DNA of 64,000 nt from Sulfurimonas hongkongensis (lineage in GTDB: Bacteria; Campylobacterota; Campylobacteria; Campylobacterales; Sulfurimonadaceae). The notes below the pieces were generated by a model, which did not search any database, had not been told where the DNA came from, and was given only the letters and a program-made list of their open reading frames with translations. Location of the stretch: NCBI RefSeq assembly GCF_000445475.1, contig NZ_AUPZ01000004.1, forward strand, positions 1 through 64,000, in the 5' to 3' direction. The position numbers and the translations under genes were made by a program. Each line of letters starts with the position of its first letter. Within the stretch, counting starts at the first letter, position 1. Shown here in pieces: positions 1 through 64,000 of the stretch.

Positions 1-437
1 ACTGCGTTTTGGTACATTTTTGGATTGCGCTTGACATTTCTAAAACAGTGCCTACAATACATTGAACAATAATCTGTTGCAACAATCAAAGCTGAGTATG
101 GATACTTGTGTAGTATCCCATTACCTTTGTTGTGTTTATCATCTCCATATGGATCTTTTGTTGTTTCTCCACTTAAGCCACTTATTGTAAGCTCTTCTTC
201 ACTTGGAAAAGCTAACTTTTTAATTGGATCTTTTTCCTTTGTATGGTCTATTAAACTTAAATAGTAACGAGGAATATTCATAGGATGATTATTGACAACC
301 TTGCGTAACTTTTCCTCCTCATCTTTGTTTAAATAGATGTATTTTTTTAGTTTATCAATAGAATTAACGTTGTTTTTTAACTCATTCCACCAACCAATCT
401 CTTTCCAGTTAATATACTTTAAATCTTCTACATTCAT
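1..437 (-). CDS. KamA-like radical SAM protein (lysine 2,3-aminomutase family), N-terminal part only
   Basis: This open frame starts with ATG at 437 and runs off the left window edge with no stop, giving about 145 residues. An AGAGG ribosome binding site lies just upstream. Residues near the end of the visible part read CSMYCRHCF, a CX3CX2C radical SAM [4Fe-4S] motif, preceded by the segment YSALIVATDY. The N-terminal helical region (NWKEIGWWNELKNN) resembles the lead-in of lysine 2,3-aminomutases and EpmB-type proteins. The usual Arg-rich stretch after the CXXC (RRR in lysine aminomutase) is here NVKRN, so the substrate could differ. Family members move an amino group between carbons 2 and 3 of an amino acid using SAM and PLP. 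The PLP lysine would lie outside the window. It is downstream of aat in the same direction, but a 149-bp gap suggests its own promoter. Confidence 0.75.
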   Translation of the reverse strand, partial: MNVEDLKYINWKEIGWWNELKNNVNSIDKLKKYIYLNKDEEEKLRKVVNNHPMNIPRYYLSLIDHTKEKDPIKKLAFPSEEELTISGLSGETTKDPYGDDKHNKGNGILHKYPYSALIVATDYCSMYCRHCFRNVKRNPKMYQNA

Positions 438-482
438 AAAAAAACCTCTCTTGATAGCTCATGTAAAATGAGGTACTTCTTC

Positions 483-510
483 ATTATTAACATACTATTC
501 TTATTGACAA
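483..510 (-). promoter_or_regulatory. Candidate sigma-70 promoter for the KamA-like gene
   Basis: On the minus strand a TTGTCA hexamer (505-510) is followed 16 bases later by AATAAT (483-488), about 46 bases before the ATG at 437. The match is by eye. The surrounding DNA is very AT-rich, so chance is possible. Confidence 0.35.
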
Positions 511-586
511 GTTAAATATAGATGCTTTGATATTATTTTTTAAATGGTGGGTAGTTGTTACACGGTGTTAGATTTATAGTAAAGCT

Positions 587-1282
587 CTAGATGATTGAAA
601 GTGGTTTTTGTTTTAGTTCCCACTTGTGCTCAAGACTCTTAAAACTACTTTTTTTAAGTTTTTCTAAAAAACACCCTCTTGAGATTTCTTTTGCACCTAA
701 ACTTTTTAGATGCTCTGTTGGTACTTGAGCGTCTATGAAATCATAGTTCCAATCTTTTAAGTGTTTGACCAAAATAGCAAAAGCTGATTTTGATGCGTCA
801 CTCATATGGCTAAACATAGACTCTCCACAAAAAACTCCACCGACAACTACACCGTAAAGTCCACCAACTAGCTCCCCCTTATAGTAAGTCTCAACAGAGT
901 GCGCTAGTCCCAAGTGATGTAACTCTTCATAAGCATCTATGATTTCATCTTGTATCCAAGTACCTTCTTGAGATTTTCGTGAAATTTTTGCACAATGCAT
1001 CATTACTTCTCTAAAATTAGTATCAAACTTGTACTCAAATTTTTTCATACTTTTTTTTAATGATTTGCTTAGCCTGAAACCATCAAGTTCTAAGATAAGT
1101 CTAGGGTTTGTTGACCACCAGATGATGGGATCATCTTTGCTATACCAAGGAAAAATTCCGTTTTGATAAGCTTTTATTAGTCTTGATGGGTTAAGATCGC
1201 CTCCCCAAGCTACGATGCCATCTTCATTTGCATCTCTTGCATCTGGGAAGTCTAGAGTGTACTTATTTAGTTTTGGAATCAT
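587..1282 (-). CDS. aat: Leucyl/phenylalanyl-tRNA-protein transferase
   Basis: Aat adds Leu or Phe from aminoacyl-tRNA to proteins with N-terminal Lys or Arg, creating primary N-degrons for ClpS/ClpAP. The 231-residue length is normal. Family landmarks are visible: FPWYS near residues 44-48, WWSTNPR at 55-61, GTWI at 107-110, and the GNAT-like core FCGESMFS at 151-158. The ATG lies inside the end of clpA (20-bp overlap), so the two are probably translationally coupled. The order clpS-clpA-aat puts the enzyme that makes the degron with the adaptor and unfoldase that read it. No ClpP is seen in this window. Identification is strong. Confidence 0.95.
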   Translation of the reverse strand: MIPKLNKYTLDFPDARDANEDGIVAWGGDLNPSRLIKAYQNGIFPWYSKDDPIIWWSTNPRLILELDGFRLSKSLKKSMKKFEYKFDTNFREVMMHCAKISRKSQEGTWIQDEIIDAYEELHHLGLAHSVETYYKGELVGGLYGVVVGGVFCGESMFSHMSDASKSAFAILVKHLKDWNYDFIDAQVPTEHLKSLGAKEISRGCFLEKLKKSSFKSLEHKWELKQKPLSII

Positions 1283-3452
1283 CTAGTTGTTTAAATCTTA
1301 GTATGAGTCTGTCTTTAGCGCCAACTTCAACCTTACCACCATTTTTTAGTTTACCAAAGAGGATTTCATCGCTTAGTTTATTTGTGATGTTGTCTTGTAT
1401 ATATCTCTTTAGTGGTCTAGCTCCTAACTCTTGTGAATAAGCACTTTTTGCTATGAATTTTTTGGCATTTTGCGAGATGCTAATAGTTATTTTTTTCTTT
1501 TTTAAGTCACTATTTAGCTCATCTATAAACTTCATAACTACGTTCTCAATTGTCTCAATGCTTAGTTGTTCAAACTCAACGATCGCATCTAGCCTGTTTC
1601 TAAACTCAGGAGTAAAAAATGACTTTAGCTCCTCATCCTTAGCTATTGAACTATCTTTGTTAAATCCCATAACACCTCTAGCACTCGCTCCAATATTTGA
1701 AGTCATAATGAGTATAACATTTTGAAAATTTGCCTTATAACCATTGTTATCAGTAAGAGTTGCACTATCCATGATTTGAAGTAAAATATTTACCAAATCA
1801 GGATGAGCCTTTTCTATCTCATCAAGCAGTAAAACTGTGTAAGGATGCTTTTTTATAACTTCGGTAAGCAATCCACCTTGCTCATAACCAACATACCCTG
1901 GAGGTGCTCCAACAAGACGAGAAAGAGCGTGTTTTTCCATATATTCACTCATATCAAATCTCTCAAAATTAACACCTAGTACCTTACTTAGCGATATTGC
2001 AAGCTCAGTTTTACCAACCCCTGTAGGACCTGAAAATAAAAATGAAGCTATAGGTTTATCTGCTGGAGTTAGTCCAGCTTTAGAGATTTTTATAGCTTTT
2101 GCGACTTCTATTATAGCTTTGTCTTGTCCTATGACTTTTGCTTTTAACTCCTCTTCTAAATTCATTAGCTGACTTGTCTCATCTTTACTTACTTTAGAGT
2201 TTGATATGCCTACAATTTTAGAGATAGTTTTTTCTATGTCGTAAGCTGTAATTTTTCTTTTTTTTCTGTCTTTTAGATGAAAAGATGCAGCTGTCTCATC
2301 TATAATATCTATCGCCTTATCAGGTAAAAATCTATCTGTAATATATCTTTTTGAAAGTTCAACTGCACTCTTTAGCGCCTTTGGTGTATAAGTAACATTA
2401 TGATGCTCTTCATATCTACTCTTTAGACCTTGAAGTATTTTATAGCTCACTTTTTCAGATGGTTCATCGATATCGACTTTAGAAAACCTTCTGCTAAGTG
2501 CTTTATCTTTTTCAAAACTGTTTCTATACTCTGCAAAAGTTGTAGCACCCATGCAGGTTAGCTCTCCAGAAGCTAGAGCTGGTTTTAGCTGATTTGCTGC
2601 ATCCATTGTCCCGCTAGTTGAGCCTGCACCTACTAGAGTGTGGATCTCATCTATAAAAAGTATAGCGTTTGGGTGTGCTTTTAACTCATCCATCACGCCT
2701 TTTAGCCTTTTTTCAAAGTCGCCTCTATACTTTGTTCCAGCTAGCATTGCACTAAGATCTAGTGCGAAAAGTTCAGCCTCTTTTATAATATCTGGCACAT
2801 CACCACTAACTATACTCAAAGCTAATCCCTCAGCAATTGCTGTCTTTCCAACTCCAGCTTCACCAACTAAGATAGGGTTGTTTTTTTTGCGTCTGCAAAG
2901 TATTTGGATAACTCTACTTATTTCACTATCTCGTCCAATTACAGGGTCAATTTTACCCTCTTTTGCTTTTTGAAGGAGATTTATAGAAAACTTGCTCAGA
3001 TATGACTCATCGTCCTTAGTTTTACTATCTTCTTTGTGTGAGATGTGTTCTAGAATATCTAGTTTTGATATACCATGCTCATTTAAAAGAGAGTAGCTAA
3101 AACTCTTCTGCTCATCAAATATAGCCGCTAACAAGTCTCCTACATCTGCATTTTGCTGCTGCGCACTTTGAAGATGGATAATCATATTGTCAATGAGCCT
3201 TGATAGTGCTACTGTCTCATATGGGTCTTGATCAATATTTAGGGGAAGAGGATCTATACTAGTTGAGATGTAGATGCCAAGAGCCTCTTTCATCACCTCA
3301 ATATCTCCACCACAAGCTCTAATAATGTCTGAACCCTCTTTTGAGTTTAGTAGTATAAAAAAAACATGCTCAATTGTGAGATACTCATGTCTTAAACTTT
3401 TTGCATATAAAATTGATTTTTGAAATATATCATTTAAACTTGTACTTATCAT
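1263..3452 (-). CDS. clpA: ATP-dependent Clp protease ATP-binding subunit ClpA
   Basis: ClpA is a hexameric AAA+ unfoldase that feeds substrates to ClpP and docks ClpS. The 729-residue protein has a Clp_N domain (about 1-140). The first AAA module has Walker A GEAGVGKT at 197-204 and Walker B FIDEIH at 266-271. The second has GPTGVGKT at 475-482, followed by LLLDEIEKAHPD. A C-terminal ClpB_D2-small domain is present. The long middle domain of ClpB/ClpC is absent, and together with the clpS neighbour this makes it ClpA. Where E. coli ClpA has the IGL ClpP-docking tripeptide, this protein has MGF in the segment GVMGFNKDS, a plausible variant. It begins 1 bp after clpS and overlaps aat at its end. 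Confidence 0.96.
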   Translation of the reverse strand: MISTSLNDIFQKSILYAKSLRHEYLTIEHVFFILLNSKEGSDIIRACGGDIEVMKEALGIYISTSIDPLPLNIDQDPYETVALSRLIDNMIIHLQSAQQQNADVGDLLAAIFDEQKSFSYSLLNEHGISKLDILEHISHKEDSKTKDDESYLSKFSINLLQKAKEGKIDPVIGRDSEISRVIQILCRRKKNNPILVGEAGVGKTAIAEGLALSIVSGDVPDIIKEAELFALDLSAMLAGTKYRGDFEKRLKGVMDELKAHPNAILFIDEIHTLVGAGSTSGTMDAANQLKPALASGELTCMGATTFAEYRNSFEKDKALSRRFSKVDIDEPSEKVSYKILQGLKSRYEEHHNVTYTPKALKSAVELSKRYITDRFLPDKAIDIIDETAASFHLKDRKKRKITAYDIEKTISKIVGISNSKVSKDETSQLMNLEEELKAKVIGQDKAIIEVAKAIKISKAGLTPADKPIASFLFSGPTGVGKTELAISLSKVLGVNFERFDMSEYMEKHALSRLVGAPPGYVGYEQGGLLTEVIKKHPYTVLLLDEIEKAHPDLVNILLQIMDSATLTDNNGYKANFQNVILIMTSNIGASARGVMGFNKDSSIAKDEELKSFFTPEFRNRLDAIVEFEQLSIETIENVVMKFIDELNSDLKKKKITISISQNAKKFIAKSAYSQELGARPLKRYIQDNITNKLSDEILFGKLKNGGKVEVGAKDRLILRFKQLDDSKTK

Positions 3453-3453
3453 T

Positions 3454-3753
3454 TTATTCTTCTTCCATTACTGCTTTTAGTGGAAAACCACTCTCTTTTG
3501 CTTTTTTATGCACCTGCATAACCTTTGTCTCAGCTATCTCATGGGTGTAGATGCCACAAAGACCTCTATTTTTTTTGTGAATATCGAGCATTGTCTGTTG
3601 TGCATCTGAGAGACTTTTGTGAAAGATACTTATGAGAATATCGACCACAAACTCCATTGAAGTATAGTCATCATTTAGTAAATATACCTTATATTTTTTA
3701 GGATATATAACTTCTACTATAGTTTCTTGTTCTAAATCAGTTCTTGTTGCCAT
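3454..3753 (-). CDS. clpS: ATP-dependent Clp protease adaptor ClpS
   Basis: ClpS binds N-terminal Leu, Phe, Tyr or Trp of substrates and hands them to ClpA. The 99 residues contain the signature NDDYTSMEFV (residues 27-36) and, near the C-terminus, CGIYTHEIAETK. These build the N-degron pocket and the ClpA-binding face. It lies 2 bp from the PLP enzyme gene upstream and 1 bp from clpA downstream, so all four genes (PLP enzyme, clpS, clpA, aat) look like one transcript. Length and motifs are canonical. Confidence 0.95.
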   Translation of the reverse strand: MATRTDLEQETIVEVIYPKKYKVYLLNDDYTSMEFVVDILISIFHKSLSDAQQTMLDIHKKNRGLCGIYTHEIAETKVMQVHKKAKESGFPLKAVMEEE

Positions 3754-3755
3754 CT

Positions 3756-4991
3756 CTACCTACTCGCCTGTATAAAATCTTTTATAATATCTTCGGGGTT
3801 TTCTAAACCCATTGAGACGCGAATAAGTCCATCAGAGATACCTAAAAATTCTCTTGTTGCTTCATCAAAATCCTTGTAAATTGTAGAAGCCATGTGAAGA
3901 GCCAGTGTTCTACTGTCGCCAATATTTGCAGTTAGAGTAGCTAATTTTGTTTTGTTTAAAAACTCAAATGCTTTTTCTTTTGTTTTAAAGTCGATACAAA
4001 ACAGAGAGCCACAACCATTTTTAAAATCACTCAGATATCTTTGATGATGCTCGTGTGAGCTAAGTGATGGATGATTTATATCAAGTCCGTTTTTACTTAA
4101 ATCTGCTGTGACTATCTCTATACTTCGCGATACTCTTGAGAGTCTAAGAGGAAGTGTCTCTAGTCCTAGTAAGGTTTGATAACTTGCATGTGCATTCGCA
4201 GTCATTCCAAAATCTCTTAGGGCTCTTTTTTTTGCATTTGCAATGAGTGCCATCTCTTTAGCTCCCTTTATAAACTTTTGCAAAAACTCATATCTTGGAG
4301 ATTTCAATTTGTCTTCGCCATCATTAATTGCGCGAAAAACTGCACAACCGCCAAGCGCGGAGGAGTTTCCTGAGATGATTTTTGTAGTTGAGTAGACACT
4401 AATGTCAGCTCCGAGTTTTATAGTAGAGATGCTAAGAGGGGTTGTAGTGTTGTCAATTATGAGTAAAACCCCATGCTTGTCTGCAATAGCAGCTATCTTT
4501 TTGATATCTGGGAGCTTCATATTTGGATTGCCAACACTCTCTAAAAAGATAATTTTTGTATTTTCATTTATTGTATCCTCAATTAAGGCAAGATCATCAA
4601 CATCAAAAAAGTGAGACTTGACACCAAAACGAGGTAGAGTCTCTGAAAAAAAAGCGTAGGTTCCGCCGAAGAGACCGCCTATAGAGATGATTTCATCGCC
4701 CATTGAGACAATAGACATAACAGCAAGCGTTATAGCCCCCATGCCTGAGCTTGTTGCAATCGCTGCTACTCCAGCGTCCATCTCTGCCATGATGGACTCT
4801 AGTCTTGCGTTTGTTGGATTTCCCATGCGAGCATAGAGTGGTTTTTTCACACTTCCAGAAAAAATGCCCTCAGCCATCTCTGGCGTAGAGTAAGAAAAAG
4901 ATGCAGAGGAAACTATAGCCGGGCTGACAGCTCCATCTTTACTTCCTACTGCTTGGACAAATTTGGTACAATACTCTTCAAAATTATTCAT
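3756..4991 (-). CDS. Cys/Met-metabolism PLP enzyme (O-acetylhomoserine sulfhydrylase / methionine gamma-lyase type)
   Basis: This 411-residue protein belongs to the Cys_Met_Meta_PP family of fold-type I PLP enzymes. Visible landmarks are YARMGNPT, where the Tyr and Arg bind PLP phosphate; TSSGMGAI; the LESVGNPNMKLPDI segment; DNTTTPL; and the Schiff-base lysine in STTKIISG. Members make or break C-S bonds of homocysteine, cystathionine or methionine. The sequence resembles O-acetylhomoserine aminocarboxypropyltransferase and methionine gamma-lyase more than strict cystathionine gamma-synthase, but reading alone cannot fix the substrate. An AAGG ribosome site precedes the ATG. It heads the clpS-clpA-aat operon and is divergent from bioD. 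Confidence 0.85.
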   Translation of the reverse strand: MNNFEEYCTKFVQAVGSKDGAVSPAIVSSASFSYSTPEMAEGIFSGSVKKPLYARMGNPTNARLESIMAEMDAGVAAIATSSGMGAITLAVMSIVSMGDEIISIGGLFGGTYAFFSETLPRFGVKSHFFDVDDLALIEDTINENTKIIFLESVGNPNMKLPDIKKIAAIADKHGVLLIIDNTTTPLSISTIKLGADISVYSTTKIISGNSSALGGCAVFRAINDGEDKLKSPRYEFLQKFIKGAKEMALIANAKKRALRDFGMTANAHASYQTLLGLETLPLRLSRVSRSIEIVTADLSKNGLDINHPSLSSHEHHQRYLSDFKNGCGSLFCIDFKTKEKAFEFLNKTKLATLTANIGDSRTLALHMASTIYKDFDEATREFLGISDGLIRVSMGLENPEDIIKDFIQASR

Positions 4992-5007
4992 TAATCATGC
5001 CTTATAA

Positions 5008-5023
5008 ATTATAAGCGATTATA
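5008..5023 (-). promoter_or_regulatory. Promoter -10 elements for the PLP enzyme-clpS-clpA-aat operon
   Basis: Two TATAAT hexamers read on the minus strand, at 5018-5023 (inside TTTGGTATAAT) and 5008-5013, within the 49-bp gap shared with divergent bioD. No clear -35 is seen, which is common for epsilonproteobacterial sigma-70 promoters. Confidence 0.5.
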
Positions 5024-5040
5024 CCAAAGTAGAGATAAAT

Positions 5041-5688
5041 GTGAAAAAAAGAATTTTTGTTACAGCAACAAACACAGATATTGGTAAGACTTACACAACA
5101 AAACTACTTTTAAGAGAGTTTGCATCTCGTGGTTTTAGAGTTGGAGCCATCAAGCCAATAGAGACTGGAGTGATAAGCACAGATGCCAAAGATGCAAATG
5201 AGCTTTTAAGTGTTTTAAGAGAACTTAATTGTGAGTTTAAAGAGATGACTTTAGAGGATATAGTCCCCATCACTTATGAAAAAGCAGCATCTCCTTTTGT
5301 TGCATCTGAGGGTAAAAAACTAGATATCAAGAAGATTCAAAAGGCAATAGAGAAGCTTGAGATGCATTGTGATATTCTTATCATTGAGGGAGCTGGTGGG
5401 CTTTTAGTTCCAATAGATAGGGAGCTTATGATGGTGGATTTGATAACTCTTTTTAACTCTTCAGCACTTTTAGTTACTCACTGCTCACTCGGATGCATAA
5501 ATGACACACTTTTGAGTAGAAAAGTTTTAGAAGATGCAAAGATAAAACATCAAGTTGCGTTTAATTGTCGTGAGGAAGATAGGAGTTTTGAGGCAATATC
5601 TCTGCCTTACTTTTTAAAGAGTGGATTTGAGGTTATGAAAGTTAGCAAAAATATTGACACTATTTGCGATGTCTTGTATAATCTCTAA
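5041..5688 (+). CDS. bioD: Dethiobiotin synthetase
   Basis: BioD closes the ureido ring of dethiobiotin from 7,8-diaminopelargonate, CO2 and ATP, the step before biotin synthase. The 215 residues start MKKRIFVTATNTDIGKT, the family's modified P-loop (TxTDxGKT). They also show AIKPIETG, where Lys and Thr bind substrate, and EGAGGLLVPI. The start is GTG at 5041; the ATG two bases upstream runs straight into TGA. The ribosome site is weak. It is followed 15 bp later by pyrB in the same direction. No other bio genes are in the window. Confidence 0.93.
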   Translation: MKKRIFVTATNTDIGKTYTTKLLLREFASRGFRVGAIKPIETGVISTDAKDANELLSVLRELNCEFKEMTLEDIVPITYEKAASPFVASEGKKLDIKKIQKAIEKLEMHCDILIIEGAGGLLVPIDRELMMVDLITLFNSSALLVTHCSLGCINDTLLSRKVLEDAKIKHQVAFNCREEDRSFEAISLPYFLKSGFEVMKVSKNIDTICDVLYNL

Positions 5689-5703
5689 ACATTATTTTAA
5701 AAG

Positions 5704-6585
5704 ATGAGCATGCAACATTTAATACGCACAGATGATTTTACCACAGATGAGATAGAGGCTGTTTTTGCAGATGCAAGGGAATTTAACAAAGGTGCATATG
5801 AGAGAATTTTGCAAGACAAGATTGTTATAACGCTCTTTTTTGAAAACTCAACTAGAACTAGAAGCTCTTTTGAGATAGCCGCAAAGAGGCTTGGTGCTGA
5901 AGTTGTTCATCTCGATGTTACAAAAAGCTCAACACAAAAGGGCGAGACTTTAGTAGATACTGCTATGAATCTCGATGCTATGAATCCACACGCTATGATA
6001 GTCCGTCATCAAAATGCAGGTGTACCAAAAATCCTCTCAAAGCATACAAAATCAGCCATCATAAATGCAGGGGATGGCGCTCATGCCCATCCAACTCAAG
6101 CACTTCTTGACCTTTTTACTCTAAAAGAGCATTTTAAAGATGTAAAGGGTAAAAAAATAGCCATAGTTGGAGATATAAAAAATTCTAGAGTTGCAAACTC
6201 AAATATAGAACTCTTAACTCGCTTTGGCATGGAAGTTATCTTAGTTGCACCTCCTCATTTTTTGCCAAAAACTAAGCTTAGAACTACTCACTACTTAGAA
6301 GAGATCATAGATGAAGTTGATGCTATTATGAGTCTTAGAACTCAAACAGAGAGACACTCTTCTCAAAGTTACGCTTCACTAAGGGACTATGCTAGTGACT
6401 TTTGTATTTCAACGAGTCTAGTAGGAGATAGAGATATAGTTTTGCTCCATCCCGGACCCGTTCATAGAAATGTAGATATCTGCGATGCACTACTAGCTGA
6501 TGAGAGATGCAAGGTTTTAGAGCAAGTTACAAATGGTGTCTCAATCAGAATGGCGGTTTTAAAAAAACTCATACAAAATGTTTGA
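5704..6585 (+). CDS. pyrB: Aspartate carbamoyltransferase catalytic subunit
   Basis: PyrB condenses carbamoyl phosphate and aspartate in the first committed step of pyrimidine synthesis. The 293-residue protein contains the carbamoyl-phosphate loop [13 protein letters not shown] (about residues 45-57), the second-subunit loop [16 protein letters not shown], and HPGPVHRN near the C-terminus (HPGPVNRG in many homologues). No regulatory PyrI gene is adjacent. The end overlaps pabB by 8 bp. Confidence 0.95.
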
Positions 6586-7513
6586 AAAGTTAAATACTCT
6601 AGGAAGAAAAAGAGAGCCTTTTTTAGTTATAAGTGATTTTTTGGCTTCAAAAGTTGAAGTTATAAAGCTCGCTGACTTGCATCTGCATGATATTGAATTT
6701 TCTATAGATGAAGATTATACTTTTAAAAAACATGATGAACTCTTTATAAAAGAAGAGGAAGACTTTAAAGCTTATAAAGAGAAGTTTGACAAAATTATAG
6801 AGCAGATAAAGTCTGGAAACACCTACCTTTTAAACCTAACCGCACCTACTAAAATATCGTCAGCACTTAGTTTAAAAGAGATATATAAAAATGCAAATGC
6901 AAAGTACAAACTAAGATATAAAGATGAGTTTGTCTGTTTTTCGCCAGAGAAATTTGTTGGCATAAAAGACTCACATATAGATACCTATCCCATGAAAGGG
7001 ACTATAGATGCGTCTATAACAGATGCAAAGAAGAAGATTCTAGGCAACACTAAAGAGCTGGCTGAACATACTATGATAGTTGATCTGCTTCGTAATGACC
7101 TCTCTATGGTTGCACAAGATATCAGAGTTAAGATGTTTAGATTTGTTCAAAGAGTAGATGCTGGTACAAAAGAGCTTTTGCAAGTAAGCTCACACATTAG
7201 TGGTTTTGTGGGGGATAGTTGGCATGAGAGAGTTGGAGATATAGTTCAAAAACTTCTGCCAGCTGGAAGCATAAGTGGAACGCCTAAGAAAAAAACTTTA
7301 GAGATAATAGAAGAAGTAGAGTCTTATGAGAGAGGTTATTTTAGCGGAATCTTTGGAGTCTATGATGGAGTGAGTTTTGATAGTGGAGTGATGATTCGTT
7401 TCGTTGAGAAGACAAAAAATGGTTATATTTATAAAAGTGGCGGTGGCATCACACTAGATAGTGATGCGAGCTTGGAATATAATGAGCTTAGAGACAAAGT
7501 CTATCTTCCTTAA
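6578..7513 (+). CDS. pabB: Aminodeoxychorismate synthase component I (PabB-like)
   Basis: This 311-residue protein is a chorismate-binding enzyme that aminates chorismate to 4-amino-4-deoxychorismate for folate. It has the conserved PMKGTIDAS and VDLLRNDLS segments, [19 protein letters not shown], and the C-terminal SGVMIRF and GGGITLDSD motifs. It is shorter than E. coli PabB because the N-terminal region is reduced, which is common in this phylum. It is translationally coupled to pyrB by an 8-bp overlap. An isochorismate or anthranilate synthase role is less likely because PMKGT is the usual PabB motif. Confidence 0.88.
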
Positions 7514-7517
7514 GTTT

Positions 7518-7904
7518 ATGAAAAACTTAGTACAAAATTTTATATATTTTTTTATTTTAGTAGCCTTGCATATGCTCTTATTGCATCTATTTGTTTTAGG
7601 GTATTACCCTCTCTACTTTGTTTTGTTATTTTTTATCTCTTATGGAATTTATAGATATTTCAAAAATATCTCTTATCTTACTCTTTTGACACTTTTAACA
7701 GTTGTATTGTTTTTTATAAATACTCAAATTTATGAAGAGATGGTATTTGAGAGTTATCTTTATTTTAACGCAACACATTTAAAAATCTTTATAGATAATG
7801 AAGTTTTGTACGCACTTTTGCTACTTCATGTTATTGTTTTTATTAATTTAAAAAAGTTTGACAAGATTTGGGATATAATAGATAAATTTTTTTTCAGGAA
7901 CTAA
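7518..7904 (+). CDS. Small hydrophobic membrane protein, function unknown
   Basis: I do not recognise this family. The 128-residue protein from the ATG at 7518 is almost all hydrophobic, with about four predicted membrane spans and many Phe, Leu and Tyr. A longer frame starting at 7461 would overlap pabB by 50 bp, so the ATG 4 bp after the pabB stop is the better choice. It ends 1 bp before tal, so it sits inside the operon pyrB-pabB-this gene-tal-pilT. No catalytic or binding motif stands out. Confidence 0.65.
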   Translation: MKNLVQNFIYFFILVALHMLLLHLFVLGYYPLYFVLLFFISYGIYRYFKNISYLTLLTLLTVVLFFINTQIYEEMVFESYLYFNATHLKIFIDNEVLYALLLLHVIVFINLKKFDKIWDIIDKFFFRN

Positions 7905-7905
7905 T

Positions 7906-8886
7906 ATGTATATAGAAGAGTTAAAATTTTCACTATGGGCTGATTTTATAGAGAGAGACTATCTTGATGGTGAGTTTAAGGAGTTAATAAGTCGTGGTAT
8001 CATCAACGGTGCTACATCAAATCCAGCGATATTTAAGAGTGCCATTTTAACTTCTGGTGCATATAAAGAACAACTTGCATCATTAGAGGGTTTAAGCCCT
8101 AAAGCCAAGTATGAAGCAGTTGCTATATTTGATATTCAAAAAGCAGCAGATATATTAAAACCATTACACGACAGAGGTGATGACGGATATGTAAGCATAG
8201 AAGTTGATCCATTTTTTTGCGATGATGCAGAGGCTACCATAGAAGAGGGCAAGCGGCTCTTTAGTGAGATAGATAGAGAAAATGTAATGATAAAAGTTCC
8301 AGCTACAACTGCTGGATATACCGCTATAGAAGAGTTAATTGCATATGCCATACCTGTTAATGCAACACTTATTTTTAAAAAAGAGCAGGCTATCTCTTGT
8401 GCTAAGGCGATAGAGAGAGGACTAAAAAAGTCTAACAAAAAGGTTGATAGTGTTATTAGCATCTTTGTAAGTAGAGTTGACCGTGCTATAGATACGAGAC
8501 TTAGGGAGGCTGGAGTTGAGACCTCTCTTAGTGGCATCTATAACACTGCTGATATATATAGCGCTATACAAGAGATGAATATTGATGGTTGTAGAGCTCT
8601 TTTTGCAAGTACTGGAGTAAAAGACGACTCACTTGAGGCATCTTACTATGTGGACAAACTGCTTGGGGTTAACTGTGTAAATACTGCTCCAATAGACACA
8701 ATAAAAGCTTTTGATGAAAATGAGATAAAAGAGCAGACTTTGCCAATAGATGCAAGCATTATAAAAGAACATTTCAAAAGAGTAAAAGCTGCTGGAATTG
8801 ACCTTGATGAGGTGCTTGATGGGCAGATTGAAGATGGACTTGAGGCATTTAAAGAGGCATTTAAAGAGATATTGGACTCATTATGA
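7906..8886 (+). CDS. tal: Transaldolase
   Basis: Transaldolase moves a dihydroxyacetone unit between sugar phosphates in the non-oxidative pentose phosphate pathway. The 326 residues show GATSNPAIFK near the N-terminus, the Schiff-base lysine in MIKVPATTAG, and the segment VISIFVSRVDRAID. The length matches the longer bacterial Tal type rather than the short fructose-6-phosphate aldolase type. It starts 1 bp after the membrane protein gene and overlaps pilT by 4 bp (ATGA). Confidence 0.94.
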   Translation: MYIEELKFSLWADFIERDYLDGEFKELISRGIINGATSNPAIFKSAILTSGAYKEQLASLEGLSPKAKYEAVAIFDIQKAADILKPLHDRGDDGYVSIEVDPFFCDDAEATIEEGKRLFSEIDRENVMIKVPATTAGYTAIEELIAYAIPVNATLIFKKEQAISCAKAIERGLKKSNKKVDSVISIFVSRVDRAIDTRLREAGVETSLSGIYNTADIYSAIQEMNIDGCRALFASTGVKDDSLEASYYVDKLLGVNCVNTAPIDTIKAFDENEIKEQTLPIDASIIKEHFKRVKAAGIDLDEVLDGQIEDGLEAFKEAFKEILDSL

Positions 8887-10070
8887 AAAATGCAGTAGAT
8901 GTCTCAAAACTAACTTTTGCCCAGCTAAATAAAATAAGAGCATATCTTAAAAAGATGATAGAGCTAAAGGGAAGCGACCTTCATGTAAAAGCAAACTCGG
9001 CAATAAGAGCTAGAATAAATGGAAATATTGTTCAGTTTGCTGGGGATATATTTTCTAAAGAGGATGCTCTTACCTTTGCAAAAGAGCTTTTAAAAGGTAG
9101 ATTTAGTGAGCTGGTTGAAAATAAAGAGGTAGATTTAGTATACCCATTTGATGAGAGAAATCGTTTTCGTGTAAATGTTTTTTTTCAGATGGATGGAGTA
9201 TCTGCTGTTTTTCGTGCTATTCCTATCAATATTCCAACTATAAGCGAGCTAAAGCTTCCAGAAGTTGTAAGAGAGCTTGCAAACAAAGAGAGAGGGCTTG
9301 TTTTAGTAACTGGTGTAACTGGTAGTGGTAAGTCAACTACACTTGCAGCTTTAATCAATGAGATAAACTTAACAAAGAAAAAGCATATTATTTCTATAGA
9401 AGATCCTATTGAGTTTGTTCACAAAGACAAAGGTTGCATCATAAATCAACGCTCAGTAGGACAAGACACTCTCTCTTTTGACAAGGCTCTTCGTGCAGCA
9501 CTAAGAGAGGACCCAGATATTATTTTAGTTGGAGAGATGCGGGACCGCGAGACTATAAATCTTGCACTTCACGCTGCGGATACAGGGCACTTAGTTTTTT
9601 CAACTCTACACACCATAGATGCAAAAGAGACCATAAACCGTATAATTTCAACCTTTCCTACAGATGAACAAAATCGTGTGAGGCTCTCACTCTCTGGTGT
9701 AATTCAGGGTATAATTTCACAAAGGCTTATCCCTACTATAGATGGAGGAAGAAGAGCTGCTATGGAGATTTTGGTTCGCACTCCAACTATAGAGAAACTC
9801 ATCATGGAAAATCGTGACTTTGAGATAAAAGATGCAATAGAAAAGGGAAAAGAACACTATAAATCTCAAAGTTTTGATCAACATATCTTAGAGCTTTATA
9901 ATGAAGGTGTCATAAATAAAGAAAAAGCAAAAGATTATGCTACAAGTCCGTCTGACTTGGAACTTAGAATGAGCGGTTTAAGCTCTTCTAAGACTGCAAA
10001 AAACCCAAGCTCTAATAAAAATATAGAAGAGGATTTGGCTCAAAAAAATGATATTTTTGATTTAAAGTAG
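8883..10070 (+). CDS. pilT: PilT-type twitching/secretion ATPase
   Basis: PilT is a hexameric ATPase that retracts type IV pili. The 395-residue protein has a PAS-like N-terminal domain, Walker A GVTGSGKSTT near residue 140, an Asp box ISIEDPIEF, Walker B DPDIILVGEMRD, and the His box HLVFSTLHT. The C-terminal region keeps an AIRAR-like helix (FEIKDAIEKGKEHY) and then a long Ser/Lys-rich tail. No pilin or platform gene is nearby. The 4-bp overlap with tal indicates translational coupling. A role in pseudopilus or type II-like machinery is also possible. Confidence 0.87.
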   Translation: MKNAVDVSKLTFAQLNKIRAYLKKMIELKGSDLHVKANSAIRARINGNIVQFAGDIFSKEDALTFAKELLKGRFSELVENKEVDLVYPFDERNRFRVNVFFQMDGVSAVFRAIPINIPTISELKLPEVVRELANKERGLVLVTGVTGSGKSTTLAALINEINLTKKKHIISIEDPIEFVHKDKGCIINQRSVGQDTLSFDKALRAALREDPDIILVGEMRDRETINLALHAADTGHLVFSTLHTIDAKETINRIISTFPTDEQNRVRLSLSGVIQGIISQRLIPTIDGGRRAAMEILVRTPTIEKLIMENRDFEIKDAIEKGKEHYKSQSFDQHILELYNEGVINKEKAKDYATSPSDLELRMSGLSSSKTAKNPSSNKNIEEDLAQKNDIFDLK

Positions 10071-10089
10071 AATTTAAAGCTTAATTTTG

Positions 10090-10095
10090 TATAAT
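10090..10095 (+). promoter_or_regulatory. Extended -10 promoter for rplY
   Basis: TATAAT at 10090-10095 is preceded directly by TG and lies 29 bases upstream of the ATG. The 13-base string TGTATAATTCCAA is also found at the pckA promoter (54136 onward). Confidence 0.55.
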
Positions 10096-10124
10096 TCCAA
10101 ACATTTTTTAATTAAGGATTTAAT

Positions 10125-10661
10125 ATGTTAGAAGGCATAATTAGAGAGAGTATTGGCAAACAGGGCACTAAAGCACTACGTCGTGATGGATATCTAATTG
10201 CCAACATCTACGGAAAAGGGCTTGAAAATATCAATGCTGCATTCAAAATGAATGAATATATCCGTACTGTTCGCAACAAAGATACTTTAGCATTCCCTAT
10301 TTCGGTTAGTGGTAAAGAGATGAATGTTGTAGTTCAATCATATGAAGCACATCCTGTGACTGGTAATTTACTACATGTTGATTTAATGGTAGCACAACCA
10401 GATGTTGTAACTACTTATAATGTTCCAGTTGTTACTGTAGGTGAGGCGATAGGTCTTAAAAACAAAGGTCTTGTGCACAAAGCTAAACCTCGTTTAACTG
10501 TAAAGGGAGCGATAGAAAATGTTCCAAGTAAGTTTGAGATAGATGTTACTGATATGGACGTAGGTGATTCTAAGCTTGTTCGTGATTTAGTAGCTATCCC
10601 TAATGTAGTTATGCGTGATGCTGACCGTGTTGCAGTAGTTAGTATTATCAAGGCTAAGTAA
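10125..10661 (+). CDS. rplY: 50S ribosomal protein L25/general stress protein Ctc
   Basis: This protein binds 5S rRNA in the large ribosomal subunit. The 178-residue length shows the longer TL5/CTC type: an L25 N-terminal domain (about 1-90, with [22 protein letters not shown]) and a beta-rich C-terminal domain. An AAGGA ribosome site precedes the ATG. It is the first gene of the block that continues pth, LptF/G permease, lysA, HAD, pheA, hisC, fliF, fliG, fliH, dxs. Confidence 0.94.
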
Positions 10662-10673
10662 CACCATGTTAAG

Positions 10674-10720
10674 CACTATAATGAGCAAAGCCCATTATAG
10701 TGGCAGGGACATTTGTCCCT
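10674..10720. repeat. Two perfect hairpins between rplY and pth, the first a dispersed repeat
   Basis: CACTATAATG (10674-10683) pairs perfectly with CATTATAGTG (10693-10702) around the core AGCAAAGCC. Immediately after it AGGGACA (10705-10711) pairs with TGTCCCT (10714-10720). The first core recurs after lysA at 13776 with different outer arms that still pair. Position just after rplY would suit a terminator, but there is no T-tract. Confidence 0.7.
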
Positions 10721-10802
10721 ACAACCCCCTGAGGCTACAAAACAAGAGTATCGTTCGCGTAGCGATGTTTCCTGAAAAAAAAAGTTTTTTTGAGATTTTA
10801 CA

Positions 10803-11351
10803 ATGTTAATAGTCGGACTTGGTAACCCAGGTCCCTCATACTCCAAAAATCGTCATAACATTGGCTTTATGGTTATAGATGAACTTGTTCGTAGAAATAG
10901 TGCTCAAAAACTCTCTTCTTCATCATTTAACGGCGAGCTATTTAAATTTTCAAATCATTTTTTATTAAAACCACTTACATATATGAACCTCTCAGGCAAC
11001 TCTATACAAGCTGTAAAAAACTTCTATAAGATAGATGAAGTTGTAGTAATACATGATGATTTAGACTTGCCTTTTGGTGCTGTTCGCTTTAAAAGAGGCG
11101 GTGGACATGGAGGGCACAATGGACTCAAATCTACTGATGAGAAGATTACTAGAGACTATGTTAGAGTTAGACTCGGCATAGGAAAACCTGAGCATAAAGG
11201 TGAAGTTTCATCTTATGTGTTGAGTGATTTTAATGATGAGGAGTCTAGGCATCTCTCAGGTTGGATAGCCCATGCTTGTGAGGCAATAGAGCATTTAGAG
11301 GCTTCTTCGCTTGAAGATGTAAGCTCAAAATTTTCAGTTAAACAATTTTAG
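10803..11351 (+). CDS. pth: Peptidyl-tRNA hydrolase
   Basis: Pth cleaves peptidyl-tRNAs released by stalled ribosomes. The 182-residue protein starts MLIVGLGNPGPSYSKNRHNIGF, which carries the catalytic His and the Asn pocket. It continues with LLKPLTYMNLSG, VVIHDDLDLPFG and GGGHGGHNGLKS, all conserved in bacterial Pth. A 141-bp spacer with two hairpins separates it from rplY. Confidence 0.96.
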   Translation: MLIVGLGNPGPSYSKNRHNIGFMVIDELVRRNSAQKLSSSSFNGELFKFSNHFLLKPLTYMNLSGNSIQAVKNFYKIDEVVVIHDDLDLPFGAVRFKRGGGHGGHNGLKSTDEKITRDYVRVRLGIGKPEHKGEVSSYVLSDFNDEESRHLSGWIAHACEAIEHLEASSLEDVSSKFSVKQF

Positions 11352-11402
11352 ATAAAATAAGACTCAATTTTTAATACTTTTAGCTCATTTTTTTGAGATT
11401 TT

Positions 11403-12488
11403 ATGAGAAGGAATAATTTGCTACTATTTAAATATATCTCTTTTCACTACTTAAAATTTTTCTTTATAATACTAAGTGCATTAGTGATGTTTTTAGTAGG
11501 TTTTGACTATATGGATAATGCTGATTCCTTGTCTGAATCAGCCAATCTAGTACTAATTTACCTTGTATATAAAGTTTTCTTTGCCATCGATATGCTTCTG
11601 CCACTCTCTTTAATCTTTGCGATGATATCTACAAAAATTTTTCTTATTCGCTCAAATGCCTTAGTCTCTTTTTACTCTCTTGGCTATTCAAGAATCGATG
11701 TACTAAAACCTTTTGTTGTAGTCTCAACCCTTGTTATAATTCTATTTATTTCACTACACTCACTTTCAAGTTTCTCACGTGCAGAAGAGTTTTCTAAAAA
11801 TATACGAAAAAATTCAGCATATCTAAGTCCTACAAAAGATCTCTTTTTTACGCACAAAGACAAGTATATATACTTCTCTGAGATGCTGCCTCTTCAAGAG
11901 AGAGCCGAGGGAATTAGAGTCTTTAGTATTAAAGACAATATTTTAAAAGAGGTTATAGTAGCATCTTCGGCCATCTATAGAGATGACTCTTGGTACATCG
12001 CAAAAGCAGACATCATTACAAAACCAGATGATATGAGCTTTGATTCACCTGGGATGAAGATAAAAGAGGCTAAAAGTCTAAATATATTGGAGGGTTTTAG
12101 GCCTAAGATGCTAGATCAAGTCTATGAGGGAAAGGTAAACTTTACTATAAAAAATGCCATAGACGCACTTTTTTTACTAAAAGATCAAAATATAAATACT
12201 AGTGCCATAAAAGGAGCACTCTATAAGATATTTATCTATCCATTTTTTGTCCCTTGCTTGGTTGTTATCATCTTTTTCTTTGTTCCAATTAGTGTTAGAT
12301 TTTTAAATGTATCTCTCTTTAGTTTTGGGGCGATCCTTGCAACACTGCTTTTTTGGGGGATTTTGTTTATGCTTATAGAACTATCAAACAACAAAACAAT
12401 ACCTAGCGAGATAGGAGTTGTAGCACCTGTAGTTATACTCTTTTTAATAGCTACTAGGCAGTGGCGAAAGTATCGCATACGAAGATGA
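11403..12488 (+). CDS. LptF/LptG-family (YjgP/YjgQ) permease
   Basis: This 361-residue inner-membrane protein belongs to the YjgP/YjgQ family, whose members LptF and LptG extract lipopolysaccharide from the inner membrane with the LptB ATPase. Three N-terminal spans (about 10-110), a soluble periplasmic beta-rich middle (about 125-260) and three C-terminal spans match the family topology. Only one family member is in this window, so F cannot be told from G by sequence alone. It lies between pth and lysA, 51 bp after pth. Confidence 0.83.
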   Translation: MRRNNLLLFKYISFHYLKFFFIILSALVMFLVGFDYMDNADSLSESANLVLIYLVYKVFFAIDMLLPLSLIFAMISTKIFLIRSNALVSFYSLGYSRIDVLKPFVVVSTLVIILFISLHSLSSFSRAEEFSKNIRKNSAYLSPTKDLFFTHKDKYIYFSEMLPLQERAEGIRVFSIKDNILKEVIVASSAIYRDDSWYIAKADIITKPDDMSFDSPGMKIKEAKSLNILEGFRPKMLDQVYEGKVNFTIKNAIDALFLLKDQNINTSAIKGALYKIFIYPFFVPCLVVIIFFFVPISVRFLNVSLFSFGAILATLLFWGILFMLIELSNNKTIPSEIGVVAPVVILFLIATRQWRKYRIRR

Positions 12489-12565
12489 TGCAATAGTTAT
12501 TTTGATATAACAAAAACATAAGCACTTATTGGATAAAATCACTTAAAAATTATTTGGATTTTTAC

Positions 12566-13768
12566 ATGAACTTTAAACAATTGGCAACAAAATACAAAAC
12601 TCCACTCTATGTATATAATCTTGATTATATGAGCGAGAGATACAAAGAGTTAAAAGAGGCATTTAAAGGTAGAAAATCAATCCTTGCCTATGCAGTAAAA
12701 GCAAACTCAAACCTTAGTGTGGTTAAACACTTTGGGGATTTAGGAAGCGGAGCAGATTGTGTCTCTATTGGTGAAGTTCGTCGTGCTCTCTTGGCTGGAA
12801 TTCCTCCTTATAAAGTTATTTTCTCAGGTGTTGGAAAGAGTGATGATGAGATTCGCGAAGCGATTTTAAGCGATATACTCTACATAAATGTTGAGAGTGA
12901 AGCTGAACTTTTTAGAGTTGAGCAGATTGCAAAAGAGTTGGGTAGTGTATCTCGCATAAGTGTAAGAGTAAACCCAAATATAGACCCCAAAACTCATCCA
13001 TATATCTCAACAGGATTGCATGATAACAAGTTTGGTGTAGATATAGATAGTGCAAAAAGAATGTATGTCTTAGCTAAAAATTCCACCGCACTTGATCCTG
13101 TTGGCATCCACTTTCATATAGGCTCACAACTAACACACTTAGAACCAATCTACGAGTCAGCAGTGATTGTAGCAGATATGGTTCGCTCACTTCTTGCTAT
13201 AGATATAGAGCTAAAGTTTTTTGATATTGGTGGTGGACTTGGTGTGACTTATGATAAAGAAGTAACGATAAAACCTTATGATTATGCACAAGCGATTTTG
13301 GGTGCTATAAAAGGGCTTGATTTGACCATCATCTGTGAGCCGGGTAGATTTCTGACTGCAAATGCTGGATACTTTTTAACTAAGGTTTTATATGAGAAAC
13401 AAAATGGGGATAAGAAGTTTGTTGTAGTTGATGGTGCTATGAATGACCTGCTTCGTCCAAGTCTTTACAACGCTTATCATAAGATAGAAGCACTAGTAGA
13501 AGATAAGAGTAAAACTAAAGTGGTAGATGTTGTTGGCCCTGTTTGTGAGAGCGGTGACTTCTTTGCAAAAAACTATGAGCTACCAGAGGTAAAACGAAAC
13601 GACTTGTTAATCATCCATAGTGCTGGAGCTTATGGTTTTGGTATGGGAAGCAACTATAATACAAGAGGAAGAAGCGCAGAAGTAGCCGTAAAGGGTGGTG
13701 AAGACAGGCTTATAAGAGAGCGAGAAGAGTTTGAAGATATTATAGCTCTTGAGAAAGAGTTTATTTAA
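12566..13768 (+). CDS. lysA: Diaminopimelate decarboxylase
   Basis: LysA removes CO2 from meso-diaminopimelate to give lysine, using PLP on an alanine-racemase-type barrel. Landmarks are YAVKANSN with the PLP lysine, the segment HIGSQLTHLEP, the DIGGGLGVTY glycine loop, EPGRF, and GPVCESGDFF carrying the catalytic Cys. I start at ATG 12566 (400 residues, MNFKQLATKYK); a TTG four codons upstream has no better ribosome site. A dispersed hairpin follows the stop. Confidence 0.95.
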   Translation: MNFKQLATKYKTPLYVYNLDYMSERYKELKEAFKGRKSILAYAVKANSNLSVVKHFGDLGSGADCVSIGEVRRALLAGIPPYKVIFSGVGKSDDEIREAILSDILYINVESEAELFRVEQIAKELGSVSRISVRVNPNIDPKTHPYISTGLHDNKFGVDIDSAKRMYVLAKNSTALDPVGIHFHIGSQLTHLEPIYESAVIVADMVRSLLAIDIELKFFDIGGGLGVTYDKEVTIKPYDYAQAILGAIKGLDLTIICEPGRFLTANAGYFLTKVLYEKQNGDKKFVVVDGAMNDLLRPSLYNAYHKIEALVEDKSKTKVVDVVGPVCESGDFFAKNYELPEVKRNDLLIIHSAGAYGFGMGSNYNTRGRSAEVAVKGGEDRLIREREEFEDIIALEKEFI

Positions 13769-13775
13769 TTTGTAC

Positions 13776-13800
13776 AGATAATGAGCAAAGCCCATTATCT
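13776..13800. repeat. Dispersed hairpin repeat, second copy
   Basis: AGATAATG (13776-13783) pairs with CATTATCT (13793-13800) around AGCAAAGCC. The core is identical to the copy after rplY, while the outer two bases of the stem differ and still pair. The rest of the gap to 13880 holds no gene that I can see. Confidence 0.65.
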
Positions 13801-13892
13801 TACGCTAAGTTTTCTCACAGAGAGTCTTACGACAGCTTCAGCAGAAGGCTCACGCACAGGGATCGTGCTTAAAAATATAAAAGGAGACCAAC

Positions 13893-14669
13893 TTGTACTT
13901 TATTGATGTTCAAGGCACACTTATAAGTGATGAGGATAAATCTCCCATTCGTGGAAGCAGAGAGTTTATAAAAAGATGCAATACAAAACAAATTCCATAT
14001 ATGGTTGTAACAAACAACACTAAGAGGGCATCAAAAGATTTTTATGATTTTTTAATCTCACAAGGTTTTGAATTTTCCTTTGATAAATACCTTGACCCAC
14101 TTATGATGCTTGAATCTCGCGTAGAAAAAGACTCTGTTGCTGCTTATGGTGCTGATGAGTTTTTAAAAACTTTGCAGAACATGGGGTATAGCTTAGACTA
14201 TACAAATCCTAAAACAGTTTTAGTGGCTATAAAAGAGGATTTTACTAACGAAGAGTATGCACAGATGATAGAGTTTTTACTCCTTGGTGCAAAGCTAGTT
14301 GGTATGCACGAGACTTCCATCTATGCAAAAAACTCTAAGAGATATCCTGGAGTGGGGGCGATTTTAAAGATGCTAGAGTTTGCAACTTCTGTAAGTTATG
14401 AGGTTGTTGGAAAGCCTAGTATCGCTTTTTATGAGGAGTCTCTAAGGGCTTTAAAAAAACAAAATCCTGAGGCTAAGTTTTGTGATATTACTATGATAAG
14501 TGACGATGTAAAGGGCGATTTAGGCGGAGCAAAAGAGCTGGGGGTAAAGACTTTTTTTGTAACAAGTGGAAAGTACAAAAGTGAAGCTGAGATAGTTCCA
14601 TTTTTAGACCCAGAGTTAAGACCAGATAGAACTTATGCAGATATGCAAGAGATTTTGGAGGAGCTATGA
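13893..14669 (+). CDS. HAD-superfamily (NagD-like, class IIA) hydrolase with altered motif I
   Basis: The 258 residues have the layout of HAD class IIA proteins: motif I FIDVQGTL at about residues 3-10, motif II VVTNNTKRA, a type II cap (about 75-165), and motif III VGKPSIAFYE. A late ITMISDDVKGDLGGAKELG loop is motif IV. The TTG start at 13893 is supported by AAGGAG six bases upstream. Motif I is normally DxDGT; here the second Asp, the general acid/base, is Gln (DVQGT). This weakens a simple phosphatase call. It overlaps pheA by 4 bp and sits in the lysA-pheA-hisC run, so a role near amino acid synthesis is possible but unproven. Confidence 0.8.
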   Translation: MYFIDVQGTLISDEDKSPIRGSREFIKRCNTKQIPYMVVTNNTKRASKDFYDFLISQGFEFSFDKYLDPLMMLESRVEKDSVAAYGADEFLKTLQNMGYSLDYTNPKTVLVAIKEDFTNEEYAQMIEFLLLGAKLVGMHETSIYAKNSKRYPGVGAILKMLEFATSVSYEVVGKPSIAFYEESLRALKKQNPEAKFCDITMISDDVKGDLGGAKELGVKTFFVTSGKYKSEAEIVPFLDPELRPDRTYADMQEILEEL

Positions 14670-15754
14670 AGAGCTTAGATGATTGTAGGGTGGCCATTGA
14701 TAAGCTAGACTCGCAGATGCTAGATTTGTTAAATGAGAGAATGAGAGTTGTTCATCGTGTAGGCGAGATAAAAAAAGAGTCCGGTGGTGCTATTTATAGA
14801 CCTGAGAGAGAAAAAGCCATCATTGACAGGCTTGAAGCTCAAAGCAAAGAAAAGGGTGGACTCTTAAACAAAAGTGCCATTGCAGCTATATTTTTGGAAA
14901 TTTTTGCAGTTTCTAGAAACCTAGAAAAACCTGAACTCATAGCATACCTGGGACCAGAGGGAACATTTACCCATCAGGCTGCAGAGAGTCGTTTTGGCGC
15001 TATGAGTGACTATCTCTCTTTAGGTTCTATCAATGCAGTTTTTAAAACGCTTGAAGCAAAAAGAGCTAAGTTTGGAGTGGTCCCCATAGAGAATTCAAAA
15101 GATGGAATAGTTGGAGAGACACTTGATCTGCTTGCAAAAAGTAGTGTAAAGATAGTAGCGGAGCTTTATATGCCCATACATATGTCTTTTGTAACAAAAG
15201 CTAAAAAACTTAGCGATATTAAGAGAATATACTCAAAAGATAAAGGTTTTGGACAGTGTAGAGAGTTCTTATCTGAGCATGGACTTGTAAATGTTGAGCT
15301 CATTCCAGTTGACTCAACTGCTAAGGCTGCAATACTCGCATCACAAGATGAAAGTGCGGCAGCTATCTGTTCTCATATTGCTGCAAAACTCTACAGTGTT
15401 CCAACTATGTTTGAGAACATAGAAGATGAACATGATAGTTCTACTCGTTTTGTGATTTTAAGTGACTTTAAAAATGCTATAAGTGGAGATGATAAGACTT
15501 CAATCTTAGTAAAACTCGAAGATGCAAAAGAGGCAGGCTCCTTAGTTCACTTTCTAAAAGATTTTGATGATGAAAATATAAATCTCTCAAAGATTGAGTC
15601 TCGCCCATCAAAGGGCAATGCAGGTTTTGGTTACTGGTTTTATATAGATTTTTATGGGCATGTTGATGAAGCCCATATTCAAAAAGTGCTAGCAAAGCAC
15701 GATGCTGAGGTTACTTGGCTTGGAAGTTATGTAAAGGGTGAAGATGAAGTTTAA
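14666..15754 (+). CDS. pheA: Bifunctional chorismate mutase / prephenate dehydratase
   Basis: This protein converts chorismate to prephenate and then phenylpyruvate for phenylalanine. The N-terminal 85 residues form an AroQ chorismate mutase ([25 protein letters not shown]). The dehydratase domain follows ([39 protein letters not shown]). The C-terminal ACT domain carries ESRPSKG, the phenylalanine-binding motif, so feedback inhibition is likely. The 362-residue length is typical. The ATG overlaps the HAD stop (ATGA), and the end overlaps hisC by 11 bp. Confidence 0.95.
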
Positions 15755-16838
15755 TGCCAAGATGAAAGATATTAAAAACTATGAAGCTGGAAAGCCTATA
15801 GAACTTGTTGTAAGAGAGTTTGGTATAGAGCCAAAAGATATTATAAAGCTTGCATCTAATGAAAATCCTTATGGATGTTCTAGCAGAGTTAGCGAGGCAG
15901 TATCAAAAATAGTTACAAAAATGTCCTTGTATCCAGATGACTCTATGATGGATTTAAAGAGTGGCATATCAAAAAGATTTGAAGTCAAAGATGAAAATGT
16001 AATAATCGGTTCTGGGAGTGACCAAGTCATAGAGTTTTTAATCCATGCAAAAGCAGATGAAAACTCTAAAATACTAATGAACTCGATTACATTTGCGATG
16101 TATGAAATTTACGCTAAACACGTAGGTGCTGAGATTTTACGGACTACTTCACAGTCGCATGATTTAGATGAGTTTTATGAGATTTACAAAAAAGAAAAAC
16201 CAGCTATTATCTTTATATGTACACCAAACAACCCAACAGGAGATGCCATAGACTCACAAAAACTTTTTGACTTTTTAAGCAAGATTGACAGCAACACTTT
16301 AGTTGTTGTCGATGGTGCTTATATGGAGTATGCTATCCTTAAAGATGCAAAAAAAGAAGTCAAACCAAAAGAGCTTATAGAGATGTTTGAAAATGTAATC
16401 TATCTTGGAACTTTCTCAAAAGCTTATGGACTTGGTGGTATGAGAGTTGGTTATGGACTCGCACGTACTGACATTATAAAAGAGCTTTATAAAATCAGAC
16501 CTCCTTTTAATGTTACTACACTCTCTCTTGAAGCTGCAAAAGTAGCTCTTAGTGATGAAGAATTTGTTAAAAATAGTATAGTTGCTAACTTTAGTGAGAT
16601 GAAACGCTATGAAGAGTTTGTAAACGAGCAAAAAATAGATATAATTGACAGTTATACAAATTTTGTTACATTATGTCTAAATCCGAGCCAAAACTCTTCA
16701 CAAATTGCAGGACTTCTTTTGAAAAAAGGGATGATTGTAAGGGATTTAAGTAGTTATAATATGAATGCTATTAGGGTGACAGTTGGAACAAAAGAGCAAA
16801 ACACCCGCTTTTTTGAACTGATACAAGAGATACTATAA
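15744..16838 (+). CDS. hisC: Histidinol-phosphate aminotransferase
   Basis: HisC transaminates imidazole acetol phosphate in histidine synthesis and can also act on aromatic keto acids. It is a fold-type I PLP enzyme with LASNENPYG near the N-terminus, [16 protein letters not shown], and the PLP lysine in [18 protein letters not shown] prefer ATG 15744 (364 residues), which has GGG five bases upstream, over the in-frame GTG two codons earlier. Placement directly after pheA makes a dual histidine and phenylalanine role plausible. Confidence 0.9.
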
Positions 16839-16849
16839 ACGGGAAGTAG

Positions 16850-18562
16850 ATGGATTTTAAGGTACTTTTTTCTCAGCTAGTTGTTCTTTATACAAAGCTT
16901 ACTAAGCAACAAAGAGCTATTATTGCAATAGCTGTCATTGGGATAGTCGCTTTTTTGATTTTTTTGGTGGTATATACTGCTAAAAAGAAGACAGATGACG
17001 ATTATGAAATTTTATTTAACTCCCTAAGCTCAGAAGATGCAGCTAAGGTAGTTGCTCAGTTGGAAAAAGATTCAATTGCATATAAACTAGAAGACAACAA
17101 CATCATAAAAGTACCAAAAGAGGTAGTTTACAAGGAGCGTATAACTATAGCATCTATGGGTATTCCTAAGAATACTGGTGTAGGTTTTGAACTTTTTGAC
17201 ACACAAGAGTTTGGAGCTACTAGTTTTGACCAAAATATCAAATATCTTCGTGCGTTAGAGGGTGAACTCTCAAGAACCATAAATGCACTAGCTCCCATAG
17301 AGTCTGCAAGTGTTAGCTTAGCGCTTCCAAAAGATACACTTTTTGTCGCTAAGCAAGTTGATCCTAGTGCATCTGTTATGGTAACACTTGTTGATGGAAG
17401 AAAACTCTCATCTAAGCAAATCAGAGGTATAAAAAATCTTGTTGCATCTGCTGTGCCTAAGATGCAAGCAACAAACGTGATGCTTGTAAACTCTGATGGC
17501 GAGACTCTAGGTGATGAAGATGAGATGGCTCAAATGGGCGAACTCTCAGTTGTTCAACAACAGTACAAAACAAAAGAGGAGAGAAAAAGACAAAGAAAGA
17601 TTATACAAGTTGTCTCTCCATTTGTAGGCGGCGAAGAGAAGGTTGTAGCTCAGGTAAATATAGACTTTGATTTCTCAATCCAAAACTCTACTTCTGAGAC
17701 GTTTGATCCTGAGAATGTTGTTAGAAGCGAGCAGATAAGCGAAGAAAAAAGAGAAGGAAGTACCCCAGCAGAAGTTGGTGGGGTTCCTGGAACTGTAAGT
17801 AATATAGGACCGGTTGAGGGCTTAAAGAGTAACCAGACTAGTGAGAAGTATGAAAAAAATACAGGTACTACTAACTACGAGGTTGGTAAAACAGTCTCAA
17901 CTACAAAGTCACAATTTGCCCGCATAAAAAAGATTAGTGCGGCAGTTATAGTTGATGGAAAGTACAAATATAAACTAGATGAAGAGAATAAACCAACAAA
18001 TGAACTTGAGTATTTAGCACTTCAAGAGAGTGATCTTGAGGCCTTGTCTTCACTTGTTAGTCGTTCTATTGGTATAGATGAAGCAAGAGGTGATCAGGTA
18101 AGTGTTAAGAATTTGCAGTTTAAAAGGGATACTACTGTAAGTGAAGTTGATGGAGTCTCAAAGGCGCTGACCTTTTCTCAAACTTATTTAGCACCATTTT
18201 CTGGACTCTTTAAATATCTTTTTGTTCTTATTTTACTTTTGATACTTTACAAAAAAGTTATCTCTCCTTTTGCTCTTAAAATGCTCGAAGTTTCAAAAGA
18301 GGATGAGGAGCTAACTCGCCCATCACTTGAGATAGAAGATGATGAAGAAGAGGACTTAGTAGAAAAAGTTCAACAGATGCGTAAAAAAGTTGAGAGTCAA
18401 TTGGGCGTTGGAGAGGGCTTTAATGAAGATGAACTAAAACATGAAGTTCTTTTAGAAAAAGTTAGAAATATGGCAGAAGATGCACCAGAAGAGTTGGCAT
18501 CTCTTCTTCAGTCTCTACTAGTTGAGGAAGAACAACCTTATACAAGAGAGAAAAAAAGGTAG
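16850..18562 (+). CDS. fliF: Flagellar MS-ring protein FliF
   Basis: FliF forms the membrane-embedded MS ring, the base of the flagellar motor and export gate. The 570-residue protein has a first membrane span at about 22-43 (IIAIAVIGIVAFLIFLVVY). Ring-building periplasmic domains follow, with the conserved FDQNIKYLRALEGELSRTI. A second span lies at about 455-475, and an acidic C-terminal tail (DDEEEDL) binds FliG. It starts 11 bp after hisC, so flagellar genes here are fused to an amino acid operon. Confidence 0.95.
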   Translation: MDFKVLFSQLVVLYTKLTKQQRAIIAIAVIGIVAFLIFLVVYTAKKKTDDDYEILFNSLSSEDAAKVVAQLEKDSIAYKLEDNNIIKVPKEVVYKERITIASMGIPKNTGVGFELFDTQEFGATSFDQNIKYLRALEGELSRTINALAPIESASVSLALPKDTLFVAKQVDPSASVMVTLVDGRKLSSKQIRGIKNLVASAVPKMQATNVMLVNSDGETLGDEDEMAQMGELSVVQQQYKTKEERKRQRKIIQVVSPFVGGEEKVVAQVNIDFDFSIQNSTSETFDPENVVRSEQISEEKREGSTPAEVGGVPGTVSNIGPVEGLKSNQTSEKYEKNTGTTNYEVGKTVSTTKSQFARIKKISAAVIVDGKYKYKLDEENKPTNELEYLALQESDLEALSSLVSRSIGIDEARGDQVSVKNLQFKRDTTVSEVDGVSKALTFSQTYLAPFSGLFKYLFVLILLLILYKKVISPFALKMLEVSKEDEELTRPSLEIEDDEEEDLVEKVQQMRKKVESQLGVGEGFNEDELKHEVLLEKVRNMAEDAPEELASLLQSLLVEEEQPYTREKKR

Positions 18563-18568
18563 ATAGCT

Positions 18569-19594
18569 ATGAGTTTAAATCCAACACAACAAGCAAAATA
18601 TGATGAAATGAGTATGGCTGAAAAGATATCTATATTGCTAATGCAATTAGGAGAAGAGCCAACAGCAGCAATTTTTTCAAATATGAATGTAGATGCAATA
18701 ACAGAGATCTCAAAATATATTGCAGGGAACAAGAGTGTTGAAAAAGCAATAGCTACTACCATACTTGAAGAGTTTCATGCAATATTTCAATCGGGTCAGT
18801 TTCTTACATCTGGTGGTTTGGAATATGCTAGAGAGCTTTTATATAGAACTCTAGGTCCAGAAGAGGCTAAAAGAGTTTTAGATAAGTTGTCAAAAAGTAT
18901 GCAAAATACTCAAAACTTCTCCTATTTGTCAAAAATCAAGCCTCAACAACTCTCAGATTTTATAGTTAATGAGCATCCACAAACTATTGCACTTATACTA
19001 GCTCATATGGATCCAACTGAAGCTGCCGACACACTTCAGTTCTTTCCAGATGATCTTCGTTCAGAAGTTGCTATGAGGATGGCTAGACTTGGAGATATCT
19101 CTCCATCTGTTATAAAAAGAGTATCAGCAGTGTTAGAGTCAAAGCTAGAGTCTTTGGCATCGTACAAAGTCGAAGTTGGTGGACCTCGTGCGGTTGCAGA
19201 TATCTTTAACCGTCTTGGTGCAAAAAGTGCAAAAGCTACACTATCTCAAGTTGAGCAGATAGATGAGGAGCTAGCTACTCAGATAAAAGAGATGATGTTT
19301 ACTTTTGAAGATATTGTCACTCTTGATAAAACTGCTATTACAGAGATACTTAAAGCGGTTGATAAAAAAGAGCTTATGCTTGCCTTAAAAAGTGCACCTG
19401 AAGAGCTTAAAGAGAAGTTTTTTTCTGGTATGAGTGAGAGAGCAAAAGAGGCATTTGATGAGGAGATGCAGTTTCTTGGTGCTGTTAAGATGAAAGATGT
19501 TGAGAATGCTCAAAGACAGATTGTTGAACTTGTAAATGGACTAGCTGAGGCTGGAACTATACAGATGGGTTCAAACGATGAGATGGTAGAGTAA
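18569..19594 (+). CDS. fliG: Flagellar motor switch protein FliG
   Basis: FliG converts ion flow through the stators into rotor torque. The 341 residues show the armadillo N-terminal and middle domains, including the EHPQTIALILAHM motif. The C-terminal torque helix has the charged residues seen in FliG (MFTFEDIVTLDKTAITEIL). It begins 6 bp after fliF with a clear coupling distance. The tail after the torque domain is extended (QMGSNDEMVE). Confidence 0.96.
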   Translation: MSLNPTQQAKYDEMSMAEKISILLMQLGEEPTAAIFSNMNVDAITEISKYIAGNKSVEKAIATTILEEFHAIFQSGQFLTSGGLEYARELLYRTLGPEEAKRVLDKLSKSMQNTQNFSYLSKIKPQQLSDFIVNEHPQTIALILAHMDPTEAADTLQFFPDDLRSEVAMRMARLGDISPSVIKRVSAVLESKLESLASYKVEVGGPRAVADIFNRLGAKSAKATLSQVEQIDEELATQIKEMMFTFEDIVTLDKTAITEILKAVDKKELMLALKSAPEELKEKFFSGMSERAKEAFDEEMQFLGAVKMKDVENAQRQIVELVNGLAEAGTIQMGSNDEMVE

Positions 19595-19602
19595 AACAGA
19601 AG

Positions 19603-20397
19603 ATGGCAACTGTAATCTCAAATGAAAAGCTTGTAAAACACAATGTTGATAAATATACTTTTAAAGTGTTGGCTATGGGTCCATCTTCTGATGCTAGTGT
19701 ACAAAAAAGTACTTTAGAAAAAAATGAAAAAAATGAAAAAAAAGAACCAGAAAAGCCTAAAACCAGTGTAGATGCAAGCTCTATAAGCACGAATTCAAAA
19801 GACTCTCTTATCGAGTCATTGATGAAAAAAACTGATGATATGTCTTCTAACTTTATAAAGCTACAGATGAAGTTAGAGTCTATGAGCCAAGAGCATAAAA
19901 AAGAGATAGAAAAAGTAAAAGCAGAGTCATTTCAAGAGGGTATAATAGAGGGTAAAGAGCAGGCTTTAAAAGAGGAGCAGGCAAATTTTAAAAATTCTCA
20001 AGAGCAGTTTATAAACTCTATAAAGACTCTAGAGGAGAGTGCATCTGAGTATGAAAAAGCCTTAGAGGGGATAAAATCTGAACTAGTTAGTGCTGCAATT
20101 GATATATCAAAAGAGGTTATCAATGTAGAGCTATCAAAAAGTTCAAGTGAGATAGCTGAGGTTTTATCAAGAGAGCTTATAAAAGAGCTTCAAGGAGCCT
20201 CAAAGATAAAACTACGGGTAAATCCTAAAAATCATGAAGACCTATCTAAAAATCTAGGTTCACTAGAACATGTTGATATTGTCTCAGATGGTGCTGTTAG
20301 TGAGGGCGGAGTTATCGCTATTAGTGACGCGGGAAATATAGATGCTCAAATCTCTAAAAGGTTTGAGCGGGTAAAAAGAGCAGCTTTAAGTGAATAA
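19603..20397 (+). CDS. fliH: Flagellar assembly protein FliH
   Basis: FliH dimerises and tethers the FliI export ATPase. The 264-residue protein has a low-complexity Lys/Glu-rich stretch (about 40-55), then a long coiled coil (about 85-160) with the GIIEGKEQ helix. The C-terminal V-ATPase E-subunit-like domain contains LRVNPKNHEDL. The length and the fliG neighbour support the call, though FliH proteins are weakly conserved. It ends 3 bp before dxs. Confidence 0.88.
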   Translation: MATVISNEKLVKHNVDKYTFKVLAMGPSSDASVQKSTLEKNEKNEKKEPEKPKTSVDASSISTNSKDSLIESLMKKTDDMSSNFIKLQMKLESMSQEHKKEIEKVKAESFQEGIIEGKEQALKEEQANFKNSQEQFINSIKTLEESASEYEKALEGIKSELVSAAIDISKEVINVELSKSSSEIAEVLSRELIKELQGASKIKLRVNPKNHEDLSKNLGSLEHVDIVSDGAVSEGGVIAISDAGNIDAQISKRFERVKRAALSE

Positions 20398-20400
20398 AAA

Positions 20401-22224
20401 ATGATAAATGTAAAAGAAAAAAATATAAAAGAGCTAGAAGTTCTTTGTCAAGAGATAAGAGAAAAAATTTTAAAAGTTGTTAGTAAAAATGGTGGACATC
20501 TTAGTTCAACCTTGGGTGCAACTGAGCTAATTGTAGCTATGCACAAAGTTTTTGATATAGAGAAAGACCCTTTCATTTTCGATGTATCACATCAATCTTA
20601 TGCACACAAACTACTAACTATGAGATGGGAAAAGTTTGACACGCTTCGCCAGTTTGGGGGCATCTGTGGATACACAAAACCAAGTGAATCTGAGTATGAT
20701 TATTTTGTAGCTGGACATAGTTCTACCTCTATATCTTTAGGGGTGGGAGCTGCAAAGGCGATAAAGTTAAAAGGTGAGCAAAAAGCAAGAATCCCTGTAG
20801 TTATGATAGGTGATGGTTCAATGACGGCTGGTATGGTTTATGAAGCATTAAATGAGCTAGGAGAGATAAAATTTCCTTTAGTAATTATCTTAAATGATAA
20901 TGAGATGAGTATCGCAAAACCAATAGGTGCAGTGAGTAGGATGTTGAGCTCTGCAATGGCATCTCCATTTTACCAAAAGTTTAAAAAACATACGGAAAAC
21001 TTTGTAGATAACTTTGGTGATGGTGCTCATTACATAGCTAAGAGAATGGAGGAGAGCTTAAAACTTATCACTCCTGGAATGCTCTTTGAAGAGATGGGCA
21101 TAAACTATATTGGTCCTGTTGATGGGCATAACCTTTCTCAACTCATAGAAATCATGCAGACTGCTAAAAATCTCAATCAACCTGTTGTTATTCACGCTCA
21201 GACTCTCAAGGGTAAGGGTTATGATATTGCAGAGGGTAAAGAAGAGAAGTGGCACGGTGTTGGTCCTTTTGATTTAAGTAATGGTCACAGTTCAAAGAAG
21301 TCTTCAGCTAAGAGTGCTACTCAGATTTATACAGAGGCACTTATGCATCTAGCAAAAAACAATGAAAAAATAGTTGGAGTTACTGCTGCTATGCCTAGTG
21401 GCACGGGACTTAGTGAGCTTATAGAGGCTTATCCTGATAGATTTTGGGATGTAGCCATTGCAGAACAACACGCAGTTACCTCGATGGCAGCTTTAGCAAA
21501 AGAGGGTTTTAAACCTTTTTGTACAATTTACTCAACATTTTTACAACGCGCTTATGATCAAGTTATTCATGATACCTGTTTGATGGATTTACCTGTTGTT
21601 TTTGCACTTGATCGTGCTGGAATAGTAGGTGAAGATGGAGAGACACATCAGGGTGTTTTTGATATTAGTTTTTTAAGAGCTATCCCAAATATGACACTTT
21701 TTGCTCCCAGAGATGAGAAGTCATTCCATCAAGCACTTGGGTTTGCTGCAGAGTATCAGCATCCATGTTCACTAAGATATCCAAGAGGCTCATTTATAGA
21801 GACTAATCTACCAGAATCAGCTCCTTTTGAGTTAGCAAAATCTCAACTACTTCGCTCAGATAACAGCGACATACTCTTTATAGGATATGGAAATGGAGTT
21901 GGTCGCGCTTATGAAACAGCAGAACTCTTAGATTTTGAGGTAAACATATTAGATTTGAGGTTTGTAAAACCATTAGATGAAGAGATGCTACTTGATATGG
22001 CTACTAAGCATAAAAAATGGTTTGTATTTAGTGATAGCTCTAAAATGGGTGGAGTTGGCTCTACAATACTAGAATTTTTATCTTATGCTAAAATCTTAGA
22101 TGTGGAGGTTGAGAGTTTTGAATATGGGGATAAATTTATAACTCATGGAAATACAAAACTAGTAGAAGAGTCCCTTGGACTTCTTCCACAACAGCTAGCT
22201 CTTAGAGTTAAAGAGAGAGTTTAG
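20401..22224 (+). CDS. dxs: 1-deoxy-D-xylulose-5-phosphate synthase
   Basis: Dxs condenses pyruvate and glyceraldehyde 3-phosphate with thiamine diphosphate, starting the MEP isoprenoid route. The 607 residues contain GGHLSSTLGATEL, the thiamine motif GDGSMTAGMVYEALN, the catalytic segment VAIAEQHAVT, YSTFLQRAYDQ, and DRAGIVGEDGETHQG. It follows fliH by 3 bp, the arrangement also known from Campylobacter, so it is likely read with the flagellar genes. Confidence 0.96.
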   Translation: MINVKEKNIKELEVLCQEIREKILKVVSKNGGHLSSTLGATELIVAMHKVFDIEKDPFIFDVSHQSYAHKLLTMRWEKFDTLRQFGGICGYTKPSESEYDYFVAGHSSTSISLGVGAAKAIKLKGEQKARIPVVMIGDGSMTAGMVYEALNELGEIKFPLVIILNDNEMSIAKPIGAVSRMLSSAMASPFYQKFKKHTENFVDNFGDGAHYIAKRMEESLKLITPGMLFEEMGINYIGPVDGHNLSQLIEIMQTAKNLNQPVVIHAQTLKGKGYDIAEGKEEKWHGVGPFDLSNGHSSKKSSAKSATQIYTEALMHLAKNNEKIVGVTAAMPSGTGLSELIEAYPDRFWDVAIAEQHAVTSMAALAKEGFKPFCTIYSTFLQRAYDQVIHDTCLMDLPVVFALDRAGIVGEDGETHQGVFDISFLRAIPNMTLFAPRDEKSFHQALGFAAEYQHPCSLRYPRGSFIETNLPESAPFELAKSQLLRSDNSDILFIGYGNGVGRAYETAELLDFEVNILDLRFVKPLDEEMLLDMATKHKKWFVFSDSSKMGGVGSTILEFLSYAKILDVEVESFEYGDKFITHGNTKLVEESLGLLPQQLALRVKERV

Positions 22225-22246
22225 CTTTTTTAAAGAGGAGTACAAT

Positions 22247-22819
22247 ATGTTAGATGACGTAGTTTTATCTCTTGCAAAAACAACGCTTTTGCACCATTTC
22301 TCTAAGAAAGAGGATCTAGATAAAGATGGACTCTTAAAGCAATACCCACAGCTTGCACAAAAGAGAGCCTCCTTTGTTACACTATATAAAAATGGCAATC
22401 TTCGTGGATGTATAGGTTCCATTATCGCTCACAGAACTCTTTATGATGATATAGTCTCAAATACCCTTATGAGTGCATTTAGAGATAGTAGGTTTTCACC
22501 GCTTCAAGAAGATGAACTAAGTGAGCTTAGTCTTGAAGTCTCAGTTTTAAGCGTCCCAGAAGAGTTAGAGTATAGCAGTTATGAAGAGCTTTTAAAGATG
22601 ATTACACCACATAAAGATGGACTTATCTTAGAGCACGATCACTACCATGGCACCTTTTTACCTCAAGTGTGGCAACAACTTCCAAAAACAGAAGACTTTT
22701 TAGAACATCTTAGTTTTAAAGCGGGTGCAAACCCTTCTATATATACGCAAAACCCAAAAATTTTAAAGTATAGAGTGGACGCTAAAGAGGCAAGGTTTGA
22801 CGAGATATCATTGCTATAA
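22247..22819 (+). CDS. AMMECR1-domain protein (AmmeMemoRadiSam system protein A)
   Basis: The 190-residue protein has the AMMECR1 core: ASFVTLYKNGNLRGCIGS around residues 43-60, where LRGCIG is the family hallmark, then FSPLQEDELSELSLEVSVLS and HHGTFLPQVW-like text (YHGTFLPQVWQQLP). The biochemical function is not established. It is followed 48 bp later by a MEMO1-family gene, matching the known A/B gene pair. The third member, a radical SAM protein, is not in this window. A GAGG ribosome site precedes the ATG. Confidence 0.88.
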   Translation: MLDDVVLSLAKTTLLHHFSKKEDLDKDGLLKQYPQLAQKRASFVTLYKNGNLRGCIGSIIAHRTLYDDIVSNTLMSAFRDSRFSPLQEDELSELSLEVSVLSVPEELEYSSYEELLKMITPHKDGLILEHDHYHGTFLPQVWQQLPKTEDFLEHLSFKAGANPSIYTQNPKILKYRVDAKEARFDEISLL

Positions 22820-22867
22820 AAGTGAAACTTTAATATAGTTTTTACAAAAGATTCTTAGGAGAGTAGT

Positions 22868-23650
22868 ATGAAACGAGAGATGAGTGTGGCTGGTACTTTT
22901 TACCCAAGAGAAGCAAGCGATATTTTAAGATATTTTGGCAGTTTTAGTGCTTTATTTAATAAAAAGTCTTCACTAATTAAAGCAAAAACAAGAGCAGTGA
23001 TAGTTCCTCATGCTGGATATGTCTTCTCAGGATACAGTGCAAATATTGCTTATAGAGTCTTAGCTAAAAGTAGCGTGAAAAATTTTGTAGTTATTGGACC
23101 ATCACATAGAGTTGCCTTTGATGGGGTGAGTATGTGCTTGGCATCAGAGTATCTAACTCCATTTGGTGCAATAGCAAAAAGTGAACTTATATATGAGTCC
23201 CTAGAGAAAAATTTTGGACTCAAAGAGATAATCACACATGCAGAACACTCAACTGAAGTGCAGTTTCCTTTTATAAAACACTACATAGAGGGTGCAAAGA
23301 TTGTTGAGTTAGTATATGGAAGCGTTGATCCTTCTGCTTTATCAGAGATTATAGATATGATATTAAGTTTAGAAGATTGTGGAGTTATTATTAGTACAGA
23401 TTTGAGCCATTTTTATAATGAGCAATATGCCAACGAGCTTGATAATGTCTGCTTAGAAGCTATTGAAAAACTTGATACTTTTCTTTTACATAAGGGTTGT
23501 GAGGCCTGTGGGATTTTGGGAGTTGAGGCTATGATGCTAAGTGCAAGGGCGCAAAAATTAAATCCTATCATACTTGACTATAGAACAAGTAGTGATGCTA
23601 GTGGAGATGAGAGTAGTGTTGTGGGTTATATGAGCGCTTGTTTTGTTTAG
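22868..23650 (+). CDS. MEMO1-family protein (AmmeMemoRadiSam system protein B)
   Basis: The 260 residues show the MEMO1 fold, related to class III extradiol dioxygenases. The metal-site histidines are visible in VPHAGYVFSG (H48), GPSHRVAFDG (H80) and a later STDLSHF segment. The EHSTEVQFPF motif and the CGILGVEAMM segment are also conserved. The human homologue binds iron or copper; the bacterial role is unknown. A GGAGAG ribosome site and a 48-bp gap place it in one unit with the AMMECR1 gene. Confidence 0.88.
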   Translation: MKREMSVAGTFYPREASDILRYFGSFSALFNKKSSLIKAKTRAVIVPHAGYVFSGYSANIAYRVLAKSSVKNFVVIGPSHRVAFDGVSMCLASEYLTPFGAIAKSELIYESLEKNFGLKEIITHAEHSTEVQFPFIKHYIEGAKIVELVYGSVDPSALSEIIDMILSLEDCGVIISTDLSHFYNEQYANELDNVCLEAIEKLDTFLLHKGCEACGILGVEAMMLSARAQKLNPIILDYRTSSDASGDESSVVGYMSACFV

Positions 23651-23696
23651 ATGGGTATTTTAAGAGTTAGGGGCTCAGAGCGTGACCTATAAACCT

Positions 23697-23782
23697 TTTG
23701 GGCGAGGTTAAAACCTCATTTTCGAATTCCCTAACAACTTCAAAGCCACACATCCCTTCCGGAAGTGAGGCTTCAGCCTCGC
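23697..23782. repeat. MITE-like palindromic intergenic repeat, copy A
   Basis: Between the convergent MEMO1 and pgeF genes, GGCGAGGTTAAAACCTCA (from 23701) and GGAAGTGAGGCTTCAGCC (from 23761) are each internally palindromic. They share wording with repeats at 45714 and 55764. The stretch 23651-23808 holds no gene. Confidence 0.6.
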
Positions 23783-23808
23783 ATGGAGTTAGTGGAGATA
23801 TTCTAGCT

Positions 23809-24561
23809 TTAACGCATCATTAAAACACCAGCAAATCTTCCAGTTATCTTAGAGGCTCTATAGGAGAAGTATTTGGTGTTCTTACAACAACTACACTCCT
23901 TGCTTATCTCGATATTTTGCTCTTTTATGCCAGACGCTAAGAGTTGGGACTTTAAAATCTTGCGAACATCTAAAAAAATAGCTCCATCTCTTTGCTCTAT
24001 TGCAAATCCGAGCCCTAATTCCTCTGCTTTTGTCTTAATCTCAAGCCCAATTTTATAACAACAAACACCTATGCTTGCTCCTATAGTTACAAAAATATCC
24101 CTTGCATCTGAGCCAAAATTGTGTTCAAAACTCTCAACTACATTTTTTACAATATTTCCAAATGCACCCTCCCTTCCTGCGTGAGCCACGGCTATAACTC
24201 TTCTTGATTTATCATAAAAAAGCAGAGGGTTACAGTCTGCTACCATAACCATAAGAGGGATATTTGTTTTGTCAGTTATGAGTGCATCACAAGTTGGAGG
24301 ATTTAAAAAATTATCTCCTGCATCTACAATATGGACTAAATTAGAGTGAATCTGTTTCATATGAACAAGCGTTTGTGTTTTGTAGTTTAGGAGAGTGGCT
24401 AAGATGTTATGGTTTTTTAAAACTGATTTTTCGTTGTCGCCTACATGAAAGGCTAGATTTAGTGAGTTAAATGGAGCTAGACTCACACCGCCATCTCTTG
24501 AGGAAAACGCATGAATGAGTTTTGCTTGGTTCTTTAATCTTGGGCTTTGATGAATTTTCAT
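23809..24561 (-). CDS. pgeF: Purine nucleoside phosphorylase / laccase-domain protein (YfiH, PgeF type)
   Basis: YfiH family proteins are purine nucleoside phosphorylases; some edit peptidoglycan precursors. The protein (250 residues from ATG 24561) has FSSRDGGVSLAPFNSLNLAFHVGD, the metal ligand segments MKQIHS and MVADCNPLLF, AVAHAGREGAFG, and GASIGVCCYKIG. A longer frame begins at TTG 24582, but it would run through a TATAAT sequence. The ATG has no clear ribosome site and the TATAAT ends only a few bases upstream, so the message may be leaderless or nearly so. It is divergent from ovoA. Confidence 0.87.
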   Translation of the reverse strand: MKIHQSPRLKNQAKLIHAFSSRDGGVSLAPFNSLNLAFHVGDNEKSVLKNHNILATLLNYKTQTLVHMKQIHSNLVHIVDAGDNFLNPPTCDALITDKTNIPLMVMVADCNPLLFYDKSRRVIAVAHAGREGAFGNIVKNVVESFEHNFGSDARDIFVTIGASIGVCCYKIGLEIKTKAEELGLGFAIEQRDGAIFLDVRKILKSQLLASGIKEQNIEISKECSCCKNTKYFSYRASKITGRFAGVLMMR

Positions 24562-24587
24562 ATAATAATTATAGCAAAACAAAAGGG
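24561..24587 (+). promoter_or_regulatory. Shared ovoA/pgeF divergent promoter and ovoA ribosome site
   Basis: TATAAT at 24561-24566 (plus) and the AT-rich near-palindrome TATAATAATTATA give possible -10 elements in both directions. AAAAGGG at 24581-24587 lies six bases before the TTG at 24594 and decides the ovoA start. Confidence 0.5.
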
Positions 24588-24593
24588 CGTAAA

Positions 24594-26708
24594 TTGAATA
24601 ATACTAGCATATATCCTCCTACACTTGATGGAGAAAGTATAGAGAAAAAACGACAAGAAATAGTAGAATACTTTAACAACACTTATACTCTTTTTGAGAA
24701 AGTTTTTGAGACTCTTATGAGTGATGAAGTCTTTTATAAAAAGTCAGAACCCTCAAGACATCCAATGATATTTTATTTCGGACACACCGCTACTTTTTTC
24801 ATAAACAAACTAATACTTATGAAGATAATAGATAAAAGAGTAGATGCAAACTTTGAGTCCATCTTTGCAGTAGGCGTTGATGAGATGGCATGGGATGATG
24901 TTAATGCTAAAAACTATGCATGGCCAAAAGTTGATGAGGTAAGAGAGTATAGAGCAAAGGTAAAAGAGATAGTTAGTAAGCTTATTATGAATCTTGAGCT
25001 TGAACTTCCCATCAAACAAGACTCACCTATGTGGGTAATTCTTATGGGCATTGAGCATGAGAGGATTCATATAGAGACTTCACTCGTGCTTCACCGTCAG
25101 ATGCCGCTAGAGTTTGTTAAGTGTGTAGAAGAGTTTAATATCTGCTCGCATAGCTCACAAGCCCCAAAAAATGAGATGATAAAGATAGATAGCACTCATA
25201 TAAAACTAGGCAAAAGCACAACTCATAATCTTTATGGCTGGGATAATGAATATGGAGTTTATGAAGAAGAAGTTGGTAAGTTTAAGGCTTCAAAGTATCT
25301 TGTAAGTAACGCAGAGTTTATGGAATTTGTGCAAGATGGCGGTTATGAAAATGAGGAGTTTTGGGATGAAGAGGGGCTAGAGTATCTAAAAAGCTCAAAG
25401 GCAAAATATCCTGTTTTTTGGGTCTATGAAGATAGGGTTTATAGATACAGAGCTCTGTGCGAAGTTATAGATATGCCACTTGATTGGCCAGTTGATGTAA
25501 ATGCGTTAGAGGCTGAGGCGTTTTGTAGATACAAGAGTAAAAAAGATGGAGTCTCTTGTGTACTTCCTAGTGAGGCTGAGTATAGAGCCATTTATGAACA
25601 AACAAATATAGAGGATCTGCCAGCATTTCATCAAAGTAGGGCAAATCTTAACTTTTATCATTATGCTAGTTCTTGTCCTGTAAATGAGTTTGGCTTTCAC
25701 ACAAATAGTGGCGAATCTATCTACGATGTGGTGGGAAATGTTTGGCAGTGGAGTAGAACACCAATGAGGCCATTTGATGGCTTTGAAGTTCATGAGGCTT
25801 ATGATGACTTTACAGTTCCAACATTTGATGAAAAACATGCACTCATACTCGGTTCATCATGGGCTAGTAGTGGAAATCTTATAATGAAACACTCTCGCTA
25901 TGCCTTTAGAAAGCATTTCCCTCAAAATGCAGGTTTTAGATATGTTATCTCAAACAATCAAAATGAGAGCAAATCAGATATTTATGAGAGCGATGAATTA
26001 GTCTCACAGTATTGTGAATTTCAGTATGGAGATACTTATTTTGGAGTTAAAAACTTTGCAAAAGAGTGTGCAAAGATAGCAGTAGAGTTTAGTACTAACA
26101 AAACAAAAGCACTAGACTTAGGGTGTGCGACTACAAGGGCTAGTTTTGAGCTTGCAAAGGATTTTGATGAGGTTGAGGGTGTGGACTTCTCAGCCCGTTT
26201 TATTCAAGTAGGAGTGAGGTTAAAAGAGAGAGGATATATAGCCTTTGCATCTAAACTAGAGGGCGATTTAGTACAAAATAAAAAAGTAACCATACAAGAG
26301 TTGGGTTATGAAGATATTGCTCATAAAGTCTCTTTTTGGCAAGGAGATGCATGTAACCTCAAGCCAAATCTAAGCTCATACGACTTAGTGATGGCAACAA
26401 ACCTAATAGATAGACTCTACAACCCTAAACTATTTTTAGAAACTATTCACGAGAGACTAAACAGTGATGGCATCTTGATGATAACCTCTCCATATACTTG
26501 GCAAGAGAGTTCTACTCAAAAAGAGATGTGGCTTGGTGGTTTTGTAGATGCAAGTGGTAATGAAGTTAGAACTCTAGATAGTTTAAAAGAGATACTCAGT
26601 GAGCATTTTGATCTTGTACACCTTAGAGATATAGAGTTTGTGATAAAAGAGACAGCAAGAAAATTTCAACACACTATCTCACAATGTAGCATCTGGAAGA
26701 AGAAGTGA
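24594..26708 (+). CDS. ovoA: 5-histidylcysteine sulfoxide synthase / 5-thiohistidine N-methyltransferase OvoA
   Basis: OvoA joins the Cys sulfur to carbon 5 of His using iron and O2, and later methylates 5-thiohistidine to ovothiol A. From the TTG at 24594 the protein is 704 residues, the usual OvoA length. The N-terminal DinB-like domain carries the three iron histidines, H64 (YFGHTATFF) and H155/H159 in HERIHIE. An FGE-sulfatase domain spans about 210-470, with NVWQWSRTP and GSSWAS. The C-terminal methyltransferase starts near 490 (LDLGCATTRASF). Its presence separates OvoA from two-domain EgtB. A longer frame upstream overlaps pgeF and lacks a ribosome site. It overlaps ovoB by 4 bp. Confidence 0.92.
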   Translation: MNNTSIYPPTLDGESIEKKRQEIVEYFNNTYTLFEKVFETLMSDEVFYKKSEPSRHPMIFYFGHTATFFINKLILMKIIDKRVDANFESIFAVGVDEMAWDDVNAKNYAWPKVDEVREYRAKVKEIVSKLIMNLELELPIKQDSPMWVILMGIEHERIHIETSLVLHRQMPLEFVKCVEEFNICSHSSQAPKNEMIKIDSTHIKLGKSTTHNLYGWDNEYGVYEEEVGKFKASKYLVSNAEFMEFVQDGGYENEEFWDEEGLEYLKSSKAKYPVFWVYEDRVYRYRALCEVIDMPLDWPVDVNALEAEAFCRYKSKKDGVSCVLPSEAEYRAIYEQTNIEDLPAFHQSRANLNFYHYASSCPVNEFGFHTNSGESIYDVVGNVWQWSRTPMRPFDGFEVHEAYDDFTVPTFDEKHALILGSSWASSGNLIMKHSRYAFRKHFPQNAGFRYVISNNQNESKSDIYESDELVSQYCEFQYGDTYFGVKNFAKECAKIAVEFSTNKTKALDLGCATTRASFELAKDFDEVEGVDFSARFIQVGVRLKERGYIAFASKLEGDLVQNKKVTIQELGYEDIAHKVSFWQGDACNLKPNLSSYDLVMATNLIDRLYNPKLFLETIHERLNSDGILMITSPYTWQESSTQKEMWLGGFVDASGNEVRTLDSLKEILSEHFDLVHLRDIEFVIKETARKFQHTISQCSIWKKK

Positions 26709-27889
26709 AATACAACTTTAAAACACACGCAAGTAGAGAAGACTCTAAAGCTGAGAAGTATGTTCTAAGAGAGGAACTTTTTGGTACAAAGGATGTGCTT
26801 CCTGCTTGGGTTGCTGATATGAACATCAATACGCCAGAGTTTGTTTTAGATGCTGTAAAAGAGAGACTAGAACATCCTATCATCGGCTATCAGATGATGC
26901 CAGAGAGTGCTTTTGAAGCTCAAATAGAGTGGATGAAACGAGAGCATGGCATCTCTTATGAGTTAGAGGATTTGCTCTACTCTCACTCAGTCGTTGCATC
27001 TATGGATTTGGCAATAGATGCTTTTAGTGAAGTTGGCGATAAAGTTATAGTACAAACTCCAATCTATCCTCCCTTTTTAAGCAGTGTTAGAGAACAAAAA
27101 AGAGAAATTTTAAACAATCCTCTAAAGCAAGCCAGTGATGGAAGTTATGTTTTTGATATAGAAGATTTAAAAGAAAAGATAGATGAAAAGACTAAACTTT
27201 TGCTTCTTTGCTCACCTCATAATCCTGTTGGTAGAGTTTGGAGACGAGAGGAGTTAGAAGAGATTTTAGAACTATGCTTAGAACACAACATCGTAGTCTT
27301 TAGTGATGAAATTCACTCAGACTTAGTCTATGCACCAAATAAACACATCCCCTTTGCATCTCTAAGTCAAAAGGCAAGAGATATAACAATAACAGCTATA
27401 GGAGTTGGAAAAACTTTTAATATGGCTGGGTTTGCTATAAGTAGTATAGCTATAGGAGGTAAGGCTTTAAGAGAGAGATTTTTACAAAGCTATAAGAAAG
27501 TTCATTTTGCACAAGGAAGTGTTTTGTCTCATACAGCTTTTGAAGCTGCTTATAGAGAGGGCAGAGAGTGGCTAGAGGAGTTAAAAGTTCATCTTTGGAG
27601 CAACTATGAGCTACTTGTAGAGGTTTGTAAAAAACATAACAATACTATAAAGGTCACACCCATAGAAGCAACTTATCTTGCATGGCTTGATTGTAAAGGC
27701 TTAGGGCTTAGCAACAGAGGCATAAAAGATTTTTTTATTAAAGATGCAAAGTTAGGGCTTAATACTGGGCTTAGTTTTTCAAAAGAGGGAAGCGGCTTTA
27801 TGAGGCTAAACTTTGGAGTGAGTCGTGATGAGATGCAAGAGATTGTCAAAAGACTTGATGGGGCTTTGTCAAAGTTTAATCATGAGTGA
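26705..27889 (+). CDS. ovoB: PLP-dependent C-S lyase of the MalY/PatB family, probable OvoB
   Basis: OvoB cleaves the sulfoxide made by OvoA to release 5-thiohistidine, which OvoA then methylates. The 394-residue protein is a fold-type I aminotransferase-like lyase with LPAWVADMNINTPEFV, YGYQ-like IIGYQMMPES, CSPHNPVGRVW, SDEIHSDLVY, and the PLP lysine in GVGKTFNMAG. These fit MalY/PatB C-S lyases. The start overlaps ovoA (ATGA), so the two are coupled. The OvoB role rests mainly on this coupling; without it the call would be cystathionine beta-lyase. Confidence 0.85.
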   Translation: MKYNFKTHASREDSKAEKYVLREELFGTKDVLPAWVADMNINTPEFVLDAVKERLEHPIIGYQMMPESAFEAQIEWMKREHGISYELEDLLYSHSVVASMDLAIDAFSEVGDKVIVQTPIYPPFLSSVREQKREILNNPLKQASDGSYVFDIEDLKEKIDEKTKLLLLCSPHNPVGRVWRREELEEILELCLEHNIVVFSDEIHSDLVYAPNKHIPFASLSQKARDITITAIGVGKTFNMAGFAISSIAIGGKALRERFLQSYKKVHFAQGSVLSHTAFEAAYREGREWLEELKVHLWSNYELLVEVCKKHNNTIKVTPIEATYLAWLDCKGLGLSNRGIKDFFIKDAKLGLNTGLSFSKEGSGFMRLNFGVSRDEMQEIVKRLDGALSKFNHE

Positions 27890-28292
27890 TTTAGAAAAAA
27901 TAGAGTCTTTTATAAGTAAGCATCATGCTCTAAGTTTAGCTACCTCTGATGGCGATGAGCTTAGTGTTTGTAGTCTCTTTTATATCTATGATGGACTAAC
28001 ATTTGTAGTAGCAAGTAGCGAGGATACCACACATATAAAACATATCAAAAAAAACCAAAATGTTGCTGGAAATATTCTTTTAGAGACAAAAGAAGTAGGT
28101 AAGATACAAGGTCTGCAGTTTAGAGGAGTCTTTAGAACTCTTGGAGATGAGAAACTAAAAAAACTCTACTTTAAGAGATTTCCATATGCACTTGCAATGA
28201 GAGCAAAGCTTTACAAGATTGAAGTTAAATATTTTAAACTAACTGACAATAGGTTAGGTTTTGGTAAGAAGATTATTTGGAAGGAGCCTTAA
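27882..28292 (+). CDS. Pyridoxamine 5'-phosphate oxidase-like flavoprotein (YhbP type)
   Basis: The 136-residue protein from ATG 27882 starts MSDLEKIESFISKHHALSLATSDGD and has the split-barrel pattern of FMN-binding PNPOx-like proteins (GLTFVVASSEDTTHIKHIKKN; GLQFRGVFRTL). No family member of this size makes PLP itself; most are small flavin or heme binding oxidoreductases of unknown substrate. The ATG overlaps the ovoB stop by 8 bp, so it is a third coupled gene of the ovothiol unit. A redox partner for ovothiol is an attractive guess, not shown. Its 3' end overlaps the opposite-strand small gene by 20 bp. Confidence 0.78.
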   Translation: MSDLEKIESFISKHHALSLATSDGDELSVCSLFYIYDGLTFVVASSEDTTHIKHIKKNQNVAGNILLETKEVGKIQGLQFRGVFRTLGDEKLKKLYFKRFPYALAMRAKLYKIEVKYFKLTDNRLGFGKKIIWKEP

Positions 28293-28446
28293 GCTCAAAT
28301 AGTGAGCAATCAGTTCCACTACTTTGAAAAACAACAATAGAGGGAATTTGAGCAGATTTAAAACCATAAGCCCTACATCCATGAGGTTGTTTTTTTTCCC
28401 AAGTAACATAATAAAACTTACATTTTCTACAGTTTATCTTTTTCAT
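28273..28446 (-). CDS. Small four-cysteine protein, 57 residues
   Basis: This short gene reads MKKINCRKCKFYYVTWEKK at its start, with Cys at 6, 9, 24 and 47. The CX2C pair and two later Cys suggest a zinc knuckle. The patch GFKSAQIPSIVVFQSSG is very regular. I recall similar small proteins in this and other phyla, sometimes labelled uracil-DNA glycosylase, probably wrongly since no glycosylase motif fits in 57 residues. Start ATG 28446 has GAAAGA upstream. It converges on, and overlaps by 20 bp, the PNPOx-like gene. The function is unknown. Confidence 0.7.
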   Translation of the reverse strand: MKKINCRKCKFYYVTWEKKQPHGCRAYGFKSAQIPSIVVFQSSGTDCSLFELKAPSK

Positions 28447-28540
28447 CTATCTTTCTTTGTTTAAGTATGGAATATTAGCATATTAGGTAAAATAAACAAC
28501 TTATTTTAGGATTATTAGAAAATAGAGTGTAAGTGTTGAG

Positions 28541-28643
28541 TTTTCCCTAGTTCCAATGCTCTGCGTTGGAACTCATATATATCTGAGTTATAGCATATAT
28601 ATCAACTCCCACGCAGAGCATGATAGATAGTAATAGGGGAAAA
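28541..28643. repeat. Palindromic MITE-like element upstream of dut
   Basis: ATGCTCTGCGT (28556-28566) is matched by a perfect inverted copy ACGCAGAGCAT (28611-28621). Outer arms TTTTCCCTA (28541-28549) and TAGGGGAAAA (28634-28643) also pair with one bulge, and GTTCCAA/TTGGAAC forms a nested hairpin at 28550-28572. The central part repeats CATATATATC. The element fills most of the 236-bp gap before dut; no gene is seen in it. Confidence 0.65.
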
Positions 28644-28683
28644 GGTTCCCTTAAATTTATGAAATAAAATTAAGGAAAATAAT

Positions 28684-29376
28684 TTGGACAAAATATTATT
28701 AATGCTACAACTTCAATCACAGTTAAATGATGCTACTAATGGAGAAGATTGGGTTAAGGGTCTGACAAAAGATGCTAAAGAGATAAACTGGAGGCGTTGC
28801 ATCTATATGGAGTGCGCGGAGATGATTGATAGTTTTTCATGGAAACATTGGAAGAACATTAAGCAAGAACCTGATTGGGCAAATTTGCAGATAGAGGTTG
28901 TCGATGTATGGCACTTTGTGATGAGTTTAGCTATAGAGAATTACAGTAAAACTCTAAGAGGTGGCATAGACGAGCTGGCCATCAATATATCCAATCTAGA
29001 GAGTTTTTCTAAAATAGATATAAAAAATGATGACTTTGCATCGCAAAAAAAGATTATACTAAAAGTTGAAGATATAATGCGTAAGGTTTTAAGCCAAGAA
29101 GAGCTTGAACTTGAGGCTCTCTTAGCAGATTTTTTTGACTTGGTTGTCTTTAGTGGGCTTGATTTAGAGACGCTTTATAGGCTTTATGTTGGTAAAAATA
29201 TCTTAAATCAATTTCGCCAAGACCACGGCTATAAAGAGGGCACTTACGTTAAAGTTTGGGCAGGAGAAGAGGACAATGTTATCATGAAGCGAATCTGGGA
29301 AGACAATGCTGATATAACACCAGATTCACTCTATAATGAGCTTACAAAATTATACTTCTCAATGACTAAGAGCTGA
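28684..29376 (+). CDS. dut: Dimeric (all-alpha NTP pyrophosphatase) dUTPase
   Basis: This 230-residue protein belongs to the all-alpha MazG-like dUTPase family used by Campylobacter, unrelated to the common trimeric Dut. It hydrolyses dUTP and dUDP to dUMP. The metal-binding helices are ECAEMIDSFSWKHWK and IEVVDVWHFVMS (ExxxD and ExxD patterns). The late segments GKNILNQFRQDHGYKEGTY and WAGEEDN carry the substrate-binding residues. The start is TTG at 28684 with AAGGA eight bases upstream. It ends 3 bp before an ABC ATPase gene. Confidence 0.9.
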   Translation: MDKILLMLQLQSQLNDATNGEDWVKGLTKDAKEINWRRCIYMECAEMIDSFSWKHWKNIKQEPDWANLQIEVVDVWHFVMSLAIENYSKTLRGGIDELAINISNLESFSKIDIKNDDFASQKKIILKVEDIMRKVLSQEELELEALLADFFDLVVFSGLDLETLYRLYVGKNILNQFRQDHGYKEGTYVKVWAGEEDNVIMKRIWEDNADITPDSLYNELTKLYFSMTKS

Positions 29377-29379
29377 TAC

Positions 29380-29949
29380 TTGAGCACTCTTTTAGAAGTT
29401 AAAAATCTCTCTTTTGGATACAAAAAAGACTTTTTGCTTTTTGATGATTTGTCTTTTAGTTTAAAAAAAGGTGAGATAAAAGTTATAGTTGGAGCTAGTG
29501 GAGCTGGAAAGAGTACTCTCTTTGAGCTGATTTTAGGAAACTTAAAACCTCTTAATGGAAGTATTGAGCGCAGGAGAGCGTCTGAGGTTTTTCAAGATCC
29601 ATATAGTTCTTTTCATCCAAGTTATAGCTTAATAAATCAAATAAAAGATGTAGCATCTGTTGATAACCTTAAAGCATATCTGAGTAAACTAAACCTAGAC
29701 TATGAACTACTTTTAAAACTCCCACATGAGCTTTCAGGCGGGCAACTACAACGAGCCTCAATTTTAAGAGCTATGCTTATGAAAAGTGAGATCTTACTAC
29801 TAGATGAACCTACATCTGCACTTGACAATGTTATACAACTTGAAGTTATGAAGATGCTGCTTGACTCACTAGATGAGAAGGGAATGCTTCTTATCACTCA
29901 TGACTTAGAGCTTGCAAAATGGTGTGGGGATGAGATTATAGAGATCTAA
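29380..29949 (+). CDS. Short ABC transporter ATP-binding protein (oligopeptide/nickel type)
   Basis: The 189-residue protein is a single nucleotide-binding domain with Walker A GASGAGKST (about 39-47), Q-loop EVFQDPYSSFHP, signature LSGGQLQRASILRAM, Walker B LLLDEPTSALD, and switch His LLITHD. The Q-loop wording is that of DppF/NikE peptide and nickel importers, but it is shorter than those and has no permease or binding-protein gene beside it. The start is TTG at 29380. It converges on crcB with a 4-bp overlap at the ends. Confidence 0.85.
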   Translation: MSTLLEVKNLSFGYKKDFLLFDDLSFSLKKGEIKVIVGASGAGKSTLFELILGNLKPLNGSIERRRASEVFQDPYSSFHPSYSLINQIKDVASVDNLKAYLSKLNLDYELLLKLPHELSGGQLQRASILRAMLMKSEILLLDEPTSALDNVIQLEVMKMLLDSLDEKGMLLITHDLELAKWCGDEIIEI

Positions 29950-30344
29950 GACTGTGCTAAAAAGTATTTAGTTATATAAAAACCACAACCAGCCATAAAA
30001 ATAGTTCCAAAAGCGTTTAGTGAGATATTTACTAAAGCTAAGATGATATGCCCACCCTCTAGGAGAAAAAAACTCTCTATAGCAAATGTTGAGTATGTTG
30101 TTAAGGCTCCTAAAATCCCCGTGGAGAGAAATGATTTTGTATGTAGAGAAAATAGTGTAGTGTACATAAAGTAAGCTACTAAAAGCCCCATTATAAAACT
30201 TCCAATAAGGTTTACTCCAAGAGTACCAAATGGAAGGTCATGAGGAAGTTTGTTTGAGATTAAACCATTAAGGTAAACCCTGAGGATTGCACCAATAAAA
30301 CCACCACTACCTATGGCTAGGATTGTTTGATAGCTCATCATCAT
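29946..30344 (-). CDS. crcB: Fluoride ion channel CrcB/Fluc
   Basis: Fluc exports fluoride as a dual-topology dimer. The 132-residue protein has four membrane spans, GGFIGAILRVYLNG near the N-terminus, FGTLGVNLIGSFIMG with the conserved Asn, and LTTYSTFAIE. Its start lies within the end of plsC (38-bp overlap). No fluoride riboswitch is visible, and the gene sits at the end of a long purine/lipid operon, so it is probably constitutive. Confidence 0.93.
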   Translation of the reverse strand: MMMSYQTILAIGSGGFIGAILRVYLNGLISNKLPHDLPFGTLGVNLIGSFIMGLLVAYFMYTTLFSLHTKSFLSTGILGALTTYSTFAIESFFLLEGGHIILALVNISLNAFGTIFMAGCGFYITKYFLAQS

Positions 30345-31005
30345 ATACTTTTTGCATCTTAGTTCTTAAATTATTTAGCCAATCCTTATCTTGCTTGTTT
30401 GCTATAAAAGAGTCTAAGTATATAGCTTTGATGCGACCAGGTTTGTAGTAAAACTCTTTTACATTATAATACTTTGCACTCTGCATAATAACTACAGGTT
30501 GAACGCGAAGCTTATACTTGTCTGCTAGCATCTTAGCACCAGACTTAAAAGGAAGCATCTTTGATTTTGTAGAGCGAGTTCCTTCTGGAAACATTGTTAT
30601 GACTCTTTTTTTATCTATCCTATCTTTGGCATCTTTTAGTAGTTTTAGTAAAGAAGTTTTGCTCTCTCTTGTTACTGCAATATCCTCTGGCAGTTTTAGT
30701 GCTAAACCAAAAAATGGTATCTCAAATAGCTCTTTTTTTGCTACCCAAGCTAAGTCTTTACTCGTTATCGTCTCCATGATACAGATGTCTAAATCACTCT
30801 GATGGTTAATCAAAAACATCTGTGCATCTTTGTCCTCTTTTCCCTGAATTTCAACTGTAAAAAAGGTACCAAGCCTAATGAGCCAAGCAGATATTTTTCT
30901 AGCATAAGGCCTAGGGGCTAGATAGTAAAAAATTATCATCAGCGCTAGAGAAGACATAATAATAATAGTTGCAAAAAGCCAACTAATCTTTGCAAATATC
31001 TTCAT
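30307..31005 (-). CDS. plsC: 1-acyl-sn-glycerol-3-phosphate acyltransferase
   Basis: PlsC adds the second acyl chain to make phosphatidic acid. The 232-residue protein has an N-terminal membrane helix (about 8-30), the HX4D motif as NHQSDLD (His about residue 67), and the FPEGTRS phosphate-binding motif (about 140-146). Its start overlaps the upstream SH3-like membrane protein gene by 23 bp, and its end overlaps crcB. Confidence 0.92.
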   Translation of the reverse strand: MKIFAKISWLFATIIIMSSLALMIIFYYLAPRPYARKISAWLIRLGTFFTVEIQGKEDKDAQMFLINHQSDLDICIMETITSKDLAWVAKKELFEIPFFGLALKLPEDIAVTRESKTSLLKLLKDAKDRIDKKRVITMFPEGTRSTKSKMLPFKSGAKMLADKYKLRVQPVVIMQSAKYYNVKEFYYKPGRIKAIYLDSFIANKQDKDWLNNLRTKMQKVYDDELSNNPSHR

Positions 31006-32086
31006 TTTTAACCCAACCTATCTTTTCATTTTTAAGTTTTACTTTTACAAAATCTTTTACACTCCCCTCTTTTTGTAAGTGGTAAACAGTGTTAGTTTTT
31101 TCAAAAATAGTCCCATTGTGAACTGGGAGTAGATATATCTTAGAGCCTACCTTTATACAAACTTCTTTTGAGGGAATGGCTATATATATAACATAAGTTA
31201 GAGGAATCAGTATAAAAACTAAGTAGATATATTTTTTTCTCCATAAAATAAGCAAAAAAGCGATCAAAGCTATTGCCGATGCAAGAAGCATTTTTACTCT
31301 ATCGTGAGATTGATCTTTTGGTTTTAAATCGGTTTGTGTTGTCACACTATCATCATCTACTATGATGGGAATATTTAGGCGGACAAAATTGTTTTGTAAA
31401 AGATTGAAGTAAGAAAAAGAGAGGTTTTCTATATCTTTTTTTATAACTGCGTAGTAAACTAACTTAGAATTAAAGTGAGACTCTGTTATTGACTCAATTC
31501 CTTGTTTGTAAGCATCTTTTAACTCAAACGAGGCTATATCGCAGTTTGTAGCGGTGGCTACAAAGACTACAATATTATGATCATCATCATAGGCAGTTGT
31601 CTTAAACTCTAAAAGTTCAAAACTATTTGCTACTATATTTGCAAAGTATTTTTTAGGGTTTAGCGTGACTACATTTAGTTTAAAACCATTAAGTATAGTA
31701 TCTCTGTAAATAGTATTATCAAAACCATTTAGAGTTGCTTTAAAGTCAGGTATCTTTGCATCACTATCTGTTGTAAGAAAGTAAAAAGTGTCATAAAAAT
31801 ATCTAGAGTCCTCTTCTCTGTAAGGAAGTTCATTTAGAAGTTTTAAGCCATTATAATTTAAGAGTTCATAAGTGATATTTGAGAAATCTTTAACAGTTGA
31901 GAGAGTCTTTATAGTTATGGGAAAAATCTCACCTTTTATAACTCTATGAGGAGTTGATTTAAAGTTAAGATATAAAACTTTTGGCAAAGAGGCATCTAGA
32001 GATATGTTGTTATCCTGGATTGCGTTGACTTCATTTGCACTTAGAGTTGTTAAAAAGAACAACCCTAAAAAGATTAGGCGAATCAC
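30983..32086 (-). CDS. Secreted or membrane-anchored protein with C-terminal SH3-like domain
   Basis: I do not recognise a named family. The 367-residue protein has a signal peptide (MIRLIFLGLFFLTTLSANE) and a long beta-rich periplasmic part with a BatD-like flavour (KGEIFPITIKTL; ISLDASLPKVLYLNF). Two membrane helices lie around 265-310. A C-terminal bacterial SH3 segment ends KIGWVKNEDICKD. The gene starts inside the purQ end (ATGA) and precedes plsC, the same position as an uncharacterised periplasmic gene I recall between purQ and plsC in Campylobacter. An envelope role is likely. Confidence 0.75.
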   Translation of the reverse strand: MIRLIFLGLFFLTTLSANEVNAIQDNNISLDASLPKVLYLNFKSTPHRVIKGEIFPITIKTLSTVKDFSNITYELLNYNGLKLLNELPYREEDSRYFYDTFYFLTTDSDAKIPDFKATLNGFDNTIYRDTILNGFKLNVVTLNPKKYFANIVANSFELLEFKTTAYDDDHNIVVFVATATNCDIASFELKDAYKQGIESITESHFNSKLVYYAVIKKDIENLSFSYFNLLQNNFVRLNIPIIVDDDSVTTQTDLKPKDQSHDRVKMLLASAIALIAFLLILWRKKYIYLVFILIPLTYVIYIAIPSKEVCIKVGSKIYLLPVHNGTIFEKTNTVYHLQKEGSVKDFVKVKLKNEKIGWVKNEDICKD

Positions 32087-32760
32087 GCTTTTAAAAATCC
32101 TTGAAGCATGGCTACGCCATCATCGCTTCCTAGGATTGTCTCCATAGCTCTCTCAGGATGAGGCATAAGACCAAAAACATTTTGTTGCTTGTTACAGATA
32201 CCAGCTATTGATTCAACACTACCATTAGGGTTTTGTATATTTCCCTTTGCATCTGTGTACCTAAGGAGTATCTGGTTGTTCTCTTCTAGCTCCTTTAGTC
32301 CAACTGCATCTATAAAATAGTTTCCATCATGATGAGCTATAGGGATATTTACAACATCGCCAACATTTAGTTTTTTTAAAAAATCATTATCATTGTTTAT
32401 TACTTTTAGATGATGATGCTTTGATAAAAAGTGTAGTTGTTCATTTCTTTTTAGCGCACCGGGAAGAAGTCTAGCCTCAGTTAAAACTTGAAAACCATTG
32501 CAGATACCAAGAACTTTTCCACCAGCTTTTGCGTAAGCTTCAACTGCCCTCATAACTGGAGAAAATCTAGCAATAGCTCCACTTCTTAGATAATCTCCAT
32601 AAGAAAAGCCGCCAGCTATTACTAAGAGGTCAGTATCCTGTGGAACTTTATCTGCTTTGTGCCAAAGTATCTCAGTTTTTGCTCCAAGTCTCTCAAATGC
32701 GTACTGTGTATCATACTCGCAATTTGTTCCAGGAAACTGTAAAATTGTTACCTTTGTCAT
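32083..32760 (-). CDS. purQ: Phosphoribosylformylglycinamidine synthase subunit PurQ
   Basis: PurQ is the glutaminase of the three-part FGAM synthase (PurL, PurQ, PurS). The 225 residues carry FPGTNCEYDT near the start, the nucleophile Cys in GICNGFQVL, and LMPHPERAME. It overlaps purS by 1 base and the downstream gene by 4. PurL is not in the window. Confidence 0.95.
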   Translation of the reverse strand: MTKVTILQFPGTNCEYDTQYAFERLGAKTEILWHKADKVPQDTDLLVIAGGFSYGDYLRSGAIARFSPVMRAVEAYAKAGGKVLGICNGFQVLTEARLLPGALKRNEQLHFLSKHHHLKVINNDNDFLKKLNVGDVVNIPIAHHDGNYFIDAVGLKELEENNQILLRYTDAKGNIQNPNGSVESIAGICNKQQNVFGLMPHPERAMETILGSDDGVAMLQGFLKA

Positions 32761-33002
32761 TATACTAACTCTATATCATAGTCTTCAATAACTGTGTTAG
32801 CTAAAAGGTCTTCGCACATCTTAGTAACATCAGCTAAAGCTTTCTTCTTATCATCACAATCAAGTTGTAAAACTATCTGTTTTCCAACACGAACATCTTT
32901 TACTGCGTTAAAGTGAAGTGATTCTAGTGCGTGATGTACTGCTTTTCCTTGAGAGTCTAATACGCCTGCTTTTAAAGATATATTTACTATTGCTTTTATC
33001 AT
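32760..33002 (-). CDS. purS: Phosphoribosylformylglycinamidine synthase subunit PurS
   Basis: PurS is the 80-residue structural subunit that bridges PurQ and PurL. The sequence MIKAIVNISLKAGVLDSQG is typical, as is the segment VRVGKQIVLQLD. It shares its last base with the purQ start, so the two are co-translated. Confidence 0.93.
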   Translation of the reverse strand: MIKAIVNISLKAGVLDSQGKAVHHALESLHFNAVKDVRVGKQIVLQLDCDDKKKALADVTKMCEDLLANTVIEDYDIELV

Positions 33003-33038
33003 TGTGTTATTTTCCTAAAATTCTATTTAATTTTTACG

Positions 33039-33060
33039 GTGGGAAAAGTAGTTTTCCCAC
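33039..33060. other. Strong hairpin between purC and purS
   Basis: GTGGGAAAA (33039-33047) pairs perfectly with TTTTCCCAC (33052-33060) around a 4-base loop. It lies in the 106-bp gap between purC and purS in the direction of minus-strand transcription. No T-tract follows on either strand, so it may be an RNA processing or attenuation site rather than a full terminator. Confidence 0.55.
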
Positions 33061-33108
33061 ATACGCTAATGTTTGGTTTTCTTTGCCAAGATGTTCATAG
33101 CACTAGTT

Positions 33109-33822
33109 CTATTTTGAGAGAATTCTGTTTAGAACCTGCTCATAAGCTACTGCTAGTCCGCCTAGACCTTGACGAAATCTATCTTTATCCATCTTCTCTC
33201 CACTCTCTACATCCCAAAAACGGCAATTATCAGGGGAAATTTCGTCAACTAAGATGATATTTCCACTACTATCTTTTCCAAACTCTAGTTTAAAGTCCAC
33301 TAAGTTTAAACCTTTTTCAAAGAAGTAAGGACGAAGTATGTCATTTACTTGTCTTGCCATTCTACGAAGTTTGTCTAGTTCATCTTGATACTCAACTAAA
33401 CCTAAGATAAGGGCGTGTTGATCGTTTAGTTTTGGATCACCAAGATCATCATTTTTATAATCAAACTCCACTAAAGTAAATGGAAGAAGTGTACCATCTT
33501 CTATGCCAAGATTTCTAGTTAAACTACCAGTTGCAATATTGCGAACGATGACTTCAATCAAAATAACATCAACCTTTTTATGAAGCATATGGTTGTCATC
33601 TAGCATCTCTACAAAGTGAGTTTGAATACCATTTTCCTCTAGTAGTTTAAAGAGCTCAGTTGAAATCTTGTTGTTAAGTGCACCTTTTCCGACTTCACTT
33701 GACTTTTTTTCGCCATTAAATGCTGTCAAATCATCTTTAAACTCTGATATTACTAAGTCTTTATTATCTGTTAAATAAAGTCTTTTAGCCTTACCTTCAT
33801 AGAGTAATTCTCTTTTTTGCAT
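33109..33822 (-). CDS. purC: SAICAR synthetase
   Basis: PurC joins aspartate to CAIR in purine synthesis. The 237-residue protein shows [10 protein letters not shown] at the N-terminus, [17 protein letters not shown], the central [13 protein letters not shown]-like segment ([14 protein letters not shown]), and [14 protein letters not shown]. It lies 8 bp downstream of ctpA and before purS-purQ. Confidence 0.96.
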
Positions 33823-33830
33823 CTGTTTGT

Positions 33831-35150
33831 TTATCCTTTTACTATGATGAGTGCTCTTATAATATCAACACTCTCTTTTAGTTGAATATCTTTATATAGT
33901 TGTTCTTTTGAAATTATATCTTTTTTATTACCATTTTCTTTTGCTTTTTTCTCAGAAGAGACTTTTGTATCAGCTTTTATAAGTTCTTCTTCGAGATGCT
34001 TTTTAAGATCTGCTTCTTTTATAGAAAAGCCATTCTCATCTTGTTGAACTTTACCAGGAAAGACTTCAATATCTGGCTTAACGCCTAGTGCTTGAATAGT
34101 TCTTCCACTTGGAAGATAGTATCTTGCAATAGTGAGTTTAATAGCCTCCTCTTTTGTGATAGGAAGAACAACTTGTACACTTCCTTTTCCAAAAGTATTT
34201 TCTCCAACTACGATGGCTCTTTTGTGGTCTTGCAGGGCACCACTAACTATCTCTGAAGCAGAGGCACTTCCACCATTTACAACAACCACTACGGGAACAT
34301 CTGTTATAGTGTTTGAGCTCTTAGCGCTATATACTTGGTCATCTGAGGATTTGCGACCCTTTTGAGATACAATGTCACCTTTGTCTACGAACAAATCAAC
34401 TAAGCCAACAGCTTGGTCAAGCAAACCACCAGGATTGTTTCTTAAATCTAAGATAATACCCTTTGTCATTGCCTTTTTTTTGTTTATAGCTTTAGAGATA
34501 TCTTCAACAACTTTTTTATCAAAACTTGTAACTCGAACATATAAAATATCATCGCCTATAGTCTTTGTATAGACTGACTCAATGGTAATAATGCCTCTTA
34601 CAATCTTAATAGTAAGTGGTTTAGCTTCTCCCTTTCTAACAATGGTAATCTCAATAGGCTCACCAACTTTTCCTCTCATGCGCGAAACTGCCTCGTCTAT
34701 TGTCATGCTTAGAGTTGATTCGTCATTGATTTTTAAGATAATATCGCCAGGTTTTACACCAGCCTTATCAGCTGGAGTACCCTCAATAGGTGCTATTACA
34801 GTTAAAGCTCCATCTCTGACACCTACTGTAATACCTAGACCTCCAAACTCTCCATCTGTTTGAACTTTAAGCTTTTTGTAATCTTTTTGTGTTAAAAAGT
34901 TTGAGTGTGCATCAAGGTTTGTCATCATGCCTTGGAGCGCTTTATCCATAAGATCTTCGATGGTTACAGCGTCTACATTGTACTTCTCAACTATGCTTAT
35001 GACTTTTGTAAACTTTGCAAGAGCTTCAAGTCTTGAAGCTTCTTTTTTTGTACTCTCTGTGTTTTTTGCAAAAAGATTTGCAGAAAACAGTATGGTTAAA
35101 GCTACTGCTACAGTGGCAAAACCTAATGTTATATATTTTTTGTTGCTCAT
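33831..35150 (-). CDS. ctpA: Carboxy-terminal processing protease CtpA (S41 family)
   Basis: CtpA cleaves envelope proteins near their C-termini. The 439-residue protein has an N-terminal signal or anchor (about 8-28) and a helical cap (about 35-90). A PDZ domain lies at about 98-180, with [12 protein letters not shown]. The S41 protease domain has the catalytic Ser in [10 protein letters not shown] and the Lys in [11 protein letters not shown], the Ser/Lys dyad. The C-terminal tail is Lys/Glu rich. It heads the purC-purS-purQ-SH3 protein-plsC-crcB run on the minus strand. Confidence 0.93.
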
Positions 35151-35247
35151 ATGATTCCCTATTGTTTTTAAAGATGGACATTATAGTAAAAAGATGTTTA
35201 AATAACAAATTATTGATTTGTGAGAGAAAATATTCAGGTTTTTTTTA

Positions 35248-35253
35248 TATAAT
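35248..35253 (+). promoter_or_regulatory. Promoter -10 for the hemerythrin operon
   Basis: TATAAT at 35248-35253 follows a run of T residues and lies 44 bases before the ATG; AAGGAAA just upstream of the ATG is the ribosome site. The 147-bp gap to divergent ctpA holds nothing else that I recognise. Confidence 0.55.
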
Positions 35254-35297
35254 ACAAAAATTCTAAAGCGTATATTGTTACAAAAAAGGAAAACGAA

Positions 35298-35738
35298 ATG
35301 AGTTCAATCAAAGAGTATTTATCACAAGATCACAGCAGATGTGATGAGCTGTTTGCAAAGATGGAAGATAGTGCAGGTAAATCTTTAAGTGATGCAAAAG
35401 AGAGTTATGAAGAGTTTGCAAAAGCTACAGAGAGACACTTTCAGATGGAAGAGAGAGTTATGTTTGTAGAGTTTGAAGCAAAAACAGGGATGACTGAGGG
35501 TCCGACTGCGATGATGAGACATGAACACGCACAGATGAGAAGCCTTATAAAGCAGATGGGTGAAGCTCTTGAAGCACAAGACAAAGATAAATTTTTTGGA
35601 CTCTCAGAGACTCTGATGATACTAATGCAGCAACACAATATGAAAGAGGAGCAGATGCTATATACGATGGCACAGCAACATTTAAGTGCTGAAGCACCTA
35701 GAGTAGTTGATATGATGGAGTCTATGATTGTTGAGTAA
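35298..35738 (+). CDS. Hemerythrin-like di-iron protein
   Basis: The 146 residues form a hemerythrin/HHE helical bundle with likely iron ligands H12 (DHSRCDELF), H47 and E51 (RHFQMEERVMF), H75 or H77 (RHEHAQM), and H113 and E117 (QQHNMKEEQML). Such proteins bind O2 or NO or donate iron. It has its own -10 promoter and ribosome site, and is followed 5 bp later by a large NnrS-like membrane protein, so the pair probably responds to the same gas or stress. Confidence 0.87.
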   Translation: MSSIKEYLSQDHSRCDELFAKMEDSAGKSLSDAKESYEEFAKATERHFQMEERVMFVEFEAKTGMTEGPTAMMRHEHAQMRSLIKQMGEALEAQDKDKFFGLSETLMILMQQHNMKEEQMLYTMAQQHLSAEAPRVVDMMESMIVE

Positions 35739-35743
35739 AAAAA

Positions 35744-37024
35744 GTGCAGTTTAACGGTCTCTCGCTGGAGCAAGCCCCTCCGATCTCAGCACCGCTTAGG
35801 TTCTATCTTACAGCTCCACTCTTTGCCATACTCGCTGGAGTTTTGATACTCCTAAGTGATGCAAGTCTTTTGCAAAGCAGATATAGCGTAGATGCTATAG
35901 TTATAACACATGCGATAACTATAGGTTTTATGAGTTTTGTCATGTTGGGTTCATTAACTCAGATGCTCCCAGTCTTAGCTGGAGTAAAGATGTATAGAGT
36001 TGATCTCATTACAAAAGCCTCGCATCTAGCCTTGGTTTTTGGTACTCTTTTTATGCTTATGGGCTTAAAATTTGAGCTGGCTTTACTAAATAGTCTAGCT
36101 ATTGTTTTACTTGCATCTGGATTTTTAGCTATGATAGTTGTAACTTTAATGGCTATAAAAAAGGTAAAAAACTTTACTCCAACAGTTGCAGGGATGAGTG
36201 TTAGTCTTATTTTTGCTTTTTTGAGTGTGTTGATGGGAGTTTTTTTGCTCTTTAGCTACATAGATATAGATGTAGCAATTTATAGAAATATAGTTGCAAA
36301 CACTCATAGCGTTTTGGCTATATTTGGTTTTGGGGGAATCTTGATAGTTGGTGTAACATTTCAAGTCTTGCCTATGTTTTATGTAGCACCAAAGTTTAAA
36401 GATTTCTACCAAAAAAGAGTGGTTCTGTTTATATCTCTCTCGCTTATTTTATGGATGATAACGAGTCTTTTTTTCCAAAGTTACTCAGTAGTTGCAAAGC
36501 TCTGGATAGTTCTGTTTTTTGCTTCATTTGCAGTTATTTTTCTGCAAAAAATAAAAAACAGAAAGAGAAAAATTAGTGATATTACACTTCTGTACTATAA
36601 AACTTCAACCATTTTTTTAGCTTTTGGCTCACTTTTTTGGATAGTAGATGAGTTTTACTTAAGTGAGCATATAGTTGTGTCCTCAATCTTAATCGGTGGT
36701 TTTATACTCTCTATTATGATAGGAATGTTATATAAGATAGTTCCTTTTTTAATCTGGTTTCATCTAAATGCGATGGGCTATATGAGCATCCCAACAATGA
36801 ATGAGATGATAGACAAAAAGTTGGCGATGATACAGTTCTCTCTTTTTGTAGCATCTCTTTTAGGTTTTATACTCTCTTACTATACAGATGCATATTTGAG
36901 TCTATTTGCTATGGCTTTTATCATTAGTATGGTAATCTTGCAATACAATATCATCACAGCAGTTTTGATATATAAAAGAGTTAAAAAAACTAAACCAGAT
37001 TTTGATATGAGTGCTTTTGCATGA
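35744..37024 (+). CDS. 12-span NnrS-like / heme-copper-oxidase-like membrane protein
   Basis: The 426-residue protein has about twelve membrane helices. Histidines lie in membrane segments at THAITIGFMSF, NTHSVLAIFGFGG and WFHLNAMGY, consistent with heme or metal ligands. NnrS proteins are heme and copper membrane proteins that protect against nitric oxide. Subunit I-like proteins of uncertain role have a similar look, so the family name is tentative. The start is GTG at 35744 with no strong ribosome site; it is probably coupled to the hemerythrin gene 5 bp upstream. Confidence 0.65.
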   Translation: MQFNGLSLEQAPPISAPLRFYLTAPLFAILAGVLILLSDASLLQSRYSVDAIVITHAITIGFMSFVMLGSLTQMLPVLAGVKMYRVDLITKASHLALVFGTLFMLMGLKFELALLNSLAIVLLASGFLAMIVVTLMAIKKVKNFTPTVAGMSVSLIFAFLSVLMGVFLLFSYIDIDVAIYRNIVANTHSVLAIFGFGGILIVGVTFQVLPMFYVAPKFKDFYQKRVVLFISLSLILWMITSLFFQSYSVVAKLWIVLFFASFAVIFLQKIKNRKRKISDITLLYYKTSTIFLAFGSLFWIVDEFYLSEHIVVSSILIGGFILSIMIGMLYKIVPFLIWFHLNAMGYMSIPTMNEMIDKKLAMIQFSLFVASLLGFILSYYTDAYLSLFAMAFIISMVILQYNIITAVLIYKRVKKTKPDFDMSAFA

Positions 37025-37062
37025 TATCTAAAAGTATGACGGTAGATGTAAGGGCCAAGTAG

Positions 37063-37587
37063 ATGCTAAAGAATAAAAATATAGTTTTGATAGGGTTTAT
37101 GGGAGTAGGAAAGGGCAGTGTGGCCCGTGAGGTTATAAAACACTCTGACTATATAACCATTGATACAGATGATATAATAGAGAGTATGCAAAACAGAAAA
37201 ATCAAAGATATCTTTGCACAAGATGGCGAAGCGTACTTTAGAAAGCTTGAACGAAATGTAGCTGCGTGGCTGGAGAGTAGTGTAAAAAACACTCTTATCT
37301 CAACGGGTGGAGGTTTTTACAAACAAGAAAACCTAAAAAAGATAGGAACAGTTGTTCTGCTGGACTCTCCATTTGAGAAAATAATAAAGCGAATCAAACA
37401 CCATCCAAATGCTTTAAAAAAACTAAAAAAACGACCACTTCTAAAAGATCTTAAAAAGGCACAAGAGCTTTATGATGAGCGTCGCCCTGAGTATTTAAAA
37501 GTTGCAGATATAGTTATAGATGTAACAAAAAAGAGTGCCCTAGAGTGCTCAAAAGAACTTCTAAAAAAGGTAAAAACACATGCGTAA
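37063..37587 (+). CDS. aroK: Shikimate kinase
   Basis: AroK phosphorylates shikimate in the chorismate pathway. The 174-residue protein has IDTDDIIE, FAQDGEAYFRKLE, STGGGFY, and a LID segment KKRPLLKDL. The P-loop reads GFMGVGKGSV, so the residue after the catalytic Lys is Gly rather than the usual Ser/Thr, with Ser one place later. The ATG overlaps nothing upstream, and the end overlaps the next gene by 8 bp. Confidence 0.88.
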   Translation: MLKNKNIVLIGFMGVGKGSVAREVIKHSDYITIDTDDIIESMQNRKIKDIFAQDGEAYFRKLERNVAAWLESSVKNTLISTGGGFYKQENLKKIGTVVLLDSPFEKIIKRIKHHPNALKKLKKRPLLKDLKKAQELYDERRPEYLKVADIVIDVTKKSALECSKELLKKVKTHA

Positions 37588-38005
37588 AATAGTACTATAC
37601 TTAACACTTCTTTTTGCTACTTCTTTGATGGCATCAGAGATAAAATGGGCAAAAGATTATGATACTGGGATAAAAGAGGCAACGAGGTTTGTAAAGCCAG
37701 TTTTGTTTATATCTTCAAGACATACTTGCAAGTTTTGTGTTATCTTAGATGAGACAACTCTAAAAGATGAGAGGGTTATAAAAGAATTAAACAGAGACTT
37801 TATATCTATAATTTCGTATAGTGACGAGAATGATTATATGCCAAAAGAGCTTTGGCAACCAGGAACCCCAGCTATCTGGTTTTTACTCCCAAGTGGTGAA
37901 CCAATGTATCAACCTATCATGGGTGCAATAGATGCGGATAATTTTCTAAAAGCGTTAGGTGTTGTAAAAAAACAGTTTGATGAGTATATAAAAGCGGGAA
38001 AATAA
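37580..38005 (+). CDS. Periplasmic thioredoxin-like protein
   Basis: The 141-residue protein has a signal peptide (MRKIVLYLTLLFATSLMASE, cut near 19) and a thioredoxin fold with active-site CKFC in SSRHTCKFCVIL and the cis-Pro loop PGTPAIWFLLP. It resembles SoxW and DUF255-like periplasmic redox proteins. The substrate is unknown. It starts inside aroK and ends 1 bp before hisD, so it is part of that operon. Confidence 0.82.
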   Translation: MRKIVLYLTLLFATSLMASEIKWAKDYDTGIKEATRFVKPVLFISSRHTCKFCVILDETTLKDERVIKELNRDFISIISYSDENDYMPKELWQPGTPAIWFLLPSGEPMYQPIMGAIDADNFLKALGVVKKQFDEYIKAGK

Positions 38006-38006
38006 G

Positions 38007-39299
38007 ATGATTTTTACAGATACAAGAGATAGCGGTTTTGCTAAAAGTTTTGATGAACTTTTGCAAAGAGGGAAGATGGACATTGCAGAAGTTAGTCTAA
38101 TAGTTACTAGCATTATAAATGAAATTAAACTTGATAAAAATGAGGCTCTAAAGAAGCATATAGAAAAGTTTGATAACTGGACTCCAAAGAGTGATGAAGA
38201 GTTAAAAATCTCAACTGAGTCAATGAGTAAAGCTTATGACAACCTAGATGTAAAACTTAGGGACTCACTCCATCTAGCATACGACAGAATAAAAGCGTAT
38301 CATGAGAAACAAAAACCAAAGTCGTGGTTTGATACAGAATCAAATGGAACAATTTTAGGTCAAAAAGTAACTCCAGTTGATAGTGCAGGACTCTATATCC
38401 CAGGTGGTAAAGCTGCATACCCATCTTCGCTTTTGATGAATGTTATACCAGCTCAAGTTGCGGGTGTACAAAACATAATTGTAACTACTCCAACCCCAAA
38501 TAACGAACCAAACGAGCTTTTACTAGCTGCTTGTCATCTTTGTGGTGTTAGCGAAGTTTACAAGGTTGGCGGTGCAAGTGCCATCGCTGCTATGGCTTAT
38601 GGAACACAGAGTATCCCAAAGGTTGATGTTATAACAGGTCCTGGAAACATCTTTGTAGCTACTGCAAAAAAGATGGTTTTTGGTGATGTAAACATAGATA
38701 TGATAGCAGGACCTAGCGAGATAGGAATCTTAGCAGATGATAGTGCAAATCCTAGTCATTTAGCAGTAGATATGCTCTCTCAAGCTGAACATGATGAGAT
38801 GGCAAGCTCTATACTAATAACTCCATCACAAGCACTAGCAGATGCAGTAAAGATAGAGATAGAAGTATGGCTTAAAAAACTCTCAAGAGAAGAGATTGCA
38901 AGAAAGTCCATAGAAGAGAGGGGTGCTATTATAGTAACAGTAGATATGGATGAGGCTATAGAACTAATGAATGAAATCGCTCCTGAGCATCTAGAAGTTG
39001 CAACTGATAATGCTTTTGAATATCTAGCTTATATAAAACACGCTGGAGCGATATTTTTAGGTCATAACACACCTGAGGCTATTGGAGACTATGTAGCTGG
39101 TCCAAACCACACTTTGCCAACAGGTGGAACTGCTAAGTTTTTCTCCCCTCTTGGAGTTGAGAACTTTATGAAAAAGACCTCTATAATCTCTTTTTCTAAA
39201 AATGCCATCAACAAAATAGGCGAAGAGTGTGCACTCATAGCAAGCACAGAAGGATTGACTGCGCATGAGCAATCTGTGAGAGTTAGACTAAATAAGTAG
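38007..39299 (+). CDS. hisD: Histidinol dehydrogenase
   Basis: HisD performs the last two oxidations to histidine. The 430-residue protein contains the zinc and substrate motifs DSAGLYIPGG, GPGNIFVATAKK, DMIAGPSEIGI, SQAEHDE, EHLEVATDNA and AGPNHTLPTGGTA. The length and motifs are canonical. It follows the thioredoxin-like gene by 1 bp. Confidence 0.96.
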   Translation: MIFTDTRDSGFAKSFDELLQRGKMDIAEVSLIVTSIINEIKLDKNEALKKHIEKFDNWTPKSDEELKISTESMSKAYDNLDVKLRDSLHLAYDRIKAYHEKQKPKSWFDTESNGTILGQKVTPVDSAGLYIPGGKAAYPSSLLMNVIPAQVAGVQNIIVTTPTPNNEPNELLLAACHLCGVSEVYKVGGASAIAAMAYGTQSIPKVDVITGPGNIFVATAKKMVFGDVNIDMIAGPSEIGILADDSANPSHLAVDMLSQAEHDEMASSILITPSQALADAVKIEIEVWLKKLSREEIARKSIEERGAIIVTVDMDEAIELMNEIAPEHLEVATDNAFEYLAYIKHAGAIFLGHNTPEAIGDYVAGPNHTLPTGGTAKFFSPLGVENFMKKTSIISFSKNAINKIGEECALIASTEGLTAHEQSVRVRLNK

Positions 39300-39373
39300 A
39301 TATTGACTTTATTTTTTTAAACAGTTATAATTTTTTGACAATAAAATTAAATTTTGTTTAAAAAGATGATATT

Positions 39374-40456
39374 ATGCAGACAGATGAATCAAATATTCTC
39401 AAACAGTATAGACATATTGTTGATGAGAGTAATATTGTGTCAAAATCAGACCTTCAAGGAACTATTACCTATGCAAATGAAAAGTTTGTTGAAACCTCTG
39501 GTTATCCACTAGAGGAACTTCTAGGTCGTCCTCACTCCATCCTTAGAAATCCAGATACGCCAAGTGTTTTTTTTAAAGAGCTTTGGGACACTATACAAGC
39601 CAAAAAAATTTGGCGTGGAATTCTTAAAAATGTAAGAAAAGATGGAACCATCTATGTAGTAGACGCTTGCATCTATCCAATACTCTCAAAAGATGGGGAT
39701 ATCCTAGAGTATATCTCCATCCGTCACGATATTACTGAGTTAAGAGAGTTAAATGCTAAGGTACAAAACCTACTAGAGTATGGTAACTCTCAACAATACA
39801 TAGCAAGAAGTAAACTTCAAAGTGGCATCGTAAATGAGTTTGAGCCAAAAAAATGCAAAGTTATTTACCATCCATCAGATATTTTAAGTGGGGATTTTTA
39901 CTCCATATTTAAGAGAAAAGATGGCTCAACGTTTATCTACTTACTTGATGGTCAAGGCCATGGAGTTTCTCCTGCTTTGACTGTTTTTGCCACATCTGCT
40001 ACCATAAAAGAGATGATAACGGGAAAACAGAACCTAAAAAAGATATGTAAAAAAATATTTCCTATTATAAGAAGTTTCTTAGGGGAGTTAGAACAACTCT
40101 CATACACTATGATTTTGATAAATCCTAAATCCACTAAACTCTCTTATGTCTCAGGTGGAATGTATCCATTTAAAGTAAAGTTTGTTGATAACACTATATA
40201 TAGAGTAAAAGCGAACAATCTGCCATTTATGAACTTTTCAAAAACTCCAAAGCCATCAAAACTAAATATTACAAAATGGAATTCTATGATGATACATAGT
40301 GATGGGGTTGTAGAGCATTCGTACAAAGATCAAAAGCAGTTTCAACCTAAAGAGATTATAGAAAATCCAGCTCTTATAGACTCCATCACAAACTCTTTAA
40401 ATGATTATAAATTTAGTGATGATTTTACGCTTATTCACTTAAAAAATGTCACATAA
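39374..40456 (+). CDS. PAS domain-SpoIIE phosphatase regulator
   Basis: The 360-residue cytoplasmic protein has an N-terminal Aer-like PAS domain (about 15-120), with DLQGTITYANEKFVETSGYP and GRPHSILRNPDTP, wording typical of redox-sensing PAS domains. A PP2C-like SpoIIE phosphatase domain follows (about 155-355), with SGDFYSIF and LLDGQGHGVSPAL as metal-binding motifs. Such proteins dephosphorylate anti-anti-sigma factors or similar partners. No partner gene is adjacent. It has its own 74-bp upstream gap and a hairpin downstream. Confidence 0.84.
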   Translation: MQTDESNILKQYRHIVDESNIVSKSDLQGTITYANEKFVETSGYPLEELLGRPHSILRNPDTPSVFFKELWDTIQAKKIWRGILKNVRKDGTIYVVDACIYPILSKDGDILEYISIRHDITELRELNAKVQNLLEYGNSQQYIARSKLQSGIVNEFEPKKCKVIYHPSDILSGDFYSIFKRKDGSTFIYLLDGQGHGVSPALTVFATSATIKEMITGKQNLKKICKKIFPIIRSFLGELEQLSYTMILINPKSTKLSYVSGGMYPFKVKFVDNTIYRVKANNLPFMNFSKTPKPSKLNITKWNSMMIHSDGVVEHSYKDQKQFQPKEIIENPALIDSITNSLNDYKFSDDFTLIHLKNVT

Positions 40457-40471
40457 ATAAAAAATTGTTAT

Positions 40472-40494
40472 TTAGGTAAAGTTTTTTTACCTAA
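40472..40494. terminator. Hairpin after the PAS-SpoIIE gene
   Basis: TTAGGTAAA (40472-40480) pairs with TTTACCTAA (40486-40494) around a T-rich loop, 16 bases after the stop. No clean T-tract follows, so terminator strength is uncertain. Confidence 0.45.
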
Positions 40495-40629
40495 GAATTA
40501 TAAATGATACTTAATTATAAATTATTTTTTAAGTAAGATAACAAAACTACCCAACAAAAGCTATTTATCAAAATATTATCACTTATTTATAACTAATTTA
40601 AGATTACTTTGATACTATTTTTCATACGT

Positions 40630-40666
40630 AAAAGAGCCTAGTTTAGCACTATAACGGCTTCTTTTT
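40630..40666 (+). promoter_or_regulatory. Terminator-like hairpin and promoter ahead of the molybdoenzyme operon
   Basis: AAAAGAGCC (40630-40638) pairs with GGCTTCTTTTT (40656-40666), with one bulge, and ends in a T-run. It stands about 65 bases before the Fe-S protein ATG, so it could end upstream transcription or act as an attenuator. A TATAAA at 40685-40690 is a candidate -10 downstream. The rest of 40457-40730 is AT-rich with no gene. Confidence 0.4.
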
Positions 40667-40730
40667 AAGTGTATTAGTTATTGTTATAAATAGAAGATGT
40701 CCTAAAATTATTTAAGCAAAAGGAGAATAT

Positions 40731-41369
40731 ATGCAATTAGGTTTCCTAGTTGATTTACATCTGTGTATGGGATGTAAAGGGTGCGAGATCGCATGTAAAG
40801 TGGAAAATGAAGTGCCACTTAGTACATGGAGACTTCGTGTTAAGTATGTAGATGTGGGAACTTTCCCAGAGACAAAAAGAACTTTTACCCCTCTTAGATG
40901 TAATCACTGTGAGAATGCACCTTGTGTGAGAATCTGTCCCGTGAGTGCTCTACATTATTTAGAAAATGGTATTGTTAACATTGATAAAGAACGCTGTATA
41001 GGTTGTGCAGGCTGTGTTATGGCTTGTCCTTATGGTGCGATATATATCGACCCTCAAACACAAACTGCAGATAAGTGTACTTATTGTGCTCACCGCGTTG
41101 CATCTTCAATGATGCCATCTTGTGTTGTTGCTTGTCCAGTTCAGGCAAATATTTTTGGTGACTTGGATGATCCAACATCAAATATCTCTAAATATATCCA
41201 AAAAAATCAAAGTAATGTTCAGGTTAGAAAACCAGAAAAAGGTACAAACCCTCATCACTTCTATGTAAATGGTGGTAATGTTAGCTTAAATCCTCTTGCT
41301 TCAAAAAGAGTAGATGGTCACTCACTGTTTAACAAGATAACTACACTTCCAGTAGGAGGAGCACACTAA
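40731..41369 (+). CDS. Four-cluster [4Fe-4S] electron-transfer subunit (PsrB/PhsB type)
   Basis: This 212-residue protein passes electrons between the membrane subunit and the molybdenum subunit encoded downstream. Sixteen cysteines form four groups: C12, C15, C18, C22; C56, C59, C64, C68; C88, C91, C94, C98; and C115, C118, C130, C134. This is the DmsB/PsrB pattern. No signal peptide is seen; such subunits are carried out by the Tat signal of the catalytic subunit. An AAAGGAG ribosome site precedes it, and it shares its last base with the NrfD gene start. Confidence 0.93.
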   Translation: MQLGFLVDLHLCMGCKGCEIACKVENEVPLSTWRLRVKYVDVGTFPETKRTFTPLRCNHCENAPCVRICPVSALHYLENGIVNIDKERCIGCAGCVMACPYGAIYIDPQTQTADKCTYCAHRVASSMMPSCVVACPVQANIFGDLDDPTSNISKYIQKNQSNVQVRKPEKGTNPHHFYVNGGNVSLNPLASKRVDGHSLFNKITTLPVGGAH

Positions 41370-42274
41370 TGGCGGCACATGAAATTTTAGCAGCAACGAA
41401 TGCTGTGGTTACTTTAGATGCGGCAATTCCTGGAATTGTTTGGCCTTGGTTGGTTACAGTTAATATGTGGGCGAAGAGTATTGGTACTGGTGTTATCTTT
41501 ATGTTGTTTTTGCTTATTAGGCAGTATCCAGATCAAGTAAAGGGTCTAAGATTTCCTACAACAGTAGTAGCTCTTATCTTTATCCATATCTTTTTACTTT
41601 TTACTCTAGCGGATCTGCATCAACCATTTAGAATGTGGCATATTTTCTTCTATCCTCATCTCTCTTCAGCAATTACTGTCGGAGCTTGGATGGCTACAAT
41701 ATTTGTAGGTTTACTATTTCTTCTTGCATTTGTTAGCTTTATCAAAAAAGATGATGCACTCTTTGATAAAATACTAACTTGGGTGGTGATTTTAGCAATC
41801 CCTGTTACACTCTATACAGCAGCTCTTATGTCACAATGTACGGCTCGTGAATTGTGGCAGATGCCAACAGAATCAGCTCAAATGATGCTTGCAGCACTTC
41901 TGGCTGGTTCAGCATTTATGATTCTACTAGGTGGCAACAAACTAAACTATGAAGCTAAACAGACTCTAGGCGTAGTCTTAGGTCTAAGTGCTTTAATGTC
42001 TTTTATCTTATATATGTCAGAGTATGTTTTTGGTCCTATGAAAGCTGAAGAAGTAGCTTTTGTTTTAGAATACATCAAAGGTGATGGACCATATACAGTG
42101 ATGTTTTGGCTAGGACAATGGATAACATATCTTTTACCAATGTTGCTTATTATTTTAAGTAGAGCTTCAAAGAGCGAAAATATTTTAAAACTTGCAGCGA
42201 TTTTAGCGCTTGTAGGTCTGTGGCTAGTTAAACATGTCTGGTTAACTATTCCACAATTATTACCAATGAGTTAG
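41369..42274 (+). CDS. NrfD/PsrC-type membrane quinone subunit
   Basis: The 301-residue protein has about eight membrane helices and fits the NrfD/PsrC family, which exchanges electrons with the quinone pool. Segments such as WPWLVTVNMWAKSIGTG and LADLHQPFRMWHIFFYP resemble quinone-site regions in the family. It starts on the last base of the Fe-S gene and is followed 10 bp later by the catalytic subunit, so all three form one complex. Confidence 0.9.
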   Translation: MAAHEILAATNAVVTLDAAIPGIVWPWLVTVNMWAKSIGTGVIFMLFLLIRQYPDQVKGLRFPTTVVALIFIHIFLLFTLADLHQPFRMWHIFFYPHLSSAITVGAWMATIFVGLLFLLAFVSFIKKDDALFDKILTWVVILAIPVTLYTAALMSQCTARELWQMPTESAQMMLAALLAGSAFMILLGGNKLNYEAKQTLGVVLGLSALMSFILYMSEYVFGPMKAEEVAFVLEYIKGDGPYTVMFWLGQWITYLLPMLLIILSRASKSENILKLAAILALVGLWLVKHVWLTIPQLLPMS

Positions 42275-42284
42275 GGAGAATTAG

Positions 42285-45200
42285 ATGTATTTACAAAGTA
42301 GAAGAACATTTTTAAAAGGCGCCGCATTCACTGTTGCTGGTGCTGTTATTGCTAAGGGCGTATTTACAACAGACGCACAAGCTGAGTCTGTTAAAGATAG
42401 CAAATTTACAAATACTCCAGATTCACTGTCATTCTATCCTCCGATGGAGGAGTGGGCTGACTTTAAAGAGCTTGATGGCAATGATTGGAAAAGAGGCGGG
42501 ATTGATCGTCATGGTGTAAGAAGTGCGGATAATCCAGAGGGTATAGAAGTAAACGACTATATGATAGTTCCAACTGCATGTTCTAACTGTGAGGCTTCTT
42601 GTGGTTTAACTGCATGGATAGACAAGAAAACTTTTACAGTTAAGAAGTATATGGGTAATCCTCTTCATGCTGGGTCTCGCGGAAGAAACTGTGCAAAAGG
42701 TTACGCATCGCAAAGCCAAATGTATGATCCAGACCGTATCGCATTTCCACTTAAGCGTGCTCCTGGTTCTGCTCGTGGGGAAGGTAAATGGGTCCGTACA
42801 ACTTGGGATGAGGCAATGACTGCCATTGGTAAAAAAATGGGCGATACTCTTAGAGTTGGTGATGAGTTATCTAAAAAAACTGTAATGTTTCATGTTGGTC
42901 GTCCAAATGAAAATGGCTTTACTGGTAAGGTTTGGCATACACTAGGCTGTGACGCATTTAACTCACACACTAATATCTGTTCAGCAAACGCTCGTACAGG
43001 AATCATACAGTTTGCAAACGATGATAGACCATCTCCAGACTGGGCAAATGCAAAACTTATCTTCTTAAATTCATCTCATGCTGCTGATGCTGGACACTAC
43101 TTTCAACAATCAGCCTCTTTTATTGCAGATGCAAGAGCAAAAGGTGCTAAGCTCGTAGTTATGGATCCGCGCCTATCTAACTCTGCTGGTATGGCAGATT
43201 TGTGGATATCTGCGTGGCCTGGAACTGAACCAGCTATATATCTATACTTAGCTCAAAGAGTATTAAGTGAAGGCAAAGTTGATAAAGAGTTTGTTAAAAA
43301 GTGGATAAATTGGGAAGTGTTCTTAGACAATAAACAATACTTAGAGTATATGGTTAGCAAAGGCTATATATCTAAAGTTCCTAGTGGAGATGGGTTTGAA
43401 GATTTTTTAGAAGTTTTAAAAGAGACTTATGCTCCATTTACACTTGAGTATGCATCTAAAGAGACTCGTGTTCCTGCTCATAAGATTGAAGAGTTATATG
43501 ATATGTTTATTTGGGCTGGAACTTCTGTGTCTTCATACTACTGGAGAGCTTCATCTGCGGGTAATCGTGGTGGATGGACAGCAGGAAGAACTGGTTACTT
43601 CTCACTTGCACTTCGCGGTGCGATTGGACCTGAGGGTGGTACATTTTTCCATCACTGGCATGTTATTTCAGTTGCTGGAAAAGGTGGAAGTGCTACTATC
43701 GGTCAAGGAAAAAGAGGTGCTGATATTCCAAAAGTAGATGTTTACAATGAGCTTTCTTGGCCACCTGAATGGCCTCTTGCTTCTTATGAGCTGTCATTTT
43801 TACTACCACATCTTCTCTCAGATAAAGAGTGGCAACAAAAGTGGATAGATAGAGGCCTTAATGTTCCTCAAAAATTAGCTGTTTGGATCCCTCGTATGTA
43901 TAACCCAGTTTGGATAAATCCAGATGGTTTTAGATGGATAGAGACTATTAAAGATGAAAAGAAGATGGAGCTAACATTTAACCTATCTCCTGTATGGTCT
44001 GAGACTAACTGGTATGTCGATTATATCTTGCCTGTCGGTCTTGCTGGTGAGAGACATGACCAACACTCTGAGGCTACAATGCCAGCTCGCTGGACATCAT
44101 TTCGTCAACCTGTTATGCGCGTAGCACTAGAGAAGATGGGATGGAAGCCTAAAAATCCAAATCGTGCTACTCTAGAAGCTCATATAAAAGCAGGTCTTGG
44201 GGAAGTTTGGGAAGAGAATGAATTTTGGTTTGATCTGTGTGTAAACTATGTAGATCCAAAAGGCGATATCTTCTTAGATGATGCTAAGACTAAGTCGATT
44301 AAATCTATGTGGGAGTCTAAGAAAACTCCAGGAACTCCTGTTACTATCGCAGAGTGGTATGATGCAGCATTTGGTGATAACTTACCAAATCTCAAAGCTA
44401 CTGCGACGTCAGACTCAAGATATAAAAATGCAGAGTTTCCAATCTATGAGTATATGAGAGACCATGGTACTTGGCTGGAAGAAAACCATATCTACTCACC
44501 TCAAGAGAGAGAAGTTATAGATGATGGAGAGAACTATATCTCACATGGTCATAAGTATGATAAAAATGATGTAACCATAGATGAAAGAACTGGTGTTATG
44601 ACGGCTGATAGCCATGGCAAGAAGAAGTCTATAGGTATTGAGATTGATGGTAAAAAGATGGAAGGTTTTGCTACTATAGATAAAAAACTTGACTTCTTTT
44701 GTGAGTGGCTTGCGGATGATTGGAAGTGGCCAGAGTATGCTATACCTTTTTATCCAAGAAGTGAAGAGGAGAAAAAGGAGATGGTTCATATCGTATCGCA
44801 TGTAAATCATATGTATATGACTGAAGAGAATTCGTATGCACTAAATACTGTATTTAGACTTCCTTACAACATTCATACCCGTTCAGCTAACTCGAAACAT
44901 CTTATGGAGATTTCACAAAACCATGACCCTGTTTGGATCTCAACCCCAGATGCAGCTCGTCAAGGATTTAAACGTGGAGATGCTATTCGTGTAAGGATTA
45001 CAGATAGTGTTACAGGTTTAGAGTCTGGTTACTTTGTAGCTATGGCAGTTCCTACTGAGGGAGTACTCCCTGGTACACTAGCGTGTTCACATCATGGTGG
45101 TAGATGGAAACTTGTAAATTCAGTCACAATTCCAAATGGAGTAAGTGCTGGTAAAGTTAATTCACAGCCAGTAAAAAGAGATATGAATGACCCTGCTTTT

Positions 45201-45701
45201 ATGGCACACTCTCCTGAGAATGCAGGTAGAGATGGTGGTCAAATTAAGATTGAAGACTATGATGGAACAGGTGGACTCAATAGCTTTGGTGTTCCAACTG
45301 CTGAGCTTCAAATGGATGGTAAAATAGGAAAGCTAAAGTATGTAGAGGGTATTAAACCTTTTCATGCCGCTAGATTTGCTGATTATAACCGTGATAGTGG
45401 TAATATCTGGTGGGATGGACTAAGTGGTTCATGGCAAAATGCTGTAGCTGCTGCTCATCCAGATCCAATATCTGGAATGCACTGTTGGCATCAAAAAGTT
45501 ATCTTAGAACCTGCTCAAAGTGGCGATAAGATAGGTGATATTTATGTAAACTATGAAAACAACTTTAAGATTTACAAAGGGTGGAGAGATGATCTTACTC
45601 GTGGACTAGATGCAAACGATAAATTGCGCCGTCCAAAACATATAAAACGCCCATGGGTACCACTTTCAGACAAGGCTTATGAGGTAAACCTAAAGAGCTA
45701 A
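42285..45701 (+). CDS. Tat-exported bis-MGD molybdopterin oxidoreductase, large subunit
   Basis: This 1138-residue periplasmic enzyme belongs to the DMSO reductase superfamily. The Tat signal is SRRTFLK at residues 5-11. A [4Fe-4S] site is at C99, C102, C106 and C136. A possible Mo-ligand Cys is C232, in HTNICSANARTG. The C-terminal region carries the cofactor-binding domain. Length and subunit types suggest a polysulfide, thiosulfate, tetrathionate or arsenate-type reductase, or a sulfite dehydrogenase. The order Fe-S, NrfD, Mo differs from Wolinella psrABC. The substrate cannot be settled by reading. A MITE-like repeat follows the stop. Confidence 0.87.
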   Translation: MYLQSRRTFLKGAAFTVAGAVIAKGVFTTDAQAESVKDSKFTNTPDSLSFYPPMEEWADFKELDGNDWKRGGIDRHGVRSADNPEGIEVNDYMIVPTACSNCEASCGLTAWIDKKTFTVKKYMGNPLHAGSRGRNCAKGYASQSQMYDPDRIAFPLKRAPGSARGEGKWVRTTWDEAMTAIGKKMGDTLRVGDELSKKTVMFHVGRPNENGFTGKVWHTLGCDAFNSHTNICSANARTGIIQFANDDRPSPDWANAKLIFLNSSHAADAGHYFQQSASFIADARAKGAKLVVMDPRLSNSAGMADLWISAWPGTEPAIYLYLAQRVLSEGKVDKEFVKKWINWEVFLDNKQYLEYMVSKGYISKVPSGDGFEDFLEVLKETYAPFTLEYASKETRVPAHKIEELYDMFIWAGTSVSSYYWRASSAGNRGGWTAGRTGYFSLALRGAIGPEGGTFFHHWHVISVAGKGGSATIGQGKRGADIPKVDVYNELSWPPEWPLASYELSFLLPHLLSDKEWQQKWIDRGLNVPQKLAVWIPRMYNPVWINPDGFRWIETIKDEKKMELTFNLSPVWSETNWYVDYILPVGLAGERHDQHSEATMPARWTSFRQPVMRVALEKMGWKPKNPNRATLEAHIKAGLGEVWEENEFWFDLCVNYVDPKGDIFLDDAKTKSIKSMWESKKTPGTPVTIAEWYDAAFGDNLPNLKATATSDSRYKNAEFPIYEYMRDHGTWLEENHIYSPQEREVIDDGENYISHGHKYDKNDVTIDERTGVMTADSHGKKKSIGIEIDGKKMEGFATIDKKLDFFCEWLADDWKWPEYAIPFYPRSEEEKKEMVHIVSHVNHMYMTEENSYALNTVFRLPYNIHTRSANSKHLMEISQNHDPVWISTPDAARQGFKRGDAIRVRITDSVTGLESGYFVAMAVPTEGVLPGTLACSHHGGRWKLVNSVTIPNGVSAGKVNSQPVKRDMNDPAFMAHSPENAGRDGGQIKIEDYDGTGGLNSFGVPTAELQMDGKIGKLKYVEGIKPFHAARFADYNRDSGNIWWDGLSGSWQNAVAAAHPDPISGMHCWHQKVILEPAQSGDKIGDIYVNYENNFKIYKGWRDDLTRGLDANDKLRRPKHIKRPWVPLSDKAYEVNLKS

Positions 45702-45713
45702 AGAGGGCTCTTT

Positions 45714-45847
45714 GAGACTGTAAATAACTATAGTTTTCTTCCGGAAGTGGGATTTTTTGGGAGCGCTAACCAATAGCGTTCTCCGCGATGAGTCCTGCAA
45801 AATAGGCGAGGCTAAAGCCTCACTTCCGAATTATTTCACAATTTCTC
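45714..45847. repeat. MITE-like element, copy B (most complete)
   Basis: The left end has GAGACTGTAAATAACTATAG and TTCCGGAAGTGGGATT. The right end has AAGCCTCACTTCCGAATT and TTATTTCACAATTTCTC. The two ends are imperfect inverted repeats, and an internal palindrome AGCGCTAACCAATAGCG lies between them. No open frame of use is inside. The stretch 45702-45998 between the molybdoenzyme and the TlpA gene holds only this and the tandem repeats at 45888. Confidence 0.65.
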
Positions 45848-45887
45848 TATTTAATTGAACCTTCTGATTAATTTATAAACTAGATTC

Positions 45888-45968
45888 CGTGTCAAGCACG
45901 GAATGACGAAATACGTGTCAAGTACGGAATGACGAAATACGCGTCATCCTGAACTTGATTCAGGATCT
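45888..45968. repeat. Tandem 26-bp repeats plus palindrome
   Basis: Two head-to-tail 26-bp units (45888-45913, 45914-45939) differ by one base and contain CACGGAATGACGAAATA. A third partial unit begins CGCGTCATCC and carries the perfect hairpin ATCCTGAA/TTCAGGAT around CTTGA. Similar CGTCAT palindromes are common dispersed repeats in bacteria. Confidence 0.65.
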
Positions 45969-45998
45969 AACTTAATAATTGTTCAGAGTATTCAATTA

Positions 45999-46517
45999 TT
46001 AAAACTTATCTGCTACCCACATTCTAAAGTATAAACCTAAAGTGCTTGTAAAACCAACCTCACTAAAGATTAGATTTCTGTCTTTGTCATATATAAAAGT
46101 AGTTGGATAAGCCGCAATCTTAAACTCTTTTGCAAAAAAACCACTCTCATCATTATAGACTTTAAAATCAAAACTATTTTTACTCATATACTCTTTTATC
46201 TTCTCATCACTGCCAGAGTTTACAGCAACACTTAGCACTTCATACTTTTGTGAGATGCTCTGTATATTTGATGCCTCTATCTTACAAGTTGGGCACCAAG
46301 TGGCCCAAAAATGAATTAAAATAGGTTTGTCTTTTGGGTGTGAATAGCTTGTATTATCTAAGAGAGTGATGCTCATCTCTTGGAGCCTTTGTTTGTTTAA
46401 ATCCATACTTTTATATAGACTAAGGAGATTTGCGATCACTGTCATAATAATTATAAAAAGAGCTATCTCTTTTATATACTTTTTTAGCTTTTGTTTAATG
46501 TTTATACTTTTTGTCAT
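45999..46517 (-). CDS. Membrane-anchored TlpA/ScsD-like thioredoxin
   Basis: The 172-residue protein has a basic N-terminus and one membrane helix (about 16-36), then a periplasmic thioredoxin domain with active site WCPTC in HFWATWCPTCK and the cis-Pro segment AAYPTTFIYD. It probably reduces periplasmic disulfides, perhaps for cytochrome or copper-protein maturation, and resembles ScsD. It is divergent from the NosL-like gene, 75 bp away. Confidence 0.85.
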   Translation of the reverse strand: MTKSINIKQKLKKYIKEIALFIIIMTVIANLLSLYKSMDLNKQRLQEMSITLLDNTSYSHPKDKPILIHFWATWCPTCKIEASNIQSISQKYEVLSVAVNSGSDEKIKEYMSKNSFDFKVYNDESGFFAKEFKIAAYPTTFIYDKDRNLIFSEVGFTSTLGLYFRMWVADKF

Positions 46518-46592
46518 AATCTAGTCACTTTAACACTTATTTAATGCTTAGATGTTAATATACATTAATAATAAAAACACAAGGATAAAAAA

Positions 46593-47087
46593 ATGAGAAA
46601 AATATATGCAACTTTAGTTATAGCTCTGCTTTTTGCTGGATGTACTATAGATAAAGAGCCACATGTAAAGTCAACTATGTTTCAGTCGGTCTCACCAGCA
46701 GAAGCCACTCTAACTCAAAGTGGCAAGAACAAAGAGTTTTGTGTGAGATGCGGTATGAACTTGATAATGTACTATAAGACTAGCCATGCAGCCGAGGATG
46801 AAAAACACCACTATCAATACTGCTCGATTCACTGCCTAGAAGAGCATTTGGGAGAGGGGGTAACTCTTAAAAATCCTAAAGTTGTTGATGTTGACTCACT
46901 AAAATTTATCCCAGTTGGTGATGCTTACTATGTAGTTGGAAGTAACGTAAGAGGAACGATGACTAGAGTTAGTAAGTATGCTTTTTTAAATAGGTCTATG
47001 GCTAAAGAGTTTCAAGCTAAGTATGGTGGAGAGATTATGAGTTTTAAAGGGGCACTTGAAGTTGCAAAAAAAGACTTTAAGCGTTAA
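46593..47087 (+). CDS. NosL-like copper-binding lipoprotein
   Basis: The 164-residue protein has a lipoprotein signal (LLFAGC, Cys at residue 17) and the NosL core EFCVRCGMNLIMYY, followed by HHYQYCSIHCLEEH. NosL binds Cu(I) for nitrous oxide reductase maturation, but free-standing homologues also serve other copper proteins. No nos gene is nearby. The ribosome site AAGGAT lies upstream. Its 3' end overlaps the TRIC channel gene on the other strand by 11 bp. Confidence 0.82.
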   Translation: MRKIYATLVIALLFAGCTIDKEPHVKSTMFQSVSPAEATLTQSGKNKEFCVRCGMNLIMYYKTSHAAEDEKHHYQYCSIHCLEEHLGEGVTLKNPKVVDVDSLKFIPVGDAYYVVGSNVRGTMTRVSKYAFLNRSMAKEFQAKYGGEIMSFKGALEVAKKDFKR

Positions 47088-47691
47088 ATTTAGGCAGTTG
47101 CCAGCCTCGTTTAAAGGCTATAAGTCTTAGTAGTATAGAGAATATTGCCACACTTGAAATACTTAGTGCATTTAATGTTCCAAGTGTTTCTAGAAGTGCT
47201 AAAAGTAGTGCTACTATGACTGCAATAGAGCCATAAAAGTCACTTATAAGAACCGTTGGAACTTGGTTTATCATAACATCTCTTGTAACTCCACCGCCCA
47301 TGGCAGTTATAAAACTCAATATCATAATACCAAAAAAATTATATTCGGCATTTATTGCCAAAATCGCCCCTGTTATACTAAAGGCGACAAGCCCTATAGT
47401 GTCACTCACCACAAAAATCCACTTTTGTTCCAGTGATGGCTTATTGTAAAGTTTAAAAATAAAAGCTCCAAAAAGACTCAAAAATAGGGTGATGGCCGGA
47501 TACAAAGAACTAAAAGCAAAAGGAGTTGAGCCCAGAATTGCATCTCGTATGATTCCACCTCCTAGTGCTGTTAAGGCTGAGGCTATAAGTATCCCTAACA
47601 TATCAAGTTTGTTTTTTATAGCTATAAGAAAACCACTGATGCTAAAAGCCATAATGCCGATGATATCGGCAAGTATAAAAAACTCTGGCAT
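47077..47691 (-). CDS. TRIC/YadS-family channel protein (UPF0126)
   Basis: The 204-residue membrane protein has seven helices made from an internal repeat. The repeats are marked by ALGGGIIRDAILG in the first half and AMGGGVTRDVMIN in the second; GGG-RD is the family signature. Prokaryotic members form trimeric cation channels. It begins directly after the gamma-carbonic anhydrase-like gene (stop and start adjacent) on the minus strand. Confidence 0.88.
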   Translation of the reverse strand: MPEFFILADIIGIMAFSISGFLIAIKNKLDMLGILIASALTALGGGIIRDAILGSTPFAFSSLYPAITLFLSLFGAFIFKLYNKPSLEQKWIFVVSDTIGLVAFSITGAILAINAEYNFFGIMILSFITAMGGGVTRDVMINQVPTVLISDFYGSIAVIVALLLALLETLGTLNALSISSVAIFSILLRLIAFKRGWQLPKFNA

Positions 47692-48222
47692 CTACTGGTT
47701 CTGGTACTCATTTTTAAAACTTACATATCTCTTAGCAGATGCATAGAGCTCTTTTACCTCTTCTTCACTTAGTTCTCTGACAACTTTTGCAGGGCTTCCC
47801 ATAATAAGAGAGCGAGGTGGGAAAACTTTGTTTTTTGTCACAAGAGCATCAGCTCCTACAATGCTCTCCCTGCCAATAACAGCTCCATCTAAAATAGTAG
47901 CGCCCATCCCTATAAGACAAGCATTTTCTATGGTGCATCCATGAAGCATAACTCGGTGACCTATGGTTACATCATCGCCTACAATAGTAGGATGACCATC
48001 ACTTTTATCATCTTTTTTGTAGTGAGTGACATGAATCATGCTTAAGTCTTGAACGCTAACTCTATCGCCAATTTTAATGAAATGCACATCTCCTCTAATG
48101 ATGGTTGAAAACCAGATGGAGCAATCTTGCCCAAAAGTTACATCGCCAATAACATCAGCTGATGGAGCTATCCAAGTGTTTTTACCAATAGTTGGTGAAA
48201 TATTTCTAAATTTATAAGTCAT
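47692..48222 (-). CDS. Gamma-carbonic anhydrase-like hexapeptide protein
   Basis: The 176-residue protein is a left-handed beta-helix of hexapeptide repeats. Likely zinc histidines are H64 or H67 (MIHVTH), H89 (IGHR) and H94 (MLHGC). This YrdA/PaaY subgroup binds zinc, but many members show little carbonic anhydrase activity. It is packed between ppk and the TRIC gene with almost no spacing, so the three are one operon. Confidence 0.86.
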   Translation of the reverse strand: MTYKFRNISPTIGKNTWIAPSADVIGDVTFGQDCSIWFSTIIRGDVHFIKIGDRVSVQDLSMIHVTHYKKDDKSDGHPTIVGDDVTIGHRVMLHGCTIENACLIGMGATILDGAVIGRESIVGADALVTKNKVFPPRSLIMGSPAKVVRELSEEEVKELYASAKRYVSFKNEYQNQ

Positions 48223-50325
48223 TTAATCCTCCGAAAAAAGTCGTAACATAATTTGTGAGAGACTTCTTTGCGTCTCTTTTTTGCTCGCTTTTGAAATTTT
48301 GTTTACAAACTCTTCTAGTAGTTTGTGGTTGTTGATAATCTTCTCATCTTGTGATGCTCTTGCTACTCTTTTGTATGAACCATCACTTTGAAGTTCATGT
48401 GCTAAAGCGTTATCAGAGCCTTGAAGTTTTAATATCTGTAGGATTTTACTTTTTGACTCTTCATCTTTGATGGCAGTTAAAAGCTCTATCCTTCTTACTA
48501 AGTTTCTTGGCATCCAGTCAGCTGAAGATATATAGACTTGACTTGCATCATTTTTAAAGTAAAAAACTCTAGGGTGTTCTAAATATTTACCTAAGATAGA
48601 GATAACCCTGATATTTTCGCTAACTCCCTCGATACCAGGCTTTAAGCAACAGATACCACGTACTATAAGCTCTACTTTTACCCCAGCTTGTGATGCTCTA
48701 TAGAGAGCACAAATAACATCTTCATCAACCAAAGAGTTTAGTTTTGCAATAATTTGACCATCTTTTTTTCGTCTAGCCTCATTGTTTATAAGAGATAAAA
48801 CTTTTGGTTTGATCTGTGCTGGAGACATATAAAGCTCATCAAGTTTGCCCTTTTTGCTAAAGCCAGTTAGAAAGTGAAAAAACTTTGTTAAATCATTTGT
48901 GATGACATCTTTTGAGGTCATATAGCTCATGTCTGTGTAGATTTTTGCAGTTGATGGATTATAGTTTCCTGTACCTATATGGGCGTACTGCTTTAGTTTT
49001 CCATGTTTTCTTCTAGTAACTAATGCTGCTTTTGCATGAACTTTAAAACCTTTGATGCCATAAATTACATGTGCACCAGCCTTTTCAAGTGCTTTTGCCC
49101 AGATAAGGTTATTCTCTTCATCAAACCTTGCTTTTAACTCAACCATAACAGTCACTTGTTTTCCACTCTCAGATGCTGCCATCAGAGCTTGAACTATCGG
49201 TGAGTTGGTTCCTGAACGGTAAAGTGTCATCTTGATGGAGACTGTATCAGGGTCTTTTGCAGCACTTTGTATTAGCTTTATAACTGGCTCAAAACTTTCA
49301 TATGGATGGTACATTAAAACATCTTGCTTCTCTAGGGCTGTAAATATATTTTCATCATGGTCAAATGGAGGTAGAGTTTTTGGCTTAAATGACGGGTGCA
49401 AAAGGTGTGCAAAATTTTTGTTTGAGACAATTTGCCAAAGGCTAGAGAGGTTTAAAAAGGTATGAAATCTATATATATCATCTTTGTAAACATTTGCGTG
49501 TCTGTTAAAAAAGTTTAAAAGTTCTTTATCTGAATCACTACCGACTTCAAGTCTTACCATCTCGCCTTTTCTGCGAAGTTTCAAGCCCTCTTCTAAAATC
49601 TCCATAAAGTCATCAGCTTCCTCTTCTTCTATCTCCATATCTGCATTTCTTGTAACTCTAAAAGATGCGTACTTTATAAGCTTATAACCCGGAAAGAGGT
49701 CCTGAATATGCTGAACAACGAGTGATTCTATAGGTACATAAACGCTATCATTAAGCTCTATAAACCTACTAATAACACGAGGCACTCTTATGATGCCAGT
49801 TCTCTCAATAGTCTCATTCTCCATATCTCTGAGCTTTACAATAAGTCCAAAACTTAGGTTATTTAAATGAGGAAAGGGGTGTGTTGCATCTACTGCTATG
49901 GGAATAATAACTGGGTAGATGTTTTCATAAAAAAATTTCTTTAAAGTACCTCTTTGGGTCTGGCTTACTTTTTCATAAGATTTTATAAAGATGCCCTCAA
50001 CTTCAAGCTTTTTTAAGATGGAACTTAGGCAATGTTCCACGACCTGTTGTTCTTGATGCAAGTAGGTTCTTATCTCAAGAAGTTGTTGCATAGGTGTAAG
50101 TCTATCAGCTCCTGAGACTATGATACCAGCAGCAAATAGTTTTTTCAGCCCAGCAATTCTAATCATATAAAATTCATCTAAATTCGTCCCGTAGATGGCT
50201 AGAAATTTTAGTCTCTCTAAGAGTGGAAGTGACTCATCCTGAGCCTGTTTTAAAACTCTAGTATTAAACTGTAACCACGAGAGTTCACGGTTGTTATAGA
50301 GGTCTGGATTTTTGAGATTTATCAT
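48223..50325 (-). CDS. ppk: Polyphosphate kinase 1
   Basis: Ppk1 makes polyphosphate from ATP. The 700-residue protein has the N-terminal RELSWLQFNTRVL segment, the middle TLYRSGTNSPIV, and the phosphohistidine in KVHAKAALV, with the partner motif IGTGNYNPSTAKIYTD and the late SSADWMPRNLVRRIE. The length and motifs are canonical. It heads the ppk-gamma-CA-TRIC run. Confidence 0.96.
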   Translation of the reverse strand: MINLKNPDLYNNRELSWLQFNTRVLKQAQDESLPLLERLKFLAIYGTNLDEFYMIRIAGLKKLFAAGIIVSGADRLTPMQQLLEIRTYLHQEQQVVEHCLSSILKKLEVEGIFIKSYEKVSQTQRGTLKKFFYENIYPVIIPIAVDATHPFPHLNNLSFGLIVKLRDMENETIERTGIIRVPRVISRFIELNDSVYVPIESLVVQHIQDLFPGYKLIKYASFRVTRNADMEIEEEEADDFMEILEEGLKLRRKGEMVRLEVGSDSDKELLNFFNRHANVYKDDIYRFHTFLNLSSLWQIVSNKNFAHLLHPSFKPKTLPPFDHDENIFTALEKQDVLMYHPYESFEPVIKLIQSAAKDPDTVSIKMTLYRSGTNSPIVQALMAASESGKQVTVMVELKARFDEENNLIWAKALEKAGAHVIYGIKGFKVHAKAALVTRRKHGKLKQYAHIGTGNYNPSTAKIYTDMSYMTSKDVITNDLTKFFHFLTGFSKKGKLDELYMSPAQIKPKVLSLINNEARRKKDGQIIAKLNSLVDEDVICALYRASQAGVKVELIVRGICCLKPGIEGVSENIRVISILGKYLEHPRVFYFKNDASQVYISSADWMPRNLVRRIELLTAIKDEESKSKILQILKLQGSDNALAHELQSDGSYKRVARASQDEKIINNHKLLEEFVNKISKASKKETQRSLSQIMLRLFSED

Positions 50326-50375
50326 ATATTTTTTGCCCCAAAATTATTTTTTTTAATTATATCTAAATGTTATTA

Positions 50376-51611
50376 TCATTTTATAACTCCACTGCCTTTA
50401 TAATTTGCTGAGTGGTATATAATAGTATTGTTTTTTCTAGCATAGTAACGCATTAAAAGATTTTGAATAGTTGGCTCAATACTTGGTGCGAACCAAGCAT
50501 TATTGCTGATGGCTATCATAAAATTTACCTCACCATCATAGAGTTCACTGCAAGTTGCCTCGTAGCAGATAGCATTTCTAAACTTTACACCTTTTATGTT
50601 AAAATCAGTTGGCTCTTTTGCAGTCTCAAAGTCCGCTTCTCCTGCAAAGAACACCTCATTTATATAGTCTTGCGCAAATTTTGGAAGTGGGATATACTCG
50701 CCAAAGGGAACTAAAACAAGCTTTTTAGCAACTTCAAATTGTCCATTTTCAAACAAGTATGTAACATTGTAATTGTGTCCATTCTCTTTGTAAAGTGTAC
50801 CTGCTATTATGCTAATATGTTTAGAATATTGTAAAAGCTTATCTATAAGAAGTTGATTATGGTTCATATAGAGCGGAAAGACAGACTCAGGGAAGACTAC
50901 TATATCATACTTTTTGACAATTCCATCCTCAATCTCTTTAAAAATCATATCTATAGTAGAGCGAAGACTCTCCTTTTTCCATTTTTTATCTTGTGCGATA
51001 TCGGTACTTACAAGCTTGATACTAAGTTCGGGAGCCTTTGGCTCATAAGTGTTGAAGTTTATAGCTAGAATGAGTAGAGCTAGAGGTGCGTATTTGTAAG
51101 GTTTTTTTATGTAATGGGGCAAGCTAAGAGCGAGCAAGACTATAATAAGTTGATACTTATGAATGCCGATGAAACTCTCAACAAAGACAAGCTCGATTTG
51201 CATCCAATTCCAATCAAATGGCTCAAAAAAACTAAGCCCAAAGAGTAAAAGAGCTCTTATGCAGACCTCTTTACTAAGAGCTAAAGCACCAAAAAAGAGC
51301 ATATAGATGATGGCAAACCCAAAGCTTACAAAGGGAGTGAGATATCCAACTCCAGTGTACTCAAAGCTATAACCTATCCAGTAAAACCAAAGCAGCCCTA
51401 TAAAAAAGCCAGCAGCTAAAACCGCTCTTTTTGGAATGTATAAAAAAAGTGCAATAGAAGCAAGACCAAAGAGAGTGTTTATGAGTTTAAAGCTAAAACC
51501 CCAATGCTCAAAGTAGATAAAAGCACTAAATAAAAGAGCAGTTAATAAGCCAACAAGAAGATTAAAGACAAGTGTGTGGTTATTTTTAAAAGTTGTTATT
51601 TTTTCAATCAT
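50376..51611 (-). CDS. lnt: Apolipoprotein N-acyltransferase, short form
   Basis: Lnt adds the third acyl chain to lipoproteins. The 411-residue protein has an N-terminal membrane domain (about 15-190) and a nitrilase-like periplasmic domain with the catalytic Glu in FPESVFP, Lys in AKKLVLVPFGEY and Cys in NAICYEA. It ends at NYKGSGVIK, right after the nitrilase domain, so the final membrane helix of E. coli Lnt is absent. This may be normal for the lineage. Confidence 0.87.
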   Translation of the reverse strand: MIEKITTFKNNHTLVFNLLVGLLTALLFSAFIYFEHWGFSFKLINTLFGLASIALFLYIPKRAVLAAGFFIGLLWFYWIGYSFEYTGVGYLTPFVSFGFAIIYMLFFGALALSKEVCIRALLLFGLSFFEPFDWNWMQIELVFVESFIGIHKYQLIIVLLALSLPHYIKKPYKYAPLALLILAINFNTYEPKAPELSIKLVSTDIAQDKKWKKESLRSTIDMIFKEIEDGIVKKYDIVVFPESVFPLYMNHNQLLIDKLLQYSKHISIIAGTLYKENGHNYNVTYLFENGQFEVAKKLVLVPFGEYIPLPKFAQDYINEVFFAGEADFETAKEPTDFNIKGVKFRNAICYEATCSELYDGEVNFMIAISNNAWFAPSIEPTIQNLLMRYYARKNNTIIYHSANYKGSGVIK

Positions 51612-51690
51612 TTGAAATTATAGAGAGTTTATAGTAAAGATAGAGTTAAGAAAGTATTAAAATAAATCCAACATCTAGCTTATTGCTTAA

Positions 51691-51710
51691 GAGACTGTGA
51701 AATTATTTAG
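51691..51710. repeat. Solo end-fragment of the MITE-like family
   Basis: GAGACTGTGAAATTATTTAG matches the outer arm of the elements at 45714 and 55764, here alone in the 177-bp gap between lnt and ogt. Confidence 0.45.
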
Positions 51711-51788
51711 TAATCATACTCTATAATAGAGATCTATGAAATATTAAATCTTCATAAAAAAACTACAAACAAGAGAGGTAAATTTTAT

Positions 51789-52265
51789 ATGCAAAACCAA
51801 CTTTATAGTCGTATTATCACTACTCCCATAGGCAACATGATCGCTACGGCAGATGATGGAGCCATAACCTCCTTTGATTTTGTAAAGGATGGTGAGGTTT
51901 TTCAAATGATTAATGTTTCATCTCCTCTTTTACTTAGGCTAGAGGAGGAGATTTTTGAGTATTTTGCAGGAGAGAGAAAAGAGTTTACCCTTCCCTTGTC
52001 TCCAAGTGGAACAGAGTTTCAAAAGGGAGTATGGAAGACACTTCTGGACATACCTTATGGCGAAACAATCTCATATGCAACAGAAGCAAAAAAATTTGGT
52101 AATCCAAAAGCTATAAGAGCAGTTGCAAATGCTAATGGAAAAAATCCCATCTCTATTCTTATACCATGTCACAGAGTTATAGCTTCAGATGGTGGTATGG
52201 GTGGTTATAGCGGAGGATTAGATAAAAAAAAATTTTTGCTCTCTCTTGAGAGTGAAACTCTTTAG
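51789..52265 (+). CDS. ogt: Methylated-DNA-protein-cysteine methyltransferase
   Basis: The enzyme transfers the alkyl group of O6-methylguanine to its own Cys. The 158-residue protein has FQKGVWKTLLDIPYGET, the helix-turn-helix region KAIRAVANANGKNP, and the acceptor Cys in IPCHRVI. A GAGAGG ribosome site precedes the ATG. It converges on the nucleotidyltransferase gene 18 bp away. It is of ogt rather than ada type because it lacks the N-terminal Ada domain. Confidence 0.93.
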   Translation: MQNQLYSRIITTPIGNMIATADDGAITSFDFVKDGEVFQMINVSSPLLLRLEEEIFEYFAGERKEFTLPLSPSGTEFQKGVWKTLLDIPYGETISYATEAKKFGNPKAIRAVANANGKNPISILIPCHRVIASDGGMGGYSGGLDKKKFLLSLESETL

Positions 52266-52283
52266 AAAATAGCCTTGTTTATG

Positions 52284-52910
52284 CTATTTTTGTAATTCTT
52301 TTTGAAAAAAATCTCTAATCGCCTCTTTTTTTATCTTCTTTATCGGTTCTAGATAGTCTATATTATCATCTTCTATATCATCAATATATATTAGTGCTAC
52401 GGCAAAAAGTTTAAATGTTACTCCCTCAACTATATTTTCGCTTGCTCTGTATATATCTTTGAGTCCCATACATTTTTTAACTAAAAAGTAAATATCATAA
52501 TAGTCTCTATATTTTGCTCTTAAAAAAAGTACATTAACTTTCATAGCAGCAATCATCTCTATCGTTGCAAGATTAAAATCAACAATTTTTTGTGGCTTTA
52601 AAAAATTCCACTTTGCATTAAAAAATGTAACTTTTACACCATTTAAAAGCAAATCCATCTGTGTATCGGTTTGATTGATAATCTCTTTTGATTCAAATCC
52701 TTTTATAAAGTCAAAAATTTCTCTTTTATCAAAACTATCATCGTAAGTAAAAAAATCTAAATATTCACTTTTTCTATGATATATATGCAATGTTAAGGCA
52801 CTGCCACCTACCAATACATACTTGTGTAAATAACTACATTTTTCTATCATATCAAGAAGTAGTTTTTTAGTCTTAGGAAGCAAGCAGTTTAAGTTTTTCA
52901 AATCTTGCAT
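52284..52910 (-). CDS. Nucleotidyltransferase, AbiEii/AbiGii toxin-like
   Basis: The 208-residue protein from ATG 52910 (AAAGGG seven bases upstream) has the nucleotidyltransferase start YVLVGGSALTLHIYHRKSEYLDFFTYDDS, where GGSAL and the D/E patch resemble the AbiEii/AbiGii toxin fold, and a later RAKYRDYYDIYFLVKK segment. The canonical DLD after GGSAL reads YLDFF here. A longer frame from 52943 lacks a ribosome site. The start overlaps the upstream gene by 38 bp, the usual arrangement of a toxin coupled to its partner. Confidence 0.8.
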   Translation of the reverse strand: MQDLKNLNCLLPKTKKLLLDMIEKCSYLHKYVLVGGSALTLHIYHRKSEYLDFFTYDDSFDKREIFDFIKGFESKEIINQTDTQMDLLLNGVKVTFFNAKWNFLKPQKIVDFNLATIEMIAAMKVNVLFLRAKYRDYYDIYFLVKKCMGLKDIYRASENIVEGVTFKLFAVALIYIDDIEDDNIDYLEPIKKIKKEAIRDFFQKELQK

Positions 52911-53208
52911 TTTTAATCCCTTTAAAGTAGTTGCTCTCCACATCCATACCGAAAAATACTCTTGCTAACATAAGATTTGTTTTGATAAAACTTTTATCAG
53001 GTTTTAGTTTTTCTTTCCAAATTTTTTTTATATATCTTTTTTCAAAAAGTTCAAATCCAATTTTTATATCATCAAAATCGCCATACTTTAAAAGATGCTC
53101 TATAAAAAGATGTGAGCCAATCTCTTCATAGTTAGCACTTTTGCTGTAGCTCCAAAATATTCCCTTATCTCGTAATTTTTCAAAAAGTTTTATTTTTTTG
53201 TTAAGCAT
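52873..53208 (-). CDS. Partner of the AbiEii-like gene (DUF6922-like)
   Basis: The 111-residue protein starts MLNKKIKLFEKLRDKGIFWSY and is rich in Lys and aromatics. Its wording recalls small DUF6922-type proteins found just upstream of AbiEii-like nucleotidyltransferases. That position is usually held by the antitoxin, but no DNA-binding motif is clear. The end overlaps the nucleotidyltransferase by 38 bp, so they are co-translated. The name is from memory. Confidence 0.65.
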   Translation of the reverse strand: MLNKKIKLFEKLRDKGIFWSYSKSANYEEIGSHLFIEHLLKYGDFDDIKIGFELFEKRYIKKIWKEKLKPDKSFIKTNLMLARVFFGMDVESNYFKGIKNARFEKLKLLAS

Positions 53209-53269
53209 TAGAAACTCCTTGTAGTGATTTTATCACACTGTGGTTAAAAGTACAGGTTGGGTTTTAGTT

Positions 53270-53608
53270 TTATACTGTCGCTACTTTTGAAGTTAGCACA
53301 TTTTGAATAAAAGCATTTAAAGAGACACCTGCTTTTAAAGCCTCTTTATGAATTTTTTGATGTAGTTTAGGGTCTATTCTGACATTAAACACACCTTTGT
53401 ATGTCTTTTGTGGTTTTCTTCCTAGCTCTTTACAAGTTTGGAGATACTCATCAACAACTTTAGCAAAGTTAATCTCAAGCTCACTTGCACTGTCTGCTTC
53501 AAAAGTTACCAAATCATCAATAAGCTCTATCTTTCCAAAAAATAGTTTATCTTCACTAGAGTACTCTATGGAGCCTATGTACCCCTTATATTGAATTGTA
53601 TTAGCTAT
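53270..53608 (-). pseudogene. hicB: HicB-family antitoxin reading frame with lost start codon
   Basis: The frame runs unbroken from 53608 to the stop at 53270 and, read through, begins with NTIQYKGYIGSIEYSSED, the classic HicB N-terminus. It continues with FFGKIELIDDLVTFEAD and ends with an Arc/HicB helix pattern, NVRIDPKLHQKIHKEA. There is no ATG or GTG. The first codon after the hicA stop is ATA at 53606-53608, where ATG would be expected. The only plausible in-frame start is TTG at 53512, which would drop the first 32 residues. Expression of full HicB is therefore doubtful. Confidence 0.75.
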
Positions 53609-53830
53609 TTATAATGTTTCCATTAAATTTAACTGTATCTGTTTTATAAGATATATTTTTAAAACATTACTTGGAAGTGGCTTATGTAAGTTTATAAGAT
53701 TATCTTTTTCTTTGTTGTAAAACTTTACAGCAGAACCACTGCCTTCTATCTTTTCATAACCCAAAGTAAAGAGCAAACCTTGAAGCTCATCAAAAGTTAA
53801 ATCTTTATTTGATGCTACTTATGAAAGCAT
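53609..53830 (-). pseudogene. hicA: hicA toxin remnant
   Basis: Immediately upstream of hicB the frame reads DLTFDELQGLLFTLGYEKIE, then GSGSAVKF and NLINLHKPLPS, the HicA core with its catalytic His. The N-terminal part is broken: ATG at 53828-53830 is followed after two codons by TAA (53819-53821), and the usual Lys-rich start is missing. It ends at TAA 53609, directly next to the hicB frame. This looks like a decayed hicAB locus. Confidence 0.72.
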
Positions 53831-53857
53831 AGACTTAGAAAAGCACTTAATTACAAA

Positions 53858-53877
53858 ACTTCATACGAAGTGTTTTT
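53858..53877. terminator. Hairpin downstream of tRNA-Val
   Basis: ACTTC (53858-53862) pairs with GAAGT (53867-53871) around ATAC. T-runs lie outside on both strands, so it could end transcripts from the tRNA. The stem is short. The rest of 53831-53969 shows no gene. Confidence 0.4.
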
Positions 53878-53969
53878 CAGTGAAATGAGTAAAAGGTTAG
53901 CAATTTAATATTAGATGAAAAGTGTACTTGATATTTAGAATTGACGACTATTTTACATAAAAAGTAGGA

Positions 53970-54045
53970 TGGTGCTCACAACTGGACTCGAACCAGTGAC
54001 TCTTACCTTGTCGAGGTAATACTCTACCAACTGAGTTATGCGAGC
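53970..54045 (-). tRNA. tRNA-Val (anticodon GAC)
   Basis: On the minus strand the 76-nt gene folds fully. The acceptor arm GCTCGCA pairs with TGTGAGC (one G-T). The D arm has AGTTGGTAG, the anticodon stem TTACC/GGTAA holds loop TCGACAA with anticodon GAC, and the T loop is TTCGAGT. CCA is encoded. It lies beside the hicAB and AbiEii-like genes, a typical spot for insertion, though no att repeat is seen. Confidence 0.95.
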
Positions 54046-54135
54046 AAATTAAGAGTGACATTGTAGCTTATAATCCTTAAAGTAATTTTTCTTGATTTAG
54101 GGCAAATATTTATATTTATTTTATGTTTATAGAGT

Positions 54136-54148
54136 GTATAATTCCAAC
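54136..54148 (+). promoter_or_regulatory. Extended -10 promoter for pckA
   Basis: TATAAT at 54137-54142 lies 34 bases upstream of the ATG within the string TGTATAATTCCAA, identical to the rplY promoter core. AAAAGGTAGG before the ATG is the ribosome site. Confidence 0.55.
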
Positions 54149-54176
54149 TACAAAAAAAGTACCCAAAAGGTAGGTT

Positions 54177-55754
54177 ATGCACTTAAGAGAGTTAGAAGAA
54201 TTAGGATTACAAAATATTGGTAAAATTCATCATAATTTAAGCTATGATGAACTTATACAACATGAACTTGACAACGGTGAGTGTGCTCAGACAAAGACGG
54301 GTGCTACTGCGGTTGATACAGGTATCTTTACAGGTCGTAGCCCACAAGATAAGTACTTTGTAGATCGCGATCCATCAAACAAATATATAGCTTGGGGGGA
54401 CGTAAACAAAAAGGTCTCTGCTGAGATTTTTCAAGAGCTTCTTGAGGTTGCTAAAAAACAACTCTCAGGAAAAGATATTTACGTCACAGATGCTTTTTGT
54501 GGTGCCTCTGCAGCATCTAAGAGATCAGTTCGTTTTGTCTCTGAGATAGCATGGCAATCCCACTTTGTAAAAAATATGTTTATCCGCCCAACTAGCTCAG
54601 AGTTAGAAGTTTTTAATGCAGAATTTACAGTTCTAAACGCTTGTAAAGCGGTAAATGAAAAATGGGAAGAACATGGTCTAAACTCAGAAGTTTTTGTGCT
54701 TTTTGATGTTGAGAATAACATAGCCATTATAGGCGGTACTTGGTATGGTGGTGAGATGAAAAAAGGGATTTTTTCTATGATGAACTACTGGTTGCCACTA
54801 GAGGGAAAACTTGCAATGCACTGCTCTGCAAATGTTGGAGAAGATGGAGATACTGCACTCTTCTTTGGGCTTAGCGGAACTGGTAAAACTACACTAAGTA
54901 CAGATCCAAAACGAGCTCTTATCGGAGATGATGAGCATGGTTGGGATAACCACGGGGTCTTTAACTTTGAGGGTGGATGCTATGCTAAGGTTATAAATCT
55001 AGACGCAAAGAGCGAGCCTGAAATATATAATGCTATACGAACCAATGCTCTTTTAGAAAATGTCGTTATGTATGGAGAGGGAGAGGTTGATTATGAAGAC
55101 AGCTCAAAAACAGAAAATACTCGTGTCTCTTACCCAATAGAACATATAGAGAACCATAAAGAAGACTTGATGGCTGGACACCCGCAAAACATAATTTTCC
55201 TAACTGCTGATGCATTTGGGATACTCCCTCCAGTTTCAAAACTTACTAAAGAGCAAGCAATGTACTATTTTTTAAGCGGGTATACTGCAAAAGTAGCTGG
55301 GACAGAGAGAGGTGTAACTGAGCCAGTTGCAACTTTCTCAGCTTGTTTTGGGGAGGCTTTTTTGCCACTTCATCCAACAGTTTATGCCAATCTTTTAGGA
55401 GAGAAAATAGACAAACACAATGTTCATGTATATCTTGTAAATACTGGTTGGACTGGTGGGGGTTATGGTGTTGGAAAACGCATGAGCATCAAAAATACTC
55501 GCTCTTGCATAAATGCTATACTAGATGGAACTATAAAAGATAGTGAGTTTGATACTATTGAAGTCTTTGGGCTTCAAGTTCCAAAAACTCTAGGAGATAT
55601 AAATCCTAATATCTTAAACCCTCGCAATGCGTGGAGCGATAAAAAACTTTTTGATACTACAAGAGATAGATTAGCAAAAATGTTTATAGAGAACTACACT
55701 AAGTACCAGACAGAAGAGCATACAGACTTTGCACCATATGGACCAAAGTTATAG
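54177..55754 (+). CDS. pckA: Phosphoenolpyruvate carboxykinase (ATP)
   Basis: PckA interconverts oxaloacetate and phosphoenolpyruvate with ATP. The 525-residue protein has the kinase-type P-loop [11 protein letters not shown], the metal site [18 protein letters not shown], and [16 protein letters not shown]. In an autotroph with a reductive TCA cycle this enzyme links C4 acids to sugar synthesis; that role is inferred. It has its own promoter, and a MITE-like repeat follows the stop. Confidence 0.96.
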
Positions 55755-55763
55755 AGTTGAGTT

Positions 55764-55877
55764 GGAAGTGAGGCTTTAACCTCGCCTTGAGTGGCTTTAA
55801 AACTAAAGTTTTAAGCCTTTTGGGCGGGACTAAAGTCCCACTTCCAGAAGAAAACTATAGTTATTTCACAGTCTCTC
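55764..55877. repeat. MITE-like element, copy C
   Basis: GGAAGTGAGGCTTTAACCTC at the left and GGGACTAAAGTCCCACTTCC at the right are inverted copies of each other. Each is also palindromic, and their differences are paired within each arm. A right flank AACTATAGTTATTTCACAGT matches, inverted, the left flank of the 45714 copy. It fills the gap after pckA with no gene. Confidence 0.65.
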
Positions 55878-55920
55878 GTTTTCTAAAGAAACTCAATTCT
55901 TTCATTTTCTAAAGAAGCTA

Positions 55921-56481
55921 TTACTTACGCTTTGTGGCTTTTTCCATATAGAGCCACAAAGAACCTCCAAAAACCACTAAAATAATAGGTGCTATCCAAG
56001 GTTTTTCGCCAATAAATGAAGCCACTTTTACTAAAACACTTCCAGAGTAGTAGCTGCCAAGTCCAAATGCTAAGGCCCAAACTGCAGCACTAAGAACATT
56101 TAAAATTGCAAATTTCCTAAACTCATACTTTGTTAGACCAATAGCAATAGGAATGAGCGTCTTTATGCCATAAACAAACTTTTGCAAAAATATAATCGAA
56201 GAACCGTATTTTTTCATTAAAACATGAGCTAGAGCTAACTTTCTTCTATGTTTTCTAAGTCCATCCATCATCATGCTTTTTTGATAGCGAGCCATATAAA
56301 AAAGTAAAAAGTCTCCTAGAGAGTTTGCAACAAAAGCTATCAAAATAGACAAAGAGAGATCCATCTCACCTAAAAAAGAGAGAACGCCTGCCCCAATAAT
56401 CGCTACAAAGCCACCACCTAGTGAGTAGAGAAAAAGTCCTATGTATCCGTATGTGGCTAAGTTGCTAAATGTATCTTCCAA
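55921..56481 (-). CDS. DedA-family membrane protein
   Basis: DedA/VTT proteins are membrane transporters or scramblases thought to recycle undecaprenyl phosphate or other lipids. The 186-residue protein has the family segments GYIGLFLYSLGGGFVAIIGAG, NSLGDFLLFYMARY, FLQKFVYGIKTLIPIAIGL and FAILNVLSAAVWALAFGLGSYY, with about four to five membrane spans. The substrate is not known. It lies downstream of uvrB, separated by a hairpin. Confidence 0.87.
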   Translation of the reverse strand: MEDTFSNLATYGYIGLFLYSLGGGFVAIIGAGVLSFLGEMDLSLSILIAFVANSLGDFLLFYMARYQKSMMMDGLRKHRRKLALAHVLMKKYGSSIIFLQKFVYGIKTLIPIAIGLTKYEFRKFAILNVLSAAVWALAFGLGSYYSGSVLVKVASFIGEKPWIAPIILVVFGGSLWLYMEKATKRK

Positions 56482-56510
56482 GTTTAATATTCCTTGATTT
56501 TATTTCATAA

Positions 56511-56529
56511 AATAAAGGAAACCTTTATT
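56511..56529 (-). terminator. Terminator-like hairpin between uvrB and dedA
   Basis: AATAAAGG (56511-56518) pairs perfectly with CCTTTATT (56522-56529) around AAA. Read on the minus strand a T-rich tail follows, so it may end uvrB transcription. Further palindromes CGGGATTATTCCCG and TTCCTTCGGCAGGAA-like text lie at 56545-56600; no gene is in 56482-56621. Confidence 0.5.
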
Positions 56530-56621
56530 CTATTTTGTCACGGTATCGGGAATAATCCCGCTACCTACGCTAACGCTGAGTTTCCTTCGGCAGGAAGCCC
56601 TCGTCACTTGTGCCTCTTTGT

Positions 56622-58604
56622 TTAAAGTTGTTTTATTTTAGTGATTTCATCACGAAGTCTTGCTGCTTCTTCAAAGTTTAACTCTTTTGCAGCTTGTTTC
56701 ATCTTTAGAGATAACTCTTTTACTATGACTTTTCTTTCTGCTGCTGGAATTTTATCCATTTTTTTGTGCTTTTGGTAAATACCACCATGATCTTCAAGTT
56801 TTAGGTTAGCATCTAGTTTTCTTATGGTTGTAGTTGGGACGATTCCATGTTTTTTATTGTGTGCTTCTTGTATCTCTCGTCTTGCATTAGTTTTGTCAAT
56901 TGCTCTTTGCATCGAGCCCGTTATCTTGTTTGCGTATAAGATAACTTTACCATTTGAGTTCCTAGCCCCCCGACCAATAGTTTGAACAAGTGCAGTTTCA
57001 CTTCTTAAAAAGCCCTCTTTGTCCGCATCTAAGATTGCCACAAGAGAGACTTCTGGTAAGTCTAATCCCTCACGAAGCAGGTTGATGCCGATGAGCACAT
57101 CAAATTCGCCAAGCCTGAGCGAGCGAATAATTTGGTTTCTCTCTATGGTGTCTATATCTGAGTGCATATACTGAACTTTGATGCCCAAATCTGCTAAGTA
57201 TTTCGTTAGTGCTTCTGCCATTTTTTTTGTTAAAACCGTTATAAGTACTCTCTCATTTTTTGCAGTTATCTTTTTTATCTCATCATGAATGTCTTCTACT
57301 TGGTTATCAGATGGTTTTATCTCTAAGATAGGGTCTAGCAAGCCTGTAGGGCGGATAATTTGCTCAGCTTTTACACTAGAGAGTTCGAGCTCATACTCAG
57401 AAGGAGTGGCTGATACAAAGAGGTAAAAGGGGGCTTTAACAATGTACTCATCCGCTTTTAGGGGACGATTGTCTAGCGCTGATGGAAGACGAAAACCATG
57501 CTCTACTAAAACCTCTTTTCTAGCTCTGTCTCCTGCGTACATTCCACGATACTGTGGAAGCGAAACGTGAGACTCGTCTACAATGACAAGATAGTCTTTG
57601 TGATTTACCGCGAAGTAGTCAAGCAGAGTAAAGGGAGCTTCTCCGGGTTTTTTGTTTGTAAGAAGTCTTGAGTAGTTCTCAACGCCCTTACACATTCCTG
57701 TAGTTTGTAGCATTTCAAGGTCAAACTCCACTCTCTGTTTTAGCCTTTGGTATTCTACTACTTTTCCCTCTTTTTGAAAAAATGCAAGCCTATCATCTAA
57801 CTCTTCTTCTATACGTTTTATCGCTACCGCCATCTTCTCTTGAGAGACACTAAACTGTGAAGTTGCGTAGATAGTAAACCTTTTATGCTCCTCTAATTTT
57901 TTGTTATCTATAACATCGATAGTGTACATAGCCTCTATCTCATCGCCAAAAAACTCTATACGCAGAGCTTCTTGCTCAAAGTATGGAGGGTAAACATCCA
58001 TAGTCTCGCCATTTACTCTGATGTGACCGCTATCAAAATAACTATCGTTTCTGCTGTAACCCATCTCAACGAGACGAAGAAGAAGCTTTTTTTGAGCTAT
58101 CTCATCTCCAACTTCTAGAGATTGAACCATATTTAGATACTCCTCTGGGTCTCCCAAACCATAGTTTGCAGAGACTGATGCGATGACTATGACATCATCA
58201 TAAGAGAGAAGATTTGCAGTAGAGGAGAGTCTTAGACGCTCAAGCTCATCATTTATAGCACTATCTTTTTCTATAAAAAGATCTTGCCTTGGGATATAAG
58301 CCTCTGGCTGATAGTAGTCATAGTAAGATACAAAATACTCCACATGGTTGTTTGGAAAAAACTCTCTAAACTCACTATAGAGCTGAGCTGCGAGAGTTTT
58401 GTTATGAGTCATGATGAGAGTTGGCATTTTCACGTTTTCTATAATACGCGCCATAGTATGAGTCTTACCGCTCCCAGTCACACCCTCAAGGGTTTGGTAG
58501 CGGTTTCCATCTAGTATGGACTTACTTAAAACTTCTATAGCTTTTGGCTGATCACCAGCTGGCTGATAAGGAGATACGACTTTAAAATTTGCTTCTTTTT
58601 TCAT
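56622..58604 (-). CDS. uvrB: Excinuclease ABC subunit B
   Basis: UvrB verifies lesions and forms the pre-incision complex with UvrC in nucleotide excision repair. The 660-residue protein has Walker A GVTGSGKT (about 41-48), the beta-hairpin region [12 protein letters not shown], helicase motifs [30 protein letters not shown] and QTIGRGARN, and a C-terminal UVR domain with [17 protein letters not shown]. All are canonical. Upstream is a 321-bp gap shared with the first TonB receptor. Confidence 0.97.
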
Positions 58605-58780
58605 TGATGGGATTATAGCTAAATGGAGATAATAGTAAGGAATTTGGATGTTATATAGCCATTATCATTAGTCTATATGTGAAAGTTAAATACTTTGATA
58701 AAAATTAACTAATTATCTTAAAAAATATAATTAAACTTAACATAAAATTAATACTCCACTGCTACACTTTATACTTCAAA

Positions 58781-58894
58781 ATTCCTTGTCATGATTTTAG
58801 TTTGGCGACTACAAGAAAGGGAATGTTACGACAAGCACCAATATTGTTTTATTGTTACTTTCATTAATTTAATCGTAAATTATATTTTGGTGTT
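58781..58894 (+). ncRNA. Candidate structured 5' leader of the first TonB receptor, copy 1
   Basis: ATTCCTTGTC (58781-58790) pairs with GAAAGGGAAT (58815-58824), with one mismatch, around a 24-nt loop (58791-58814) that is identical in copy 2. AGCACCAA (58834-58841) pairs with TTGGTGTT (58887-58894). TACACT/TATACT at 58763-58775 would start transcription just before stem 1. The RBS (AGGAGA, 58915-58920) follows stem 2 by 20 bases. The rest of 58605-58780 is AT-rich uvrB and receptor promoter DNA. Confidence 0.6.
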
Positions 58895-58925
58895 GTTTTA
58901 TCAAAACATAAATTAGGAGAAAAAT

Positions 58926-61121
58926 ATGACAAAAGTAAATGGTATAAGTTTATCTTTGATTGTTACTACAGCATTTTTAAATGTAGCAAATGCAGATTCA
59001 ATAGATTTAGGAGATGTTTCCGTAACGGCGACAAAAACAGCAGTTACGACATCTGAATCACCAGCGAGTATTGAAATAATAACTTCAAAAGAGATAGAAA
59101 ATAAGCAGGTGCAACGAGCAGATGAAGCACTAAAGGATGTAGCAGGTGTATATGTTAGATCAGATGCGGATCATACCCCAAATAGTTGGAGTAATGTAGT
59201 TACACTAAGAGGTATTCCTCAATATAGTAGAACTGCTGTATTAGTCGATGGTGTATCAATAAACAACGCCTTTTCTTCTGGAGTAAACTGGTCTAGTATA
59301 GCCGTAGAAGATATAGAAAAGATTGAAGTTGTTAAGGGACCTTTTTCATCATTATACGGTGGAAATGCAATGAGCGGCGTTATCAATATCATACGAAAAG
59401 AACCGACGAAACAAGAATTCAACATAAAAACAGGGTACGGAAGTAATAATTATAAAAACCTAGAATTATCATATAAAGATAAATTTTTTGATTCTTTAGG
59501 CATTAGTGTTAATTACGGACATAAAGAAAGTGATGGATACATAAGTAACCTTGTTATCAAGACACCAAGTAGTGGCATAGGTGGAGTTGATGTGACTGGG
59601 CAGCAATTAACTACTGACTATAAAGGAAATGCTAAGTATATTGTGGGAGATAAAGGTGAAAAATCTTGGAAACAAGACAATATTGGAGTAAAAATATTTT
59701 ATGATATTAATAATAATTCAAAAATAATATTTGATTATAATCATCATGAAGATGAAACAGAATATAATAGTTTCAATACCTACTTAACTGATAGTTCTGG
59801 CAATCCCATTTACTCTGGAAGTGTGCAACTTGACGTAGCAAATAAAGCAACACTTTCAGAAAAAGATTTTTTATTCGGTCCAAACGGTGAAACATCTGAT
59901 AAATTCACAATAAATTATACGAATACATTTAATGATACTATGGATTTAGAGGCTAAGGCAAGTTATATTAAAAATGACTATTGGTATGTCTCTCAAACAA
60001 CAGGAGCTGTTTCTGAGGGTGGTCCTGGAAAATTTACTGATATACCGAGTCAAAAAACATTTGCATCTGCGCAGTTGAATTTTCAATTGGGTGATTATAA
60101 TTATATAACTACAGGGATAGATATAACTAGAAATGAGTTGCAAAAAGATATCAATACGTTAACGAATTGGAGAGATTATGATAGCAAAACAACTTTGCAA
60201 AGAGAGAATAATGGAGAGAGTATCACAAAAGCGTTCTTTATACAAGACACGATAGATATAACAAAAAATTTGATAGCTTATATTGGCGGAAGATACGATT
60301 ATTGGGAGACAGAAGGTGATTTTAAAGACTATATAAATGATAATTACACAACTTACGAAAAAAGACATGATTCATATTTTAGTCCTAAAGTATCATTAGT
60401 CTATTTGCCTACAAAAAGCACGACGCTAAGGACTTCTTGGGGGAAGGCTTTTCGAGCACCATCTTTAAGTGATATGTATTCGACATGGATATCTTCTTCT
60501 GGAAAAGTATATCAATCAAGCCCAAACTTAAAACCGGAGACAGTAACATCTTGGGAGGTAGGTTTTGAGCAAAAATTTAGTACTAAAACTCAACTAAAAG
60601 CAACATATTATGAAAATGTTTTATATGACATGATGTATTCAACAGATGTGAGTACTACATTAAGTGAAAAACGAAATGCTGGTAAAGCAGAGATAAAAGG
60701 ACTTGAGATTGAAGTTAAACAGGCAATCACAGAGAGCATAAATATGTTTGCTAACTACACATATAACAAGACAGAAATGATAGAGAACGATTCTAAACCG
60801 GCAAGTGTCGGGAAACAGTTGACTTATGTACCTGAAAAACAGTTCAATATAGGGGTAAGTGGAAATACTGCTTTATGGAATGGTTCAATCATAGGTTCAT
60901 ATGTAGATGATATGTATACAACAGATGATAATACAGATGTTATAAAAGACGTCTATGGCGCTTATGAATCATACTTTATTGTCAATGCAAAGATAGGATA
61001 TAAAATACAAGATTATTTAAGTGCATCACTTTCTATAAATAATTTATTTGATAAAGAATACTTTCAGTCTGATATGACTCCGGGAAGAACTGTTTATGGT
61101 GAATTGTCATTTAAATTTTAA
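58926..61121 (+). CDS. TonB-dependent outer-membrane receptor, 731 residues
   Basis: The protein has a signal peptide (cleavage near ANA-DS at residue 23), a TonB box-like SVTATKT, and a plug domain (about 45-155) with GVYVRSDADH and IEVVKGPFSSLYGGNAMSGVINI. A 22-strand barrel follows, ending in GELSFKF with a C-terminal Phe. The barrel region GKAFRAPSLSDMYSTW is typical of siderophore and cobalamin receptors. The substrate is unknown. The signal-peptide DNA is nearly identical to that of the second receptor, while the barrels differ strongly. Confidence 0.92.
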   Translation: MTKVNGISLSLIVTTAFLNVANADSIDLGDVSVTATKTAVTTSESPASIEIITSKEIENKQVQRADEALKDVAGVYVRSDADHTPNSWSNVVTLRGIPQYSRTAVLVDGVSINNAFSSGVNWSSIAVEDIEKIEVVKGPFSSLYGGNAMSGVINIIRKEPTKQEFNIKTGYGSNNYKNLELSYKDKFFDSLGISVNYGHKESDGYISNLVIKTPSSGIGGVDVTGQQLTTDYKGNAKYIVGDKGEKSWKQDNIGVKIFYDINNNSKIIFDYNHHEDETEYNSFNTYLTDSSGNPIYSGSVQLDVANKATLSEKDFLFGPNGETSDKFTINYTNTFNDTMDLEAKASYIKNDYWYVSQTTGAVSEGGPGKFTDIPSQKTFASAQLNFQLGDYNYITTGIDITRNELQKDINTLTNWRDYDSKTTLQRENNGESITKAFFIQDTIDITKNLIAYIGGRYDYWETEGDFKDYINDNYTTYEKRHDSYFSPKVSLVYLPTKSTTLRTSWGKAFRAPSLSDMYSTWISSSGKVYQSSPNLKPETVTSWEVGFEQKFSTKTQLKATYYENVLYDMMYSTDVSTTLSEKRNAGKAEIKGLEIEVKQAITESINMFANYTYNKTEMIENDSKPASVGKQLTYVPEKQFNIGVSGNTALWNGSIIGSYVDDMYTTDDNTDVIKDVYGAYESYFIVNAKIGYKIQDYLSASLSINNLFDKEYFQSDMTPGRTVYGELSFKF

Positions 61122-61297
61122 AAAAAGAATGAAGCATCTAAAGCTTTTGAAACAACGCAATTAATTTTGTAAATCAACCTATAATTAAAAATGTATGAAT
61201 ATACATTTTCTTTAGTAAAGATTTATAAATACACTTAATTATTGGAATTAAACTTAATATAAAATTAACACTTTGTTGCTATACTTTAAACTTCTAA

Positions 61298-61396
61298 ATT
61301 CCTTGCCATGATTTTAGTTTGGCGACTACAAGGCAAGGAATGGCGACAAGCACCAAGATGATTTTATCATTATTTTAGTTAATCAACATTGGTGCT
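61298..61396 (+). ncRNA. Candidate structured 5' leader of the second TonB receptor, copy 2
   Basis: ATTCCTTGCC (61298-61307) pairs perfectly with GGCAAGGAAT (61332-61341) around the same 24-nt loop as copy 1. AGCACCAA (61349-61356) pairs perfectly with TTGGTGCT (61389-61396). Pair 9 of stem 1 is C-G here and T-A in copy 1, and a G-T pair in copy 1 stem 2 is G-C here. TATACT (61280-61285) places a start near 61292. GGAGAT upstream of the ATG follows stem 2. No gene lies in 61122-61297. Confidence 0.65.
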
Positions 61397-61425
61397 ATAT
61401 ATTATATAAACCGTGGAGATGAAAA

Positions 61426-63423
61426 ATGACAAAAGTAAATGGTATAAGTTTATCTTTGATTGCTGTTGCAATATTTTTAAATGTAGCAAATGCTGATTCA
61501 ACAGATTTGGGTGAAGTCTCTGTTACAGCTACAAAAACAGAGAGAAAAGTTTCTGATGTGCCGGCGAGTATTAATATCATTACAGAACAAGATATTGAAA
61601 ACTCAGTTGCTTTAAGTGCGAATGAAAGTTTAAAAAATATTGCCGGTTTAAATATACGAAACAGCATGGGATTAATGTCTGTTGATACAAGCAATAAGGT
61701 ATATATGAGAGGCTTTGGGGGAAGCGATGCTCGCTCTTTAGTGTTAATAGATGGCGTTCCTATGAATGATCCATATACGGGCGCTGTAGATTGGAATCAG
61801 ATTCCAATGAGTTCAATAAAAAGAATAGAAGTGGTTAAAGGTTCCGGTTCTTCACTGTATGGTTCAAATGCAATGGGTGGTGTCATTAATATTATTACTA
61901 AAAAACCCAAAGAACAAAAAACTGATATTGCTCTTAGTTATGCAAGCATGAATACTAAGATAGGTTCAATCTCTACTACTGGAAAGGTTGGTAAATTTGG
62001 TTATTTTTTATCTGGTCAAATAGCAGAAAGTGATGGATATATAACTGATGTAGCTGCTAATCAGAAAGAAAATACTATCAAAAGAGGTGTTGAGAGAGAG
62101 AATGCAAATATAAAGTTTACATATGACATTGACGACACTTCAGATATCACAGCTTCTTATATTTATTATCATAATCAAGATGTGGGTGGCTTAGATGTGC
62201 CTAGTGGCTATAATCCATACGAAAAGACAATGCATACACTTCAAGCAACTTATGCAAAATTTTTTGACAATTTATCAGATATGAAAATTACTATCTACAG
62301 TAAACCCGGTGAGAATTCGTATGACTCATTAAAATATAATGCGACTTATCAAACAGAATTGCAATATAAAGATGAAGGTAAAAACGATGATTATGGTGCA
62401 ACTGCCCAATATACCATTCCAATAGAAGATCATATTATAACGGCTGGGGTTGATATGAAAAATAGTTATGCAGAAAAAAAAGATATTTACGCTACAGGTG
62501 ATACTATATTTAAAAAAGGAAGTCAAGACTATTATGGAATATTTGCGCAAGATGAATGGTTTGTAAATAAACAATTTATTTTAAACATTGGTGCAAGAAT
62601 AGATTACTATAAAAATCATAGCGGTGAAATGCATGATGAAGTCAATAGCATTGATACAAATTATAAGGAGAAAACATTTAATGCTTTTAGTCCTAAAATT
62701 GGAGCAGTTTATCATGCAACTAAATCAACATCTTTAAGAGCCTCTATAGGTAAAGCATTTAGAGCACCAACTGTAAGTGACCTCTATAGTAATTGGGTAT
62801 ATTATTCGAATGTGTATGCAGGAAATCCAAATTTAGATCCGGAGACCGTGATCTCTTATGAAATTGGAGTAGATCAAAAAATTGTAAATGGCAATATTCA
62901 TATTACAGCGTATAGAAGTGATGCTGAGGATTTTATATATTCTATAGACCCGCTTGATCCCTCAAGTACAAATTATAAAGAGAAAACCAATGTGGGTGAA
63001 GTAGAGATTCAAGGGGTGGAGCTTGAAGTTGATTATACTTTTACAGATGCGTTAAAAGCAATGGCTAACTACACATACAATGAATCAAAAATCAAAAAAT
63101 TTGAGGCTAACAGTGCACTAGAGGGCAAATACTTAACATATGTTCCAAAAAATAAAGCTTCAGTTTCTATTGAGTATATGAACCCAAAAATTATTAATAT
63201 AATTGCTAGTGGAAGATATGTGGGAAAACGTTATAGTGATGATGCAAATACAGAATCTAGTGCATATGAGAGTTACACTCTGTTTGATTTAAAGTTATCA
63301 AGAAGCATAACTAAAAATAGCCAACTTGAAGTAAGTGTAGATGATTTGTTTGATAGAGGGTATATAGAATATCATAACTCCCCAGGAAGAGTTGTAATGG
63401 CAACTCTTAAAATAAGTTTTTAA
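61426..63423 (+). CDS. TonB-dependent outer-membrane receptor, 665 residues
   Basis: This receptor starts MTKVNGISLSLI like its neighbour, with a signal peptide ending near residue 23, a TonB-box region SVTATKTE, and a plug with IEVVKGSGSSLYGSNAMGGVINI. The barrel contains GKAFRAPTVSDLYSNW and ends MATLKISF. It is 66 residues shorter than the first receptor. The stop is 2 bp before a secreted protein gene, so that gene is probably its operon partner. Its likely load is a metal chelate or vitamin; the sequence does not tell which. Confidence 0.92.
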   Translation: MTKVNGISLSLIAVAIFLNVANADSTDLGEVSVTATKTERKVSDVPASINIITEQDIENSVALSANESLKNIAGLNIRNSMGLMSVDTSNKVYMRGFGGSDARSLVLIDGVPMNDPYTGAVDWNQIPMSSIKRIEVVKGSGSSLYGSNAMGGVINIITKKPKEQKTDIALSYASMNTKIGSISTTGKVGKFGYFLSGQIAESDGYITDVAANQKENTIKRGVERENANIKFTYDIDDTSDITASYIYYHNQDVGGLDVPSGYNPYEKTMHTLQATYAKFFDNLSDMKITIYSKPGENSYDSLKYNATYQTELQYKDEGKNDDYGATAQYTIPIEDHIITAGVDMKNSYAEKKDIYATGDTIFKKGSQDYYGIFAQDEWFVNKQFILNIGARIDYYKNHSGEMHDEVNSIDTNYKEKTFNAFSPKIGAVYHATKSTSLRASIGKAFRAPTVSDLYSNWVYYSNVYAGNPNLDPETVISYEIGVDQKIVNGNIHITAYRSDAEDFIYSIDPLDPSSTNYKEKTNVGEVEIQGVELEVDYTFTDALKAMANYTYNESKIKKFEANSALEGKYLTYVPKNKASVSIEYMNPKIINIIASGRYVGKRYSDDANTESSAYESYTLFDLKLSRSITKNSQLEVSVDDLFDRGYIEYHNSPGRVVMATLKISF

Positions 63424-63425
63424 CG

Positions 63426-64000
63426 ATGAATCTTATAATAAATTTAAAAAGAGCTATCCTTATAGTGTCTCTATTTTTGCCCATAGTACTAAACGCTTCA
63501 ACATGGATTTATCAATATAAAAATAAAGAAACAAATGAAAAAGAGCTGTTAATAAAAAAAGGTAATTATCCTAATGGTAAGCAAATAGAGAGTTTTAATG
63601 ACTCAGAAATCTTTATACGGGACATGGATAATAGTGTAACAAGGACAAATGTTATAAATGGAAAAATACCTTTTGATGTGCCATACAAAGGAAGCTATCA
63701 TATTTTTTTTAAAAATCTATATTTAGAAGATGAAGTTTTAAATATAGAGTTATCTAGCATACGCATATATAATGTTTATGGTGACTTAAAAGATGCACTT
63801 GTAAAAGAGGTGCGTGGTAAAACGGTTGGTACTCACTATGCAAAAGAGCCGTTATCTGAAATACCATTTGAAGTAATCTTACAAAAACCTATAAGAAAGC
63901 ATCACATTAACTGCTGTTTATACTCTGGTGATATCTTGCCATTTAAGATCTATTTTAAGAGTAATATAAAAAAAGATATACCTTTAAGAGTCTATACTCA
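63426..64000 (+). CDS. Secreted periplasmic protein (DUF4198-like), cut by the window edge
   Basis: The frame opens with ATG 2 bp after the receptor stop and runs to the window end without a stop (191 residues seen). A signal peptide (about 1-24, LIVSLFLPIVLNAS) is clear. The middle is beta-rich with several Lys/Asp patches and an HHINCCLYSGD motif. The GDILPFKIYFKS segment resembles DUF4198 proteins that travel with metal TonB receptors. The match is weak. It is probably in the receptor operon. Confidence 0.65.
   Translation, partial: MNLIINLKRAILIVSLFLPIVLNASTWIYQYKNKETNEKELLIKKGNYPNGKQIESFNDSEIFIRDMDNSVTRTNVINGKIPFDVPYKGSYHIFFKNLYLEDEVLNIELSSIRIYNVYGDLKDALVKEVRGKTVGTHYAKEPLSEIPFEVILQKPIRKHHINCCLYSGDILPFKIYFKSNIKKDIPLRVYT

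Follow-up and report, generated by a model that had tools for sequence, protein, structure and literature searches.

A probable ovothiol A operon in Sulfurimonas hongkongensis and the distribution of its genes among the Campylobacterota

Two overlapping genes at positions 24594 to 27889 of the window, the 64,000-nucleotide stretch of DNA analysed here, encode an OvoA-family protein and a PatB-type lyase, and they raise the question of which small molecule the two enzymes make and what part it plays in the cell. The pair is very probably an ovothiol A operon. This reading is based on the families of both proteins, their conserved active-site residues, the overlap of the genes, their co-occurrence in the phylum, and the selection acting on each half of OvoA; from it we infer which reactions take place, what is made, and that the product serves as a low-molecular-weight thiol. 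In the first step the N-terminal half of OvoA, which depends on iron, would use O2 to couple the sulfur of cysteine to histidine at C5, forming a sulfoxide. The PLP lyase would convert this sulfoxide to 5-thiohistidine, pyruvate and ammonia, and the SAM-dependent C-terminal half of OvoA would methylate the ring, giving ovothiol A, a histidine derivative that contains sulfur and is strongly reducing. The features of the locus are as follows.

23809..24561, - strand: pgeF, divergent, upstream border of the operon (TIGR00726, 176.9 bits; start taken at an internal ATG)
24594..26708, + strand: ovoA, TTG start, 704 aa, with the synthase at residues ~8-451 and the methyltransferase at ~464-704 (TIGR04344, TIGR04345, 8khq)
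24783..24785, + strand: codon of H64, iron ligand in a GHT motif (119-genome alignment and a ligand list in PMC4768315)
25056..25070, + strand: HERIH codons, with iron ligands H155 and H159 (119-genome alignment and PMC4768315)
25800..25802, + strand: codon of active-site Tyr403, matched by position to EgtB Tyr377
26112..26141, + strand: SAM motif I of the methyltransferase, LDLGCATTRA, with Thr514 (alignment)
26705..27889, + strand: patB-type PLP C-S lyase, proposed OvoB, GTG start, 394 aa (TIGR04350; invariant PLP-site residues; model match to 5z0q)
27882..28292, + strand: PNPOx-fold (YhbP-like) gene, ATG start (PF01243 and NF002900 scores; link to the pathway unproven)

The ovoA and patB genes overlap by four bases, GTGA, the GTG start of patB lying within the end of ovoA, and the YhbP-like gene begins eight bases before the end of patB. 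A gap of 32 bases separates ovoA from the divergent pgeF upstream. The region has eight promoter-like sites, fewer than the shuffle mean of 13.3, and three terminator-like sites, close to the shuffle mean of 2.1. The YhbP-like gene scores 29.6 bits with PF01243 (cut-off 28.1) and 106.8 bits with NF002900, under the cut-off of 176. It occupies the same place in most family f1 genomes that have linked ovoA and patB, and was seen near ovoA in no other family. Because its place is kept only in family f1, alongside the unrelated dut, it looks like a case of shared gene order, and we rejected it as a pathway enzyme. Genes for AmmeMemoRadiSam proteins A and B (TIGR04335, TIGR04336) adjoin one another at window positions 22247-23650, just before pgeF.

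The iron ligands and Y403 were mapped by motif and spacing from H74, H169, H173 and Y442 of PlOvoA as listed in PMC4768315. Across the 119 OvoA-bearing genomes, H64 and H155 are each His in 118 (one gap each), and H159 and Y403 are invariant. With a mean pLDDT of 66, the predicted model of OvoA is of low confidence, and only entry titles and rough fold matches were taken from it.

To place the pair in its phylum, we used a sample of 397 Campylobacterota genomes. TIGR04344 has matches in 125 of these and its cut-off is passed in 119; 48 of the 119 belong to the window's family (51 genomes sampled), and 29 to its genus (31 sampled). One relative with a recorded strain, Sulfurimonas indica NW8N (locus L040), carries both ovoA and patB, and in genome G056 ovoA is in two pieces with an internal stop. 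By per-genome counts from E-values read by eye, PatB is over its cut-off in all 119 genomes with OvoA versus 74 of the 278 without (193 of 397 in total; Fisher p 4e-50). In 59 of the 119 genomes patB comes after ovoA at a distance of no more than 300 bases, and in 8 more it lies within 6 kb. It was not seen near ovoA in the other 52, so the linkage is not universal; some of these loci stop at a contig end, as in G391. In a named set of 80 loci, the two genes are adjacent in 63, separated in 11, and patB was not seen in 6, of which 4 have less than 1.2 kb of contig left. Among 1749 neighbouring genes at the 119 loci, the PatB lyase is the sole clear operon partner of ovoA that is kept across families.

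Is the synthase truly an OvoA, and the lyase truly its partner? The former passes the models for both halves of OvoA, with 651.6 bits for TIGR04344 (N-terminal half, cut-off 400) and 326.7 bits for TIGR04345 (C-terminal half, cut-off 170). EgtB-type (ergothioneine) and SenA-type (selenoneine) enzymes belong to the same superfamily, the protein aligns well to EgtB-IV structures, and both models give weaker matches, but these fall far under their cut-offs (TIGR03440, 164.5 bits against 360; NF041186, 153.7 bits against 420). The best solved chain is that of OvoA_Th2 (8khq), at 838 bits, and EgtB-IV comes next at 339 bits. An OvoM-type methyltransferase is fused to the synthase, and no second EgtB-like synthase was seen in the genome, the single PF03781 protein found there being this OvoA. 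An EgtB or SenA identity is thus extremely improbable. The lyase passes the PatB model TIGR04350 with 525.8 bits (cut-off 340), and its predicted model, which is fair (pLDDT 83), matches OvoB 5z0q with a Z score of 44.1 and an rmsd of 2.1 over 368 residues at 35% identity; the two results together class it as a PLP fold type I beta-lyase. K236, D201, N173 and R367, which we take to be its PLP-site residues, are invariant in 26 aligned sequences. It might instead be a general cystathionine or cysteine-conjugate beta-lyase that happens to lie beside ovoA: by sequence it does not side with known OvoB over other PatB lyases, its solved relatives being a C. difficile putative transferase and B. subtilis PatB (6qp3) at 304 bits and OvoB 5z0q at 229 bits, and PatB is also found in genomes without OvoA. 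Weighing against this are its adjacency to ovoA in several families and its presence in every OvoA-bearing genome, and OvoB itself is described, in a statement in PMC12631010, as a beta-lyase of broad specificity. We consider the general lyase unlikely and take the protein to be a PatB lyase that works as OvoB, a name that rests on context, position and co-occurrence, since by sequence B. subtilis PatB is a nearer relative than 5z0q. A preliminary description, made from the DNA letters, had placed an overlapping OvoA and lyase at 24594-27889, given OvoA three iron histidines and a fused methyltransferase, and called the two proteins the known ovothiol enzymes. The coordinates and overlap, the OvoA features and the PatB-type lyase are all borne out, and only the equation of the lyase with OvoB has to be stated more cautiously. 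That description had also held that clustering with EgtB would speak against it; by the scores above, the protein sides with OvoA by a wide margin.

A further alternative concerns the last step: methylation might be impaired in the clade, so that the operon would yield 5-thiohistidine or some other derivative in place of ovothiol A. The methyltransferase half matches OvoM of Sulfuricurvum at 301 bits and OvoA_Th2 at 274 bits. Its SAM motif I has Thr514 at a position that is Gly in 109 of the 110 aligned methyltransferase-bearing genomes with a residue there. A search for the motif in the named set found the site in 78 of 80 loci (2 gave no match), with Gly in 76, Thr in L002 and Ala in L003. 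The first of these exceptions, a Sulfurimonas MAG, is the nearest named relative by OvoA, at 90% identity. Thr514 is thus more likely to be a trait of the clade than an error of sequencing, and in place of a nearly invariant Gly it could lower methylation; relatives, moreover, repeatedly shrink or lose this domain. On the other side, the domain is full length in the window, and no other column of at least 97% conservation deviates in either half of OvoA. The dN/dS of the methyltransferase half relative to L002 is 0.049, below the 0.093 of the synthase half (both by a simple counting method); both halves are under purifying selection with respect to this nearest relative, the methyltransferase half strongly. 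On these grounds, together with the occurrence of Thr514 in the nearest relative, we rejected a dead methyltransferase as the leading view, and impaired methylation in the clade appears very unlikely. Ovothiol A remains the product that we favor.

The fate of the methyltransferase half in relatives was followed by the number of residues after the GFRYV motif, with at least 215 residues counted as full, a threshold of our own. By this measure the half is full in 99 of the 119 OvoA genomes, shrunken in 12 and nearly absent in 8 (20 eroded in all); the outgroup paralogue, in which it is absent too, is left out of the count. In a TIGR04345 scan of ten proteins, eight shrunken halves scored 68-156 bits, all below the cut-off of 170, one protein without the half gave no match, and L172, whose 230 residues count as full, scored 186 bits. 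Mapped on a tree of the synthase half, which was built by a quick method with one long outgroup and leaves the placement of the long-branched L192 unsure, erosion requires eight changes, or seven without G391, whose in-frame gap sits at a contig end; at least five are forced by well-supported branches. A separate OvoM is over the cut-off in 3 of the 20 eroded genomes (G176, G389 and G298), and G391 passes by way of its own gapped OvoA; others, such as G361, have neither the methyltransferase half nor a separate OvoM over the cut-off. In group f1/g5 (L166, L169, L174, L176, L179, L181, L193 and L195), patB adjoins an OvoA without a methyltransferase half, and a separate OvoM is over the cut-off in just two of the eight genomes, G176 and G389. 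The absence of this domain from some OvoA-like proteins was noted earlier, in section 3.6 of a 2022 review (PMC9103826), and a separate OvoM of Sulfuricurvum is in the PDB, so we regard the erosion as an extension of what is known and not as a discovery. Its repetition suggests that there are natural producers of unmethylated 5-thiohistidine among the relatives.

The closest known system is OvoA_Th2 (8khq), which the entry title, taken together with the title of a reference, assigns to Hydrogenimonas thermophila, a campylobacterotan. It has the same two domains, its match extends over residues 21-727 of the 728-aa frame, and the structural alignment gives 49% identity over 660 residues; it differs from the window protein in having Gly in SAM motif I and in coming from another family of the same phylum. 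OvoM of Sulfuricurvum sp. STB_99 (9bxl, 9bxm and 9bxn) is 52-53% identical to the methyltransferase half in the window, but it is a separate protein, with a chain of 273 aa, that is not fused to a synthase. OvoB 5z0q is likewise a PLP lyase of the same fold, as noted above, although it is outscored by B. subtilis PatB. The EgtB-IV structures (8vig and 8vih) share the synthase fold and have alignable iron histidines, whereas they lack a methyltransferase half and, by entry title, act on hercynine. Section 3.6 of PMC9103826 describes OvoA and OvoB as widespread in Proteobacteria and two of the species as anaerobic; the statement on anaerobes cites two papers, of which one deals with the strict anaerobe Sulfurimonas hongkongensis. 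Our literature search for ovothiol in epsilonproteobacteria had no match, and that for Sulfurimonas with ovothiol returned a review only. The operon is a correct reading but an ordinary one, since OvoA_Th2 and OvoM of the Campylobacterota have already been solved and OvoA occurs in nearly all genomes of the genus. What this analysis adds is the presence of OvoA in 119 of 397 genomes, always with PatB, versus a clear GshB in 13, together with a genome in which no glutathione pathway was detected; it also adds the erosion of the methyltransferase half in 20 of 119 genomes and the split ovoA-patB junction.

The host genome comprises 2.3 Mb in 28 contigs and is 100% complete by the figure of the tool used. 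It encodes SoxB (798 bits), NapA (1337 bits) and two COX1-family oxidases, the last of which indicate that the host can probably use O2. The preliminary description had supposed a sulfur-oxidising campylobacterotan that is exposed to O2 and nitrogen oxides during this oxidation. The host is indeed a Sulfurimonas, and SoxB, the two oxidases and the periplasmic nitrate reductase agree with both parts of that sketch. At C13:104367-106973 of genome G000, a NapA-family match contains an in-frame TGA, perhaps as in a selenocysteine-containing formate dehydrogenase.

The glutamate-cysteine ligase families PF04107 and PF04262 have no match in the genome, in searches whose controls worked; PF08886 has none either, but its controls were silent too and this is no evidence of absence. 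PF02955 (GshB) is over its cut-off in 141 of the 397 genomes; the scores listed separate into a high set of 13, none below 158 bits, and a remainder that does not exceed 80 bits. The match of the window's own genome (78 bits), tried as a GshB, is RimK (NF007764, 357 bits, cut-off 331). Eleven of the 13 genomes with a clear GshB also have OvoA (Fisher p 5e-5), and the two pathways are therefore not mutually exclusive. By these searches the window's cell seems to be without glutathione, and may rely on ovothiol as its principal small thiol. The counts of OvoA and clear GshB also bring up a wider proposal, that 5-thiohistidines replace glutathione as the main low-molecular-weight thiol here and in many other Campylobacterota, in the form of ovothiol A or, in members that have lost the methyltransferase, of unmethylated 5-thiohistidine; we offer it tentatively, as a possibility that we doubt somewhat more than we believe. 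A passage in the 2009 genome paper on Nautilia profundicola (PMC2628731) reports no recognisable thiol pathway, and 5-thiohistidines would, if the proposal is true, fill that gap for members that bear ovoA. Ordinary by itself, the operon becomes, in a genome with no glutathione pathway detected, a testable candidate for the source of the main thiol of a large sulfur-oxidising group, and relatives with recorded strains, such as S. indica NW8N, are open to assay.

The junction between ovoA and patB is an insertion point, often split by restriction-modification and phage-type genes. Gaps of more than 600 bases occur at this junction in 7 of 28 loci of genus g1, compared with 1 of 26 for patB-yhbP and 0 of 23 for yhbP-dut, and in the named loci, a set that overlaps the first in some loci, in 11 of 74, 1 of 56 and 1 of 40, respectively. 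The split junctions are those of L005, L008, L012, L015, L019, L022, L026, L042, L063, L065 and L079, with further cases in L114, L125, L129, L131, L147, L150 and L168. Among the cargo scanned are a type IIG restriction enzyme (L079), type II methyltransferases and a restriction endonuclease (L012 and L042), KilA-N (L008), ORF6N (L015) and a match to the candidate defence family PDC-S05 (L019).

Two other loci stand apart. L003 is a 3.5 kb contig binned as Aliarcobacter whose OvoA is 80% identical to that of the window, which points to either misbinning or transfer. Genome G234 has a second OvoA-like protein (L200:3241-5576) of 457 aa, at 355 bits against the cut-off of 400, whose gene overlaps one for an ATP-grasp ligase related to cyanophycin synthetase and GshAB. 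A search of 41 genomes found this ligase in G234 alone, and the pair might conjugate a thiohistidine.

Follow-up and report, generated by a model that had tools for sequence, protein, structure and literature searches.

What lies between the promoters and the start codons of two TonB-dependent receptor genes of Sulfurimonas hongkongensis, and could it be an RNA that takes part in their control? The window, that is, the whole stretch of 64,000 nucleotides analysed here, carries both genes near its end, and the preliminary description had raised the possibility that the first one is preceded by a structured leader RNA not described before, with an identical 24-nt loop ahead of the second. Our analysis placed the two leaders where that description had seen them, copy 1 at 58777-58899 and copy 2 at 61294-61401, and in both copies the layout runs from a P1 hairpin with the invariant GUUUGGCGAC loop through a P2 hairpin and a ribosome-binding site to the ATG of a TonB-dependent receptor. 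The features of the locus are as follows.

58737-58754, + strand: direct-repeat box preceding leader copy 1, TTAACAT-AAAA-TTAATAC, from sequence; the same box precedes homologous leaders.
58763-58768, + strand: predicted -10 TACACT, 8 bp after the box, from sequence; the spacing matches copy 2 and several homologues.
58777-58899, + strand: structured leader RNA copy 1; scored by covariance model R3 at 103.4 bits, E 1.1e-15.
58781-58790, + strand: P1 5' strand of copy 1, from alignments with covariation.
58800-58809, + strand: loop core GTTTGGCGAC of P1, copy 1, with upper stem GUU/GAC and UGGC tip; identical in nearly all homologues.
58815-58824, + strand: P1 3' strand of copy 1, from alignments with covariation.
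58834-58841, + strand: P2 5' strand of copy 1, from alignments with covariation.
58887-58894, + strand: P2 3' strand of copy 1, from alignments with covariation.
58915-58919, + strand: Shine-Dalgarno AGGAG of receptor 1, from sequence.
58926-61121, + strand: TonB-dependent receptor 1, 731 aa; Pfam Plug and TonB_dep_Rec_b-barrel.
61254-61271, + strand: direct-repeat box preceding leader copy 2, TTAATAT-AAAA-TTAACAC, from sequence.
61280-61285, + strand: predicted -10 TATACT of copy 2, from sequence.
61294-61401, + strand: structured leader RNA copy 2; scored by covariance model R3 at 105.8 bits, E 3.8e-16; fold z -4.35.
61298-61307, + strand: P1 5' strand of copy 2, from alignments with covariation.
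61317-61326, + strand: loop core GTTTGGCGAC of copy 2, from sequence.
61332-61341, + strand: P1 3' strand of copy 2, from alignments with covariation.
61349-61356, + strand: P2 5' strand of copy 2, from alignments with covariation.
61389-61396, + strand: P2 3' strand of copy 2, from alignments with covariation.
61426-63423, + strand: TonB-dependent receptor 2, 665 aa, by Pfam; first gene of an operon running past the window end.

The details seen earlier in the two copies were reproduced. The loop string CATGATTTTAGTTTGGCGACTACAAG is the same in both, the identical loop stretch common to them measuring 26 bases, and a 23-mer out of CATGATTTTAGTTTGGCGACTACAAG has exactly two occurrences in the window, where shuffled sequence would lead one to expect 0. 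Stem 1 keeps its pairing despite a base change (T-A in copy 1, C-G in copy 2), and stem 2 keeps it with a G-T in copy 1 and a G-C in copy 2. The shared -10 is a TAYACT hexamer at 58763-58768 and 61280-61285, from which transcription is predicted to begin near 58775 and 61292, the former not far from the 58780 given before for copy 1. Copy 2 folds with a z of -4.35 (0 of 200 shuffles as good); copy 1, whose stem 1 contains a G.A mismatch, folds on its own no better than its shuffles (z -0.60). Since leader and receptor signal peptide form a single duplicated cassette in the window, the two copies alone are insufficient as proof, and the case for a leader RNA is one that rests on homologues in other genomes. 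The leader and signal-peptide segment is also common to two divergent receptor families (MTKVNGISLSL... and MIKVNGIRLSL...; window 58922-59040 and 61422-61540; L088, L085), which suggests that the leader moves as a cassette together with the receptor N-terminus.

When 228 genomes of the family were searched at the DNA level, strong matches came up in eight more genomes, and several of the carriers are Sulfurimonas metagenome-assembled genomes. Covariance model R1 found 12 strong copies and one distant copy in the family and two in another family, f7, which may be Arcobacteraceae; R2 and R3, rebuilt on wider sets, added more copies in f7 and two further genera of the first family, and across the phylum 397 evenly sampled genomes gave matches only in the same two families. 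The leader stands directly upstream of a TonB-type receptor at 23 loci in these two families of the order (two in the window, three in G115, and one each in G191, G109, G015, G096, G114, G013, G020, G022, G023, G219, G558, G519, G601, G617, G602, G572, G595 and G611), and more than a dozen species besides the window organism carry it. Pfam identified the receptors of the window and of G013; those at the remaining loci were recognised by a plug-like N-terminal sequence. The weakest of these copies, in G219, scores 33 bits and has a short P2. One extra copy (L066/L078) heads an operon for respiratory-oxidase-like subunits, in which cytochrome c domains are found together with a CcoG-like polyferredoxin and a redoxin. 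The distribution is patchy, the main form being present in about 12 of the 228 genomes of the family. A weak match, L163, lacks the core motif and was taken as spurious.

These homologues covary. The later alignments were fitted to the covariance model and are biased towards its structure; in the one of 24 sequences, 18 of 22 pairs had changed on both sides against a shuffle mean of 10.5 (0 of 500 shuffles reached 18), double-change cells numbered 89 against 28.2 in shuffles, and 91% of the cells were paired against 33-50% with the partners slid. Changes on both sides affect nine of the ten pairs of P1 and seven of the eight of P2, and two of the four pairs of the upper stem beside the tip are invariant. 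Alignment A3 of the 12 closest sequences (MAFFT), which was not fitted to the model, contains seven pairs with changes on both sides, the smaller earlier alignments gave the same picture, and an independent RNAalifold consensus returned the same P1 and P2. The P1 stem varies widely in sequence with its pairing kept (ATTCCTTGCC, GTTCTCTATC, CTTGTCTATG, ACCCCCTGCCC) around a fixed tip: GUU-UGGC-GAC is nearly invariant, the exceptions being UUGGUG in G013, UUGGCA in G601 and UUGGCC in G611, and the altered upper stem is still paired in G601 and in G611 (UUGU..ACAA). A C.A mismatch recurs within P1 of many members. The order of elements is constant (box, -10, P1, P2, SD, ATG), and the leader measures 125-149 nt up to the ATG. 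Homologues with covariation in other genomes rule out chance, as well as a recent local duplication, and the wider covariance-model search called for at the outset turned up what had been named as support, namely further copies before TonB genes in which additional pairs covary. By these comparisons the leader is in all likelihood a real, conserved cis-regulatory RNA.

Could the conserved object be DNA instead, such as a cruciform, an operator or a recombination site? The G.U pairs (23) do not significantly exceed the A.C combinations (19), so the RNA strand has to be argued from position and not from wobble pairs, and related hairpins occur on mobile elements. Nevertheless, the hairpins of the receptor leaders always lie between the -10 and the SD in the orientation of the gene, with P2 and the spacing kept, which makes a DNA element quite improbable.

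A translated leader peptide acting by attenuation or ribosome stalling is highly improbable. It would read GTT TGG CGA CTA as V-W-R-L within MILVWRLQGKEW..., and an in-frame ATG does open MILVWRLQ... in the window copies and some relatives, as does a 24-codon frame after AGGAGG enclose the related hairpin of the kdsA leader. However, most receptor leaders lack a start codon in that frame, a TGA falls inside it in G013 and a stop beside it in G558, and from one relative to another it is displaced by indels of one and two bases. GTT and CGA are constant at their third positions, and the bases that do vary alter residues or create stops. Shifted frames, stops and missing starts in place of a conserved start and frame with synonymous variation refute the peptide for the family as a whole.

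The P1 hairpin was also found apart from the receptors. The identical tip on different stems stands upstream of kdsA in three genomes (L126, L160, L162), with compensatory stem changes among them, and in f7 genomes the GTTTGGCGAC hairpin lies within long stretches between genes, close to integrase genes (L118, L119, L120). Tip hairpins are present on mobile elements as well (L094/L117, L164). Outside the receptor leaders the stems of the module reach 10-15 bp, or 7 bp at L120; at random sites a stem of 10 bp is met in about 1% and one of 13 bp in 0.06%, rates that are a guide and not a test, the module sites having been found via model or motif matches. Further GTTTGGCGAC 10-mers in carrier genomes fall mostly in coding sequence and form no hairpin. 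The recurrence of the hairpin on other stems suggests a trans-acting binder of the loop.

Some of these sites deserve a description of their own. In the kdsA-ribH leader (L126, L160 and L162, about 1400-1620) the covarying GTTTGGCGAC hairpin has 13-15 bp, is followed by a terminator-like hairpin and is enclosed by an outer helix. The intergenic stretches at L118 (about 4000-5600), L119 (about 3400-4900) and L120 (minus strand, about 4624) exceed 1 kb and have the conserved segments GGAGAATA...GGAGGT..., GTTGAGGATAAAGTATTGTCTG and AAGCGGTAGAGTGTAAGGACTGCACTG; they look like a large structured RNA, and a comparison of these regions with Rfam gave no match. Hairpins with a GTTTGGYGAC tip (L094/L117 at 4577 and 5696, L164 at 1523) stand beside a gene for a DNA-binding protein on conjugative or integrative elements, and in L117 two of them have opposite orientations.

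An antisense small RNA pairing with the loop would suit a target that is invariant and exposed. However, no free-standing copy of the perfect 10-nt complement GTCGCCAAAC was found in two carrier genomes, G191 and that of the window: its only occurrences are in the leaders themselves and at a glnA-like coding site (C9:136190). This search covered full 10-nt matches only, and we consider such a small RNA improbable.

A riboswitch for a metabolite or metal calls for closer consideration. Here P1 with its internal loop and tip would be the aptamer, P2 the output helix, and the ligand whatever the receptor imports. Some features typical of this class are present, i.e., a structured, conserved 5' leader, covarying helices and invariant loop nucleotides; the unpaired nucleotides are invariant while the stems covary, the leader stands upstream of uptake genes, and metal-related genes (NosL, DUF4198-like, CcoG-like polyferredoxins, PepSY_TM) are found in the box regulon and the operons. 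Against this reading, the conserved part amounts to one small hairpin tip, the leader contains no clear mutually exclusive pairing, and the hairpin occurs without P2 in contexts unrelated to uptake, such as the kdsA leader and mobile elements. On this balance a riboswitch appears doubtful.

The cargo of the receptors bears on the same question. The receptor operons often include a NapH-like ferredoxin, a double-cubane-type protein and its activase, a DsbD-like protein and ExbB/ExbD/TonB; the double-cubane family was assigned on the homologue in G013. The operon of receptor 2 continues with a NapH-like ferredoxin, a double-cubane-type protein and a DsbD-like protein (L043:3427-7308), and in G595 the leader operon has a NosL gene as its neighbour. 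At L081:9383-17127 we also noted a TonB-receptor operon with a NapH-like ferredoxin, a double-cubane-cluster-type reductase and activase, and DUF4198-like and DsbD-like proteins. The L043 and L081 operons look like a putative reductive uptake system. The cargo may be a metal, perhaps copper.

Upstream of all leaders stands a TTAACA direct repeat of period 11, with the -10 about 8 bp after it in clear cases and three repeats common in f7 members. The box TTAACAYAAAATTAACAC, with one mismatch allowed, gave 51 matches in 120 genomes of the genus vs 1 for a reversed control pattern. We fetched 30 box loci for their downstream genes (L128-L157): these are mostly TonB receptors, most of them without the leader RNA, along with NosL-like or CPVCGM-motif proteins, ExbB, an OmpR-type response regulator and, by inspection, DUF302-like proteins. 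Immediately upstream of the leader, three f7 genomes have genes for a histidine kinase and an OmpR-type regulator. A 7-4-7 layout of direct repeats before the -10 is typical of OmpR/PhoB-type regulators, and the box is positioned as a response-regulator site would be. The genes that follow it likely belong to a two-component regulon for outer-membrane uptake, in which the RNA would be an extra layer on some members.

How might this layer work? We give about even chances to a cis-acting structured 5' leader of TonB-dependent receptor mRNAs in which recognition of the loop controls receptor synthesis. A promoter of the response-regulator type (TTAACA repeat, period 11, about 8 bp before the -10) would drive transcription from a start a few bases before P1; at this step the DNA pattern is conserved and we infer its function. 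Next, as covariation shows, the leader folds into P1 and P2: P1 is a hairpin of about 10 bp that has an internal loop and is capped by the invariant tip GUU-UGGC-GAC, while in P2 about 8 bp enclose an A/U-rich loop, and this helix stops some 20-35 nt before the start codon. A factor bound to the P1 tip would change how P2 and the start region are shown to the ribosome, or to an RNase, and thereby add a second control of receptor synthesis on top of transcription. Control of translation in particular, through a trans-acting factor that binds the loop, is a proposal we make tentatively. Our first guess for the factor is a conserved RNA-binding protein and our second a small ligand, a protein being favoured because the P1 module recurs in unrelated RNAs and a ligand because of the gene context. 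P2 does not cover the SD.

Two simpler switches found no support. On inspection, the U tracts after P2 are short, missing or inconsistent, and P2 is not a convincing intrinsic terminator. Pairing of the P1 5' strand with the SD, although suggestive to the eye, was no stronger in cognate than in swapped pairs (mean -6.42 vs -6.42 kcal/mol, permutation p 0.50).

In a bolder and unlikely version, the P1 loop may be the site of an undescribed chromosomal RNA-binding regulator, or an aptamer for a ligand, perhaps copper, that would control TonB receptors, the oxidase operon, kdsA leaders and mobile-element RNAs alike. Were this true, it would be a new post-transcriptional regulatory system or the first copper riboswitch. 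As it stands, the family is a well-delimited RNA whose stems covary strongly around an invariant tip; it is linked to operons for outer-membrane uptake with a double-cubane-type reductase and activase, and it makes two questions testable: what cargo these receptors carry, and what binds the GUUUGGCGAC hairpin that is present also in unrelated transcripts.

The first reading of the sequence had not seen the strings of common riboswitch classes. A cmscan of the window region and homologous loci against Rfam 15, riboswitch classes included, at permissive thresholds gave no family reaching its gathering score, the sub-threshold matches being nearly all to eukaryotic families, with a single one to SorX that lay outside the leader. 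Searches of the literature on TonB and riboswitches in Sulfurimonas or Arcobacter, on double-cubane proteins and TonB, and on copper riboswitches found no description of the leader in the papers searched. As far as Rfam 15 and this literature show, the leader is very probably a control RNA that has not been described before. The first proposal, of an undescribed structured leader RNA, is supported by the covariance-model homologues upstream of TonB genes. Judged from sequence, this is a new family of cis-acting leader RNA, of a kind already known.

To our knowledge, few cis-regulatory RNAs before TonB receptors are known besides cobalamin riboswitches. The cobalamin riboswitch (Rfam RF00174) upstream of btuB-type TonB receptors is likewise a structured leader RNA before a TonB-dependent receptor gene, but no cobalamin model matches our leader, and fold and conserved strings differ. 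The box resembles the Pho box of Escherichia coli, in which 7-bp direct repeats 4 bp apart replace the -35, and TTAACAT-AAAA-TTAACAC has the same 7-4-7 layout; unlike the Pho box, it has another repeat sequence and is followed by TonB and NosL genes, not by pst/phn. Iron-responsive elements and ANTAR-target hairpins are small, modular binding sites for regulatory proteins, in which a variable stem carries an invariant loop, and they are present in several transcripts. P1 is like them in its fixed loop, free stem and occurrence in several transcripts. Its loop is UUGGCG, unlike the CAGUGN loop with bulged C of the iron-responsive element, and in place of the two adjacent hexaloop hairpins with A1/G4 of ANTAR targets the leader has this loop in P1 and a long, variable one in P2.
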